A DNA stretch of 44,180 nt, from positions 1-44,180 of IMG/VR virus record IMGVR_UViG_3300032770_000040; one strand, written 5' to 3'. The position numbers and the translations under genes were made by a program. The notes under the pieces are model-generated. The model worked only from the letters and a program-made list of their open reading frames with translations, was not told the origin of the DNA and ran no database searches. Positions 1 to 44,180 of this stretch are shown piece after piece. Numbering within the stretch: the stretch's first letter is position 1; each line of letters starts with the position of its first letter. This stretch comes from a virus.

Positions 1-127
1 CGCTGCAGCGGGTACGGCGCCCGGAAGATGCCGCTCGACGCCAGACCATAGCCCATGCCCATCGCAACCCCCTAGAGATGCTTCGCGGCGATGCCCGCGC
101 CGAACCCCAAGGCGCTGCCGATGGAGC
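1..127. repeat. 127-bp terminal direct repeat, left copy
   Basis: Bases 1-127 are identical to 44054-44180. The repeat holds the first 62 bases of the virion gene that is complete at 43249-44115 and the 3' end of the gene at 72-449. Because genes read smoothly across it, the sequence is a circle opened at an arbitrary point. A 127-base overlap equals a common maximal assembler k-mer, so it is probably an assembly overlap rather than a true packaged terminal repeat. Confidence 0.95.
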
Positions 128-449
128 TGAGCAGGCTCGCCCGCCGCTGCTCCTCCATCTGCTGGCGCATCAAGTCCTGCTCGTTCGCCGCGAGTCCCGC
201 GCCCAAGGACTCCCCCGCCGCCTGCTTCGCCGCCGCCCCCACCTGTGTGCCGTAGGCGCTCGCGATGTCGCCCGCCGCGACGGGCACCGCGCCGCTCCGC
301 AGGGCCCCGATCGAGTTCAGGCCGCCGAGCATCGTCCCCACCTGCTGGGCCAAGGGCCGCTGCGCCGCCTGCCCGAAGCCCGTGGCCGCCTTGTTCGCGG
401 CCGACGCAGCCTGATCGACGTACCCGCCCGTCTGGAACGGGTTGCTCAT
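72..449 (-). CDS. small Ala/Gly-rich virion-associated protein
   Basis: A 125-residue protein rich in Ala, Gly and Gln. It has a weakly amphipathic N-terminal half, a charged stretch with several Gln/Glu/Arg residues around 90-105, and a hydrophobic Gly-rich tail (about residues 107-122) that could insert in a membrane. It lies between tail genes and the ejection-type proteins, and its ATG overlaps the stop of the upstream gene as ATGA. Small hydrophobic proteins here in podoviruses are often internal virion proteins expelled during DNA ejection. That role is inferred from position, and I recognise no family. Confidence 0.7.
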   Translation of the reverse strand: MSNPFQTGGYVDQAASAANKAATGFGQAAQRPLAQQVGTMLGGLNSIGALRSGAVPVAAGDIASAYGTQVGAAAKQAAGESLGAGLAANEQDLMRQQMEEQRRASLLSSIGSALGFGAGIAAKHL

Positions 450-700
450 GACATCCCTCCGAACTGCGCGCTCATCGGCGCGGCGGTCTGGAGCCCCGTG
501 GGGCTCCGCTGCAGGAGCCGGCGGCCCACCGCGGGCACGATGCCCTGCATCGTGTTGCCGGGGAGTTGCGCGGGCGCGCCGGCCTCGGCGTTCGCCGGCT
601 GCTCGGCCATCCGGCGCTGCAAGAGCATCTGCCCCACCGTGGCCGCGCTCGGCGCGGGCCGCTGGGGCTGGACCTGAAAGCTCGTGGCGCTCCCCATCAT
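446..700 (-). CDS. hypothetical small virion-region protein
   Basis: An 84-residue protein with no recognised family, rich in Gln, Pro and Ala. Tandem ATG codons at 700 and 697 are both possible starts. 700 is chosen because it lies 7 bases after the upstream stop at 708, behind a GGCGG-like Shine-Dalgarno. Its stop forms an ATGA overlap with the next gene, so it belongs to the late operon. A minor structural or internal virion protein is the likeliest role, from context only. Confidence 0.6.
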   Translation of the reverse strand: MMGSATSFQVQPQRPAPSAATVGQMLLQRRMAEQPANAEAGAPAQLPGNTMQGIVPAVGRRLLQRSPTGLQTAAPMSAQFGGMS

Positions 701-707
701 CGTCCGC

Positions 708-1190
708 CTAGGGTTTCGCGTTCGCGGTCGCACCCTGCAGGTGGACCGTGTTCAAGACGGGCTGATGGCCCGCCGTCCCGACCAACTCGACCTGCAAGTG
801 CTCGTCGCCCCCGGCCGGCGTGAGGTGCATCCAGGGGCCCGTGAAGACCCCAGCCGCCGCCCCACCGGGCAGCGCCGCCGTGGCGACGATCTTCCCCGTG
901 GTGAGGTTCCGCACGTTCACGGTGACCTTCCCCGCGGGCGGCGTGCCGTAGACCACGGCGCGCACCAAGTCCATCCCGGCGTCGGCGAAGTCCACGGCGG
1001 AGGCCATCGCGGCCGCCGTCGCCGTCCCGGCGCCGCCCAAGGTGATCGTCGTCCCCGCGTAGTTCTGGTGGAGCGGAATCGTCGCATGCGCCACGATGCG
1101 GCCCACCACGCGCTGCAACTCGTCCTGCAGCACCGCCGCGTGCGTATCGGCTGGCTTCGCCGAGAACTGGATCACTTGGCCGCGGGCCAT
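708..1190 (-). CDS. tail-associated beta-rich protein
   Basis: A 160-residue protein whose C-terminal half (about residues 80-155) alternates hydrophobic and polar residues and ends in a strand-like segment, consistent with a small beta-sandwich. The N-terminal half has a helical stretch (residues 15-35). It starts one base into the stop codon of the tailspike gene (TGATG), so the two are translationally coupled. It may be a tailspike partner or a distal tail protein. No specific family is recognised. Confidence 0.65.
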   Translation of the reverse strand: MARGQVIQFSAKPADTHAAVLQDELQRVVGRIVAHATIPLHQNYAGTTITLGGAGTATAAAMASAVDFADAGMDLVRAVVYGTPPAGKVTVNVRNLTTGKIVATAALPGGAAAGVFTGPWMHLTPAGGDEHLQVELVGTAGHQPVLNTVHLQGATANAKP

Positions 1191-3133
1191 CAGGTCGTTC
1201 CATCCGTGGCGAAGCCATAACTCACGAGGAGCGCGACCACCGCCGCGAGGGCGGCGTTTCCGCCCTTGCTCCCGGTCAGGTTGATCTTCGCCTGGGGCGT
1301 GGCGCCGTTCGCGCCGAACGCAGCCGTCAGTCCCAAGGATTGGTCGGCGCCGATGGTCATGGCCTTCGTGTTCGTCGTGCTGCCAGAGGCCGTGGTGTAG
1401 ATGTCGAAGCGGGTGCCGTGACTCGTATTCGACCAGTCGCCGACGGCGACTGCTTGGATGTAGGCGCCCGTCGCTGAACTCGACGTGCCATCATGGCCCG
1501 TGGCGCGCATCATGCCAATCGCCTCGGCACCACCCACATGTGTCGGTGAGCTGACGGTGCCGTCCCAGCGGCGCAAATCCACCACCGACTGGTTCGCAAA
1601 GGAGAGCGCGACGTAGGCCGCCTGATTGGAACTGTTCGCGTCGCCGTACAGGTAGATCGTGGCCGGGGTGATCGCCGCCGTCCCCGGGAGCACATACCAG
1701 AGGCCACCTAGCGACACGAGGCGCACCACCATGTTCGTCGCTCCGACGACGTTGATGCCGTTCGGGCAGCAGATATTCCCAGTGCTCAGGCCGTGTTGCA
1801 GGGTGGTCTTGGCATCGAGGCGCACCGTGATCGTCTGCCCGTCTCGTCCGTCGTCGAACGTCGTGATCGTCGTGGGGTTGGAGTTGCTACAGCGCAGCGA
1901 GTTCGTAGCGCGAACACTCGGCGATGTGTCTCCGTCCGTGACGCTCAGACTTTCCGGCTCCGGAGCGGGACCAGTATGATAGTCCCGGACCGTGCCCTTC
2001 GAGGACCCGTTCAAATAGATGTGGACGTTGTTTTGGCGCTCGTTATCGGTGGCGCCGTCGTAGGAACCGTTGTAGAACGCGTACGTGTTGATGGAGGAGT
2101 CGTAGTTGGTGATCCACGCATCCTGCCAATAGGAGTCCGTAAAGTAGAAGCCGCACTCGAAGCCCTCGGCGACCACGCCGCTCACGAACAAGCCCGCGAC
2201 GTTGCCCTTCGTGCAGGCGCCCACCAGGAAGCCGACATAGTTCGACGCTGGGGGCGAGCCGCTGGTCGAGTCACCCGAAAGGAGCAACCCGAAGAAGCGG
2301 TTGTTCCGACCCTGGATGAGTTCGACGCAGGCGTTCGTGCCGACGAGTCCCGTTGGCAGCGCGAAGTTGCAATGGTAGAAGTCGTTTTCGTCCGCGTTAT
2401 CGAGGACGAGCGGTCGCATCGTCGTTGCGACCAGGACGTTGTAGAAACTATTGCGCCAGGCGTGCGGCGCCGACGGATTCGCATTGATGCCAACTGTGGT
2501 CGAGCCCTGGAGATAGAGACCACTGCTGGCGCCAGTGCTGAAGGCTTCAATGATGACGTCCCGCGCCGTGCAGAACTGGGGTTCCGTCATGTGGATGCCC
2601 GTACACGTCCCGGTACAGGACGATCCGTTCAGGTCGAAACCTTCCAACGTGTGGTAGCGCGTCTGATAGGTAGACGTCCCCGAGGGATCCGGGGTCGCGT
2701 TGCCGACCAGGATCGCCGTGGCGTTGTTCAGAACCGGACTGATGTAGGTGGCACGGATCCCAGCGCCAGCGAACTTGATCGTGACGAATTGCTCCACGGG
2801 AATCTGCAGCGTGGCCGTGGTCTTGTAGGTGCCGGGCGGCAAATACACCTTCCCGCCCCCATTGGCCGCGCAGGCGGTAATCGCCGCTTGAATGGCCGTG
2901 GTGTCGTCCGCGATGCCGTTGCCCTTCGCGCCGTAACTGGTGACGACGTTGTAGACGTTTTCGATATTGGGGACGCCAGCGCCATACGTGTACGCAAGTT
3001 CGGCCAGGAGCGCATCGCGCCGTGCCTGGAGGCTATAACTCTTGATCCCCGGCAGCGCCGTCTGCGATTCGTAGGCGAGGATCTCCTCGGCCGTTGCGCC
3101 TTCGCCCGGCAGGGGCCACGGATACTTAGCCAT
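1190..3133 (-). CDS. tailspike with pectate-lyase-like beta-helix
   Basis: A 647-residue receptor-binding tailspike. After a short head-binding N-terminus (about 50 residues) comes the classic start of the phage Pectate_lyase_3 (PF12708) right-handed beta-helix: a YGAKGNGIADDTTAIQAAI block at about residues 68-86, then GGGKVYLPPGTY. Asn/Gly-rich turns run on to about residue 400, and a second beta-rich region follows. Such spikes bind or depolymerise host surface polysaccharide, but the catalytic residues and substrate cannot be assigned here. The ATG at 3133 overlaps the previous gene by 8 bases and has a GGAG ribosome site. Confidence 0.85.
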   Translation of the reverse strand: MAKYPWPLPGEGATAEEILAYESQTALPGIKSYSLQARRDALLAELAYTYGAGVPNIENVYNVVTSYGAKGNGIADDTTAIQAAITACAANGGGKVYLPPGTYKTTATLQIPVEQFVTIKFAGAGIRATYISPVLNNATAILVGNATPDPSGTSTYQTRYHTLEGFDLNGSSCTGTCTGIHMTEPQFCTARDVIIEAFSTGASSGLYLQGSTTVGINANPSAPHAWRNSFYNVLVATTMRPLVLDNADENDFYHCNFALPTGLVGTNACVELIQGRNNRFFGLLLSGDSTSGSPPASNYVGFLVGACTKGNVAGLFVSGVVAEGFECGFYFTDSYWQDAWITNYDSSINTYAFYNGSYDGATDNERQNNVHIYLNGSSKGTVRDYHTGPAPEPESLSVTDGDTSPSVRATNSLRCSNSNPTTITTFDDGRDGQTITVRLDAKTTLQHGLSTGNICCPNGINVVGATNMVVRLVSLGGLWYVLPGTAAITPATIYLYGDANSSNQAAYVALSFANQSVVDLRRWDGTVSSPTHVGGAEAIGMMRATGHDGTSSSATGAYIQAVAVGDWSNTSHGTRFDIYTTASGSTTNTKAMTIGADQSLGLTAAFGANGATPQAKINLTGSKGGNAALAAVVALLVSYGFATDGTT

Positions 3134-3665
3134 CGAACGGGCTCCAGATCAGTTCGCTCGGGGTGATCCCGAAGGTCTGCGCCGCCGTGTTGACCTGCAG
3201 GTTGTAGGGCGGCAAGGTGCCGTCGTTCGTGAACCCGCAGACGACGAGCACGCGGTCGTAGTAGGCGCGCGTCGGCGCGCCCTCGCACGACACATTCACC
3301 GTGAGAATGCCGGGGCCGACGAACGGCAGATTGAGGAACTGCCGGAACCCCAGCAACTGCTGGAACGCGCCCGAACCGCTCAGCCGCATGATGTAGATGG
3401 ACGAGAGCCCCACGCACTGGTTCGGCCACGCCACGTTCAAGGGCACGGTCCACGTGCCGGCGCCCCAGAGCGTGTAGGGCGGCACGGCGATGTCGAAGCT
3501 CACGGCGTACTTGTTCCGCGCCAAGGCGTCCATCGTGATGAGCGTGAGCGTCGTGCCCGGCGTCCCGCCGCACAGCCGGTCGCACGTCGCCCCGTTCGCC
3601 ACCAGCGGCGTCCCGCTCGGCCCCGTGTAGGTGGCCGGCGTGTCGGTCTGCTGAAAGCGCATCAT
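3126..3665 (-). CDS. tail protein, beta-rich
   Basis: A 179-residue protein dominated by predicted beta-strands and containing several Cys (the CDRLCGG segment, two near the middle, one near residue 143). It lies directly upstream of the tailspike and is coupled to its own upstream neighbour by an ATGA overlap at 3662-3665. Position suggests a tail fibre adaptor or a minor tail protein linking nozzle and spike. I recognise no named domain. Confidence 0.65.
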   Translation of the reverse strand: MMRFQQTDTPATYTGPSGTPLVANGATCDRLCGGTPGTTLTLITMDALARNKYAVSFDIAVPPYTLWGAGTWTVPLNVAWPNQCVGLSSIYIMRLSGSGAFQQLLGFRQFLNLPFVGPGILTVNVSCEGAPTRAYYDRVLVVCGFTNDGTLPPYNLQVNTAAQTFGITPSELIWSPFDG

Positions 3666-4099
3666 CCCAAGGCGCTCAGGCCGCGCGTGTCGCGCCGCCG
3701 GATCATCGAGACGTTCGCGTTCCCAAGCTCCACCGGCCGCGTGAAGCCCGTGAGCGTCAGGTAGAGCTGGAATGCGCTCGCCGCGTAGTTCAGCGGCGTA
3801 CTCGTCATCCCCACCGCGCCCGTCGCGAACGTGCGGGTCAAGGTCTGCCCCGTCGCCAAGCCGTCGCGCCAGGGCGTCACGGCGATCGTGACCCCGTTCG
3901 GCGCGTCGAACCGCTGGCGGAACTTCCGCAGCGAGTAGAAGCCCAGCGTCTTCTCGGTCGGGAACTGCGTCGAGAGGAGGTAGGGCGTGTAGGCGCTCCC
4001 CCCGCTCCCATCGACGGCGGCGAAGTCGTTCACCGTCAGGGGATCGTCGAGGCTATAGACCCGGCCCCCGCTCTGGCTCACCACGTAGATCGGGATCAT
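3662..4099 (-). CDS. tail protein downstream of nozzle
   Basis: A 145-residue protein beginning MIPIYVVSQSGG at the ATGA overlap with the nozzle gene. It is compact and mixed polar, with strand-like segments throughout (for example LGFYSLRKFRQRF around 52-64) and an Arg-rich C-terminus (SMIRRRDTRG). Placement between the nozzle-like protein and the fibre genes suggests a minor tail component. No family can be assigned. Confidence 0.65.
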   Translation of the reverse strand: MIPIYVVSQSGGRVYSLDDPLTVNDFAAVDGSGGSAYTPYLLSTQFPTEKTLGFYSLRKFRQRFDAPNGVTIAVTPWRDGLATGQTLTRTFATGAVGMTSTPLNYAASAFQLYLTLTGFTRPVELGNANVSMIRRRDTRGLSALG

Positions 4100-6123
4100 G
4101 TCGAGAAGTACGTACTCGCCGAGTCCACCGGCGACCACGCCAGGTCTTCGGCGTAGACCTGCCAGTTCTGGCCGGCGGGCAGGTAGCCCGTGGGCAAGTC
4201 GATCTCGTTCGGTCCCTGCTGCGTGAACCACGAGGCGTAGAGGCCGCCGCCCACGACGTACAGGAAGATGTTGACCGGGGTCCCGTTGGCGTTGTTGAAG
4301 ATCGTGACGTTCTGATTCGGCGGCGTGCCCGCGACCGAGGCCGTCGGGGCCGCAATCAGCGTCTGCACCGTCTGCGGCGCGGTGTACGCGGAGTAGAGGC
4401 CGTTCTTGACGTGGCGCACCTTCCACTGGTACTGGACGTGGCTCAGGTTGCCCGTCACGTGGTAGGTCGCCGTATTGGCCGGGAGCGTCGCCTTCAAGAC
4501 CCAGGTGAGCGTGGCATCCATCTGCCAGAACTCGACCGGCGCCGTGGCGTCGCCCACCGTCCAGTTCGCCGTGTAGCTGGTGGTCGTGATGGCCGTGGTC
4601 GAGGGCGCCGAGGGCGGCGCGGTCGCGCCCGCCACGCTCGTCGTCGGGATCACGTTGCCGTGCGCGTAGGCCGTCGCGGTGCTCTGCACCCAGTCCGGCT
4701 GCCACCGCTCGCGCTCCACGTCCCACTGCCAGAGCACCCACGGGTAGGTGGCGGGCGTCGTCCCCTGGGGATGCACGCCGAAGAGGACCACGCGGCGGTC
4801 CGGGTGATAGAAACAGAACGTGCTCGCCAAGTTGTCCAAGGCGAGGAAGTCCTGCTTCCGCGGCCCCACCATCGGCTTCACGTCGAACCCGTCGGTGCGG
4901 AACATCCCGGCGGCGCCGATCCCGTACCAGTAGCCTTCGGCGAAGCACAGGGCGTTGGGGTTCGCGCAGCCGAAGCCCGAGGTGTTCATCACCATCTCGG
5001 TCGCGTACTGCCAACCCGGGTAGGCGCGGCCCGCGCCGCTGATGCGGTAGAGCTCGTTCGCCTTCGCCACCAACAGGAGGCCGCGGCCCTGCTTCATCGC
5101 CGTGATCCGCTGGCCCTTAGCGCCGATGATGTTCCAGGCGTCCTTGTCGAACCCGTCGGCCACATCGCCCAGCGCGAGCGACATCGAGGGCGAGCGGCCG
5201 AGGAAGCTGTGCCGCAGGTACTCCGGCCGGTCCTGGTTACTCGCCGCCTCGTCGCCGTAGCCCGCGATGAAGAGGACGTTGTTGTACGTCTCCAAGCAGT
5301 AGGGCTGGATCTCCTGCGGGATGCCCGGCGTGATGACGTACTGGCTCGTCGTGTCCGGCGTCCCGATGGACCAGGACGGCACGGTGAGCTGCGTCGCGGT
5401 GTTCGAGCTGATGATCGCGACCTCGCCCACGCCCGTCCCGGCCACGATCGTGACGCTCTGGCCCGCGAACTGGTTCGTGGTCCACGCCTTCGTCGCGTCC
5501 GTCAGCGTCGTCGCGCCACCGGCGCTCGCCGTTCCGCTGTCGCCCGTCCCGGCGAAGGCGAACCGCGGCACCTTGGCGTTCGCGTTCGGGTTCCCGATCT
5601 GGACGGTCGGCACCGTCTGATTTAAGGAGAGGAACCAGCGCCGGCTCGCGATCGAGAGCGTGGCGTCGGCGAGGAAGATGCCCTCCCAGAGCTCGGAGGC
5701 TTGCGGCATCGGGGCGCCGCCGCTGTCGGTCCACGCCGCGCTCACGACGTGGCCGCTCGGCTGCAGGGAGAGATCGACGCGGCTCGCCGCCTCAGAGGCG
5801 CCCTTCAAGGCCATGTCCTGCGTCACGAACCAGGCGTAGCACTTGTGCTGCGCCGTGTCGTAGCCCAGGACGATCCCGCCGATCGAGGTCCACGGGTACA
5901 CGCCGCAGAGCCCCGTCACCTCGGCCGGACTGCCCGCGTCGTTGTGCAGCGTCAGCATCAGCCGCGAGCCGCCGCGGGTCGCCATCCGGCTTGCCTGCGT
6001 CGGCGTGAAGTTCTGCCCGTCGGCGATCGTCCCCGGCTCGTTCAGGGCGATGGCCGTGTTCTTCTCCATCCCCACCGTCCAGGAGGGGATCTCCAGCGTC
6101 TCGTCCCGGAGGAGGCGCGTCAC
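4096..6123 (-). CDS. P22 gp10-like tail nozzle/stabilisation protein with FN3 domain
   Basis: A 675-residue protein read from GTG at 6123, which shares one base with the previous stop (TAGTG). The N-terminus, with LNEPGTIADGQNFTPTQASR around residues 27-46 followed by RGGSRLM, resembles the stabilisation (P22 gp10-type) and tail tubular B proteins that close the podovirus head. A long beta-rich, propeller-like middle follows. A fibronectin type III-like domain lies at about residues 525-610 (SAPSTTAITTTSYTANWTV start, VKNGLYSAYT end). The order portal, adaptor, nozzle matches podoviral tail assembly. Nozzle function is inferred from motif style and position. Confidence 0.75.
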   Translation of the reverse strand: MTRLLRDETLEIPSWTVGMEKNTAIALNEPGTIADGQNFTPTQASRMATRGGSRLMLTLHNDAGSPAEVTGLCGVYPWTSIGGIVLGYDTAQHKCYAWFVTQDMALKGASEAASRVDLSLQPSGHVVSAAWTDSGGAPMPQASELWEGIFLADATLSIASRRWFLSLNQTVPTVQIGNPNANAKVPRFAFAGTGDSGTASAGGATTLTDATKAWTTNQFAGQSVTIVAGTGVGEVAIISSNTATQLTVPSWSIGTPDTTSQYVITPGIPQEIQPYCLETYNNVLFIAGYGDEAASNQDRPEYLRHSFLGRSPSMSLALGDVADGFDKDAWNIIGAKGQRITAMKQGRGLLLVAKANELYRISGAGRAYPGWQYATEMVMNTSGFGCANPNALCFAEGYWYGIGAAGMFRTDGFDVKPMVGPRKQDFLALDNLASTFCFYHPDRRVVLFGVHPQGTTPATYPWVLWQWDVERERWQPDWVQSTATAYAHGNVIPTTSVAGATAPPSAPSTTAITTTSYTANWTVGDATAPVEFWQMDATLTWVLKATLPANTATYHVTGNLSHVQYQWKVRHVKNGLYSAYTAPQTVQTLIAAPTASVAGTPPNQNVTIFNNANGTPVNIFLYVVGGGLYASWFTQQGPNEIDLPTGYLPAGQNWQVYAEDLAWSPVDSASTYFST

Positions 6124-6809
6124 TAGAACGCCACCTCGACGTCGAACGGATCGACCTTGGTGCGCCCGGGCCAGGTGCCCTGGCGGCTGATCCGCGCCAT
6201 CAGCATCGCCTTCCGGTCCACCCACCGCTGCTTCAGGTCGGGCGGGAAGGCCGACTCGCCCCCGAGGCCGAAGGCGAAGCACGCCTCCAGCGGCACCACG
6301 TCTTGATAGCGGAGCGGGATCGCGCTCGGCACGTCCGTGTCCTGCGCGAGTTGGGCCGGCCAGTAGCCGTACTTGAGGTAGAGGTTGAGGCCGAGTTCGG
6401 TGTCCTTGGAGAGCCGGATCACGGGGCTGTCGTCCGGCCCGGCCACGGCGAAGAACCCGTTCCCCGCGTCGCGCAGGTCCTCGAGGCGGCACTCCTTCAG
6501 GAGGTCGCCGTCGTCGTTCGTTTTCCGGAGCTCGATCCAGTAGGCGTAGTCCGTGATGGCCGGCGTCTGCGTGGCGAGCGTGTAGGACTCCACCGGCTGC
6601 GTGGACCACGGCTGGGTGGTCGTCGCATCCGGCGTCAGCAGGACGTCCTTGTAGAGGTAGCCGCGGTTCCGGCTGTGGATCTCGGCGATCAGCCCGTTAT
6701 AGGCGTCCGCCAAGACCTGGTTCAGCACGGTCGGCGTGTAGAGGGGGTCGTCCGCCGTGGTCACCAGGTACGTGAGGAGGATGTTCCGCATCGTCGCCAG
6801 CGACGGCAT
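6123..6809 (-). CDS. head-to-tail adaptor (P22 gp4 / tail tubular A-like)
   Basis: A 228-residue protein opening MPSLATMRNILLTYL, with a helical N-terminus, a beta region in the middle and a long C-terminal helical segment (about residues 165-210, with DLKQRWVDRKAMLMARI). This architecture fits the podoviral adaptor that forms a ring below the portal and receives the nozzle. It sits immediately upstream of the nozzle-like gene and is coupled to it by TAGTG. The ATG at 6809 follows the preceding stop directly. The family call is moderate and rests on length, helical pattern and gene order. Confidence 0.7.
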   Translation of the reverse strand: MPSLATMRNILLTYLVTTADDPLYTPTVLNQVLADAYNGLIAEIHSRNRGYLYKDVLLTPDATTTQPWSTQPVESYTLATQTPAITDYAYWIELRKTNDDGDLLKECRLEDLRDAGNGFFAVAGPDDSPVIRLSKDTELGLNLYLKYGYWPAQLAQDTDVPSAIPLRYQDVVPLEACFAFGLGGESAFPPDLKQRWVDRKAMLMARISRQGTWPGRTKVDPFDVEVAF

Positions 6810-7013
6810 TCATCCCCCCTTGAGAAGCCGGCGACCGACCTCCCTCTGGACGTGGGCGACGTGCTCGGGGAGGCCCCGCTGCTTCGTCGCGGCGAAGTCG
6901 TGCAACTGCGCGTGGCTCATCCGGAGGACGCCCCGGTTTTCTGGACGCACGTCCTCCGGATGGTGTTCCGCGATCGCCATGAGCTGGCGCTGGGCCACGC
7001 TCTCGGCGGGCAC
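6810..7013 (-). CDS. DUF3008-like small protein
   Basis: A 67-residue protein starting at GTG 7013. The pattern MPAESVAQRQLMAIA, then HAQLHDFAATKQRGLPEHV, is typical of the small DUF3008-type proteins found in many phage head-gene clusters. Their biochemical role is not established. It is basic and probably helical. Confidence 0.75.
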   Translation of the reverse strand: MPAESVAQRQLMAIAEHHPEDVRPENRGVLRMSHAQLHDFAATKQRGLPEHVAHVQREVGRRLLKGG

Positions 7014-7015
7014 CG

Positions 7016-7291
7016 CTACGGCCGGCTGACGCGCGCCGCGCCGTCGTCGCTCGAGGGCTGCGGCCGCTCGCTCGTGTACTCGCCCGGCGCCTGCATCGGC
7101 GGCTGGCCGGCGAAGCTCATCTTCGACGTGCGGCCCTTGTTCCGCTGCTCCAGCCCGATCACCTTCGCGATCGCCGCATCGTGCTCGTCGTGCTCGTGCC
7201 GCCCCGGCTCTTCCATCTTCGCGTAGTGATGGTCGAGCTGGAACGGGCCGGCGCTCCCGGCGCCGCGCTTGAGGCCACCCAGTCCTGCCAT
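7016..7291 (-). CDS. hypothetical small late protein
   Basis: A 91-residue, Gly-rich, charged protein with a His/Asp/Glu cluster (GRHEHDEHDAAIAK) near residues 30-43. Spacing to the next gene is two bases, as expected in the late operon. The composition suggests a largely disordered virion or assembly factor. No family is recognised. Confidence 0.6.
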   Translation of the reverse strand: MAGLGGLKRGAGSAGPFQLDHHYAKMEEPGRHEHDEHDAAIAKVIGLEQRNKGRTSKMSFAGQPPMQAPGEYTSERPQPSSDDGAARVSRP

Positions 7292-7300
7292 GCTGCCCTC

Positions 7301-7681
7301 CTAGTGATGCGTCTGGAAGCGGTCGTCCGACACGCGGTCCCCCGAGAGGTCGGAGGCCGCCACGTCGCGATCCTTCAGCTTGCCCGGCTTCTTGATGTCC
7401 ACCGGCTTCCCGTCATCGCGCAGCCCATCGCCGTCCAGGCGCTCGAACGGCGCGCCCAACGGCTTCACGGCTTGGGGGATCCCGTAGGGCTTGTCCGCGT
7501 CGCCCGGGAACTCCTCCACCGGATCGCACCGCGCGCCCGTGAGGCCGCCGTACAAGGGCCCCATCGCCCGGTCGATCGCGGCCTCGTGCGCGGGGTTCGA
7601 CAGCTCGCCGGCCCCGGGCGTCCGCGTCTCGAAGTCGGCCGCGAACGCGCCCTCCCCGCCCTTGACCCTAAACTTCGGCAT
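7301..7681 (-). CDS. hypothetical late protein
   Basis: A 126-residue acidic protein with the start MPKFRVKGGEGAFAADF and a Lys/Asp-rich segment around residues 85-110. It overlaps the upstream gene by 14 bases, in keeping with tight packing. No domain is recognised. It is probably a minor head or assembly protein. Confidence 0.6.
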   Translation of the reverse strand: MPKFRVKGGEGAFAADFETRTPGAGELSNPAHEAAIDRAMGPLYGGLTGARCDPVEEFPGDADKPYGIPQAVKPLGAPFERLDGDGLRDDGKPVDIKKPGKLKDRDVAASDLSGDRVSDDRFQTHH

Positions 7682-8006
7682 GGGCCCGCTCCTTGTGGGC
7701 CGCGCGCTTCGCGGCCAGGGTCGCCCGTCCCTTGGCGAGGTTGGCGCGGCGCGTCGCCGCCAGGTTGTCCCGCGCGATCGCGGCCGCCAGCGCCGGGTCC
7801 ACGGCCACCACGTCGGCGCGCGTGGCCGGGTTGCGGAAGGCCGCCATGTCCTTCTCGAGCTGGAGCACGCGGTCGTTCACGCGCCGCGGGTCCTCGCGCC
7901 AGTTCTTCGTCGTGAAGAGCCAGTCGAGGAAGGGCCGGAACATCTCCTCCGGGTACGTGTCCTCGACGAACGCCTGCTTGTCCCAATCCCACCGTCGGAT
8001 GTTCAT
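7668..8006 (-). CDS. hypothetical helical late protein
   Basis: A 112-residue protein. The first 45 residues are aromatic-rich (MNIRRWDWDKQAF, FLDWLFTTKNW), followed by a long Ala/Arg/Lys helix. ATGA coupling at 8003-8006 supports the start. The basic C-terminus could contact DNA. No family is assigned. Confidence 0.6.
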   Translation of the reverse strand: MNIRRWDWDKQAFVEDTYPEEMFRPFLDWLFTTKNWREDPRRVNDRVLQLEKDMAAFRNPATRADVVAVDPALAAAIARDNLAATRRANLAKGRATLAAKRAAHKERAHAEV

Positions 8007-8191
8007 TTGTTCAGCCTCCCCAACGTGTGGGCCAAGTTCACCATCTTCTTCGTGTGCGGGTCCGTGGACTTGGCGGCCCGCGCCATCTTGCTCGCCGGGA
8101 TCTTCTCGTCCTCAGGCACATGGAGCGCGCGATGCAAGGCCCCCGGTTGCTGGATCGCCGAGCTGATCCACTGCTTGCCGTCGTGGTGCAT
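8003..8191 (-). CDS. small conserved-type phage protein (WI.SAI..PGALHRAL)
   Basis: A 62-residue basic protein whose layout WISSAIQQPGALHRAL, then EKIPASKMARAAK, followed by a Lys/Arg-rich helix, is a recurrent small-protein type in phage head regions. Function is unknown. The start follows directly on the upstream stop. Confidence 0.7.
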   Translation of the reverse strand: MHHDGKQWISSAIQQPGALHRALHVPEDEKIPASKMARAAKSTDPHTKKMVNLAHTLGRLNK

Positions 8192-8614
8192 TCAGCCCGC
8201 CTTGACCAGCGGCCCGGCCCCGGCATCCCGGAGCTGGCGCCGATGGTCCCACAGGAAGTCGGCGAAGTGCTCGCCTGCCGCCCGATACCGCTGGGCCAGC
8301 AGGGTCTGGTTGAACTGCCAGCGCCGCCGCACCTCGCGCGCCGTCGTGCCGGCCCCGTCGTAGGGGTTCCCGACGAACGTGCGCTCCAGGTTCGCCAGCG
8401 CCACGCGCATCTGCGTGTCGTCCAGCGGCCGGTACGGGTGACGCCCCGTGGCCGGGTCCCGCGGCTGATCGAACCATTCCCAGAACTGCGAGCGCGGCAC
8501 ACCGTCGGCGCTCGTGAGGATGAACTCCCAGCGGCCGGCGACCTCGTTCCAGCGGAGGTCAGCCTTGTCGTCCAGCGCCCGGAGCGCCGCCACCCACTCA
8601 GGCTTCGGCAGCAC
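8192..8614 (-). CDS. hypothetical late protein, Trp/Arg-rich
   Basis: A 140-residue protein starting from GTG at 8614 behind a GGAG ribosome site; it overlaps the upstream gene by 17 bases. Amphipathic helices with many Trp and Arg make up most of it (QFWEWFDQPRDP near 43-54, FADFLWDHRRQL near 117-128). No family is recognised. Context suggests a head-completion or minor capsid role. Confidence 0.6.
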   Translation of the reverse strand: MLPKPEWVAALRALDDKADLRWNEVAGRWEFILTSADGVPRSQFWEWFDQPRDPATGRHPYRPLDDTQMRVALANLERTFVGNPYDGAGTTAREVRRRWQFNQTLLAQRYRAAGEHFADFLWDHRRQLRDAGAGPLVKAG

Positions 8615-8780
8615 TCGGGCTCTCCGCGGGCGGTTCTGGTGCCGGATCCGCCGCCATCTGGAGTGGCGCCTCCGGCACGTCCATCGAGGGCGCGGGCGGC
8701 TCCGGCCGCACGACCTCCGTCACCGCGCCCTTGAGGCGCAGATACTCCGCGTACTCGTCGTCCGAGAGCAGCCGGCTCAT
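8598..8780 (-). CDS. hypothetical 60-residue protein
   Basis: A 60-residue acidic protein with a short helical N-terminus (LLSDDEYAEYLRLKGAV) followed by a Pro/Glu/Ala-rich tail that looks disordered. The ATG at 8780 forms ATGA with the previous stop. No function is evident. Confidence 0.6.
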   Translation of the reverse strand: MSRLLSDDEYAEYLRLKGAVTEVVRPEPPAPSMDVPEAPLQMAADPAPEPPAESPSAAEA

Positions 8781-9589
8781 ACGAACGCCCCGGTGACCAC
8801 CGGGCCCAGGTTGTACTTCTGGGCGAAGTAGGTGAAGAGCGTCGTCCGCTCGCTCAGGGTGAGCTGATGATCGAGGATCACCAGCTCGTAGATGTCGCAG
8901 GCGCAGAAGTTGGCGCCCGCGTTGTCCGCGCCGATCGTCATCACGCCGGAGAAGCCCGTGTTGCCCGTGATCGTGCCGAGGGCGTGCGTCGGGGTCGTGG
9001 AGTTGTAGTAGTCGTTCCCCGTCCCGCCCGCGCCCGTGATGTCGAGGCCCACGATCGAGGGGTACTGCGTCCCCGCGACGGTGCTGGAACCCCACGGGAT
9101 GAGCTTGGTCGTGGTCGTGCCGGGCTTCAGGTTGGCGCCGTTCCCCACGTAGACCGAGGAGTCCGTGTCCACGTAGATGCGCGGCGTGACGCTTGCCCCG
9201 TTGGACCCCAGGAGGCTCGAGGCCGCCGAAGGCGCGATGGGGAGCGTCGCCACCACGAAGATCGAGCACGGGGCGGTCGCGGCGACGGTGGCCGTCATGT
9301 AGCTGGCCGTGCCGTCGAAGCGCACGCACGGGTGCTCGTTGATCCCGCGCTGGTAGGTCGGCTGGTTCGCCGCCGTGTTCTGCACGAACGGCGTCTGGTT
9401 CAGGCTGTTGTCCGGCCAGCTCGAGAGCTTGCCGGTGCGGACGGGGCTCGCGGTTGCGGTCGGCCCGTTGCCGATCGCGTCCGCATCCAGCCAGAGCTGG
9501 ACCCCCGACAGGGCCCGGGGGCCGGCGAGGGGTGCCACCCCCTCGTTCCCCCAGCCGGGCCGCGTGTGGACGCCGCCGAGGCCCGCCAT
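8777..9589 (-). CDS. LamG / concanavalin A-like surface protein
   Basis: A 270-residue protein. After a 25-residue Gly/Pro-rich lead comes LSGVQLWLDADAI and later PCVRFDGTASYM, hallmarks of the phage LamG-like jelly-roll that starts W/LWLDA and includes VRFDG. Strands run to about residue 255. Such domains bind carbohydrate or decorate capsids and tails. It starts within the stop of the upstream gene (TGATG). Its place close after the capsid gene hints at a head decoration or fibre-like protein. Confidence 0.75.
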   Translation of the reverse strand: MAGLGGVHTRPGWGNEGVAPLAGPRALSGVQLWLDADAIGNGPTATASPVRTGKLSSWPDNSLNQTPFVQNTAANQPTYQRGINEHPCVRFDGTASYMTATVAATAPCSIFVVATLPIAPSAASSLLGSNGASVTPRIYVDTDSSVYVGNGANLKPGTTTTKLIPWGSSTVAGTQYPSIVGLDITGAGGTGNDYYNSTTPTHALGTITGNTGFSGVMTIGADNAGANFCACDIYELVILDHQLTLSERTTLFTYFAQKYNLGPVVTGAFV

Positions 9590-10206
9590 CAGATCAGGCT
9601 CGGCGAGATCTGGTACGCGCCCCACAGGGTCGCGTCCATCCCGTCCTCGTAGGTCGCCGTGACGCCGGCCGCCGAGAGCGCGGTCGTGCCCGGCGTGAAC
9701 ACCGTCGTGGCCGTCAGGCTGATCTTCAGCGTGGCGATCACCGCGATGTCGATCGGCAGGAGATTCGCCGGCGCCGGCGTCCAGACCGTGGTCGAGCCCT
9801 GGTTCGTGGGGCCCTGCACGACCGAGGCCGTGCCCGAGCTGTTGACACACAGGGCGTAGTGCATCGTCGCCCCGCCCGTCGCCGCCGTCACCGCCGTGCC
9901 CGTCAGGGTCCAGAAGTTGTCCGTCCCCGAGAGGCTGTACCACACGCCGTCGATCGTGAAGGGGCAGGTGTTGACCGTCTTCACCTTCGAGGTCGTGGTG
10001 GCGATCGCGCTCCCGCAGGCCGCGTAGGCCGCGTTCTCGACCTGCATCAAGAGCGCGTTGAGACTCTGGATCACGGCGCCTTCGGCCGTCGTGCGGCCGG
10101 AGTTCGAGGCGCCGTCCGCGATGTTGGCCGTGCCGGCCGCCGCGATCCCCGAGTCCAGCGGGGCCCCGAGCGGGACGACGGCCACCACCTTCAGCTTCGT
10201 TGCCAT
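9589..10206 (-). CDS. beta-rich virion protein downstream of capsid gene
   Basis: A 205-residue Thr/Ala/Gly-rich protein with many strand-like segments. An AGGAG ribosome site lies 7 bases before the ATG, and the gene follows a strong hairpin after the capsid gene. Its position immediately after the capsid gene would suit a head decoration or stabilising protein. That is inference; no family is recognised. Confidence 0.65.
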   Translation of the reverse strand: MATKLKVVAVVPLGAPLDSGIAAAGTANIADGASNSGRTTAEGAVIQSLNALLMQVENAAYAACGSAIATTTSKVKTVNTCPFTIDGVWYSLSGTDNFWTLTGTAVTAATGGATMHYALCVNSSGTASVVQGPTNQGSTTVWTPAPANLLPIDIAVIATLKISLTATTVFTPGTTALSAAGVTATYEDGMDATLWGAYQISPSLI

Positions 10207-10226
10207 CCGTCACTCCTGTCTGAGTC

Positions 10227-10255
10227 CTGGGGGCTGGCAACCGGCCAGCCCCCAG
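10227..10255 (-). terminator. perfect 12-bp hairpin after the capsid gene
   Basis: CTGGGGGCTGGC pairs perfectly with GCCAGCCCCCAG across a 5-base loop, in the 61-base gap after the capsid stop. There is no U-tract, so it may be a partial terminator that lowers expression of downstream genes, or a 3' structure protecting the abundant capsid message. Confidence 0.6.
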
Positions 10256-10267
10256 CGTCCGCTGCGA

Positions 10268-11572
10268 CTAGGCGACCTTGTCTAGTCCGGAGATGTCGTT
10301 CAGGTCTTCGATCACGCCGTGGGCGTTGCGCTGGATCCACGCGAGGTTCCAGTACTTCCGCAGGTAGCCCTCGATCGCGTCCTTATCGACCACGCGGTCG
10401 AAGACGGCGCCGTCCATGTCGGCCCAGTCCGTCCCCACGACGTCGGCGAGCTTGACGGCCGAGGTGTTGACGAAGAAGAGCCGGCTGTTCGGGCAGTCGT
10501 TGTCGCCGATCACCGGGATCGCGCCGCCCGCGTGCAGGATGGCGGCCATCGGCTTGTAGCCGCCCTTGAGCTGCACGTCCTGCCCGTCGAGGCGCCGGAG
10601 CGGCAGGAAGATCTCGCTGTACTTGAGGACGATGCCCGGCCGGCAGACCGCGAGGTCGGGGGTCATGCGGCTCCGCGCCCGCACCGTCTCGATCGTCTGC
10701 ATGACGAGCGAATCGGAGATGTCGCGCAGGGTGCCGCTGTTGTTCAGCCGCACGGCCTTCCACGCCTGGCCCACCGTCGAGGGGTTGATCGTCTCGAAGG
10801 TGCCCGAGTCGTAGATCGCGGCCGAGAGCCCCGCGGCCTCGCCCGCCACCGTGTTGTCCGTGGTGGCCGTGGCGCGGACCACGAGGTCGCCCGTCGTGGT
10901 GTTCGGCGTCCCGCCCGAGACCGTGAAGGTCTGGGCCGAGTGGTTGACGCCGGTGACGGTGAAGGGCCCGCCCGCGCGCACGCTGTTGGCGACGCCGGAG
11001 ACGCAGGAGTAGAACTGCACGACGTCGTTGTTGTAGAGGTGCCGCGTGCCCGTGCCGCCGTTGGCCGGGGCGCTCAGGGCGCCGCCGAAGCCGTAGTCGC
11101 CGTTCACGACGGTCTGCGTCGTGCTGTTGGCGCCGGTCGAGACCTGCGCGACGCCCAGGGTGGCGCCGCAGAACATCTGGCGGTTCACCTCGAGATCGTG
11201 CGCCTGCAGCCGGTCGCTCATCACCTCGGCCAGGGCGGGGCGGAAGCTGCCGGACTGCTTCTTCGTTACTTCGATCGCGAGGCCGTCCAGCGCCATCCGG
11301 GTGTAGGTCCGGACCACGTTGACCTGGCCCTGCGAGTACTGGCCGACCGAGGCGGCCGGCAGGTTGGTGTTGGCGCCGGCGTTCGCGCTGCCGCCGCCGA
11401 TCATGGTCTTGACGCCGAAGATCCAGACGCGGCCCGTGAACTGCGCGTTCTCGAGCCGGCCGAACTGGGCCTTCAGCGGGACCTCGGGGTTCGCCGCCTG
11501 GACGTAGATGCTGGTCCAGTAGTCCTTGGCGAGGTTGTTAAGGTCCGTGAGGGTGTTCGGAGTCGCTGCCAT
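10268..11572 (-). CDS. major capsid protein
   Basis: A 434-residue protein with the features of a podoviral HK97-fold major capsid protein: an N-terminal helical arm (TLTDLNNLAKDYWTSIYVQA), a region rich in VVRTYTRMALDGLAIEV, a Gly/Thr-rich beta insertion at about 145-265, and a C-terminal part with LVMQTIETVRARSRMTPDLAV and GGYKPMAAILHAGG. It follows the scaffold gene. GAGGTG lies about 9 bases before the ATG. The 225-base leader may carry its own promoter. Confidence 0.85.
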   Translation of the reverse strand: MAATPNTLTDLNNLAKDYWTSIYVQAANPEVPLKAQFGRLENAQFTGRVWIFGVKTMIGGGSANAGANTNLPAASVGQYSQGQVNVVRTYTRMALDGLAIEVTKKQSGSFRPALAEVMSDRLQAHDLEVNRQMFCGATLGVAQVSTGANSTTQTVVNGDYGFGGALSAPANGGTGTRHLYNNDVVQFYSCVSGVANSVRAGGPFTVTGVNHSAQTFTVSGGTPNTTTGDLVVRATATTDNTVAGEAAGLSAAIYDSGTFETINPSTVGQAWKAVRLNNSGTLRDISDSLVMQTIETVRARSRMTPDLAVCRPGIVLKYSEIFLPLRRLDGQDVQLKGGYKPMAAILHAGGAIPVIGDNDCPNSRLFFVNTSAVKLADVVGTDWADMDGAVFDRVVDKDAIEGYLRKYWNLAWIQRNAHGVIEDLNDISGLDKVA

Positions 11573-11797
11573 TTCGGATACACCTCATGCTGGCGCCCGC
11601 AGGATCGGGGCGCTCCGAAGAGTCACCGCAGTAGGGGAACGGTGCCTCTCAGCGGCGGCATGAGGCGTGGCCGTGAGGTCGGCGAGGTGTCAGGCTGGCG
11701 GGGGCCGGCCGGCGTCGCGTGGGCGATAGCCGGCCGGGTACTCAGCTCCCGACGGTTCTACACTGCAACTTCTTGCACGTCCTGTCAAGAGGCGCGC
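11573..11797 (-). promoter_or_regulatory. 225-base intergenic region before the capsid gene, promoter-like
   Basis: No coding sequence is visible between scaffold and capsid. On the minus strand it begins with CTCTTGACAG (a perfect -35 hexamer at 11783-11788) within a 15-base block also present at 24727-24741, followed by a TGCAAGAAGTTGCA inverted repeat at 11764-11777. The -10 element is poor (AGTGT near +17 spacing). GC-rich inverted repeats around GCCGGC lie further on. An extra capsid promoter with an operator is plausible but weak. Confidence 0.4.
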
Positions 11798-12922
11798 CTA
11801 GTCGCGCACCTTGGTCCAGTCGCTGATCGCCTTGTCCATCGCGCCCCGCTCGGGCGGAATCGGCTTCCGCTCCTCAACCTTCCGCGGCGCCGCGGGCGAG
11901 CCGCCGGCGGGCGCGGTGTTCGGCGCCTTGCCGCGGTCCAAGACCCGGGCCGTGTGGGCGTTGTGGGCCTCATCGGCCTTCTTGCCCTCGAGTTCGGCCA
12001 GCCGCGCCTGGAGCGCCGCCATCTGCTCCGTGACGGGCTGGGACGCCTTCGTGAGGTAGGCCTGCTCGGTCTCAAAGATCTGCCGGACCGCGGCGGGCGA
12101 GAGGTCCGCCTGCCCCTTCTCCAGCGCCATGCCGTAGAGTACGCGCACCCGCTCGGGATCCACCGTCGGGAAGTCCTTCGCTGCCTCGGTGATCCACGTC
12201 ACGGCCGTCTGCACGCCCTCGCTGACCTGGCTCTCGGTCTGCGCCTGGCGCACCATCTCGAGTTCGGCGCCCTGCTCCCGGGCCTTGAGGGCGTCGTCCC
12301 AGAGCTTCGCGAAGGCGGGATTCGCCTGCCGGACCCGCATCAGTTCCTGGTACTGCTCCCACTTGGCCGGGTCCTTCTGGGCCTCGAGCATCTCCTGCTC
12401 GCGCTCCTTGAGCCACGTCTCCCTGGCCTCGGCCCGGGCGATCCGGGCGTCGGCGTCGCGCTGCGCCTGCTCGACGGCCCGGCGCATCTGGGCCACCTGG
12501 GTCGTCTTGAGCTGGTAGTCGTGGTAGAGCATCCCCTCGGTCTGGAGCGCCGTGAGGGGCTTTTCCACGAACGTGTTGCCGTTCTTGAGCTTGAAGACGA
12601 GGCCCTTCGGCACCTGGTAGGGCTTGCCGTCGAGGTAGGCCTCCAAGGCGTCCTTGATCGGCTGGGGCGCCGTCAGCGCCTCGATCTTCTGCGTGGCGAG
12701 GTCGCGGCGCCAGCCGGACTTGACCAGCGCCTCGACGAGCTCCGTGGCTTCGGCCCGGGTCTGGGGCACCTCGGGCGCGGCGCCGGCGTCGGCCGCCGGG
12801 GCGGCGCCGGCATCGGCGGCGGCCGCGTCCGCGGGGGCATCCGCGACGGCGGCGGGGGAGGCATCGCCCCCGGCTACCCAGGCCGCGGTATCGGGCGGGG
12901 TGTTCACATCGGGGTTAGGCAT
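11798..12922 (-). CDS. scaffolding protein
   Basis: A 374-residue charged protein. The first 60 residues are Ala/Asp-rich and disordered. A long helical centre (about residues 130-330) contains runs such as ARIARAEARETWLKEREQEM and coiled-coil heptads (EQMAALQARLAELEGKKADE), and the C-terminus is basic (DKAISDWTKVRD). This layout and the location between portal and capsid genes are typical of internal scaffolds that direct procapsid assembly through a basic C-terminal helix-turn-helix. Confidence 0.8.
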   Translation of the reverse strand: MPNPDVNTPPDTAAWVAGGDASPAAVADAPADAAAADAGAAPAADAGAAPEVPQTRAEATELVEALVKSGWRRDLATQKIEALTAPQPIKDALEAYLDGKPYQVPKGLVFKLKNGNTFVEKPLTALQTEGMLYHDYQLKTTQVAQMRRAVEQAQRDADARIARAEARETWLKEREQEMLEAQKDPAKWEQYQELMRVRQANPAFAKLWDDALKAREQGAELEMVRQAQTESQVSEGVQTAVTWITEAAKDFPTVDPERVRVLYGMALEKGQADLSPAAVRQIFETEQAYLTKASQPVTEQMAALQARLAELEGKKADEAHNAHTARVLDRGKAPNTAPAGGSPAAPRKVEERKPIPPERGAMDKAISDWTKVRD

Positions 12923-12934
12923 GGCTGCTCCTCG

Positions 12935-13168
12935 TTAGGGTTGGCAGTCTACGGTGCGGCCCATCATCACCGAGTCCGCGAAGCCGCTCCTCCCGTTGAT
13001 CTGCTCGTACTCGAACACCAACTCGCCCGGCCGCCACGGCCGGGTCGTGAGCGTCCCGTTCTCGTCGTTCAGGGCCGCGTACTCCCCGAGGCCGGCCCCG
13101 CAGCGGGCGCACTTGCCGTCCGGGCCCGCGACGTGAACCACGTTGACGGGCGCGATCGGCATCGTCAT
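12935..13168 (-). CDS. small zinc-ribbon-like protein between portal and scaffold
   Basis: A 77-residue protein with a CARCG pair (residues 20-23) and a later Cys near the C-terminus. The middle GELVFEYEQINGR looks like a small beta fold. ATGA coupling with the portal stop fixes the start. A single CxxC is not enough to prove metal binding. Function unknown. Confidence 0.65.
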   Translation of the reverse strand: MTMPIAPVNVVHVAGPDGKCARCGAGLGEYAALNDENGTLTTRPWRPGELVFEYEQINGRSGFADSVMMGRTVDCQP

Positions 13169-15429
13169 CCGGCGCCTCCGGTCGGGGTGGGCAGGGCGAG
13201 GCTCCGGTCCCGCGCCGCCGCGCCCGCGGCGCCCTGCGCCTGGGGCACGTTCAAGGGCTGCGGCGGCGTCATCGCCTGCCGGTGGTCCTGGATGTGCTCC
13301 AGTAGCATCTGACGCACCGTCCACGGCTTCGCCACGTCGAGCGCGATCTCCAGGTGGACGTCGATGTGGATCGCGTGGTCGTCGTCGTCGGGCAGGAAGA
13401 CCTCGGAGCCGTCCGCGTTCAGGAACTGGACCTGGGGGATGGGCTGCCCGGTCTGGGGATCCGTCTTCGCCTGGCCCGTGGTCGGATCGACCTCGGGCGG
13501 CCCCTGGGTGACCCGGATCTCGCCCTTCTCGAAGGCGATGTTCTCCTTGCGGGCCTTGGCGTAGTGCCGCGTCTGGCTCGCGAACGCGCCCTCGATCCCG
13601 CGCCCGAGGTCCATCAGGGCCAAGCCCTGCTTGGGGCTCATCCAGCCCTTCTCGGTGAAGTCCTTGACGTCGGCCCGGAGCGCGGCCTGCGACTGCGGCC
13701 GGAACCCCTCCAGGTCGATGTCGATGTCGTCCGGGTCCGGCAGGTCCTCGCCCGTGATGGACTGCACCATGAAGTCGAGGTCGGGCCGGTGGACTGGGAG
13801 CCACCGCTCGTCGTCCTGATCGTAGCCCCAGCGCGCGATCTTGAGCTGCTGGCGCCCCCAGACGATGAGGCTCCGCTTGAGTTGCTGCACCGCGTCCGAG
13901 AGCTGGCCGGCCTCGGATTCCTGCAGGAGCTGGACGGCGATCCCGGAGTCCACGCCGGGGGGCACCTGCCCGCGCTGGATCTCGTGGAAGGCGCCGATGT
14001 CGAACATGATCTTCAGCATCTGCTCGATCAGCCGCCAGCGGTCGGGCGAGACCTGCGTCGGCCCCACCTTGTGCAGGATCCCTTCCAGCGCCTTGTTCAT
14101 CACCGAGGAGTGGAGCGGGATCTTGATGTGGCCGCCCGCCACGTTCGTCACCTGCTCGAAGACGCCCGGCACGTCGAAGCCGATCCACTGCCCGACGCCC
14201 GAGAGCGCCTGCTCCTGCAGCACCAAGCCGAACTGCTGGTTCAGCACCTTCTGCGGCGAGATCAAGTCGCGCGTCGTCGCGCGCCCGTAGGGATCGTAGG
14301 GCCGGCGCTCGTCGTAGATCGCCGTGTAGGGCACGATGCCCTGCGGCAGCGGGCCGTCGTTCATCAGCTCGTTGCCCGCGATCGTGATGAGCCGACCCTT
14401 GGGGAAGGGCTCGCTCGGGGCTTCCCAGTACTCCGTGAGGAGCGTGAGCTCGCGATCGGGGATGCGGCCGCCGTCCCGGCCCGTCAGGAGGTCGTTCCCG
14501 GTGATGGTCCCGTAGGGCGCCGTGATCGAGCGGACGATGGACTCGTAGTTCCGGATCGTCGTGATGCCGGCCACCGTGGCGACGTCCTTCGCCGCCTCGC
14601 CGTACTTCTCCTTCACGACGCTGATCGGGATCACTTCCGTGTCGGTGAGCCAGCGGAAGCCCTCGGCGGGATCGAGGCCCGCCGCATCCCGGTTCACGCG
14701 GATGTTGAAGAGCGAGCGCACGGCCGTATCGACGTCGCCCGGCCGGTAGTGGTAGGCGCCCTCGTCCAGCGGGTTCCCCTCGGCGTCGGCCAAGAGGTTC
14801 CCGTCGCGGTCCACCGGGTACTCCAGCGGCTCCCCGGTGACCGGGTGCGGGGCCTTCACCGTCGCGGTGGCGAGCCCGCCCAGCGTGGGGTTCCAGAAGC
14901 TCTTGAGCCACGCGGCGCCGCAGCCGAAGGCGAGCCAGAGCGCCTGCCGCACCTTGGCCTCGAGGTCCGCCTTCTGCCAGCGGGCCTGGAGGAAGTTCGA
15001 CCCCACCGTGGCGCGGTCCCGCTCCTCGTAGTCGTTCGTCTTCGGCGTCGCCCGCCAGCTCATCGTCGGGCTCGTCAGCCGCTGCAGCCGGCTCCGCAGG
15101 ATGGGCCGGATGTAGTTCATCGTCACCCGCGTCTTGCCATCGATGTTGGGCGTGTCCATCCAGACCTTTTCCCGCAAGGCCCAGTCGATGTGCTGCCTTC
15201 CGTCGATGAACAAGAGGTGCTGCGTGGCGAGCTTGTAGCGGCCGATCGCGTCCCACTGCGAGTCGTTCAGCAGGCGTTGGACGTAATCAACCTTCTTCGC
15301 CTTGTCGGCATCCAGCGGCGGGTAGTCGGCCGTGCGCGAGAACGCGAGCGACTTGGGGTCGTTCGGATCGTTCGGGCGCGTCTCCTGCGTCGCGCTCGGC
15401 GCCGCCCCGAGGCCTGCTGGACTGCTCAT
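13165..15429 (-). CDS. portal protein (P22 type)
   Basis: A 754-residue portal, the dodecameric ring through which DNA enters and leaves the head. The helical N-terminal part (DYVQRLLNDSQWDAIGRYK, then RVTMNYIRPILRSRLQRLTS around 100-120), the central region with MLKIMFDIGAFHEIQRGQ (about 470-490) and a long helical C-terminal half fit the P22-type portal family. ATGA overlaps link it to both neighbours. Size is in the usual range for this class. Confidence 0.85.
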   Translation of the reverse strand: MSSPAGLGAAPSATQETRPNDPNDPKSLAFSRTADYPPLDADKAKKVDYVQRLLNDSQWDAIGRYKLATQHLLFIDGRQHIDWALREKVWMDTPNIDGKTRVTMNYIRPILRSRLQRLTSPTMSWRATPKTNDYEERDRATVGSNFLQARWQKADLEAKVRQALWLAFGCGAAWLKSFWNPTLGGLATATVKAPHPVTGEPLEYPVDRDGNLLADAEGNPLDEGAYHYRPGDVDTAVRSLFNIRVNRDAAGLDPAEGFRWLTDTEVIPISVVKEKYGEAAKDVATVAGITTIRNYESIVRSITAPYGTITGNDLLTGRDGGRIPDRELTLLTEYWEAPSEPFPKGRLITIAGNELMNDGPLPQGIVPYTAIYDERRPYDPYGRATTRDLISPQKVLNQQFGLVLQEQALSGVGQWIGFDVPGVFEQVTNVAGGHIKIPLHSSVMNKALEGILHKVGPTQVSPDRWRLIEQMLKIMFDIGAFHEIQRGQVPPGVDSGIAVQLLQESEAGQLSDAVQQLKRSLIVWGRQQLKIARWGYDQDDERWLPVHRPDLDFMVQSITGEDLPDPDDIDIDLEGFRPQSQAALRADVKDFTEKGWMSPKQGLALMDLGRGIEGAFASQTRHYAKARKENIAFEKGEIRVTQGPPEVDPTTGQAKTDPQTGQPIPQVQFLNADGSEVFLPDDDDHAIHIDVHLEIALDVAKPWTVRQMLLEHIQDHRQAMTPPQPLNVPQAQGAAGAAARDRSLALPTPTGGAG

Positions 15430-15770
15430 CCGGCCCCGCCCCCGTTGCCGCCCTCGCTCCGCGCCCGGAAGAGCGCGATCACCCGTTCCTCATCCCAGCC
15501 GAGGTCGTAGTGGAGCCGCCGGGCCTCGCCCTCGAGTTCCTGGCGGACCTCCGCGCTTTCCCAGTTCTGGACGAAGCCGTTGAGCTTCTCGGGCAAGAGG
15601 CGGATCTCCTTCGGGGCCGCCGGCACGACGCTCTCCCGCGGCGGGACGGTGTAGCCGTCCTTCCACGCCGCGTAGAGCCGGTCCTCGGCGATGCGCTTCT
15701 CGGCGACGGCCTGGATCAGCGCCGCCTTCACCTCGTCCAGCCGCGTGCGCGCGACCCAGGGCCAGCGCAC
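15426..15770 (-). CDS. hypothetical protein upstream of portal
   Basis: A 114-residue protein from GTG 15770, overlapping the previous stop by one base (TAGTG). It has an N-terminal amphipathic helix (TRLDEVKAALIQAVAEKRIA), a Pro-rich centre and a second acidic helical region (LEGEARRLHYDLGWDEERV). No family is recognised. Coupling to the portal gene suggests a head-assembly role. Confidence 0.6.
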   Translation of the reverse strand: MRWPWVARTRLDEVKAALIQAVAEKRIAEDRLYAAWKDGYTVPPRESVVPAAPKEIRLLPEKLNGFVQNWESAEVRQELEGEARRLHYDLGWDEERVIALFRARSEGGNGGGAG

Positions 15771-16120
15771 TAGATCATCGCGTGGAAGAGGTGGATCGTC
15801 CCCGTCACGCCGGCCGTGCCCGAGGCCCCGAGCGTCACCGTCACCGCGGTTCCGTAGTCCGTGTGGACGAGGCAGGGGAAGGGGAGGAAGAAGGGCCCCT
15901 TCACGAAGTCCCAGGCAAACGTCGTCGTGACGCTCTGGCCCCCGACGGTCCGCGTGAGGACGATCGGCTGGACGCCGCTGATGTCGGCCGAGTACTCGGC
16001 CTCGATCCCGGCGATGAAGCAGCGCACGCCCGAGGTCGCCGCCTTCGTCAGCGTGGTCGTGGCGTTCGCGCTCCCGGTCACCTCCAGCACATCGCCGTTG
16101 AGGAGCACTTCACTCAGCAT
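15770..16120 (-). CDS. small beta-rich structural protein
   Basis: A 116-residue protein almost entirely of alternating strand-forming residues (SEVLLNGDVLEVTGS, TTTFAWDFVKGPFFLPF, TGTIHLFHAMI), probably a beta-sandwich. It lies among surface-type genes upstream of the portal. Structural or decorative function is inferred only. Confidence 0.6.
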   Translation of the reverse strand: MLSEVLLNGDVLEVTGSANATTTLTKAATSGVRCFIAGIEAEYSADISGVQPIVLTRTVGGQSVTTTFAWDFVKGPFFLPFPCLVHTDYGTAVTVTLGASGTAGVTGTIHLFHAMI

Positions 16121-16123
16121 GGG

Positions 16124-17230
16124 TCACCTGATCCCGCGCACGGGGAAAGAGGGGAGGTCGCGGCGGTAGGCCCCGCTCGCGTCGATCACGGCGCCGCCCG
16201 CGCCCGTCTGGGTCGGGCCCAGCGCCCGCTGCGTCTCGGCCACAAAGCCCCACGGCGTATCCGGGCGCCCGAGCGGCCGGCGCGCGGAGATGAAACTCGC
16301 CACCGTGGGCACGGCGTAGACCTGATACCAGGGCCGCAGCGGCGGCGGCTGGGTGCTGCCCATCGCGCGCCAGGCGTGGGCGACGAAGCCCCAGGGGCCG
16401 GTCGGCAGCCCGTTCGGCGCGCGCGCGCTGCGGTTGAAGTCCGGCTCCGTCGAAAGGTCGAGGAGGATGCCCGGCGGGTTACTCTGGATGCTCAGGGGGT
16501 AGGGCTGAGTCGAGCCCATCGCGCGCCACGCTTGCGCCACCAGGCTCGCGGGCCCCGCCATCTGCGGCGCGCCGGTAAAGAGCCCCGGCGGCCCGCCCGT
16601 GGTCGCGCTGCTGCCGCCGCCCGCCGCCATGATCTCGACCGCGATGCCTTCCACATATGTGGGGAAACCCGAGGTACAGGCGACCGTCGCCTGATTGGTC
16701 TCCCACTCGCACCTGTGGCCCCCAGATGTGGAGCTGTAGCCCGACGAAAGGTTCGTAAATCCGCTGCCCGTGCCAGGCGCGGAGCCCGTCGAGTTTGTGC
16801 CGAAGAAGCCGAAGCCGATGCTATTGGCGTCACGGAAGGCGCCCAGTCCAATCGAGATGCTGCCATTGGAGTAGCCCGGCGTGCCGAACGTACTACCCGT
16901 GTCCCAGCCTGCTGGGATGCGGTTCACGGAATAAGAAATGCCCGTATTGTTCGCCGCGAAGGTGACGTTTGGCCTTTGCGTGCCGCCGCTCGCCGCAACG
17001 GCCGAAAACATCGCCACGCAGCCACCTTGACTCGTGTTATATGACCGCGCGCCGACTTGTGCGAACGTAAGCCCGGAGATATTGACGCCGGTGGGGCTGA
17101 CGTTGTCGTTGTATTCCAGGCCCACCAGCACCAAGTCACCAGCCGACCACGTCACCGTCTCGTTGAAGGTGTAGGTGGTGGCGGCGCCATCTACCTGACC
17201 CGAACTGAGGTTAGCGGGGGCGAGACTCAT
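16124..17230 (-). CDS. surface protein with C-terminal WRAMGSTQP repeats
   Basis: A 368-residue protein read from the ATG at 17230, which forms ATGA with the stop of a 31-codon gene upstream. Residues 1-220 are Ser/Thr/Gly-rich and beta-like, resembling lectin or fibre domains. The C-terminal part has three degenerate repeats of about 50-60 residues, each containing VAxAWRAMGSTQP (the last as VAETQRALGPTQT), separated by Pro-rich linkers. Repeats of this type may be binding or trimerisation modules. No family is recognised. Confidence 0.65.
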   Translation of the reverse strand: MSLAPANLSSGQVDGAATTYTFNETVTWSAGDLVLVGLEYNDNVSPTGVNISGLTFAQVGARSYNTSQGGCVAMFSAVAASGGTQRPNVTFAANNTGISYSVNRIPAGWDTGSTFGTPGYSNGSISIGLGAFRDANSIGFGFFGTNSTGSAPGTGSGFTNLSSGYSSTSGGHRCEWETNQATVACTSGFPTYVEGIAVEIMAAGGGSSATTGGPPGLFTGAPQMAGPASLVAQAWRAMGSTQPYPLSIQSNPPGILLDLSTEPDFNRSARAPNGLPTGPWGFVAHAWRAMGSTQPPPLRPWYQVYAVPTVASFISARRPLGRPDTPWGFVAETQRALGPTQTGAGGAVIDASGAYRRDLPSFPVRGIR

Positions 17231-17322
17231 AGCGGGCACTCATGGATGCGCGGCTGTCCGTTCCCGTCGGCGATTACGATGACCGCAGTGTAGACAGCGA
17301 CCTGTTGGAGCCTGGCCCTCAT
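17227..17322 (-). CDS. 31-residue micro-gene in the late operon
   Basis: An ORF of 31 codons beginning MRARLQQVAVYTAVIVIADG. Its ATG (17322) sits in an ATGA overlap with the upstream stop, and its own stop sits in an ATGA overlap with the downstream start. Exact coupling at both ends, filling an 85-base gap, argues it is translated, possibly also as a relay. The middle is hydrophobic. Function unknown. Confidence 0.5.
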   Translation of the reverse strand: MRARLQQVAVYTAVIVIADGNGQPRIHECPL

Positions 17323-18668
17323 GGTCCGATCCTCCCGAGCGAACTCACGGCCACGCGATCCCAATACCACGCCCCGCTATTCGTGCATTGGTTGATGATG
17401 CGGCAGATGTCGAGATAACCCGGGAAGGTCAGGCCCGCGTTCGTGTTAAAGCTCGTGAGACCGTTGCCGTCCGTGGTCGGGTTGTCGCTACCAGGGCTCC
17501 AGATTGAGAAATAGGTCTGGATCGTGCCATCCAACCACACACGGGTCTGGTGCGCACTAAAATCAAGTTCATACTCCAAGGAATGCCAGGCGTTCAGCGA
17601 AGGCAACCCACTGGAGATATAGATATACGAACTCCCCGGCGTACAAAGCAGCATGTGCCCGTTGAGCCACTGAATCCCCAGTACAGTTCCCGAGAGCGAG
17701 GCGTCCTGCATGCGGAAGAACTTGAAGCCGCCGCCATTGGGCCACGCCGTGCCGTAGAACCAGCCCCGTATCCAGAGGTGGGACGCCTGGCCGACGAGGT
17801 TGTAGGCCACCTGCGCGCCGACATCCTGCCCCGTGTTCGAGAATCCGAACTTGACCGAGTAGGTCCCGTCTTTCGCTTGATCCGTGGAGAGCGAGAGCTG
17901 GTCGCCGCTCGGCGTCCCACCCGAGAGGTTGACGAACGATCCCCAGGAGTTCTCGAAGGAGGCGTTGTTCAGAATGTCCGGCGTCTGGTAGCTGCCCGTC
18001 ACCGTGATCGTCGGCAGCGTCGTGGTGATCGTCGCGCCGTTGATCGTGCCGTTGATCGTCTCGGCCGTCCCGGCGCCGGTGCCCGTATAGGTCGCGGTGT
18101 AGGTGCCGTCCCCGTTGTCGCTGACGGCGCCGATCGTCCCCGTCGCCGTCCCGCCCGAGAGCGAGAGCGTCACCGTCGCGCCGCCCACCGTGATGGCGGT
18201 GCCCGAACTGTCCTTCGCCGTGACCGTGATCGTCGCCGTCCCCGCGACGGCCACGGAGGTCGGCGCCACGCCGATCGTCGTGTGCGCGGCGTCCGGCGCG
18301 TTGGCGCTCGAGGCCGTGAGCGCGATGCTCTGATTGATCGTGTGGGAGGCGACGGTCGCGGTCACGGTCTTGGCTTCCGCCACCGACGTCTTGAAGGTCG
18401 CCGTCGTGGTGCCCGTCGCGTCCGTGGCGGCCGGGGTGGTCAGCGTGTTGCCGGTCCCCGTCGCCGTGAACACGGGCCAGACACCGGCTAGCGGCGTGTT
18501 GTAGGCGTCGCGCGCGACGAACGTCAGCGTGACCGTCGTGCTGTTGTCGGCCGGCAACGTCCCCGAACTCGTGGTGAACATCGAGGCCGCCGCGCTGACC
18601 ATCCCCACCCCCGTGCTGGCGGAGAGGGACGCCAAACTGGTCGCGGCGGCCCCGAGATTCGCTGGCAC
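17319..18668 (-). CDS. adhesin-like protein: Ig-like (Big_1) domains plus lectin-like domain
   Basis: A 449-residue protein from GTG 18668. Two bacterial Ig-like domains of invasin/Big_1 style occur at about residues 28-120 (TLPADNSTTVTLTFVARDAYN, split by natural variation) and 130-225 (VAVAGTATITVTAKDSSG, then DNGDGTYTATYTGT). Residues 235-445 form a jelly-roll resembling LamG or polysaccharide-lyase-like folds (NASFENSWGSF start, WHSLEYELDF, VWLDGTIQ). This looks like a carbohydrate-binding virion surface protein. It is unusual that it lies between terminase and portal. Confidence 0.75.
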   Translation of the reverse strand: MPANLGAAATSLASLSASTGVGMVSAAASMFTTSSGTLPADNSTTVTLTFVARDAYNTPLAGVWPVFTATGTGNTLTTPAATDATGTTTATFKTSVAEAKTVTATVASHTINQSIALTASSANAPDAAHTTIGVAPTSVAVAGTATITVTAKDSSGTAITVGGATVTLSLSGGTATGTIGAVSDNGDGTYTATYTGTGAGTAETINGTINGATITTTLPTITVTGSYQTPDILNNASFENSWGSFVNLSGGTPSGDQLSLSTDQAKDGTYSVKFGFSNTGQDVGAQVAYNLVGQASHLWIRGWFYGTAWPNGGGFKFFRMQDASLSGTVLGIQWLNGHMLLCTPGSSYIYISSGLPSLNAWHSLEYELDFSAHQTRVWLDGTIQTYFSIWSPGSDNPTTDGNGLTSFNTNAGLTFPGYLDICRIINQCTNSGAWYWDRVAVSSLGRIGP

Positions 18669-18678
18669 CCCAGGCTCG

Positions 18679-19254
18679 TCAGTTGTCCGAGCTGACCGTG
18701 TACGTCGCCACCTGCACGCCGTTGCCGGCGTTCGAGATCGAGAAGCCGACCCAGAAGTCCATGATGTTCGCCACGGTCGAGTCCCAGCCCGTCCCCACGG
18801 CCGGCGCCGTCGCCGGCACCTGGTAGACGCCCGACGTGTTCACGGCGTCCGTCTGGCCCGCCGTGAGGGTGAACATCACGCCCGAGAGCGTGCCCATCCC
18901 GAGGAACTTCGCGTTGGTGCCCGACCCGACGCTGTTCACCACGAGCTTGATGGTGAGGTAGAAGGGCAGCGTCGTGTGCGCCGTCGCGTTGAGCTGGATG
19001 GCGCCCGTCGTGAACGCCACGATGTTCGCCGTCGGCCCCATCTGGACCTGGAACGTGACGGTGCCCGGCGTCGTCACGATGTTCGAGATCCCACCGGCGA
19101 CGTCGATCGTCACGGCCTGCCCCGTGTTGGCGAAGAACCCGGCGGGCACCGTCCACAGCGCCTGGGGGTTCAGCACGGTCTTCGCCGTGGTGTACGTGTT
19201 GTAGAGCGTGCCCTGCGCCTGCTGCGACGCCACGAGTGCCCGATAGCCCAGCAT
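18679..19254 (-). CDS. beta-rich structural protein
   Basis: A 191-residue protein with a helical start (MLGYRALVASQQAQ) followed by many strands rich in Thr, Val and Ala, with several Gly-Thr turns. It resembles small phage surface or tail-fibre-type proteins. No named family. It lies in the cluster of surface-type genes between terminase and portal. Confidence 0.6.
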   Translation of the reverse strand: MLGYRALVASQQAQGTLYNTYTTAKTVLNPQALWTVPAGFFANTGQAVTIDVAGGISNIVTTPGTVTFQVQMGPTANIVAFTTGAIQLNATAHTTLPFYLTIKLVVNSVGSGTNAKFLGMGTLSGVMFTLTAGQTDAVNTSGVYQVPATAPAVGTGWDSTVANIMDFWVGFSISNAGNGVQVATYTVSSDN

Positions 19255-19269
19255 GGTGCCATGCCTCCG

Positions 19270-19506
19270 TTACGTGAGTTTCCGACCGACTCCGGTGCCA
19301 GCCGGCACCACGAGGTGCTGCCGCTCCTGGAAATACTCCTTCACCGCCACGTGCCCCTGGTCGAGCACCGCATGGCAGTCCGCTTCCGTCGCGATGTTGG
19401 TGGTGATGGTGACGCGGCCGTTCATCTCGATGCCGACCAGAATCTCCGGCCGGATGTCCTGCGCCAGCACGTCCCTGGGACGATTGACCTGCGGCGGTTG
19501 GGCCAC
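19270..19506 (-). CDS. hypothetical 78-residue protein, first gene after an internal promoter
   Basis: A 78-residue protein from GTG 19506. It begins MAQPPQVNRPRDVLAQ and has a compact alpha/beta-like core (PEILVGIEMNGRVTITTNI). It is the first gene downstream of a promoter-like element and a perfect palindrome in the 74-base gap 19507-19580. No family is recognised. Confidence 0.6.
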   Translation of the reverse strand: MAQPPQVNRPRDVLAQDIRPEILVGIEMNGRVTITTNIATEADCHAVLDQGHVAVKEYFQERQHLVVPAGTGVGRKLT

Positions 19507-19519
19507 GCTGTCTCACTCC

Positions 19520-19535
19520 CTGCAAGAACTTGCAG
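19520..19535. promoter_or_regulatory. palindromic operator CTGCAAG-AA-CTTGCAG
   Basis: A perfect 7-bp inverted repeat with a 2-base centre lies at the expected transcription start of the promoter at 19541-19575. Related half-sites occur at 11763-11778 and 24712-24727, again on promoter-like sequences. This suggests a shared DNA-binding repressor or activator, possibly phage-encoded. Confidence 0.5.
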
Positions 19536-19540
19536 TCAGC

Positions 19541-19575
19541 CGAATGTAGGAAATCGCCTCAGATGATGCAAGAGG
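19541..19575 (-). promoter_or_regulatory. late-operon internal promoter
   Basis: On the minus strand CTCTTG (with TTGCAT as -35) is followed, after a 17-base spacer, by TACATT as -10 and then CG. CTCTTG - 21 bases - ACATTCG is shared exactly with the promoter-like element at 24703-24738, ahead of the terminase operon. The identical spacing at two gene starts supports a real promoter class. Confidence 0.45.
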
Positions 19576-19580
19576 CAGCT

Positions 19581-20198
19581 TCAGGATGCGTTCTGCGTCA
19601 CGCCCGAGCGATGCACCGGCACCAGGCGCTTGCGCTGCTCATCGACGGCCAGCACGTCGCCCGGCGCCGGTCCCCCGCTCGTCGGGACGCCCGCGCTCCC
19701 CCGCCCCGCCAGGTGCGCCGGCAGCGCCCAGAGGTGCCGGCCATGCACCACGGCCAGGACGTCGTGGGTCTGCCCCAGCGCCCGGAGCTCGGCCTGGAGC
19801 CGCCCCCAGCGGTCGAAGAAGTCGTGGTAGCTTTCCCCGCCCCTGGGCGCCGCCTCATCCGGCCGCGTGTGTTGCAGCCGGTCCAAGGCCGGCTTCGCCG
19901 CCGCCAAGGTCTGCCCCGAAAGCGAGCCCACGTGCCACGTGCGGAGCTCGGCCAGGGGCACCACGGGCACGTCGCCCCCCAGCGCCTCGGCCACCAGGTC
20001 CGCCGTTTCCCGCGCCCGCGGCAGGTCGCTGGTGAAGATCACGGCCGGGGGGTGCGCCTTGAGGGCTTCCCCCACCCGCGTCGCCATCGCGCGGCCCTCG
20101 GGCGCGAGCCCCACCGGCGACCACCCGCGGATCCGTTCGGCCCCCGGCGTCCCCGCGTTGTGGGCCGTCACGCCGTGCCGCACCAGCCAGAGCGTCAC
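19581..20198 (-). CDS. histidine phosphatase family protein
   Basis: A 205-residue protein starting with LWLVRHGVTAHN, the RHG catalytic motif of the histidine phosphatase (phosphoglycerate mutase-like) superfamily. IFTSDLPRARETADLV (about 53-68) supplies the second active-site Arg, and LAVVHGRHLWALPAHL (about 148-163) the second catalytic His. All expected residues appear present, so it should be active. GTGA overlap with the terminase stop places it in the packaging operon. Its substrate is unknown. Phages rarely keep such enzymes among virion genes. Confidence 0.85.
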   Translation of the reverse strand: MTLWLVRHGVTAHNAGTPGAERIRGWSPVGLAPEGRAMATRVGEALKAHPPAVIFTSDLPRARETADLVAEALGGDVPVVPLAELRTWHVGSLSGQTLAAAKPALDRLQHTRPDEAAPRGGESYHDFFDRWGRLQAELRALGQTHDVLAVVHGRHLWALPAHLAGRGSAGVPTSGGPAPGDVLAVDEQRKRLVPVHRSGVTQNAS

Positions 20199-22612
20199 GT
20201 CAGGTCGCTCTCCAGCTCGAAGTCCATGTCGGGATCGACCCGTGTCCGAAACTGCGGCGCGGCCGCCCGCGCCAGCACCTGCCGCGAGGCCTGCGCCTCG
20301 CGGTACGAGGTGCTGTCCAGCGTTTCCTTCAACCGCTGCTCCCGCGTGTCCGGCTCCTCGGGACTAAACGGCCGCACCAACTCGAGGTAGCGCAGGCAGT
20401 CCACCAGGTCGTCGTCGGCCTTGACGGGCGTCCCCGGCGGCGTGCCCGGCTTCTGCCGATACCGCTGCAGTTCCCAGATCAGCCGGCTCTCGTTGACGTG
20501 CCCGTCCCACGAGGAGGTGCAGAGCGTGGGCAGGAACCAGGCGTGCGGCGCCCCGAGCTTGGGGAAGCCGCGCTCGTTCACGTCCGTGGGGTGGGGATGC
20601 CAGGGATCGACCCACGCCGCCCGGTTCACCAGATCGATCGAGGCCTTGACCGACCCCGCGTCCTTCGGCACCGGTGCGGCGAAAATCCCGTGCTCCGCCA
20701 CGTTCACGATGGCCTGCGCCCCCGCCCCGCCCGGGTCCGCGTACACGTCCGGCCGGCATTGGAAGCGCGCCATCATCTCCTGGTAGGCCGTCGCGTGCTC
20801 GGTGTCGGACTTCCCGACGGCATAGTGCTCGGCCACGTAGAAGCGATTCCCCGTGTGGTCGATCGCCGTGAGGAGCCCGCCGTGCCGCTTGTTGGGGTCG
20901 ATCGTCAAGACCCAGCTATAGGGCCGGTTCGGGGGCAGCCCCGGGAGCCAGTAGTCCCGCCAGTTCAAGGCCCAGGGGAAGAGCAATCCCTCGACGAACC
21001 CGTACTCGCCGAAGAGCCGCGTGCGCTTCTCCTGATCCGTGAGCACCGGGTCCGCCGCGAGCCGCGCCGCCCCGTCCCGCGCCGCCGGGTTATCCGCCAT
21101 GCCCATCTGGATCAGCGTCACGTTGTCCTTGCGCCAGACGCGCTCCCGGCGCTGGTATGCGGGCCGCGCCACCGGCTCATAGAGCTTGGTGTGCGTCCAG
21201 TCCATCCCGAGCAAGGGCGTGAACGTGAACACCAAGCACCCGTTCGTCGTCGCAAACCGCTGCATACAGGAGCTGTAGATCCGCGGGTCCTCCGGCTCCT
21301 CATCGACGATGATGAGGTCCACGGGGTCCCCCTCGAACGCGCGATAGCCCTGGTCCTGCGACTTCCCCCAGATCTCCCAGCCGCCGTAGCGGTCCTGGCC
21401 CGTAATCACGGGATGCGGCGACTGCACGTAGGTCGCCCCGAGCCCCACCAGCACCTCGCCCAACAGCGACTGCTCCCAGTTCGACCGCCACTTCTCCCCC
21501 GTCAAGGGCGCCACCCACACCTTCAGGCGCCGCCCCCGCGGGTTCCGGAGCCGCTGGTAGATCGGCCCCTCGCGCCGCACCAGCCGCGCGATGATCCCCC
21601 GACCCGCCTGGGTCTTGCCCGAGTTGTGGTGGAGCACACCCCCGAGCCAGTAGTGGTGGTAGCCCGGGACCTCGAAGTCCCACTTGCGGTCCACGCGGAG
21701 AGGTACTATACTGGTTACCACCAATGCCGGCCCGTCTCGCTCCAACTCCCGATCAAATCGCGGCTCTGCGATCGCTCTTGGCGGATCCCACACTGAGTCA
21801 GCGACAGGTGGCCGAACGGCTCGGCTGGCCCCTCCGGCGCGTCGAACGGCTGATTCCCCGCTTGGGACTCCCCACCCACCGCCGCGGTCGCTTTCGGGGT
21901 CCCACGGATCCCCGCTGGCGCGGTGGTCGGATCGTCGATCGGGATGGCTACGTTCTCGTGTACTGCCCTGGACATCCGCACCCACGGCGGCATACGCGCT
22001 ACGTGCTCGAGCACCGGCTGGTGATGGAAGAGATGTTGGGCCGCTACCTGGACCCCCAGGAGGTCGTGCATCACCGCAACAAGATTCGGTCTGACAACCG
22101 GCCCGCGAACCTGCAACTGTTCGGGACGAATGCGGATCATCTGCGCGCCGAACTGACCGGCCACTGCCCGCGCTGGACCCCGAGCGGTATAGCACGGATC
22201 CGGGCCGCAGCTGCCCGATGGCACGCCAGCCATCCGGTGTGGCAACCCGGTGTTCCGTCGCACACACCCACGCCGCCCCTGAACTGAGCGTCACCCGCAC
22301 CAAGCGTCCCGCGGGCTTCGCGTAGGGCTCCCGCGCCCGCGCCACGACCAACTGACCCGCCGCGTTCTCCGCCCAGACGTGCCAGTCACCGCGGATCTCG
22401 GAGACCACGCGCTCGCAGCCGGCCACGGGGTCGTAGATCGCCTGCTCCGGGCCGAGGCACTGATTGCCGCCCAAGATCACGATGATGTCCGAGTGCGCCG
22501 CCAAGGCGAACCGCTGCTGGCGATGCCACGGGAACGTCGGCCACCACAGCCGCCGCGCCACCGTCTGCCACTCGGCCGGCGTCGTGATCTTCGGGGCCGG
22601 AGCCTCGCTCAA
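20195..22612 (-). CDS. terL: terminase large subunit, interrupted by an in-frame intein
   Basis: An 805-codon precursor; after removal of residues 52-330 the extein is 526 residues, normal for TerL. The ATPase Walker A motif is split: ILGGNQ ends at residue 51 and SGKTQAGRG resumes at 331. Walker B DLIIVDEEPEDP lies near precursor residues 435-446. The nuclease domain begins around WVLTIDPNKRHGG (Asp of motif I), continues with DVYADPGGAGAQAI, and ends near DDDLVDCLRYLEL. TTG at 22612 is chosen because it forms TTGA with the previous stop. Function requires splicing, since the P-loop is otherwise broken. Confidence 0.9.
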   Translation of the reverse strand: MSEAPAPKITTPAEWQTVARRLWWPTFPWHRQQRFALAAHSDIIVILGGNQCLGPEQAIYDPVAGCERVVSEIRGDWHVWAENAAGQLVVARAREPYAKPAGRLVRVTLSSGAAWVCATEHRVATPDGWRAIGQLRPGSVLYRSGSSAGSGRSVRRADDPHSSRTVAGSRAGCQTESCCGDARPPGGPGSGPTSLPSPAGARARSAYAAVGADVQGSTRERSHPDRRSDHRASGDPWDPESDRGGGWGVPSGESAVRRAGGASRAVRPPVADSVWDPPRAIAEPRFDRELERDGPALVVTSIVPLRVDRKWDFEVPGYHHYWLGGVLHHNSGKTQAGRGIIARLVRREGPIYQRLRNPRGRRLKVWVAPLTGEKWRSNWEQSLLGEVLVGLGATYVQSPHPVITGQDRYGGWEIWGKSQDQGYRAFEGDPVDLIIVDEEPEDPRIYSSCMQRFATTNGCLVFTFTPLLGMDWTHTKLYEPVARPAYQRRERVWRKDNVTLIQMGMADNPAARDGAARLAADPVLTDQEKRTRLFGEYGFVEGLLFPWALNWRDYWLPGLPPNRPYSWVLTIDPNKRHGGLLTAIDHTGNRFYVAEHYAVGKSDTEHATAYQEMMARFQCRPDVYADPGGAGAQAIVNVAEHGIFAAPVPKDAGSVKASIDLVNRAAWVDPWHPHPTDVNERGFPKLGAPHAWFLPTLCTSSWDGHVNESRLIWELQRYRQKPGTPPGTPVKADDDLVDCLRYLELVRPFSPEEPDTREQRLKETLDSTSYREAQASRQVLARAAAPQFRTRVDPDMDFELESDLT
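21684..21712 (+). promoter_or_regulatory. sigma70-like promoter for the antisense endonuclease
   Basis: TTGCGG (21684-21689), a 17-base spacer and TATACT (21707-21712) form a good promoter pointing into the HNH gene. The predicted start site (about 21719) is only about 5 bases before the ATG at 21724, so the transcript would be nearly leaderless. The same bases encode TSIVPLRVDRK of the intein C-terminal splicing region on the other strand. Confidence 0.6.
21724..22287 (+). CDS. HNH homing endonuclease encoded antisense inside the TerL intein
   Basis: A 187-residue HNH endonuclease. Residues about 8-50 form a DNA-binding helix-turn-helix (LSQRQVAERLGWPLRRVERL). The HNH_3-type nuclease core runs from RYVLEHRLVMEEMLGRYL (about 92-109) to EVVHHRNKIRSDNRPANLQL (about 113-132), with the catalytic His-His and Asn in place. 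It lies wholly inside the intein, on the opposite strand. Its ATG falls at the linker/C-splicing-block junction and its dispensable C-terminal tail runs antisense to block B. It presumably cuts intein-less terL alleles, driving intein homing. Confidence 0.9.
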   Translation: MPARLAPTPDQIAALRSLLADPTLSQRQVAERLGWPLRRVERLIPRLGLPTHRRGRFRGPTDPRWRGGRIVDRDGYVLVYCPGHPHPRRHTRYVLEHRLVMEEMLGRYLDPQEVVHHRNKIRSDNRPANLQLFGTNADHLRAELTGHCPRWTPSGIARIRAAAARWHASHPVWQPGVPSHTPTPPLN

Positions 22613-22869
22613 TCGTCCACCCGGTCGTGCAACCCGCCCAGCAGCCGGAGCCGCGCCACCTCCCGCTCCAGGTGCGCCACCCGCATCTCCAGCTTCGTGG
22701 TCCGCGACGCCGTCACGTCCACCAGCCACGGCAGCGGCGTCGCCGCCGACAACGCCCCCGTCAGGAGCCAGCGCACCCAGCGCCACGGCTGCCGCCACGC
22801 CGACGGCGGCCGCTCCCGGCCCTCCTCCACCAGCGGCAAGAGGGGCGGCACCGGACCGGTGTGCGTCAT
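22609..22869 (-). CDS. small membrane / coiled-coil protein next to TerL
   Basis: An 86-residue protein with a single hydrophobic segment (WVRWLLTGALSAATPLPWLV, about 31-50) followed by a charged coiled coil (KLEMRVAHLEREVARLRLL). The start at 22869 is preferred over an in-frame ATG at 22902 because it forms ATGA with the upstream stop and has GGAG 7 bases before it. The layout resembles small phage inner-membrane proteins. Function unknown. Confidence 0.65.
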   Translation of the reverse strand: MTHTGPVPPLLPLVEEGRERPPSAWRQPWRWVRWLLTGALSAATPLPWLVDVTASRTTKLEMRVAHLEREVARLRLLGGLHDRVDD

Positions 22870-23096
22870 CTCACCGCTCCGCGCGCTCCAGGCTGTGTCC
22901 ATGCCACGCTGGCCCCTCCCCCTTTTTTCGTCGAGCCGTCGAAGCCGAAGTGGCCGACCGTATACTCGGCGCCGTCCGAGAAGGCGACGCGCTGACCCGG
23001 CCGATGCCGGCTGGCGGCGTACCCCGTCCGTGGAGGCCTACTGGCCCGACGACCAGCGTTCTTGATGCCGTGACCGTCTCGGCCTGGCGTCTTCAC
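22866..23096 (-). CDS. hypothetical 76-residue basic protein
   Basis: A 76-residue Gly/Arg/Lys-rich protein with a central strand-like segment (QRVAFSDGAEYTVGHFGFDG). A GGAGG ribosome site lies 6 bases before the ATG at 23096 and its stop forms ATGA with the next gene, so it is a real member of the packaging operon. No family is recognised. Confidence 0.6.
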   Translation of the reverse strand: MKTPGRDGHGIKNAGRRASRPPRTGYAASRHRPGQRVAFSDGAEYTVGHFGFDGSTKKGGGASVAWTQPGARGAVR

Positions 23097-23112
23097 GTCA
23101 CACCTCCGCGAC

Positions 23113-23442
23113 TTAACATTTCGGTTCCAAACGAAGGGGAAACTCCAGAGAAGGACCCTGCGCGCCGACCCCCCGGGGGGCCTTTTCCGGAGCTATGGGG
23201 GTAGCCGGGGTTGGGGCCAGGGCGTGCAGGCGCTCCATCAGGCCGGCGTTGATCGCCACCTGGGCGTTGTACCGGTCCCTGAGGCGCTCGAGCGCGAGCT
23301 CGGCGGCTTGGGCCCGGCACACCTGGCAGTCGCCCATCGTGTTGGTGTAGACGGCGAAATGACCGCAGGCGGCGACGGGTTCGCCGGATGGATTCACGGA
23401 TGGCGCGCCGTCACCGTGCGGCCATTGGCGCCGTGGCGCCAT
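23113..23442 (-). CDS. small protein with Cys/His cluster
   Basis: A 109-residue protein with CGHFAVYTNTMGDCQVC (about 26-42), a likely C-H-C-C zinc knuckle, followed by a helix (AAELALERLRDRYNAQVA) and a Pro/Ala-rich tail. It is found between the terminase subunits. Zinc binding and any nucleic-acid role are inferred from the cluster. Confidence 0.6.
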   Translation of the reverse strand: MAPRRQWPHGDGAPSVNPSGEPVAACGHFAVYTNTMGDCQVCRAQAAELALERLRDRYNAQVAINAGLMERLHALAPTPATPIAPEKAPRGVGAQGPSLEFPLRLEPKC

Positions 23443-23471
23443 TCGTCCCGTTGGCGCCTACTGACCGTCAC

Positions 23472-24002
23472 TCAGTCCACCACCTCGAAGTCGGCCTCGA
23501 TCGCGTTCGCGATCCGCGCTTTCAGGCCGTCGTCGTGGGGCATGGCGTTGAGGATCCGGGGAATGGCCTGCAGGAGCGCCGCAGCGTCCACCTCGCCCTC
23601 GCCCGGTGGCGTGACGTCTTCGACGCGCGCCACGGGCAAGCCCTCGGTGTAGGCGGCCGCCAGCTTGATGGCGGCGATGCGGTCCGCGTTCTTGGTCTCC
23701 GCGTAGATCGGCTCGCCCTTGCGGTCCACGCCGACCTGCTCGCGAATCTGGCCGGCGATGATCTCGCTCAGGACGTCCGGCGCCTTGGAGTGTCGGAGCG
23801 CGGCCTCGAGGCGCTTGACGAACCACGACGGTTTGCGGCCCGTCGCCTTGGGGTTGCCGCTCCAGAGCGCGCCGCCATGAGGCATCACCCGCAGCGGTGG
23901 TCCCGCATCAACGCCGCTTTTTTGGGGCGCTTTCTCTCTACCAGCATCTAAGTTCGGAGAGTTCTCCGTCGGCTCGGCTTCGATGCGGGCGGGTTCGGTC
24001 AT
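23472..24002 (-). CDS. putative terminase small subunit
   Basis: A 176-residue protein starting at ATG 24002, chosen over the GTG at 24026 because it forms ATGA with the 48-codon gene upstream. After a disordered lead, GGALWSGNPKATGRKPSWFVKRLE resembles the short motif seen in many phage small terminases and related DNA-binding adaptors. Helical segments follow (DVLSEIIAGQIREQV, then ADRIAAIKLAAAY). Its position just before terL supports the call. No definite HTH is visible. Confidence 0.6.
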   Translation of the reverse strand: MTEPARIEAEPTENSPNLDAGREKAPQKSGVDAGPPLRVMPHGGALWSGNPKATGRKPSWFVKRLEAALRHSKAPDVLSEIIAGQIREQVGVDRKGEPIYAETKNADRIAAIKLAAAYTEGLPVARVEDVTPPGEGEVDAAALLQAIPRILNAMPHDDGLKARIANAIEADFEVVD

Positions 24003-24145
24003 CGGAGCAAGGTCAGGCTCCGCCACAGCGTATCCCGGGAGGGGTGACGGGCCACGCGATGGCGAGCGAGGGTGTCGAGGGCTTCGTGGATCCAGAAGCC
24101 GAGGAGGAAGCCGAGGGCGAGCGTGGCGAGGGCGAGGTCACGCAC
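23999..24145 (-). CDS. 48-residue membrane protein
   Basis: An ORF of 48 codons from GTG 24145 encoding a short hydrophobic helix (LALATLALGFLLGFWIHEAL) and a basic tail. It overlaps the upstream stop by 8 bases and ends in an ATGA overlap with the small-terminase start. That coupling, plus the clear membrane segment, supports coding. It lacks an obvious ribosome site, so it probably depends on coupled translation. Confidence 0.5.
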   Translation of the reverse strand: MRDLALATLALGFLLGFWIHEALDTLARHRVARHPSRDTLWRSLTLLR

Positions 24146-24521
24146 GGAGGGGCGCGCCGGCGGCGTCGAGGAGCTTGCTCGGCTCAGGAATCACGGGCAT
24201 ACGCTCGGGGTCCACGACGAGGACGGCGAAGGAGCGGCCGGCGTCGATGGCGGCGAGGAGTTCGGGCATGATGGCGTCGAGCTGGGTGTCCAGCATGGCG
24301 TGGGCGGCCTGACGGGCCTTGGAGGCGGCGACGATGAGGGTCGCGGCGGCCTGGCGTTCGGCGGGCGACTTGAAGTGCTGGCGGAGCTTGCGGCCGAGGG
24401 TGGTGTTGCGCCGGGGGACGCGCGGCGGTTCGAGCTTCAGGTCGGGGTGATCGCTTGAGGCTGACGGATCGGGCACAGTCGTTGTCTTTCCGCAGGTGCG
24501 GGACACTGCAACCCATCCCAT
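24138..24521 (-). CDS. first gene of the late operon, helical hypothetical protein
   Basis: A 127-residue protein with a Pro-rich N-terminus and a helical core (LGRKLRQHFKSPAERQAA, then KARQAAHAMLDTQLDAIM). It is the first minus-strand gene of the packaging/late operon. Its ribosome site is weak and an in-frame GTG about 45 bases in is an alternative start. Basic character and location would suit a DNA-binding packaging factor. No family is assigned. Confidence 0.55.
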   Translation of the reverse strand: MGWVAVSRTCGKTTTVPDPSASSDHPDLKLEPPRVPRRNTTLGRKLRQHFKSPAERQAAATLIVAASKARQAAHAMLDTQLDAIMPELLAAIDAGRSFAVLVVDPERMPVIPEPSKLLDAAGAPLRA

Positions 24522-24702
24522 CCCTTAGGTAGACCGCGGTCCAAGAAAAAAGCGCGCGTGGTGCTTCGGAATGTCTGGGGGTTGGGATCGGTCCGCTGCC
24601 GACACCCGACGACCCTCTGACGCCTGTCGGCCCGACCCCCACGCGGTGCGCGTCGTCGTCTAGGCGCGGGGGCTCCGTGGTCGAGGCGGGCCCGCGCAGG
24701 GA

Positions 24703-24738
24703 CGAATGTGCGTGCAAGAACCTGCGCTGTCAAGAGGC
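24703..24738 (-). promoter_or_regulatory. late-operon promoter
   Basis: On the minus strand TTGACA is followed after 17 bases by CACATT, then CG. It shares CTCTTG - 21 bases - ACATTCG with the element at 19541-19575. The spacer contains GGTTCTTGCAC (24712-24722), a half-match to the palindrome at 19520-19535, where a bound regulator would block the promoter. Confidence 0.45.
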
Positions 24739-24768
24739 GCGGATACGGTTAACCTATTCGGACGCGGA

Positions 24769-24784
24769 CGTTTCACGTGGAACG
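24769..24784. promoter_or_regulatory. parS-like centromere palindrome
   Basis: CGTTTCACGTGGAACG matches the conserved 14-base core of chromosomal parS (GTTTCACGTGGAAC form); only the outermost bases differ from the usual T...A. The CACGTG centre is intact. No ParB or ParA gene is seen, so host ParB would have to bind. It may mediate segregation of an extrachromosomal form, host ParB capture, or control of the flanking divergent promoters. Confidence 0.55.
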
Positions 24785-24803
24785 GGGCGGTGTGCAGAAC
24801 TTG

Positions 24804-24835
24804 TCACTTGCGCGCGTTCTCACTTGTGCGCATCT
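24804..24835 (+). repeat. two 16-base tandem repeats upstream of the plus-strand cluster
   Basis: TCACTTGCGCGCGTTC is followed directly by TCACTTGTGCGCATCT (12 of 16 identical). CACTTGCGC also occurs on the minus strand at the early promoter near 37.2 kb, suggesting operators for one regulator that controls both leftward early and rightward transcription. Confidence 0.4.
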
Positions 24836-24894
24836 TGTCCGTGTAGCCGGAGCCCATCCGGCGACGGTGGCCAACCCCGACACGGAGCGACACG

Positions 24895-25458
24895 ATGGAG
24901 CCTCGAGACCTCTACCCGAAGCAGACGGCGGCCATCCTGCGCCGGCTGCTCCGGGCCAACTTCCCCGCCTGCAAGTTCTCGGTCGTGACCGAGCGCGGCT
25001 CGATGGTCTCGAGCGTGCGCATCGGGTGGACGGACGGGCCGACGGTGGCCCGCGTGGAGCAGATCGCGAGCCGCTTCGAGGCGGGCCATTTCGACGGGAT
25101 GACGGATTGCTACGACTACGCCGACACGGCCGACCGCGCGCTCCTCATCGATGGCGTGTTCTGCCGCGCGGCCACGCGCTACGTCTTCTGCAACCGCACG
25201 CTGTCGCCCGCCTACGAGGCGCGGGTGGCGGCCGAGCTGCTCGGCCCGAAGCCCGTTCCGCCGCGCACCGAGTGGGGCCGCGGCATCGAGCGCGGGAACG
25301 GCTGCGGCTGGTACGACTTCCAGAGCGTGGTGTGGCAAGCGGCCGGCGATCGGGAGCAGGTCGAGGACCGTTGCCGCTTCGACGCGCACGCCTGGGTGGA
25401 CGCGATCCGCTCAGGGGCCCGCGTCGCCCCCTCGTCCGTCTGCTACACGGAGGCCTGA
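24895..25458 (+). CDS. LPD29-domain protein
   Basis: A 187-residue protein. KQTAAILRRLLRANFPACKF (about 8-27), IGWTDGPTVARVEQI (about 43-57) and FDGMTDCYDYAD (about 69-80) are the signature of the large polyvalent protein-associated domain 29 (LPD29). This domain occurs in phage and plasmid proteins thought to be delivered or to act early against the host. Its biochemical role is not known. It leads a five-gene plus-strand cluster and has a good GGAG ribosome site. Confidence 0.85.
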   Translation: MEPRDLYPKQTAAILRRLLRANFPACKFSVVTERGSMVSSVRIGWTDGPTVARVEQIASRFEAGHFDGMTDCYDYADTADRALLIDGVFCRAATRYVFCNRTLSPAYEARVAAELLGPKPVPPRTEWGRGIERGNGCGWYDFQSVVWQAAGDREQVEDRCRFDAHAWVDAIRSGARVAPSSVCYTEA

Positions 25459-25461
25459 CCG

Positions 25462-25749
25462 ATGAAACTCCCCCCGACGCTCGAGCGGTCGGACTGGCCG
25501 CTGCGGATTGCGCGGCCCTACTGGCTGCTCACCCCCCAACCGCTCCCCGGGCAGCGGGACCGCATCTTCCGGCGCTTCGCCACGGACGCCGAGCGCACGG
25601 CCTGGCTCGAGGCGCACGGCTACGTCTGCCTCGACACCCGGCCGGCGCCCGAGGTGCCGCGCTGCGGCCGCTGCGGCGAGGGCGCGACGTTCCACGACGA
25701 CGCGGGGCCCAGCTCGGACTGCTGCGATGCGCGGCCGGTGGCCGTATGA
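25462..25749 (+). CDS. small zinc-ribbon-like protein
   Basis: A 95-residue protein with CGRCGEGATF near residues 68-77 and a CC pair near 88, a likely four-Cys zinc site. The N-terminal part has a hydrophobic/aromatic stretch (RIARPYWLLTPQP) and DAERTAWLEAHGYV. It lies 3 bases after the LPD29 gene and is coupled to the next by ATGA. Function unknown. Confidence 0.7.
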   Translation: MKLPPTLERSDWPLRIARPYWLLTPQPLPGQRDRIFRRFATDAERTAWLEAHGYVCLDTRPAPEVPRCGRCGEGATFHDDAGPSSDCCDARPVAV

Positions 25750-25958
25750 ACCGGGCGATGCACGAGGCGGCGCACCGGAGCGTGGCGCAGGTGCGGCAGG
25801 CGGCGGTACTCTTGGCCGACGGCTGGCCGGTGTGCCGCGTGACCGAGCTCTGCAATCCCACGGCGCGGCTCTGGATGGCGACGCACCCGCGCGAAATGGC
25901 GGTGCTGGTCGCCGCGGCGCGTTCGGAACCGGAGCCCCTCAGTGATCCGCGGGACTAG
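25746..25958 (+). CDS. hypothetical 70-residue protein
   Basis: A 70-residue helical protein (MHEAAHRSVAQVRQAAVLL, then ELCNPTARLWMATHPREMAV) beginning at the ATGA overlap at 25746. It could be a small DNA-binding or regulatory protein, but no motif is decisive. It belongs to the plus-strand cluster. Confidence 0.6.
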   Translation: MNRAMHEAAHRSVAQVRQAAVLLADGWPVCRVTELCNPTARLWMATHPREMAVLVAAARSEPEPLSDPRD

Positions 25959-26142
25959 GGGCGCGTGGCGGGCGGCGGTCGTGGCGGCCCTGGCCGTGGG
26001 GCTCGCCGTCGGCTTCACGGTGGGCGGGGCGGTCGTGCTGTGGCTCGCGGGGCCGCCGGATGCGCCCGGGGTGGTCTACGTCGAGCGGTGCCCTTTGGTC
26101 GTCACATCGCCGCGCCCTGTGGCGCATCGGGGGCGCCGATGA
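25942..26142 (+). CDS. small single-pass membrane protein
   Basis: A 66-residue protein from GTG 25942 with GGAG 7 bases upstream, overlapping the previous gene by 17 bases. Residues about 10-35 are a strong membrane helix (VVAALAVGLAVGFTVGGAVV). A short Arg-rich tail follows. It may act at the inner membrane early in infection. No family is recognised. Confidence 0.65.
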   Translation: MIRGTRGAWRAAVVAALAVGLAVGFTVGGAVVLWLAGPPDAPGVVYVERCPLVVTSPRPVAHRGRR

Positions 26143-26351
26143 GTGCGATGAATGCCGGGGAGCTGCGGCGGCGGATGGACCTGGCCGGCGTCACGGTGGC
26201 CGAGCTCGCGCGGCGCTTAGGCGTCTCACGGCGCACGGTGACCTACTGGGTCGGAGCCGAGCGGCCGATTCCCGAGGGGCGCACCTTCCGGATCCGGCGG
26301 GCGCTCGAGACGGGGCCCCGCTGCTCGGCCTGCCACCAACTCCTGCCCTAG
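26139..26351 (+). CDS. XRE-type helix-turn-helix protein with CxxC
   Basis: A 70-residue DNA-binding protein. GELRRRMDLAGVTVAELARR, then LGVSRRTVTYWVGAERPIPE (about 7-46), is a compact Cro/C1-type HTH. A C-terminal CSACH could bind zinc. ATGA couples it to the membrane-protein gene. It is a candidate regulator for the palindromic or repeated operators at the divergent region and the early promoter. Its stop overlaps that of the convergent early operon. Confidence 0.8.
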   Translation: MSAMNAGELRRRMDLAGVTVAELARRLGVSRRTVTYWVGAERPIPEGRTFRIRRALETGPRCSACHQLLP

Positions 26352-26674
26352 GGGGCGTCGAGCTTCCCCACCGCCCCGTGCAGGTCCACCCAGTCCTGGA
26401 ATCTGAGGATCACGAGCGCGCCAGCATCCGGGGCGCGCTTGGGCTTGAAGACCACGACGCCGACCTTGGCGGGTGTTCGGGCCTGGCCGGCAGCGACGAT
26501 GCCGGCGAGCCAGTCGGTTAAGTAGGCGGGGCAGCGGCGGCCGAGCTTGGCCTGGTAGACGAACAGGCCGTCCTCGAAGTCGGCGCCGGCGCGCTCGCCC
26601 GTGACGGGGATCCGCTGGGTGCCGAGGTCGCGGGCGAGGCGTCTTTCTAGGGCTTTCCAGGACTTGTCGCTCAC
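26348..26674 (-). CDS. PD-(D/E)XK nuclease-like protein
   Basis: A 108-residue protein, last gene of the early operon. TGERAGADFEDGLFVYQAKL (about 22-41) matches the small resolvase-like PD-(D/E)XK pattern, with Asp in the first strand and Gln-Ala-Lys (QxK) in the second. VVVFKPKRAPDAGALVILRF follows as later strands. The likely role is phage Holliday-junction or recombination nuclease. The GTG start overlaps the previous stop as GTGA. Confidence 0.65.
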   Translation of the reverse strand: MSDKSWKALERRLARDLGTQRIPVTGERAGADFEDGLFVYQAKLGRRCPAYLTDWLAGIVAAGQARTPAKVGVVVFKPKRAPDAGALVILRFQDWVDLHGAVGKLDAP

Positions 26675-27246
26675 CGGGGGTCGGTCCCGAGCGCGGCCCG
26701 CTCATCCGCCAACGCTGCCTTGGCGTCGTAGTAAGCCGCCCGCGCGCCGAGTTCGGTTGCGAGTAGGTCGTCGCGCTTCCACGCGGGTAGTCCGTCGAAT
26801 GGCGGCTCGCCCTTCGTGCCGAGGAAGGCAGCGCGCACGCACGACTTGTCGTAGCCCTCGGCGTCGCAGAGCAATCCGTCGAGCGAGAGCACCAGTCGCT
26901 CCAGCGCCTTGGCGGGCTGTTCGCGCGGGGGCGCCGCCCGCCGAGCCTCGGCCAACTCCGCTTCGGCCTTGAGGCAGCGTTCCTCCCACTCGGTGATGTG
27001 CGCTCGCACGTTCTCGTTCTCGCACATCATCTCGACGGCCGACATCGTGCGGAGTCGGTCAACGGTCCGCGCCAGCTGCAGTACGTCCTCCATAATCCAT
27101 CGGAGGTCGCCATCCACGTCGCCCTGCAACCGGATATCCGGCTTCTCGCCGTAGTAGTGAATCGAGCGGGCGCGGGCCTGAATCTCGTCCACGCGGGCCT
27201 GCAAGTCCTCGGGCAGGCTCGGCCCCTGGGCCGCCGGGCCGCTCAC
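26671..27246 (-). CDS. hypothetical helical protein
   Basis: A 191-residue, mostly helical protein (DDLLATELGARAAYYDAKAA near the C-terminus; EWEERCLKAEAELAEARRA in the middle, coiled-coil-like). GTG start at the GTGA overlap with the upstream stop. It sits among small early genes of unknown function, and no domain is recognised. Confidence 0.6.
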   Translation of the reverse strand: MSGPAAQGPSLPEDLQARVDEIQARARSIHYYGEKPDIRLQGDVDGDLRWIMEDVLQLARTVDRLRTMSAVEMMCENENVRAHITEWEERCLKAEAELAEARRAAPPREQPAKALERLVLSLDGLLCDAEGYDKSCVRAAFLGTKGEPPFDGLPAWKRDDLLATELGARAAYYDAKAALADERAALGTDPR

Positions 27247-27485
27247 CGCGCCACCTCAAGGGCGAGTTGCTCGCCGTCGCGCTTCTTGAATGCCTTGGGG
27301 CAGCACTTCTCACAGCCGCCGAGTTGAACGCGCACCTGCTCGACATCCACGCGGATCACCTCAAGGCCGTCGCGCACGCAGTCCGCGACGAACCGCGCCG
27401 TATCACGCTTGGAATCTGGCAAGTCCACGCACGCGGCCACCCAATGGCCGCACGGCTGCGCGACCCCGACATAGGCCATGCTCAT
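27243..27485 (-). CDS. small Cys-rich protein
   Basis: An 80-residue protein with CGHWVAACVDL near residues 12-22 and CEKCCPK near 58-64, plausible zinc ligands. An acidic middle (EVIRVDVEQVRVQL) looks like a strand pair. ATGA coupling fixes the start. Function unknown. Confidence 0.6.
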   Translation of the reverse strand: MSMAYVGVAQPCGHWVAACVDLPDSKRDTARFVADCVRDGLEVIRVDVEQVRVQLGGCEKCCPKAFKKRDGEQLALEVAR

Positions 27486-27655
27486 TTGTCACCCTTGGGC
27501 ATTGTGTAACTTCCCACCCGAACGATGAACGCCACGCACCCGCAGCCGGGGAAGTGGCAGCGATCCGCCGTGCCTTGGTCCCCGTCACCGTGCTCGGATA
27601 GACGGTGCCCGCATACCACGCATAGGTCGCCGCTCAAGTTTCTTAGTTCGTTCAT
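27482..27655 (-). CDS. 57-residue zinc-ribbon protein
   Basis: An ORF of 57 codons starting MNELRNLSGDLCVVCGH, with a second cluster CHFPGCGC about 20 residues later, giving the two pairs of a small zinc ribbon. Both ends are ATGA overlaps (27652-27655 and 27482-27485). The Cys spacing and double coupling make it a real gene. Confidence 0.65.
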   Translation of the reverse strand: MNELRNLSGDLCVVCGHRLSEHGDGDQGTADRCHFPGCGCVAFIVRVGSYTMPKGDK

Positions 27656-28092
27656 CGTCCGTCCTCCCCGGCGCGCCCCGACGCCTCATCGGATGCGCCT
27701 GTGAGCGGGGTGGCCGCTGGCGGTGTGTAAGCCGTTGCCCGGATGCCCCGCTCGCGGTTCCGCTCGTACACCGCGTGCAGCAGCTTCCCGATGCGCTGGC
27801 GCATGCTCTCGTCCCACGCCGACCACGCCGTGCCGTCCTGATGCCAGCCGTCGAGCAACTGGCAACAGTCAATCAGCGTGGCCTCGACTTCCTCGCCGTC
27901 GAGCGGGTCGGGCGCGGGGGCCGCCGCCAGCCGCCGCAGCAGGGCGACGATGAGCCGAATGTGCTTGATGTCGAGCGCGAGTTGGTCGTTGTCGCGCAGG
28001 TGTGGGTGGCCCGCCAGCATAGCTTCGAGTATGTCCGCTACGCCGCTCGCCATCCCGCGTTCTGTGTCGCCCGCGCCCGGCGCGCCGCTCAC
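27652..28092 (-). CDS. early mosaic protein, copy 1 of a duplicated N-terminal module
   Basis: A 146-residue protein from GTG 28092. Its first about 64 residues (MSGAPGAGDTERGMASGV to LLRRLAAAPAPD) are nearly identical to the gene at 28677-29021. The middle (EVEATLIDCCQLLDGWHQDG) is unique, and the end SGRAGEDGR is encoded by a recurrent ribosome-binding cassette. Function unknown. Confidence 0.6.
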   Translation of the reverse strand: MSGAPGAGDTERGMASGVADILEAMLAGHPHLRDNDQLALDIKHIRLIVALLRRLAAAPAPDPLDGEEVEATLIDCCQLLDGWHQDGTAWSAWDESMRQRIGKLLHAVYERNRERGIRATAYTPPAATPLTGASDEASGRAGEDGR

Positions 28093-28096
28093 CGGG
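27906..28096. repeat. 191-bp near-identical direct repeat, copy 1
   Basis: This block matches 28835-29025 with a single visible difference (T at 28020 against C at 28949). It encodes the N-terminal module of the early gene starting at 28092 and includes that gene's start context. The two copies are 929 bases apart, so homologous recombination between them would delete or duplicate four small genes. Confidence 0.85.
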
Positions 28097-28445
28097 TCAC
28101 CCCACGTTCGATGTTGAACGCCTCCGCTCGCGCTTCGTCTAGCAACGTACCGCGCGCTGGAGGCCGACGCCTTCGAGGCCTCGCGGGGAACCCTGGGTGC
28201 GGACCACGGTAGGCGTCTCCAGTCTCAGCGTAGCGGAAGCACATCGCCGCCACCTGCGTCAGTTCGGCGATGACCCGCTCCTGCGGCTCGTCGGCCTTGA
28301 TGGCGTCCCACAACTCGTCCACTTCCTCGCGCAGGATGGCGTAGAACTCGTGCCTCCCCCACGGCTTGCGACCGTGCTTCGCGTAGGCGTGGTCGAGTTC
28401 CGCCGCGACCGCCTCCATCAGCGCACCCCGTGCTGTATCGCTCAT
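28089..28445 (-). CDS. MazG-like nucleotide pyrophosphohydrolase candidate
   Basis: A 118-residue protein from ATG 28445, downstream of a GGGGAGGGACGG ribosome cassette. EFYAILREEVDELWDAIKAD (about 32-51) and ERVIAELTQVAAMCFRYAE (about 56-74) resemble the EExxE/ExxD helices of the all-alpha NTP pyrophosphatase (MazG/dUTPase-like) superfamily. Such enzymes adjust nucleotide pools or alarmones during infection. The C-terminal 40 residues are basic and disordered. The call is moderate. Confidence 0.55.
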   Translation of the reverse strand: MSDTARGALMEAVAAELDHAYAKHGRKPWGRHEFYAILREEVDELWDAIKADEPQERVIAELTQVAAMCFRYAETGDAYRGPHPGFPARPRRRRPPARGTLLDEARAEAFNIERGVTR

Positions 28446-28522
28446 CCGTCCCTCCCCGGCGGGCTCGCGCCCACCCCGACTAGACGTAACCTGATACAAT
28501 CTTCCCCGACTGCCATTCTCAT
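28442..28522 (-). CDS. 26-residue micro-ORF
   Basis: A 26-codon ORF (MRMAVGEDCIRLRLVGVG, then ASPPGRDG) bracketed by ATGA overlaps at 28519-28522 and 28442-28445. The last nine codons are the shared ribosome cassette read in frame, so its main function may be to relay ribosomes to the MazG-like gene rather than to make a stable peptide. Confidence 0.35.
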   Translation of the reverse strand: MRMAVGEDCIRLRLVGVGASPPGRDG

Positions 28523-28680
28523 TTGGCGCACCCCGGATCGTCGTCGTCCACTTCGAGGTCTGCGTCGGTGAGGTAGGTGCTCATGTCCCACCGCATTTCC
28601 ATGACGGCTCGGTCGAGGTCGCTCATCGGCCACGTCGCGGCGACCGAGACGTAGGGCATTTCCGTGCTCACAACGTTCAT
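28519..28680 (-). CDS. 53-residue acidic protein
   Basis: A 53-codon ORF starting MNVVSTEMPYVSVAAT and ending in an acidic stretch (DLEVDDDDPG). ATGA overlaps at both ends (28677-28680, 28519-28522) and the upstream cassette GGGGAGGACG provide a strong start. Function unknown; it could be a DNA mimic or nucleotide-metabolism accessory, but nothing in the sequence decides this. Confidence 0.5.
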   Translation of the reverse strand: MNVVSTEMPYVSVAATWPMSDLDRAVMEMRWDMSTYLTDADLEVDDDDPGCAK

Positions 28681-29021
28681 CGTCCGTCCTCCCCGGCGCG
28701 CCCCGACGCCAGCACGGCATTTACAAGATTGTTCAGCAAGCCGAGCGTGTATTCGTCATCGCCTAGGCCGTCTGGCGCGCGCGACTTCCCGCCTAGCCAC
28801 TCGCGCGCCTCCCGCATAGCCTCCTGCACGTCGCGGTCGGGCGCGGGGGCCGCCGCCAGCCGCCGCAGCAGGGCGACGATGAGCCGAATGTGCTTGATGT
28901 CGAGCGCGAGTTGGTCGTTGTCGCGCAGGTGTGGGTGGCCCGCCAGCACAGCTTCGAGTATGTCCGCTACGCCGCTCGCCATCCCGCGTTCTGTGTCGCC
29001 CGCGCCCGGCGCGCCGCTCAC
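28677..29021 (-). CDS. early mosaic protein, copy 2 of the duplicated module
   Basis: A 114-residue protein from GTG 29021. The first 64 residues repeat those of the gene starting at 28092 with at most one difference. The remainder (VQEAMREAREWLGGKSRAPD, then LLNNLVNAVLASGRAGEDGR) is unique until the shared ASGRAGEDGR end. It shows that domains are being swapped onto a common N-terminus. Function unknown. Confidence 0.6.
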   Translation of the reverse strand: MSGAPGAGDTERGMASGVADILEAVLAGHPHLRDNDQLALDIKHIRLIVALLRRLAAAPAPDRDVQEAMREAREWLGGKSRAPDGLGDDEYTLGLLNNLVNAVLASGRAGEDGR

Positions 29022-29025
29022 CGGG
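28835..29025. repeat. 191-bp near-identical direct repeat, copy 2
   Basis: This is the partner of 27906-28096. A third, diverged derivative spans 29434-29474 and 29596-29627, where the LLRRLAAAPA module and the GTG start module MSGAPGAGD recur in the next gene upstream. Confidence 0.85.
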
Positions 29026-29623
29026 CCACCTTCTTCCGGGTAGCGATCAGTCGCTTCGCGATATGCCCCCGGATGCTCTGGCCGCTGTACGTCCCATTCT
29101 CCTCCAGGCTTCCGACCGTCTCGACGCAGATACGCTCCAACTCGGTGCCCCCGACGCCGAGCACGACGGGCTGCACAACGCGCACGTCGGCCACATCCTT
29201 CGCGACGACGACGAGGTAGCCCGCCTTCTCCAGCTGCTTCCTCACCTCTGGCGGCGGCGCAGACGCCTGCGCGAACACGGCCAGCAGCTTCGGTTGTTCG
29301 CTCATCCGTCCCTCCCCGGCGCGCCCCGACGCCAGCTTCTTGTGCAGGTATGACGCGAGTTCGGCGCAGCCGTCGTTGGCGTGGAGTCCAACCTCTCCCG
29401 GCCAGTTGCGTATCCAGCGTTCCAGCGTCTCGCGGTCGGTCGCGGGGGCCGCCGCCAGCCGCCGCAGCAGGGCCGCCGCTTCGCGCATATCGCGGGTAAG
29501 TCGCCCTTCGCGCCAGCCCGGCGCTAACCGAGAATCGGCGCAGAGCGCATCAGCGTGCTGCACCAGCCTCTCTGCCGATTCATCGGCCTGCGCTTGGTCG
29601 CCCGCGCCCGGCGCGCCGCTCAC
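29018..29623 (-). CDS. two-module early protein, possibly a gene fusion with an internal start
   Basis: A 201-residue ORF from GTG 29623. Residues 1-106 are a third derivative of the MSGAPGAGD...LLRRLAAAPA...SGRAGEGR module. At residue 107 (ATG 29305) a new protein begins, MSEQPKLLAVFAQ, behind a GGGGAGGGACGG cassette and running 95 residues. Here the cassette reads through in frame instead of giving a stop, so either a fusion protein or two proteins from one frame would be made. No family is recognised. Confidence 0.6.
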   Translation of the reverse strand: MSGAPGAGDQAQADESAERLVQHADALCADSRLAPGWREGRLTRDMREAAALLRRLAAAPATDRETLERWIRNWPGEVGLHANDGCAELASYLHKKLASGRAGEGRMSEQPKLLAVFAQASAPPPEVRKQLEKAGYLVVVAKDVADVRVVQPVVLGVGGTELERICVETVGSLEENGTYSGQSIRGHIAKRLIATRKKVAR

Positions 29624-29829
29624 CGGGACACCCCAACAGTCGGGCCGCCCGCTGCGATGAACGACGCGAGGTCACGGTGACTCGTGGATAGCTTGAGACG
29701 CGCGACGTTCTTGCACGAGAGGCACGTCACCTCGCGCGGATTGGACGTGAGGCGCGGCTTCGGGAACCGCTGCTCGCAGAGCGGCATCCCGGCCCACGCC
29801 ATATGCGTGCGATTCAACGTCTTGCTCAT
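29620..29829 (-). CDS. small zinc-binding early protein
   Basis: A 69-residue protein beginning MSKTLNRTHMAWAGMPLC with a CLSCKN motif near residues 34-39. Together with the earlier Cys/His it resembles small phage proteins with a single zinc knuckle. The start lies in an ATGA overlap and follows the repeated GGGGAGGGACGG cassette. Function unknown. Confidence 0.6.
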   Translation of the reverse strand: MSKTLNRTHMAWAGMPLCEQRFPKPRLTSNPREVTCLSCKNVARLKLSTSHRDLASFIAAGGPTVGVSR

Positions 29830-30023
29830 CCGTCCCTCCCCGGCGGGCTCGCGCCTGCCCCGAGCAACGTTTCCGCGTCCTTGCACCCGCTGCACCCTTC
29901 CGGGCTGTAGCGATGGTCACGCAAGACCGCGTGATTCAGTGCATCCCGCAGCCGCGCCAGCTCCGCCTCCAACTGCCGCTCGGTGCGGCACGTCCTCGGC
30001 GTCACCTTCACTCGCGTGCTCAT
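29826..30023 (-). CDS. hypothetical 65-residue protein
   Basis: A 65-residue protein: a basic start, a short coiled coil (ERQLEAELARLRDALNHAV) and CSGCKDAETLL near the end, which could bind a metal. Its last residues ASPPGRDG come from the ribosome cassette. ATGA overlaps join it to the methyltransferase upstream and the next gene downstream. Confidence 0.6.
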   Translation of the reverse strand: MSTRVKVTPRTCRTERQLEAELARLRDALNHAVLRDHRYSPEGCSGCKDAETLLGAGASPPGRDG

Positions 30024-30739
30024 GCGTTCCCCCGGTGGGCGCTCACCGCCCCCTCAAGTGGCAACACTTCCTGCGCGAGCCGCTTGGCCGCGATCTCGCA
30101 GTACCGCTCCTCAATCTCGATCCCGATGGCGCGACGGCCCAAGTCCTTCGCCGCCCGAAGCGTCGTGCCGGAACCCATGAACGGGTCGAGCACCGTCTCG
30201 CCTTCCCTGGTGAGGCCACAAATCAAGGTGCCCATCAAGGCTGTCGGCTTCGGGCACGGGTGACGGTCGTTGCCGTCGCTGCTCCACTTCTCTCGGCCCA
30301 TCCCGTTGCGATCGGCGTTGGCGTGCTCAGGATTAATCGAGATCACGTCGGAAAGGACTTCGCCCTTCGTGCCGAGCGCGTGTATTCCGTACAGAAAGAT
30401 CGGCTCCCAGTGCGGCAAGAGCGGCGAGTTGCCAATCCTGGCGCCGAAGCTTCCCGGTTTGTGCCATACGCCAACCCAGTCCCATCCCGCCAGCTCGCGT
30501 AGCGCGGTGACCCGGTGAGTGAAAGCCACGACCGCTGACCATCCCCGCATCAGTCGTACGTTCTCGCGCATCCAATCCCAGTAGTCGGAGCGGCGATCAT
30601 CGTAGAGCTTGCCGTAACGCACGCCCACGCCGTAGGGCGGGTCAGTGATGCAGGCCGCCGAATAGCCGCAGACGGGCGCGATCTCTCGGCAGTCGCCGTG
30701 GTAGATGGTGATGCCCGCGTGCTCGTAGTAGGGCTTCAT
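30020..30739 (-). CDS. DNA methyltransferase (N6-adenine/N4-cytosine, beta class)
   Basis: A 239-residue enzyme from ATG 30739 (ATGA coupled). The catalytic motif IV DPPYGVG is at about residues 33-39. SAM-binding motif I VLDPFMGSGTT is at about 192-202, followed by GIEIEERYCEIAAKRL. The order IV before I defines the beta class, typical of phage and restriction methyltransferases. No restriction partner is present, so it most likely protects phage DNA or regulates transcription. It belongs to the transporter/DpdA operon. Confidence 0.9.
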   Translation of the reverse strand: MKPYYEHAGITIYHGDCREIAPVCGYSAACITDPPYGVGVRYGKLYDDRRSDYWDWMRENVRLMRGWSAVVAFTHRVTALRELAGWDWVGVWHKPGSFGARIGNSPLLPHWEPIFLYGIHALGTKGEVLSDVISINPEHANADRNGMGREKWSSDGNDRHPCPKPTALMGTLICGLTREGETVLDPFMGSGTTLRAAKDLGRRAIGIEIEERYCEIAAKRLAQEVLPLEGAVSAHRGNA

Positions 30740-30987
30740 GGCGTGCGCGCCCGCCCCGGAACGCGCTCCAGCTTCGCTGGCAGGAACCGCCGCCCATCGT
30801 CGGCCATCGCTTCGTAGTTGCGCGCTTCCCGAAGGCAGCTCTCCGCGAGCGCCGGGAAACGGTTGTCCGCACTCTGCTCCCGCGCGTCGGCGGCCATGCG
30901 GTCCATCCAGTCCACGACGCGCCGCGCCCAATCGTTGAGGTCGCGGGACGGCTGCGCGACAAACCCGCGCGAGGTGGGGCCGCTCAT
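30736..30987 (-). CDS. small protein between DpdA and methyltransferase genes
   Basis: An 83-residue helical protein (RDLNDWARRVVDWMDRMAAD, then LAESCLREARNYEAMADDGR), ATGA-coupled on both sides. Its invariant position between two DNA-modification genes suggests an accessory role, but no family is recognised. Confidence 0.65.
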   Translation of the reverse strand: MSGPTSRGFVAQPSRDLNDWARRVVDWMDRMAADAREQSADNRFPALAESCLREARNYEAMADDGRRFLPAKLERVPGRARTP

Positions 30988-31628
30988 CGGGGGCGCCCGC
31001 CCGGCCCGGCCAACACGAACAACCGACCCTGCGGTTGGTGCTGCCAGTGTTCCACGAATGTTCTCCAGCGCGTCCGTGTCCACATCGGGAACGCCGAGTC
31101 GCAGGAGTCGGCGCCGATCTCCAGCGCGTGCTCCAACTTGCCCAACGTGCCAGCTCGGCCGTAGTGAAAGAGGCGATCCCCGTCGTGCGCGATCTTGAGC
31201 CAGCGCGGCGCCGTGGCCTTGAACGCCGAGGTGCCCCCGAGGAACAGGCCGGCGAACTGCGGCAGCGCCTCGGCCACGGCGGGCTCGCTCATCCCATCCT
31301 GCACCGCGAGATACCAGGGCCAGTCGCATGGTAGGCGGTCGATCCATGAGAGCGAGTAGTCGAGGCTGGCTTGGCCTTCGGCGGGAAGGTCCGGGCACAC
31401 GGCAAGGTAGGGATCGCCCACCGCGATGTCGCGGTCCAGCCGGCGCCGCAGGTTTGCCTCATCCAAGTGCTTGCCCGCGCGCCACGCGATGAACGCGCCG
31501 TTGTCCCATCCCCACGGCTCGCCCTCGTAGGGCGTCGGCCGACGTTCTACGAACATCCGGCCCCAACCCAATCCCTTGAGTTTGGCGTCCCACTTGGGGC
31601 CGGTGCCTTCCCCGACGAGCACGATCAC
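30984..31628 (-). CDS. dpdA: DpdA-family 7-deazaguanine DNA transglycosylase
   Basis: A 214-residue protein from GTG 31628, which overlaps the transporter stop as GTGA; an upstream in-frame start would overlap by 106 bases. It has the marks of the small phage DpdA / queuine-transglycosylase-like family: GWDNGAF (about 40-46), CPDLP (about 78-82), WYLAVQDGM (about 105-113), LFLGGTSAFK (about 128-137), HYGRAGTLGKLEHA (about 155-168) and GADSCDSAF (about 172-180). DpdA enzymes exchange guanine in DNA for a 7-deazaguanine, blocking host nucleases. It lacks the zinc cluster of tRNA enzymes. Confidence 0.85.
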   Translation of the reverse strand: MIVLVGEGTGPKWDAKLKGLGWGRMFVERRPTPYEGEPWGWDNGAFIAWRAGKHLDEANLRRRLDRDIAVGDPYLAVCPDLPAEGQASLDYSLSWIDRLPCDWPWYLAVQDGMSEPAVAEALPQFAGLFLGGTSAFKATAPRWLKIAHDGDRLFHYGRAGTLGKLEHALEIGADSCDSAFPMWTRTRWRTFVEHWQHQPQGRLFVLAGPGGRPR

Positions 31629-32530
31629 CGCCGGAACCAACCCGTCGCAGACAACTTGAGCAGGTAGGTGCGCGACCAGCGGTCGGCTGGTGCGGTACTC
31701 GCCACGCCGATCAGCGAGAGGTTGGCCCACAGCGGGACGGTCAACTGGAACCCGCCAATGCCCCGTGGTCGGTAGGCCCGGAAGGGCAGGAACAGCGCGC
31801 CTCCCGTCACCGAGAGTGGGCCGAGCAATCGATGCGTGAGTTGGGCCTGGTAGGAGAGTTGCGTCGTGCCGAGCCGGAGCGTCGTGAGCCCGAACAGCCG
31901 GAACCCCGCGACGACAGGCGTGGCGACGAACCCCTCCGCGACAGGCGAGAGGTTACCCGTCGTCTGCATCACGCCGCCATCTATCGAGACGATCTGCGCG
32001 CGGGCCGGCAGAGCGAGTAGTGCCAGCATGGCGACCGCCGCGATGGGTGCCCGGCGCCGCACGATCCAAGACCAGAGGCCCGAGCCGCCAATCTTGGCCG
32101 CCCATTGCGTGAGAATGACCAACGGCATGAAGGCTCCGAAGGCGAGAGTGAGAAAGACGATGGAGTCCACGAGCGCCGAGACGGCGTTCGAGCCGTTGGA
32201 GCGCACGAACCATGAGCGGTTGAGGAGGCGGTGAAACACCAGCGCGTCCACGGTTTCCGAAACGAAGAACGCGCAGGCCGAGGCCGCGGCGATCCGTTCC
32301 GTCGCCGGGTTGATGAGCGCACTCAGCGCCGACATCCCGACGATCAGCATTGCCATCCGGCGCTTGAGGTGCTGGCCGTTCCAGAGGTCGTGCAATCGGT
32401 CGCGGCAGGCCATCGTGAGCCCGATCAGCAGGAATGCGCTGAACGGGGCGACCCACGGGCCGAACCACGCAATCGCGGAGTTGGCGACGATCGCGCTGCC
32501 GACGTAGAGGGCAACGAGCAGGTACGTCAT
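31625..32530 (-). CDS. YhhQ/VUT-type queuosine-precursor transporter with extra beta-rich domain
   Basis: A 301-residue protein from ATG 32530. Residues 1-155 match the VUT_1 (PF02592, YhhQ) family of preQ0/preQ1 importers: five to six membrane helices, ACRDRLHDLWNGQHLKRR (about 41-58), FFVSETVDALVFHRLL (about 88-103), SWFVRSNGSNAVSALVDS (about 106-123) and FLTLAFG. Residues 157-179 look like a signal peptide (RRRAPIAAVAMLALLALPARAQ), and 180-301 alternate as beta strands. The gene directly precedes dpdA. It probably imports the base for DNA modification. Confidence 0.85.
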   Translation of the reverse strand: MTYLLVALYVGSAIVANSAIAWFGPWVAPFSAFLLIGLTMACRDRLHDLWNGQHLKRRMAMLIVGMSALSALINPATERIAAASACAFFVSETVDALVFHRLLNRSWFVRSNGSNAVSALVDSIVFLTLAFGAFMPLVILTQWAAKIGGSGLWSWIVRRRAPIAAVAMLALLALPARAQIVSIDGGVMQTTGNLSPVAEGFVATPVVAGFRLFGLTTLRLGTTQLSYQAQLTHRLLGPLSVTGGALFLPFRAYRPRGIGGFQLTVPLWANLSLIGVASTAPADRWSRTYLLKLSATGWFRR

Positions 32531-32540
32531 CGGGGTTCGC

Positions 32541-33278
32541 TCATGGCCGGGGCCGGGCCGCCGACCCACTGGCGTGTGCTTCGGCAATCACGCGCTCGAT
32601 GTCCACCCGGCCCTCGACGTACGCAACGAGCCGCTTGGCCTGCCACGCCCTTTCAGCGGCCCAGGCAGCGGCCCCGGCAGCGGCCCAGGCAGCGTCCCCG
32701 GCAGCGGCCCCGGCAGCGGCCCTGGCAGCGGCCCAGGCAGCGGCCCTGGCAGCGGCCCCGGCAGCGGCCCTGGCAGCGGCCCTGGCAGCGGCCCCGGCAG
32801 CGTCCCCGGCAGCGGCCCCGGCAGCGTCCCAGGCAGCGGCCCTGGCAGCGGCCCCGGCAGCGGCCCCGGCAGCGGCCCTGGCAGCGTCGTCTATCAAGCC
32901 GCCCGCAAACTCCCGTGCCGCCTTGACCGCCGCGTGGCTCCGGGGATCGGTCACCTTCGCCACAGCGAGCGCCCGTTCCGCGCAGTCGGCCGCAAAGAGC
33001 CGGGCCGTCGTGTCGTCCCAGGCGGTCTGCGTGGTGATGCGTGCCGAGCGCACGACGAGCTTGTTGCCGCCGTCCACGATCTGGCCTCGCGCCTCCGCGT
33101 GCCAGATTTCGGCGTGCAGCCATTCGCGCAAGTCGTTGGCGCGGCAGAGGTGGAAGCCGCGTTCGCACGCGACGAGTTCGCCCTCGATGGTGTACCAGAC
33201 GCCGGGCTCCCAGGTGTGCGAGCCGCCGTAGCACGAACGCCGTCCAGGGCCGAGCACCTTGTACAGCTTCGGGTTCAT
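32541..33278 (-). CDS. DUF7666-like protein with long Ala-rich tetrapeptide repeat
   Basis: A 245-residue protein. The N-terminal about 115 residues (WEPGVWYTIEGELVACERGF, then HLCRANDLREWL) resemble small phage proteins with a CxxGFHLC signature. Residues 130-205 are about 19 copies of a four-residue unit A-[G/R/W]-A-[A/D], with a conserved C-terminal helical tail (RAWQAKRLVAYVEGRVDIER). The repeat would form a long regular helix with residues G, R and W on one face. Function unknown. ATGA coupled to the upstream gene. Confidence 0.7.
   Translation of the reverse strand: MNPKLYKVLGPGRRSCYGGSHTWEPGVWYTIEGELVACERGFHLCRANDLREWLHAEIWHAEARGQIVDGGNKLVVRSARITTQTAWDDTTARLFAADCAERALAVAKVTDPRSHAAVKAAREFAGGLIDDAARAAAGAAAGAAARAAAWDAAGAAAGDAAGAAARAAARAAAGAAARAAAWAAARAAAGAAAGDAAWAAAGAAAWAAERAWQAKRLVAYVEGRVDIERVIAEAHASGSAARPRP
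32663..32888. repeat. 12-bp tandem repeat, about 19 copies
   Basis: The unit ggcagcggccc[c/a/t] is repeated with a few gcg-to-gcgt changes. On the coding strand only the first base of one codon per unit varies (GGG, TGG, AGG), changing Gly, Trp or Arg in the protein, and GAC/GCC swaps give Asp or Ala. The array is prone to copy-number change by slippage. Confidence 0.9.
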
Positions 33279-33433
33279 CGGGCCTCTCCCGTGGTGGGCC
33301 GACTAGGCCGGGTGGCCTCGTAGGCGCTCACCGCCGCCACCAAGCTCTCCAGAGTGATCGGCGCGCCGTCCTCATCCCGCTCGCCGTGGACGAGCCGCCG
33401 GGCCACGTCCACCACGCGCTCGGCGGCGCTCAC
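33275..33433 (-). CDS. 52-residue protein
   Basis: A 52-codon gene from GTG 33433, GTGA-coupled upstream and ATGA-coupled downstream. It is helical (AAERVVDVARRLVHGE, then LESLVAAVSAYEATR) and weakly acidic. No family is recognised; it lies beside replication genes. Confidence 0.6.
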   Translation of the reverse strand: MSAAERVVDVARRLVHGERDEDGAPITLESLVAAVSAYEATRPSRPTTGEAR

Positions 33434-33960
33434 CGGCCAGCCTCGAGGAGCGGCGTCCCGAAGTCGGCCGGGATGGACTTCCGGCCCCAGGCCCAGTCTG
33501 GCAGGGACGAGGGCGCCCGTTGCACCTCGGTGTGCAGCGCCCGGCGGAACTCCTGCAGCGCGATCGAGCGCGTCAGCTCCGAACTCGAGCAGACGCGGGA
33601 GATCCCGACGTCGGCCACCGCCGCGGCGATCGCCTCGCCCATCCGCTCGCGCACCACGCGGATACTCGGCAGGCACCAGCCGTTCGGGTTGTAGACCCCG
33701 AGCCGCGCGACCTCGGCGGCCACGCGCTCGACGTCCACAGCCGGCGCGTTCGCCCCCGCGGCATCCCGCAGCACGGCCGGCGGCGGGATGAAGGGGCCGG
33801 CGTAGGTCCGCACGACGGCCATCGCCGCCGCGGCCAGCTCGGCGTCGCCCACATCGGCCAGGGAGTCGTGGTAGACGACCAGCTTCTCGCGGCCCACCTC
33901 GCCGGCGAAGGCACGCGAGAGGACGGCGAGCGCGGCCGAGACGGCCTTCTTAGACGCCAC
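33430..33960 (-). CDS. helicase-loader/inhibitor-like replication protein
   Basis: A 176-residue protein read from GTG 33960, chosen over an upstream start because AGGAGG lies 6 bases before it. VSAALAVLSRAFAGEVG, then VVYHDSLADVGDAELAAAAM and FIPPPAVLRD (about 4-60) resemble the N-terminal fold of phage loader/inhibitor proteins of the G39P type, which deliver the replicative helicase. It follows the DUF1376-like initiator gene, as in many phages. The C-terminal part is unique. Call moderate. Confidence 0.6.
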   Translation of the reverse strand: MASKKAVSAALAVLSRAFAGEVGREKLVVYHDSLADVGDAELAAAAMAVVRTYAGPFIPPPAVLRDAAGANAPAVDVERVAAEVARLGVYNPNGWCLPSIRVVRERMGEAIAAAVADVGISRVCSSSELTRSIALQEFRRALHTEVQRAPSSLPDWAWGRKSIPADFGTPLLEAGR

Positions 33961-34729
33961 GGGGCTCCTCCTGGGCGAAGTCGAGCAGGGTTGCATCGTT
34001 GCGGCGGTCGTGGGTGGGCGCGGCGTGGCTGCCGTTCCAGCGCCCGAACGTCTCCGCGAAGCGGGCTGGCGTCGCGTACTCGGCCCCGGTCTGTCCGAGG
34101 TAGGTGATCCACGCGCCCAGCACTTCGTCAGTCGGGTGCTTCAGGACCAAGGGCCGGAGGTACTTCGCCAACTTGGCGTAGGGCGGCTCGCCGCCGTAGG
34201 CCGCCGCCCACGCGGTGCCGAACGGTGTGAGCCAAGTGGCGCGCGTTTTTCCGGTAGGTAGGTCTTCTGTGTTTGCTGGGATACCAGCATCTACCAAAGG
34301 CGTAGAAGCTTTAGATCCAGACGCGCGATGCTTGAGCCCCGCTTGAGCCTCGCTTAGGGTGTCGCTTGAAGCGCGGCTTCGCCTCGTAAAGCCGGAAATG
34401 ACACCACCTTTCCGGCCGTTTTCTCGGTGGCTTGAAGCGGCGCTGCGGACGCGCAACCGGATCGCTTCGAGTTTGGGGTTGAAGCGAACCGAAGCGTCGC
34501 TTCGATCCACGGGGAAGCAGACCTTGACCTGCTCCAGGGCGGCGTCGGAGATCGGCTTGATGAGGCAGCCGCGGAGCCCGGCGTCGCTGGCCGGGACGCG
34601 ACCGTTGATCCACTGGCTCCGCAGGAGGGTGTGGTAGGCGCCTTCGGCCTCGAGGCTCATCGCCCGGACCTTCTGGCTACTCTCGTAGTCGAAGACGTAG
34701 TACGGGAAGTACGGGAAGGATTCACTCAC
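33950..34729 (-). CDS. DUF1376-like replication initiator
   Basis: A 259-residue protein from GTG 34729. FPYFPYYVFDYESSQKVRAM, then LEAEGAYHTLLRSQWINGRV (about 5-45), is the DUF1376 / replisome-organiser pattern (GaYlrLL..qw), a winged-helix origin-binding domain. A polar linker (about 100-160) leads to a C-terminal domain (KLAKYLRPLVLKHPTDEVLG). It most likely melts the phage origin and recruits the next gene product. The start follows a possible gene or control region at 34726-35079. Confidence 0.75.
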   Translation of the reverse strand: MSESFPYFPYYVFDYESSQKVRAMSLEAEGAYHTLLRSQWINGRVPASDAGLRGCLIKPISDAALEQVKVCFPVDRSDASVRFNPKLEAIRLRVRSAASSHRENGRKGGVISGFTRRSRASSDTLSEAQAGLKHRASGSKASTPLVDAGIPANTEDLPTGKTRATWLTPFGTAWAAAYGGEPPYAKLAKYLRPLVLKHPTDEVLGAWITYLGQTGAEYATPARFAETFGRWNGSHAAPTHDRRNDATLLDFAQEEPRGV

Positions 34730-35079
34730 ACGCCGCCCAGGAGTCCGGACAGGTTCACGGACGGGGCGGGAAACACGAAGCCGCGCTTGGCATTGGAACG
34801 CCAAACGCGGCTCCGAGATGCGCCGCCCGTGAATCGAACACGGAACCTACTGATTAAGAGTGAGGTACGAGAGAGCGCATTTCGCGGCAAGCCCGGATGA
34901 ACCACCGGGTTAGTAAACGCACCGGCAGGCAATCCAGCACATTCCCGGGAAAACCCACGCGTGGAGATCTTCACGGACATACCTGTTGTGCGGACTGTCT
35001 CACGCGACTTGCATGCAAGACGCCGCCGGTCCAGGCGCCCCTTGGCGGTCTCCCGCCGGGTTAGCAGTTGGCGCTTCAT
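34726..35079 (-). CDS. doubtful ORF across the att-like region
   Basis: A 117-codon Arg-rich frame begins MKRQLLTRRETAKGR. It is bracketed by exact ATGA (35076-35079) and GTGA (34726-34729) overlaps. However the protein looks non-natural, and the frame runs through the tRNA-like segment 34819-34860 and a palindrome. Either it is an unusual small gene that embeds the att site, or translation passes through merely to keep coupling between operon halves. Confidence 0.25.
   Translation of the reverse strand: MKRQLLTRRETAKGRLDRRRLACKSRETVRTTGMSVKISTRGFSRECAGLPAGAFTNPVVHPGLPRNALSRTSLLISRFRVRFTGGASRSRVWRSNAKRGFVFPAPSVNLSGLLGGV
34819..34860 (-). other. attP-like 3' half of a tRNA-Lys(CTT) gene
   Basis: On the minus strand the segment starts with the anticodon loop CTCTTAA (anticodon CTT), continues TCAGTAGGTT, a perfect T-arm (CCGTG, loop TTCGATT, CACGG) and the acceptor 3' strand GCGGCGC plus discriminator A. 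Nothing 5' pairs with the acceptor, so it is not a complete tRNA gene. Temperate phages carry such 3' halves as attP cores that rebuild the host tRNA on integration. Confidence 0.7.
35008..35019. promoter_or_regulatory. palindrome CTTGCATGCAAG
   Basis: A perfect 12-base palindrome in the control region upstream of the replication genes. The TTGCA/TGCAA half-sites match those of the operators at 19520-19535 and 11763-11778, in a different arrangement. A binding site for a phage regulator is likely. Confidence 0.4.
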
Positions 35080-35384
35080 ATGGCCACCGCCGGGCCGCCA
35101 CAGACGTTGCAGGTCGCCGTGGCCGTCGCCGCGAAGCACATCGAGCAGCGATAGGCGAGCACCGGCTTGGGGCGCGGGAGCCGCTTCCGTGCCGCGGGGC
35201 GCCGCGGGCCATGCTTGCTTGGGCGCCCGGGCTTGAGGTGCGGCCGCGGGGCCCAATGCCGCTGCGCGTGCATGTAGACGGCGATCCGGGTGACACCGAC
35301 CATCGCCGCGATCTCGCGGGCCGACTTCCCGGCGATCCACCACGTCTCGGCCACCGCCCAGGCGGCTTGGCGCGCGGGGGTCAC
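35076..35384 (-). CDS. HTH protein with C-terminal zinc ribbon
   Basis: A 102-residue DNA-binding protein from GTG 35384 (GTGA coupled). A helix-turn-helix (WWIAGKSAREIAAMVGVTRI, then AVYMHAQRHW, about 15-44) precedes a basic linker and a four-Cys ribbon with CSMC and CNVC (about 81-97). It is probably a small transcription or recombination regulator in the early operon. Confidence 0.75.
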   Translation of the reverse strand: MTPARQAAWAVAETWWIAGKSAREIAAMVGVTRIAVYMHAQRHWAPRPHLKPGRPSKHGPRRPAARKRLPRPKPVLAYRCSMCFAATATATCNVCGGPAVAI

Positions 35385-35575
35385 GGCAGGTGCGCCGCGC
35401 AACAGGGGTGGGTCGGCAACGCGGGCTCCCCGCGCGCCCACCGCTCCCGGCAGGTGTCACAGGGGGTCCGCAACTTGGACGGCTGCAGTTCGGCCCGCGG
35501 CGCCGACGCCCACTCCGGCGCATCGTCCAGCACGCTCGGCCGCCGCGGCGCCTGGGTCACGAAGAGTTGCATCAT
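35381..35575 (-). CDS. 64-residue Cys-rich protein
   Basis: A 64-residue protein with CDTCRERW and a later CC pair that could make a zinc-binding site. ATGA couples it to the exonuclease gene. Function unknown; small zinc proteins recur in this operon. Confidence 0.6.
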   Translation of the reverse strand: MMQLFVTQAPRRPSVLDDAPEWASAPRAELQPSKLRTPCDTCRERWARGEPALPTHPCCAAHLP

Positions 35576-36255
35576 GTGAGCAGGTTCCCGGAGAGCAGGG
35601 CTTCAGAGAGCGCGGCGCCCGACGGCGCGTCCTCCGGCGTCACGGGCACCACGCCCCGCCGCAGGAGATCGGCCTTCGCGGCCGCGAGCTGGTCGGCGAA
35701 GTCGGTGACGGCGCTCGCCAGGGCCGCGATGAACTTCTCGTCGCGCTCCACGGTGACCACGGCGGCCGGCAGCGTCGGGTGGTAGCTGACCCATGTCCAC
35801 CGCTGGCGCTCGGCGACCCAGAGCGCGCCCTGGAGCTGCGCGAGGTAGGGGCCGACGTCGCCCGCCGTCCGGAGGTAGCCGATATGCGTCGTGGCCTTGG
35901 GGCACTTGATCTCGAGCCCGGCGTCCGAGCCGATCAGCCGGTCGGGCGAGCAGCCCACCGTGCCGGCGTCGTTCGTGATGAACCCGACCGTCTCGCACTC
36001 GACGCCGGTCGCGAGCTCGAACCAGGCCACCGCGTCGGCCTCCAACTCGCGCCCGCGCTCCATGAAGTCGTTGTCCTCGCCCTCCATGATGCCGAGCGCC
36101 CACTCAGCCAGCAGCTCGTTCAGGTAGGTCTCGGCGCCCGCGAGCGGCTTCAGCGTCTTGGGGCTCATGATCCGGTGGAACTGGCTCGCCGTCGGCATCC
36201 CGAGGCGGGCGATCTTCCACGCGGTCGAGCCCTGCGGCACGTCGAGGATCTTCAC
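35572..36255 (-). CDS. YqaJ-type recombination exonuclease
   Basis: A 227-residue 5'-3' exonuclease of the YqaJ/lambda Exo PD-(D/E)XK family. The start KILDVPQGSTAWKIARLGMP, then TASQFHRIM (about 2-30), and MERGRELEADAVAWFE (about 66-81) form the family N-terminus. GCSPDRLIG and then GLEIKCPKATTH (about 101-122) provide the catalytic Asp and the E-x-K. GTG start overlaps the ERF stop (GTGA-type). With the ERF annealing protein it forms a two-component recombination system. Confidence 0.9.
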   Translation of the reverse strand: MKILDVPQGSTAWKIARLGMPTASQFHRIMSPKTLKPLAGAETYLNELLAEWALGIMEGEDNDFMERGRELEADAVAWFELATGVECETVGFITNDAGTVGCSPDRLIGSDAGLEIKCPKATTHIGYLRTAGDVGPYLAQLQGALWVAERQRWTWVSYHPTLPAAVVTVERDEKFIAALASAVTDFADQLAAAKADLLRRGVVPVTPEDAPSGAALSEALLSGNLLT

Positions 36256-36986
36256 TTGGCCGCTCCCCGCCGCGCCTCCAGCGCCCGGACGATCTTCGGG
36301 TACTCGGTCGCCAGGATCTCGCTCACCTTCTCGACGTGGGCCGCCTTGCAGACCTTGAGGACCGGCACCTTCACCTCGTCGGCCAGGGCCACGAGGTCGG
36401 CGGCCTGCTGCTCGGTGATGGGCTCGGCGCGCGGCACCGCGTCGTCGTCCTCGTCCGTGGTGGAGAGGCCGAGGACCTGGATCAGCGACTGCCGGCGCGC
36501 GTAGGTCAGGGCGGCGGCCGACTTCTGCGCGCCGCTCATCCGGTCCGTGGCCTCGAGCGGGCACTGAAACCGCGCGCTCACGCTGTGGCCGTTCGCGTGC
36601 CGCAGCGTGCAGGTGCAGGTCAGCACGTTGGCCTCGATCACCGAGTCCCAGCCGTAGGACAGGCCCTCCGCGCCCAAGAGCGGATTCACGATGCGCGCGA
36701 TCTGGTCGATCTCGGCGTACTTGTAGGCCCATGAGCTGCCGCCCTTGGTCACGATCTTGGCGGTCGAGGACTTCGGGATCGGGGGGCACTTCTCCTGGAA
36801 GCGCGCGAGCGAGGCCGAGAACTCCTGCGCGGCCGCCCGGTCGCCCAGCCGCTCGTACAATCCCACGATCTTCTCCAGCTTCTCCACGGCGACGCCATCG
36901 TTGAGGGCCTGAGAGAGCAGCGTCGTCATGCTCTCCGGCTTGAACTCCCCGACTTCGGCTGGTGCCGTTTTCGTGACTGCGGTCAC
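36252..36986 (-). CDS. erf: ERF-family single-strand annealing protein
   Basis: A 244-residue protein. After a short N-terminal helix, FQEKCPPIPKSSTAKI and SSWAYKYAEIDQIARIVNPL (about 53-88), then EGLSYGWDSVIEANVLTCTC (about 92-111) and GAQKSAAALTYARRQSLIQV, then LGLST (about 139-163), are the ERF core. It anneals complementary single strands, for example to circularise incoming phage DNA, working with the exonuclease downstream. GTG start 36986 has a GAGGAGG ribosome site. Confidence 0.9.
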   Translation of the reverse strand: MTAVTKTAPAEVGEFKPESMTTLLSQALNDGVAVEKLEKIVGLYERLGDRAAAQEFSASLARFQEKCPPIPKSSTAKIVTKGGSSWAYKYAEIDQIARIVNPLLGAEGLSYGWDSVIEANVLTCTCTLRHANGHSVSARFQCPLEATDRMSGAQKSAAALTYARRQSLIQVLGLSTTDEDDDAVPRAEPITEQQAADLVALADEVKVPVLKVCKAAHVEKVSEILATEYPKIVRALEARRGAAK

Positions 36987-37168
36987 TGGCTGGCCTCCTC
37001 GACCGATGATTTCGCCATGTACGCGCGCACGTCGCGCAGCTTGAACAGGCGCCCGAGCGGCGTCTGGTAGTAGCGCAGTTTCTTCCGGGCCGCCAGCTCG
37101 CGCACCCACTGCGTGGAGCAGCCGAGCATCTTGGCGACTTCGGTGGTGGTCAGGTCGTCCGTTGGCAT
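36983..37168 (-). CDS. excisionase-like / HTH_17 DNA-binding protein
   Basis: A 61-residue protein: LTTTEVAKMLGCSTQWVREL, then AARKKLRYYQ...GRLFKLRDVRAYM, a MerR-like winged HTH of the excisionase family. It is the first gene of the early operon, directly behind promoter 37177-37205. It could be a regulator of early transcription or a recombination directionality factor, relevant to the att-like site. Confidence 0.8.
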   Translation of the reverse strand: MPTDDLTTTEVAKMLGCSTQWVRELAARKKLRYYQTPLGRLFKLRDVRAYMAKSSVEEASQ

Positions 37169-37176
37169 GGGCGGCG

Positions 37177-37205
37177 AAGATAGGCTTGCGCTTTCGCAAG
37201 CGCAA
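37177..37205 (-). promoter_or_regulatory. early-operon promoter with operator in the spacer
   Basis: On the minus strand TTGCGC (37205-37200), a 17-base spacer and TATCTT (37182-37177) precede the HTH gene. The predicted start (about 37170) is within 2 bases of the ATG at 37168, so the mRNA would be leaderless. The spacer is filled by the inverted repeat GCTTGCG-AAAG-CGCAAGC (37184-37201), a likely repressor site. Confidence 0.45.
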
Positions 37206-37602
37206 GTGTGACGTTTTGACACGTCGGGCGGATGTCGGACAAACCGGATAGGTTCCGGAAGACTTGACCCCGCCTGTGCCGTGCAGTAGGTTCTCTGCAC
37301 TGCCTCGCACGCAGCTTGGGCGAGCAATCGCCTGAGAATTGGGAGTGTCGCAGCGGAAGGGGTCGATCCGCTGGCCGATGCTCCCTTTTCTCTGCCCCTC
37401 CCTGCGCGTGAGGCGTTCACGCCCGGCGATCTGGCCGGTGGTGCGCGCAGCAAGCCACGGCACGGGCCGGGTCGTGGCTAACGGAGCCCGGACTTGAGCC
37501 GCCTGCTGTGCGCCTGCCGTCGTTGGGTTTGGGAGCCACCTCGCTCGCAGCGCCCTGCGGAACGACGTCCGAACCGCACGATCAATCTAGGAAAACGACG
37601 AC

Positions 37603-37632
37603 CGAAACGCAAAGCCCCGCCGAAGCTGGGCT
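37603..37632 (-). terminator. rho-independent terminator of the late/lysis operon
   Basis: On the minus strand, 24 bases after the lysis-gene stop, GCCCAGC-TTCG-GCGGGGC forms a hairpin with one mismatch and a C(UUCG)G tetraloop, followed by TTTGCGTTT. This is a typical terminator for the late transcript, separating it from the early operon. Confidence 0.75.
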
Positions 37633-37655
37633 CGCGTGTCAGAATGACACAGCCG

Positions 37656-38336
37656 TTAGGGGCTCCAGACCACCGCGAGGCCAAAGCTGCCTTGCGGCTT
37701 CGGAAGGAGTTGCTCCCCGAGGTAGGCCCCGAGATGCACGCCCCGGATGCACGGGTGCAAGCTTAACAGTTTGCACCCGGCCGCCTGCACCACCGCCCGT
37801 CCCGCCGTCTCCAGCGCCGTCACCCGCGCCTCGGCCGTCCCCGCCCGGAGGTCCGCGGCCCGGTAGGCGGCGGTGACCGCGACCAAGGCGGCCTGCTGGG
37901 AGTCCACCGTGCCCCGCAGGGCCCCGATCTCCAGCCGCAGTGTCCGGGTAACCGGATCAGGCGGGATCGGCACGCTGGGGAACGGCTGGGACGCCTGCGC
38001 CGCCTTGGCGAGGCTGTCCGCCACCCGCTGGAGGCTGTCGGCGGTCGCCAGCGCCGCCGCCGCCCCGCGCTCGGCCTGGGTCGCCGCCGCCAGGTGGAGT
38101 TGCTCGGCCCGCTCGAGCCGTTCGATGGTCGCTCGGTAGGCCTTCCCTTCCCGCAGGACGCCCGCCAAGGCGGCCACGGCCGCGCTCTCGGCCTGCCCGG
38201 CATCGTGACCCGCCACGGCGAGGTAGCCCAGGGCGGCGAGCAAGGCCAACACGGCGCCCCAGGTCGGCACCCGGAGCCAGTTCGTCAGGGGCCGCGTGAG
38301 GATCGTCACCACGGGATGGGGGTCGGGCGCCGTCAC
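37656..38336 (-). CDS. membrane-anchored coiled-coil lysis protein (spanin-like)
   Basis: A 226-residue protein with an N-terminal membrane helix (VPTWGAVLALLAALGYLAVA, about 23-42), a long periplasmic coiled coil (about 55-115, rich in AERGAAAALATADSLQRVAD), a Pro linker, a second helical part (TVDSQQAALVAVTAAYRAAD) and a hydrophobic end. GTGA coupled to the endolysin. Length and layout suit an inner-membrane spanin or similar envelope-disrupting protein. No outer-membrane lipoprotein partner is visible. Confidence 0.6.
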   Translation of the reverse strand: MTAPDPHPVVTILTRPLTNWLRVPTWGAVLALLAALGYLAVAGHDAGQAESAAVAALAGVLREGKAYRATIERLERAEQLHLAAATQAERGAAAALATADSLQRVADSLAKAAQASQPFPSVPIPPDPVTRTLRLEIGALRGTVDSQQAALVAVTAAYRAADLRAGTAEARVTALETAGRAVVQAAGCKLLSLHPCIRGVHLGAYLGEQLLPKPQGSFGLAVVWSP

Positions 38337-38980
38337 GGGGTCGCCTGCCGGACCAGGGCGGCCTCGGCGTGCCGGCGCGCGTTGAGGTTCCGGTCGAGCG
38401 GATTGGTGAGGTCGGGCCAGAGCCGGTCGCCCATCAGGTCGAGCTGGTGCGCGATGCCCTCGAGGGTCGCCGCTCGGCCATCGGGGAGCGTCGTGGCGGC
38501 GTAGGCCGCGACGGCGCTCCGGATTGCCCGCATCTCGAGCCGCCGCGGGTCTTGGGGTGGCCCATCGCCCATCGCGGGCCCCCGGTTGTAGACGAGATCG
38601 GCCAGCGCGCCGAAGGCATCGGGCGGCAACTGGTCGGCGCCGGGCATCGCGGCCAGGACCTCGGCCTCGACCGCCGGCAGGCTGTCGTCGGTGAAAACTT
38701 CCTGCGCCGCAGCGACTGAGATGGCGATCGTCGTGAGCCCTAAGCCGGTCAAGACGTGGCTCGCGCCCGCCCCGCGGTAGCCCACCGCCTGCCCGAGCAG
38801 CGTCACCTCATCCGGCGTCAGCCAGCGGGACCACTGCTGCCTGAAGGTCGCGGCGTCGTGGTAGCCGAGGTCGTAGCCGTAGTCCAGTGTCACGCCCGAG
38901 ACCCCGCCCGGCCAGTACGGGCGCCCCACGAACCCCTCATCCTTGAGGAGGAGCACCACCGCGGCCGCGGAAGACCTCAT
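38333..38980 (-). CDS. endolysin (GH24/pesticin-like lysozyme)
   Basis: A 215-residue muralytic enzyme. LLLKDEGFVGRPYWPGGVSG, then VTLDYGYDLGYH (about 10-41), carries the catalytic Glu of KDEGF and the Asp/Thr region characteristic of T4-lysozyme- or pesticin-type endolysins. It cleaves glycan strands of host peptidoglycan. LPPDAFGALADLVYNRGP (about 117-134) is a typical later motif. No signal peptide, so it needs a holin. ATGA coupled to the holin-like gene upstream. Confidence 0.85.
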   Translation of the reverse strand: MRSSAAAVVLLLKDEGFVGRPYWPGGVSGVTLDYGYDLGYHDAATFRQQWSRWLTPDEVTLLGQAVGYRGAGASHVLTGLGLTTIAISVAAAQEVFTDDSLPAVEAEVLAAMPGADQLPPDAFGALADLVYNRGPAMGDGPPQDPRRLEMRAIRSAVAAYAATTLPDGRAATLEGIAHQLDLMGDRLWPDLTNPLDRNLNARRHAEAALVRQATP

Positions 38981-39327
38981 GACGCGCGCCCGAGGAAGGG
39001 AAGATGAAGGTCCTGGGCGATCCCTTCCACGACCCCGACGAGCGCCTTGGTCTTGTCGGGGGCGATGGCGAAGGCGCCCCCCAGGACCAGGAGGCCGCCC
39101 AGCACGACGAACGTGATCGCCACCACGGTCGTGAGCTGCGCGCCCTTGAGTACCAGCCCGTAGGCGACGAACCCCACGAGGGCGAGGCCGCAGACCAAGA
39201 GCAGGGTGCCGACCACGTAGCCCGCGGGACTCGTCGCCGCGCTGACGGTCGGAGCGGCCACGAAGGCCTTGAGACCAACGACGGTCCGAGAACCAGAAGG
39301 ACGCGCTGGCGCGATGGGTGGCGTCAT
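38977..39327 (-). CDS. putative holin (two membrane helices)
   Basis: A 116-residue protein from ATG 39327 (ATGA). Two strong membrane segments, YVVGTLLLVCGLALVGFVAY (about 37-56) and TVVAITFVVLGGLLVLGGAF (about 67-86), are separated by a short turn and followed by a soluble tail. Position directly before the endolysin supports a holin that times lysis. Confidence 0.65.
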   Translation of the reverse strand: MTPPIAPARPSGSRTVVGLKAFVAAPTVSAATSPAGYVVGTLLLVCGLALVGFVAYGLVLKGAQLTTVVAITFVVLGGLLVLGGAFAIAPDKTKALVGVVEGIAQDLHLPFLGRAS

Positions 39328-39641
39328 CGAGACCTCACGGGGGCCGCCGTGTCGTCGGCTGCGACTGGCGCGGGAGCCGTCATCAGGTTGAGCCGCCTTC
39401 GGTGTTCCGGCAGGTCTTCCAGGCGCTGCACCCGCTGGTCGAGGGAGCGCAAGTCTCGATTCTGTTGCTCGGCCACACCGTTGTGCTCTTGCATCGCTAC
39501 CTGCAGGGCCGCCACCGCTTCCTCGAGGTGGCCGTAACTGCGGGAGACCAGGGCGGACGCCGTGACCACCGTAAGGACCAGGGTCCACAAGGCGATCCGC
39601 AACTCCGTCTGGCTGCGCCGGCGCTCCGCGAGGTCGGCCAC
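39324..39641 (-). CDS. lysis-cassette membrane protein with coiled coil
   Basis: A 105-residue protein from GTG 39641, overlapping the previous stop by one base (TAGTG). One membrane helix (LRIALWTLVLTVVTASALV, about 14-32) and a heptad-type region (NRDLRSLDQRVQRLEDL) follow each other, then a Pro/Ala tail. It may be a second holin or an i-spanin-like protein. Confidence 0.6.
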   Translation of the reverse strand: MADLAERRRSQTELRIALWTLVLTVVTASALVSRSYGHLEEAVAALQVAMQEHNGVAEQQNRDLRSLDQRVQRLEDLPEHRRRLNLMTAPAPVAADDTAAPVRSR

Positions 39642-39799
39642 TACGGCTTCGGCGGGATGTCCGCCGCGATCTTCCCGACGATGGTGCCGGGCTTCGCCCA
39701 CTTGATGGCGAGCGCCGTGGCGATGATGGCGAGCACGACCCAGACGACCACCAGGCCGAAGTGCGTCGCCGTGTCCTTCAGGAACGCGAGGATGAACAT
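39641..39799 (-). CDS. 52-residue single-pass membrane protein
   Basis: A 52-codon gene from ATG 39799 with a GGGAGG ribosome site. The membrane helix FGLVVVWVVLAIIATALAIK spans residues 14-33, followed by a basic tail (GKIAADIPPKP). It opens the lysis cassette right after the large virion gene and could be an antiholin or pinholin-like partner. Confidence 0.65.
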   Translation of the reverse strand: MFILAFLKDTATHFGLVVVWVVLAIIATALAIKWAKPGTIVGKIAADIPPKP

Positions 39800-39808
39800 G
39801 ACGCCTCC

Positions 39809-42800
39809 CTAGTGTGCGGCCGCGCGCCGCAGCTCCGTGCGCCAATTCGCCCGGGCCGCCGCGCCGCCTTCCAGAATCCGCTCCTGGTCCTTGACCCACG
39901 GCTGCGCGAGCGCGGCATGCGCCGCGTTCTCCAGCATCTGCCGCTGGATCAGGAGGGTGATCGTCTCGGGGTCCGCGTGCGCGAGTTCGGGGTCCTGGTT
40001 CATCAGGATCTGCGCCCGCGTGCCCGCCGCCTGATAGGCGGGGCTTCCCATCTCCAGTGTCACGGCCTGCCGCACGGCGTGGCCCCGGATCCGCGCCCGG
40101 TCGAGGTAGGTCTGCTCGCCCTCGGTGGGGAGCGGCTTCGTCTCGGGCATCAGTGCCTGCACGCGCACGACCTCTTTCAGCGTGGGGTCGTCTTCGGTCG
40201 GGTCGCGCCGCGCGCCCAACGGGTTCAGCAGCACATCGAGCGGGCTCCGCTGGTCCGGCATCGGCTCGCCCCACGGGTTGAGGCGGGGCGGCGTCCACTC
40301 GCGAAGCCCCGGCACGCGGCTCTGGAGGTAATCGGCCACCGTGCGCGGCCGGCGCTGGAGGCTGTCCGCCGCCTCGGCCGCCGTGCCCAGGAGCCCCGAG
40401 GCCGGGACGAAGCCGCCCGCCACGCGCTCGGCCCAGCGGGCGCCCGCGCCCAAGGGGTCGGTCGAGGCTTCGGCCGCCTGCTGGGTGCCACGCATGAAAC
40501 TCTCGCCGCTGATGACGGCCGGCACGGTGGCAAGGGCCGAGGAGATCTTCTCCGCGAGCCCCGGATGCTCGTTGTGGGTGAAGGCGTCCCCCATCCCCGT
40601 CCCCATCGCCATCCCGAAACCGAGGGGGCCGAAGTTCAGGACGCTGTACCAGTGGCCGCCGACCTTGACCTGGAAGTCGCCCGCGTCCTGGTACTCGCGC
40701 ATCGCCCGCGCGCGGGGCGCACTCACCGGGCCACCCGTGGCGAGGCCGTGGCGCACGAGGTGGACGCCGAGCCACGCGAGCCCCGTCCCGACGGCCGCCC
40801 GCGAGGCGCGAGCCAGGAACTGGTCCTTCAAGGCCGCCTGCACGGCAGGCGGGAGGTCCTGCGTGACGGCCCGCATCAAGCGGTAGGCACTCACGGCCGT
40901 GGGGGCGAGCCCGACGGGCGTCGTCTCGAGGCCCCGGGCCGCCACGTTCGTCGTGATCTTGACGAACGGGGCCGCCATCTCGGTCGCGAAGTAGCCGGCC
41001 CGCGCCCCGAGGTTGCTCTGGCCCGTGAGCGCGCCCTTCTGCTGGGCGGTCGCGAGCGTGCGCTTCAGTTGGCCCAAGGCGTCCGAGGCCACGTTCTGAT
41101 TGAGGTAGGTGGCGCGGTCGGCGGCCTCGATCGCGTGCGCCTGCATCTCATCGCTCGGGTTGGCGGCCAGTTCGGCCGCCCGGGCGCGGAGCGCGGGCTC
41201 GGCGAGCGCGTGCCCTGCCGCCTGCGCCTCGGCCGTTGCCCGGAGCCGAGCCTGCTGGAAGAGATCGAACTGGTAGGCCGGCTGCCAGCCGAGGCGGTGC
41301 GCCAACCCCTCGCGCCGGCCGATCACGTTCTCGTAGTCGTCCAGCACCTTCAGGGCGCCGTACCGGAGGCGCCCCAAGGTCCCGGCTGGCACCTCGGGCG
41401 GGGCGTTGGTGAACGCGCCCTGCTCCAGGAACCCCGTGCCGCGACCGCCGCCCGGCACCGGTTCGCCGCGGGCGAGCTTCCCCATCTCGGCGGGGATGGC
41501 CTTGGCTGCCGAGCGCGCGACGTCGAGCCGGCTGCTCCCCAGGCCGGTGCGGACCCGCACCTCCGGCGCGATCAGGCGGTCGGCCAGGATCTCCATCGCC
41601 CGCGTGGGCCCGGCGCGGAACATCCAGAGGTCGGCCTGCGTGCCCGTCAGCACCTTGATCGGCGTCCGGAAGCTCGAGACTAGGTTGGTCTTGTAGAACC
41701 GCGCCACCTTCTGGGCGAAGGTGCGCTGCCGCAGGCTCGCCACGTAGCGCGAGAGTTCCTCGGTGTTCTTGGCGTCCAAGAGCCCGTTGATCCGGTCCCG
41801 CACCGCATCCGGCAGCCGGTCGTACTGGTCCCCCAAGAGCCGCATCGCGCGCTCGTGCCAGACCGATGGGTCCAGCGTCTGCCCGGCCAGGATGCGGTTC
41901 GCCGCGAGGTCGCGCCCCTGCTGGGTCCCGCCCTTCAGGATCTTGGGGAGCCGCGCATCCAAGGCGTCGGTGACGCGCTGAAGTTCGGCCTCGACACCCG
42001 CGCGCTGGGTCTCCGGCAGCGTGGGGTCGCTCGCCTGCTTGGCGAGGTCCACGTACCGCTCGGTGTCCACGTTGTAGAGGATGCGGTGCGCCAGCCGCTC
42101 GGCTCCGCTCATCCGGCTCACGGGCACGCGGTCCAAGGCCGCCGGGTCGGCCGCGAGCCGCTGGGCATCGGCCAAGACCTGCGGGAACCCCTCGACCGGG
42201 CGGCCCTGCGGGTAGATCTGGTCCACCGTGCGCTGCACCGCGCGCTCGATGGGTCCGCGGAGCTCGGGCGCGACCGGGGGCGGGCTCTGGGGCGCGAGGC
42301 CGCTTTCCGGCGTGGGCTTCGCCAGTCGGTCGATGTTGAGGTAGTCGTCCGGGTTCACCGTGCGCGGGAGGTCCGTCGGCCCGGACGCCACCGGCTTCAC
42401 GGACGGTTGGGGCGCGACGATGCGCGGCGCGGCGTTCGACTCCGGCAAGGGCGGAGGTGGCTCGGCGGATGGCGCCGTGGGCTTCTCGGGCGCCACGGCG
42501 GGCGGCAGGTTCTCCTCGACCGGCGGGACACCCCCGGGCGGCGAGACACGGATCGCGGCGGCCCGCTGGCGCGCCAGGGCCGCAGCTTCCTGCAAGGGGC
42601 CCTGTGGGAGCGGCACGCCCGCCTCAGGTGGCAATTCGGTCGCGCGCACGGCGGCGGCGGGGGGCACCTCAGGCGCCTCCGGCAGCGGCTCCGTCACGGG
42701 GGCCGCGCCTTCCGCCACGGGCGCCGCGCCATTCACGAAGGGCGAGGCCGCGCCGACCATCGTGGCGGCCAGCGGCGCGGTCGCGGCCGCCGCTTGCTCC

Positions 42801-43252
42801 GGTGTCACCGGCGGCGCCAGCGGGTCATGCGCCTGCTTGACCATCGCAAGGTAGCCCGTCACAGGGCTCGCCACGTCACGCAGCACGGGCTCGGTGGCGG
42901 CGATCCGCTCCTCGGGCGTCGTCCCCGGCATCGGACGCGGCGCGCCGCCGGGATCCACCTGACTCAACGCACGCCCGATGTGTTGGGCGAAAGTCGGCAG
43001 GCCCTTGATCGCGCCCCAACCCGCTTCCAGCAGGCCCTTCGCCCCGCCCTGCACCGACTCCCAGAGCGAGCGATCGCTCTCGTCCGGTGGCTGCGCGCCC
43101 ATCGCGCGGCGCGCAGCGTGGAGCGGCGAGTTCGGATCGAACTCCTGCTCGACCTGCGCGGTCGCGGCGCCGGGGTCCAACCCCTGGCTTCGCAGTTCAT
43201 CCCAGCGGTCTGCCTTGCGGGACAGGAGGTCCGGCTGAACCGGGGGGCTCAA
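39809..43252 (-). CDS. very large virion / DNA-ejection protein
   Basis: A 1147-residue protein, mostly helical, starting at TTG 43252 (TTGA overlap). The N-terminal 300 residues are Pro/Ala-rich and disordered. From about residue 440 to 1147 come long helices, including a polyvalent-like block (YRLMRAVTQDLPPAVQAALK around 790-809) and RYGALKVLDDYENVIGRREG (about 635-654). No lytic-transglycosylase motif is obvious. In podoviruses such proteins sit in the head and form a channel for DNA ejection. That role is from size and position. Confidence 0.75.
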   Translation of the reverse strand: MSPPVQPDLLSRKADRWDELRSQGLDPGAATAQVEQEFDPNSPLHAARRAMGAQPPDESDRSLWESVQGGAKGLLEAGWGAIKGLPTFAQHIGRALSQVDPGGAPRPMPGTTPEERIAATEPVLRDVASPVTGYLAMVKQAHDPLAPPVTPEQAAAATAPLAATMVGAASPFVNGAAPVAEGAAPVTEPLPEAPEVPPAAAVRATELPPEAGVPLPQGPLQEAAALARQRAAAIRVSPPGGVPPVEENLPPAVAPEKPTAPSAEPPPPLPESNAAPRIVAPQPSVKPVASGPTDLPRTVNPDDYLNIDRLAKPTPESGLAPQSPPPVAPELRGPIERAVQRTVDQIYPQGRPVEGFPQVLADAQRLAADPAALDRVPVSRMSGAERLAHRILYNVDTERYVDLAKQASDPTLPETQRAGVEAELQRVTDALDARLPKILKGGTQQGRDLAANRILAGQTLDPSVWHERAMRLLGDQYDRLPDAVRDRINGLLDAKNTEELSRYVASLRQRTFAQKVARFYKTNLVSSFRTPIKVLTGTQADLWMFRAGPTRAMEILADRLIAPEVRVRTGLGSSRLDVARSAAKAIPAEMGKLARGEPVPGGGRGTGFLEQGAFTNAPPEVPAGTLGRLRYGALKVLDDYENVIGRREGLAHRLGWQPAYQFDLFQQARLRATAEAQAAGHALAEPALRARAAELAANPSDEMQAHAIEAADRATYLNQNVASDALGQLKRTLATAQQKGALTGQSNLGARAGYFATEMAAPFVKITTNVAARGLETTPVGLAPTAVSAYRLMRAVTQDLPPAVQAALKDQFLARASRAAVGTGLAWLGVHLVRHGLATGGPVSAPRARAMREYQDAGDFQVKVGGHWYSVLNFGPLGFGMAMGTGMGDAFTHNEHPGLAEKISSALATVPAVISGESFMRGTQQAAEASTDPLGAGARWAERVAGGFVPASGLLGTAAEAADSLQRRPRTVADYLQSRVPGLREWTPPRLNPWGEPMPDQRSPLDVLLNPLGARRDPTEDDPTLKEVVRVQALMPETKPLPTEGEQTYLDRARIRGHAVRQAVTLEMGSPAYQAAGTRAQILMNQDPELAHADPETITLLIQRQMLENAAHAALAQPWVKDQERILEGGAAARANWRTELRRAAAH

Positions 43253-44115
43253 CGGTACGGATTCCCGCCGTCAGCGGCCGGCGCGGGCGCGGCCGCGCCC
43301 GCCGGGGCGATGCCCGAGCGGAGCCACGCCAAGGAGCCCGGCGCGGCGCCCATGCTCTGCTCCACGGCGGCCTGCGCCCGCATCTCGGCGCCGCGCAGCG
43401 CCGCTTGCACCGCCTCGGGAGGTGCGCCCTCAGGCAGGTGGTGCGCGTTGAGTTCCGTCTCCCGCTGCGTGGCGAACGCGCGCTGCGCCTGCGCGACCTG
43501 CGCGGGCGTGAAGTTGCCGCTGGCGGCCGTGCCCCCGCGACCGCCCGGCGTCGGCGCCTCCTGGCCTGCCGCTTGGCTCCGAGGCACATAGATGCGCTTG
43601 CCGCCGCGCATCACGGGCACGACGGGTTCGGCTGTCGGTGACTTGGGCTCGGGCGCCACGCCGCCCGTGGCCGTGGTCCCGCCCGGGGCCGGCGCGGGCA
43701 GGTCGAGCATCGCCTTGCCCACCACCGCCTTGGTCGGCGTCGTGGGATAGAACCGCGTGCCCTGGCTGTCGGTCGCCGCAGGCGCCTGCGTCCCGACGGG
43801 CGGCTGCTTCTCCCAGCCCGGCTGGTAGGCCGGGGTCTCCGAGAGGCCGGCCGCGCGCAACAGCAGCATCTGGCCGATGGCGCGGTTTTTCTCGTCGGCG
43901 TCCTCCCGCGCCTTCCGGTCCTGCTCCTGTTCGGTCTGGAGCTGGTCCTCGAACTGCTGCTGCCGCTCGCCGCGGTAGGCCTGCAGCGCGCCGCCGATCA
44001 ACGCCCCCAGCGGGCTGCTGCCGCCCATGCCGGAGCCGCCGCCGTACAGCGTCCGCTGCAGCGGGTACGGCGCCCGGAAGATGCCGCTCGACGCCAGACC
44101 ATAGCCCATGCCCAT
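43249..44115 (-). CDS. internal virion protein with Gln/Glu coiled coil
   Basis: A 288-residue protein whose first 20 codons are also present at 1-62 because the circle was opened here. A hydrophobic Gly-rich start (PLGALIGGALQAYRG) leads to a Gln/Glu/Lys coiled coil (RQQQFEDQLQTEQEQDRKAR, about 50-69), a long Pro/Thr-rich linker and a C-terminal helical region. It precedes the very large ejection-type protein and resembles internal virion proteins of podoviruses. Confidence 0.65.
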   Translation of the reverse strand: MGMGYGLASSGIFRAPYPLQRTLYGGGSGMGGSSPLGALIGGALQAYRGERQQQFEDQLQTEQEQDRKAREDADEKNRAIGQMLLLRAAGLSETPAYQPGWEKQPPVGTQAPAATDSQGTRFYPTTPTKAVVGKAMLDLPAPAPGGTTATGGVAPEPKSPTAEPVVPVMRGGKRIYVPRSQAAGQEAPTPGGRGGTAASGNFTPAQVAQAQRAFATQRETELNAHHLPEGAPPEAVQAALRGAEMRAQAAVEQSMGAAPGSLAWLRSGIAPAGAAAPAPAADGGNPYR

Positions 44116-44180
44116 CGCAACCCCCTAGAGATGCTTCGCGGCGATGCCCGCGCCGAACCCCAAGGCGCTGCCGATGGAGC
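44054..44180. repeat. 127-bp terminal direct repeat, right copy
   Basis: This is an exact copy of bases 1-127. It contains the start of the 288-residue virion gene (ATG ending at 44115) and, from 44125 on, a truncated second copy of the C-terminal coding end of the gene at 72-449. Removing one copy gives a circular genome of about 44,053 bp. Confidence 0.95.

Follow-up and report, generated by a model that had tools for sequence, protein, structure and literature searches.

An intein in a phage terminase gene, with an HNH endonuclease gene on the opposite strand, looks like one of an overlooked class of mobile elements

The accepted view is that an intein either contains its endonuclease as an in-frame domain or no longer has one. 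In split inteins, free-standing endonucleases located between the two halves were reportedly described by Dassa et al. in 2009 as ‘fractured genes’. As in the phage locus described here, the endonuclease of such systems is a separate protein tied to the intein; however, a split intein is broken into two genes, whereas here one continuous frame passes through the endonuclease gene. Canonical class 1 inteins and mini-inteins, such as Mtu RecA and NpuDnaB (PMC6801210), share with this locus the HINT fold, Cys1, the block B histidine, the terminal His-Asn and a Ser, Thr or Cys at position +1, and the endonuclease of canonical class 1 inteins is likewise placed between the N-terminal and C-terminal splicing regions. 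In them, however, the endonuclease is an in-frame domain of one polypeptide; here it is a separate protein encoded on the opposite strand, and the in-frame linker is predicted to be unfolded. Mycobacteriophage TerL inteins (Kelley et al. 2016, PMC5050341) are also mobile phage inteins located in TerL ATPase motifs. That work treats endonucleases as part of the TerL inteins; the words ‘antisense’ and ‘opposite’ are absent from its text.

Two further systems hide an endonuclease gene in another element. The ShiLan domain and Pacc40-type hidden HNH insertions (Arsenault et al. 2025, PMC11855218) contain a homologous HNH in an alternative frame while the host frame stays open, and a sequence search indicated that the HNH described here is homologous to the ShiLan-type HNH. 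The ShiLan HNH lies on the same strand in another frame, and its insert has no intein motifs; in the present locus, an antisense HNH is combined with an intein. Nuclear rDNA group I introns (PMC9548176) can have an endonuclease gene opposite the splicing element, apparently with its own promoter, as here. In those introns, a ribozyme within an rRNA gene does the splicing, which requires no open protein frame, and there is no dual coding, unlike in the present case. The locus is built from known kinds of elements, inteins and HNH homing endonucleases, but the arrangement lacks defining features of canonical inteins, split inteins, ShiLan-type insertions and group I intron systems. An open-library literature search did not find an antisense intein endonuclease; a preprint (10.1101/2025.01.02.630785), which is the main risk to novelty, was outside the scope of that search. 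An earlier, sequence-only reading of this DNA knew of no described intein of this form. None was found described as such, but many exist in databases, where the host protein is annotated as ‘hypothetical’ or TerL is truncated.

The window, that is, the whole stretch of DNA analysed, is a 44,180-base virus record with a GC content of 70%. Its relevant features are as follows.

20195–22612, minus strand: terL precursor gene, 805 codons, interrupted by an intein (open frame, PHROG terminase large subunit match, intein-free relatives).
21623–22459, minus strand: intein, 279 residues from Cys1 to His-Asn, inserted in the P-loop (GGNQ^SGKT).
22184–22459, minus strand: N-terminal splicing region, intein residues 1–92, with Cys1 and block B His70 (pLDDT 93–98; C1 and H70 invariant in 42 relatives).
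21740–22183, minus strand: predicted disordered linker, intein residues 93–240, the antisense readout of the HNH gene (pLDDT about 50; divergence tracks HNH codons).
21623–21739, minus strand: C-terminal splicing region, intein residues 241–279, with block F and HHN (pLDDT 87–98; D261, H278 and N279 conserved).
21724–22287, plus strand: HNH homing endonuclease gene, 187 codons, wholly within the intein.
21763–21864, plus strand: helix–turn–helix region of the HNH protein, residues 14–47 (Pfam HTH_24, E 2e-4, marginally below the Pfam threshold).
22012–22122, plus strand: HNH_3 catalytic motif, residues 97–133 (PF13392, E 2e-10; E96, H97, H117, N125 and N129 invariant).
21684–21712, plus strand: promoter-like site, TTGCGG-17-TATACT, inside the C-terminal splicing region (TATACT and the following bases kept in the related locus L003).

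The minus-strand open frame at terL, 20195–22798, has 867 codons from a GTG, and the insert comprises its residues 114–392. The terL start is TTG at 22612, coupled to the upstream ORF 22609–22902, the stop codon of which it overlaps. The intein N-terminus, CLGPEQ, directly follows GGNQ, and the C-terminus, HHN, directly precedes SGKT. With the insert removed, terL reads WWPTFPWHRQQRFALAAHSDIIVILGGNQ joined to SGKTQAGRGIIARLVRREGP, which closely matches, around the site, the intein-free TerL of L017 (...VGGNQSGKTQAGRGIVGRMVRREGP). Empty sites in L017, L018 and L019 indicate a precise in-frame insertion at a conserved site and the existence of insert-free relatives. Re-derived coordinates confirmed the earlier description of an 805-codon terL frame whose P-loop is split by a 279-residue insert with Cys1 and HHN. 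The ORF directly downstream of terL (19581–20198, minus strand) begins with MTLWLVRHGVTAHN and, by eye, resembles a histidine phosphatase.

Residues C1, H70 (block B) and N279 are invariant among 42 aligned inteins, with D261 and H278 conserved; the Pfam Intein_splicing model matches 37 of 51 precursors. AlphaFold modelling with an alignment of relatives, which left out phage-record rows, gave a pLDDT of mostly 93–98 for residues 1–92 and 240–279 and near 50 for the linker. The top Foldseek matches of the intein model were mini-inteins, including Mtu RecA (2imz) and NpuDnaB (4o1r), with a TMt of about 0.8. The insert is predicted with high confidence to have the HINT fold, representing a mini-intein joined by a disordered linker of 150 residues. 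The model agrees with the sequence-only proposal of a mini-intein of about 130 residues stretched by a linker, and the splicing domains here appear to tolerate a long structureless linker.

ShiLan-type insertions keep the host frame open around a hidden homologous HNH (PMC11855218), and the present insert could, by analogy, stay in the protein, tolerated as a loop that surrounds an HNH gene in another frame. Such a reading is highly improbable: none of the splicing residues varies, the predicted HINT fold has high confidence, and the only TerL seen in viable cultured phages would have a disrupted ATPase P-loop if the insert stayed in place. Antisense endonuclease genes are also known in group I introns (PMC9548176), but the probability that the insert is a self-splicing intron, removed from RNA and carrying such a gene, is close to nil, as the insert frame is open and appears to be under amino-acid selection for intein motifs. 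A search of positions 20195–23100 returned no Rfam intron match up to E 1, and a group I or group II intron was ruled out on this basis.

The opposite strand of the insert contains a complete HNH gene of 187 codons with intact catalytic residues, as had been noted earlier; the ORF, the PF13392 match and the invariant residues agree on this point. Among 51 aligned HNHs, E96, H97, R107, H117, N125 and N129 are invariant. The window HNH model has a pLDDT of 89, and a Foldseek comparison with solved structures gave weak matches, including homing endonuclease I-HmuI (1u3e, prob 0.87, E 0.43). At its 3′ end the gene runs for about 104 bp into the N-terminal splicing region, and at its start it shares about 16 bp with the C-terminal splicing region. 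The earlier description of an antisense-encoded linker was correct in that the linker is the antisense readout of the HNH gene, but the gene extends beyond the linker into both splicing regions.

Close to 90 other viral contigs, nine cultured phages and two MAGs have the same layout. When viral contigs were scanned with the HNH protein, L003, L004 and L005 were retrieved at 67, 47 and 56% identity (best segment), each with an intein opposite the HNH. A wider scan and a profile search gave 62 loci with an HNH inside an opposite-strand open frame bearing splicing-domain matches; the 57 of these with both ends found formed 48 clusters at 90% identity and 43 at 50%. The endonuclease is on the opposite strand, and thus out of the intein frame, in 62 of 62 loci, and all loci have one continuous open frame, with no separate genes for intein halves. 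An intein-first scan, queried with a single intein and using patterns derived partly from the linker, added about 30 contigs and showed a full-length antisense HNH in 34 of 34 complete loci. Inteins that have lost the HNH may be under-sampled, because HNH-first sampling requires the HNH and the intein-first patterns come partly from the linker.

The cultured carriers are Pectobacterium phages Ymer, Abuela, Taid, Pappous, Sabo, Koroua and Amona, Dickeya phage Setonix and Pseudoalteromonas phage PHS3. Full reading covered the loci of Ymer, Taid and PHS3; for the remaining six phages, the evidence is the co-location of HNH and intein matches on opposite strands. These relatives were found via the HNH and via the inteins of L022 and L064; a direct search of cultured phages with the window intein returned no match, as did a search of phages with the L031 intein. 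Since more than 90 phage and prophage records have the same layout, antisense-HNH inteins appear to be a class of mobile element that has been overlooked, with two selected proteins encoded on the opposite strands of a single stretch of DNA. This class breaks the rule that an intein endonuclease is either in frame or lost. Mini-inteins that are apparently endonuclease-free and have a ‘junk’ linker may be mobile, with the enzyme encoded on the other strand, where annotation misses it. The TerL precursor of Ymer (L020, OP748252.2) was deposited as a ‘hypothetical protein’ and its HNH gene is unannotated; the TerL of PHS3 (L022, KX912252.1) was deposited in truncated form, adjoining the HNH gene.

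The host genes encode mostly diverse TerLs, as well as SbcC-like, helicase and Sak4-like proteins. The insertion site is mostly the P-loop, before [STC]GK[ST]; the +1 residue is Ser in the window and Ser, Thr or Cys in relatives. In L039 and L062, the insertion is between GK and T of the P-loop, two codons off the usual site. Between L020, from a Pectobacterium phage unit, and L064, the HNHs are 59% and the inteins 50% identical, while the TerLs are 15% identical. By such comparisons, the HNH and the intein move jointly between unrelated hosts.

Certain phage HNH proteins whose genes lie near terminase genes help the terminase. The main functional rival explanation accordingly holds that the intein splices but the HNH is no longer a homing enzyme and is kept for a role in packaging. 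The predominance of TerL among the hosts fits this explanation, as does the fact that every complete locus has an intact HNH gene and decayed copies were not seen. The same element, however, is also present in SbcC-like, helicase and Sak4-like genes; close TerL relatives are devoid of it, its distribution is sporadic, and the intein and HNH travel jointly among unrelated hosts. A packaging role in place of homing is, on balance, unlikely.

A different objection concerns the reality of the two frames. The antisense ORF might be a chance, or ghost, frame in GC-rich DNA, the locus being an ordinary long-linker mini-intein or having one real frame alone. Long spurious ORFs are plentiful in the window, and in the window alone the open antisense frame was found in 5.6% of synonymous shuffles (GC 68%); because of this proportion, the single window locus is only suggestive. 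A chance open frame was possible for the window alone (0.056) and was excluded by the relatives. The two genes keep a single relative phase throughout the 62 loci, with HNH codon positions 1, 2 and 3 opposite intein positions 1, 3 and 2, and the layout and phase are kept in loci down to 37% GC. Across the HNH genes of the 62 loci, the intein frame contains 0 stops, whereas shuffling of synonymous codons within each HNH predicts 365.4; in the two remaining antisense frames, 453 and 575 stops were counted. A check of HNH loci with flanking intein homology for a broken intein frame found none, and the zero count is not an effect of selection by the search, because every HNH locus with intein homology had an unbroken frame. 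HNH relatives located outside inteins have 201 same-phase stops in 4381 codons, whereas those inside have 0 in 10508. In this phase, a Phe codon directly before an A-initial codon invariably gives a stop; this pairing is seen in 27 of 66 cases outside inteins and in 0 of 132 inside.

Divergence by codon position was measured in 62 related pairs with 60–98% identity. In the regions with a splicing function only, the intein wobble position diverges most (0.52 and 0.48 versus 0.19–0.25), while in the linker the HNH wobble position does so (0.48 versus 0.27 and 0.23). In the overlap of the HNH with the N-terminal splicing region, the three codon positions are nearly equal (0.29, 0.28 and 0.34). 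The pattern is repeated in nine independent pairs. According to these rates, the splicing domain and the HNH are each under purifying selection, and where they overlap both are; the linker seems to be free of visible constraint of its own, except for the stop-free frame. In the pair of the window and L003, the last 38 or so HNH residues appear unconstrained as HNH. A ghost frame would have to account for one layout and phase in 62 loci, the family-level lack of stops, opposite codon-position signatures in the splicing region and the linker, and invariant HNH catalytic residues; isolate genomes exclude assembly or search artefacts as the source of the related loci. The probability of a ghost frame is vanishingly small. 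The idea that the mobility and splicing genes are encoded by opposite strands of one piece of DNA gains support from this comparative evidence of selection on both frames and from the structure prediction. The case is an unusually clean one of antisense dual coding, in which the selection on each frame is seen in the codon-position pattern with many independent replicates.

The window HNH would be nearly leaderless, its ATG lying 11 bases after the −10 box, and has no clear Shine–Dalgarno site. Upstream signals were assessed in 47 loci, the expectation being obtained by redrawing synonymous intein codons. A perfect TATAAT occurs upstream of the HNH in 7 loci against 1.4 expected, a Shine–Dalgarno match of at least 5 bases in 12 against 4.7, and a combined −35/−10 score of at least 9 in 47% against 13%. 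Promoter-like and ribosome-site-like sequences upstream of the HNH thus seem to exceed what the intein codons require. Between the window and L003, 8 of 34 wobble positions changed in 21623–21723 versus 34 of 58 in the other splicing-only stretch; the low wobble divergence of the former is consistent with putative promoter signals of the HNH there.

The insert is very probably a protein-splicing element with an antisense, separately expressed homing endonuclease gene and, as such, would be a mobile intein built of two overlapping genes. In the terL-strand product, both insert ends would fold into a standard HINT splicing domain, which would excise itself and ligate GGNQ to SGKT, restoring the P-loop of TerL. 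The separate HNH gene, with promoter-like sequences of its own and, in many relatives, a ribosome-site-like sequence, would occupy the place where other inteins hold an in-frame endonuclease; read from the terL strand, it would be merely a stop-free, unstructured linker. The HNH protein would nick or cut intein-free P-loop genes, and repair would copy the whole insert. The antisense arrangement may let the endonuclease be made on its own schedule, apart from late terL, and the layout would uncouple endonuclease control from late terL expression. Computation establishes the layout, its conservation in more than 90 records, selection on two frames, the intact catalytic residues, the predicted folds, the precise insertion relative to intein-free relatives and the joint occurrence of intein and HNH in widely differing host genes. 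From these we infer splicing, expression of the HNH, its target site and homing; cleavage specificity, splicing and homing are attributed on the strength of family knowledge and conservation. With scarcely less confidence, the element can be assigned to a widespread phage-borne class of inteins in which an antisense endonuclease gene with its own promoter runs through the linker and part of the splicing domain, the two forming a selected overlapping pair in a single phase that has spread among P-loop genes.

The window intein and that of its nearest relative, L011, differ by about 0.4% in DNA versus 3–4% in the terL flanks. The lower intein divergence is suggestive of recent shared homing or conversion, as far as the comparison of one pair, which proves little, allows. 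In L053 (311–4075, minus strand), the host precursor of 1255 aa has a weak in-frame LAGLIDADG match at 1085–1138, possibly indicating a second, conventional intein in the same gene. The methylase gene of a huge phage (L024, LR756508.1, 298264–303620) contains an intein-like insert, CITPDTEI...MFVTGN^S, at 1600–3954, for which Pfam made no intein call. The HNH gene of L024 (1973–2860) is located on the same strand, in another frame, and is a sense counterpart of the antisense layout.
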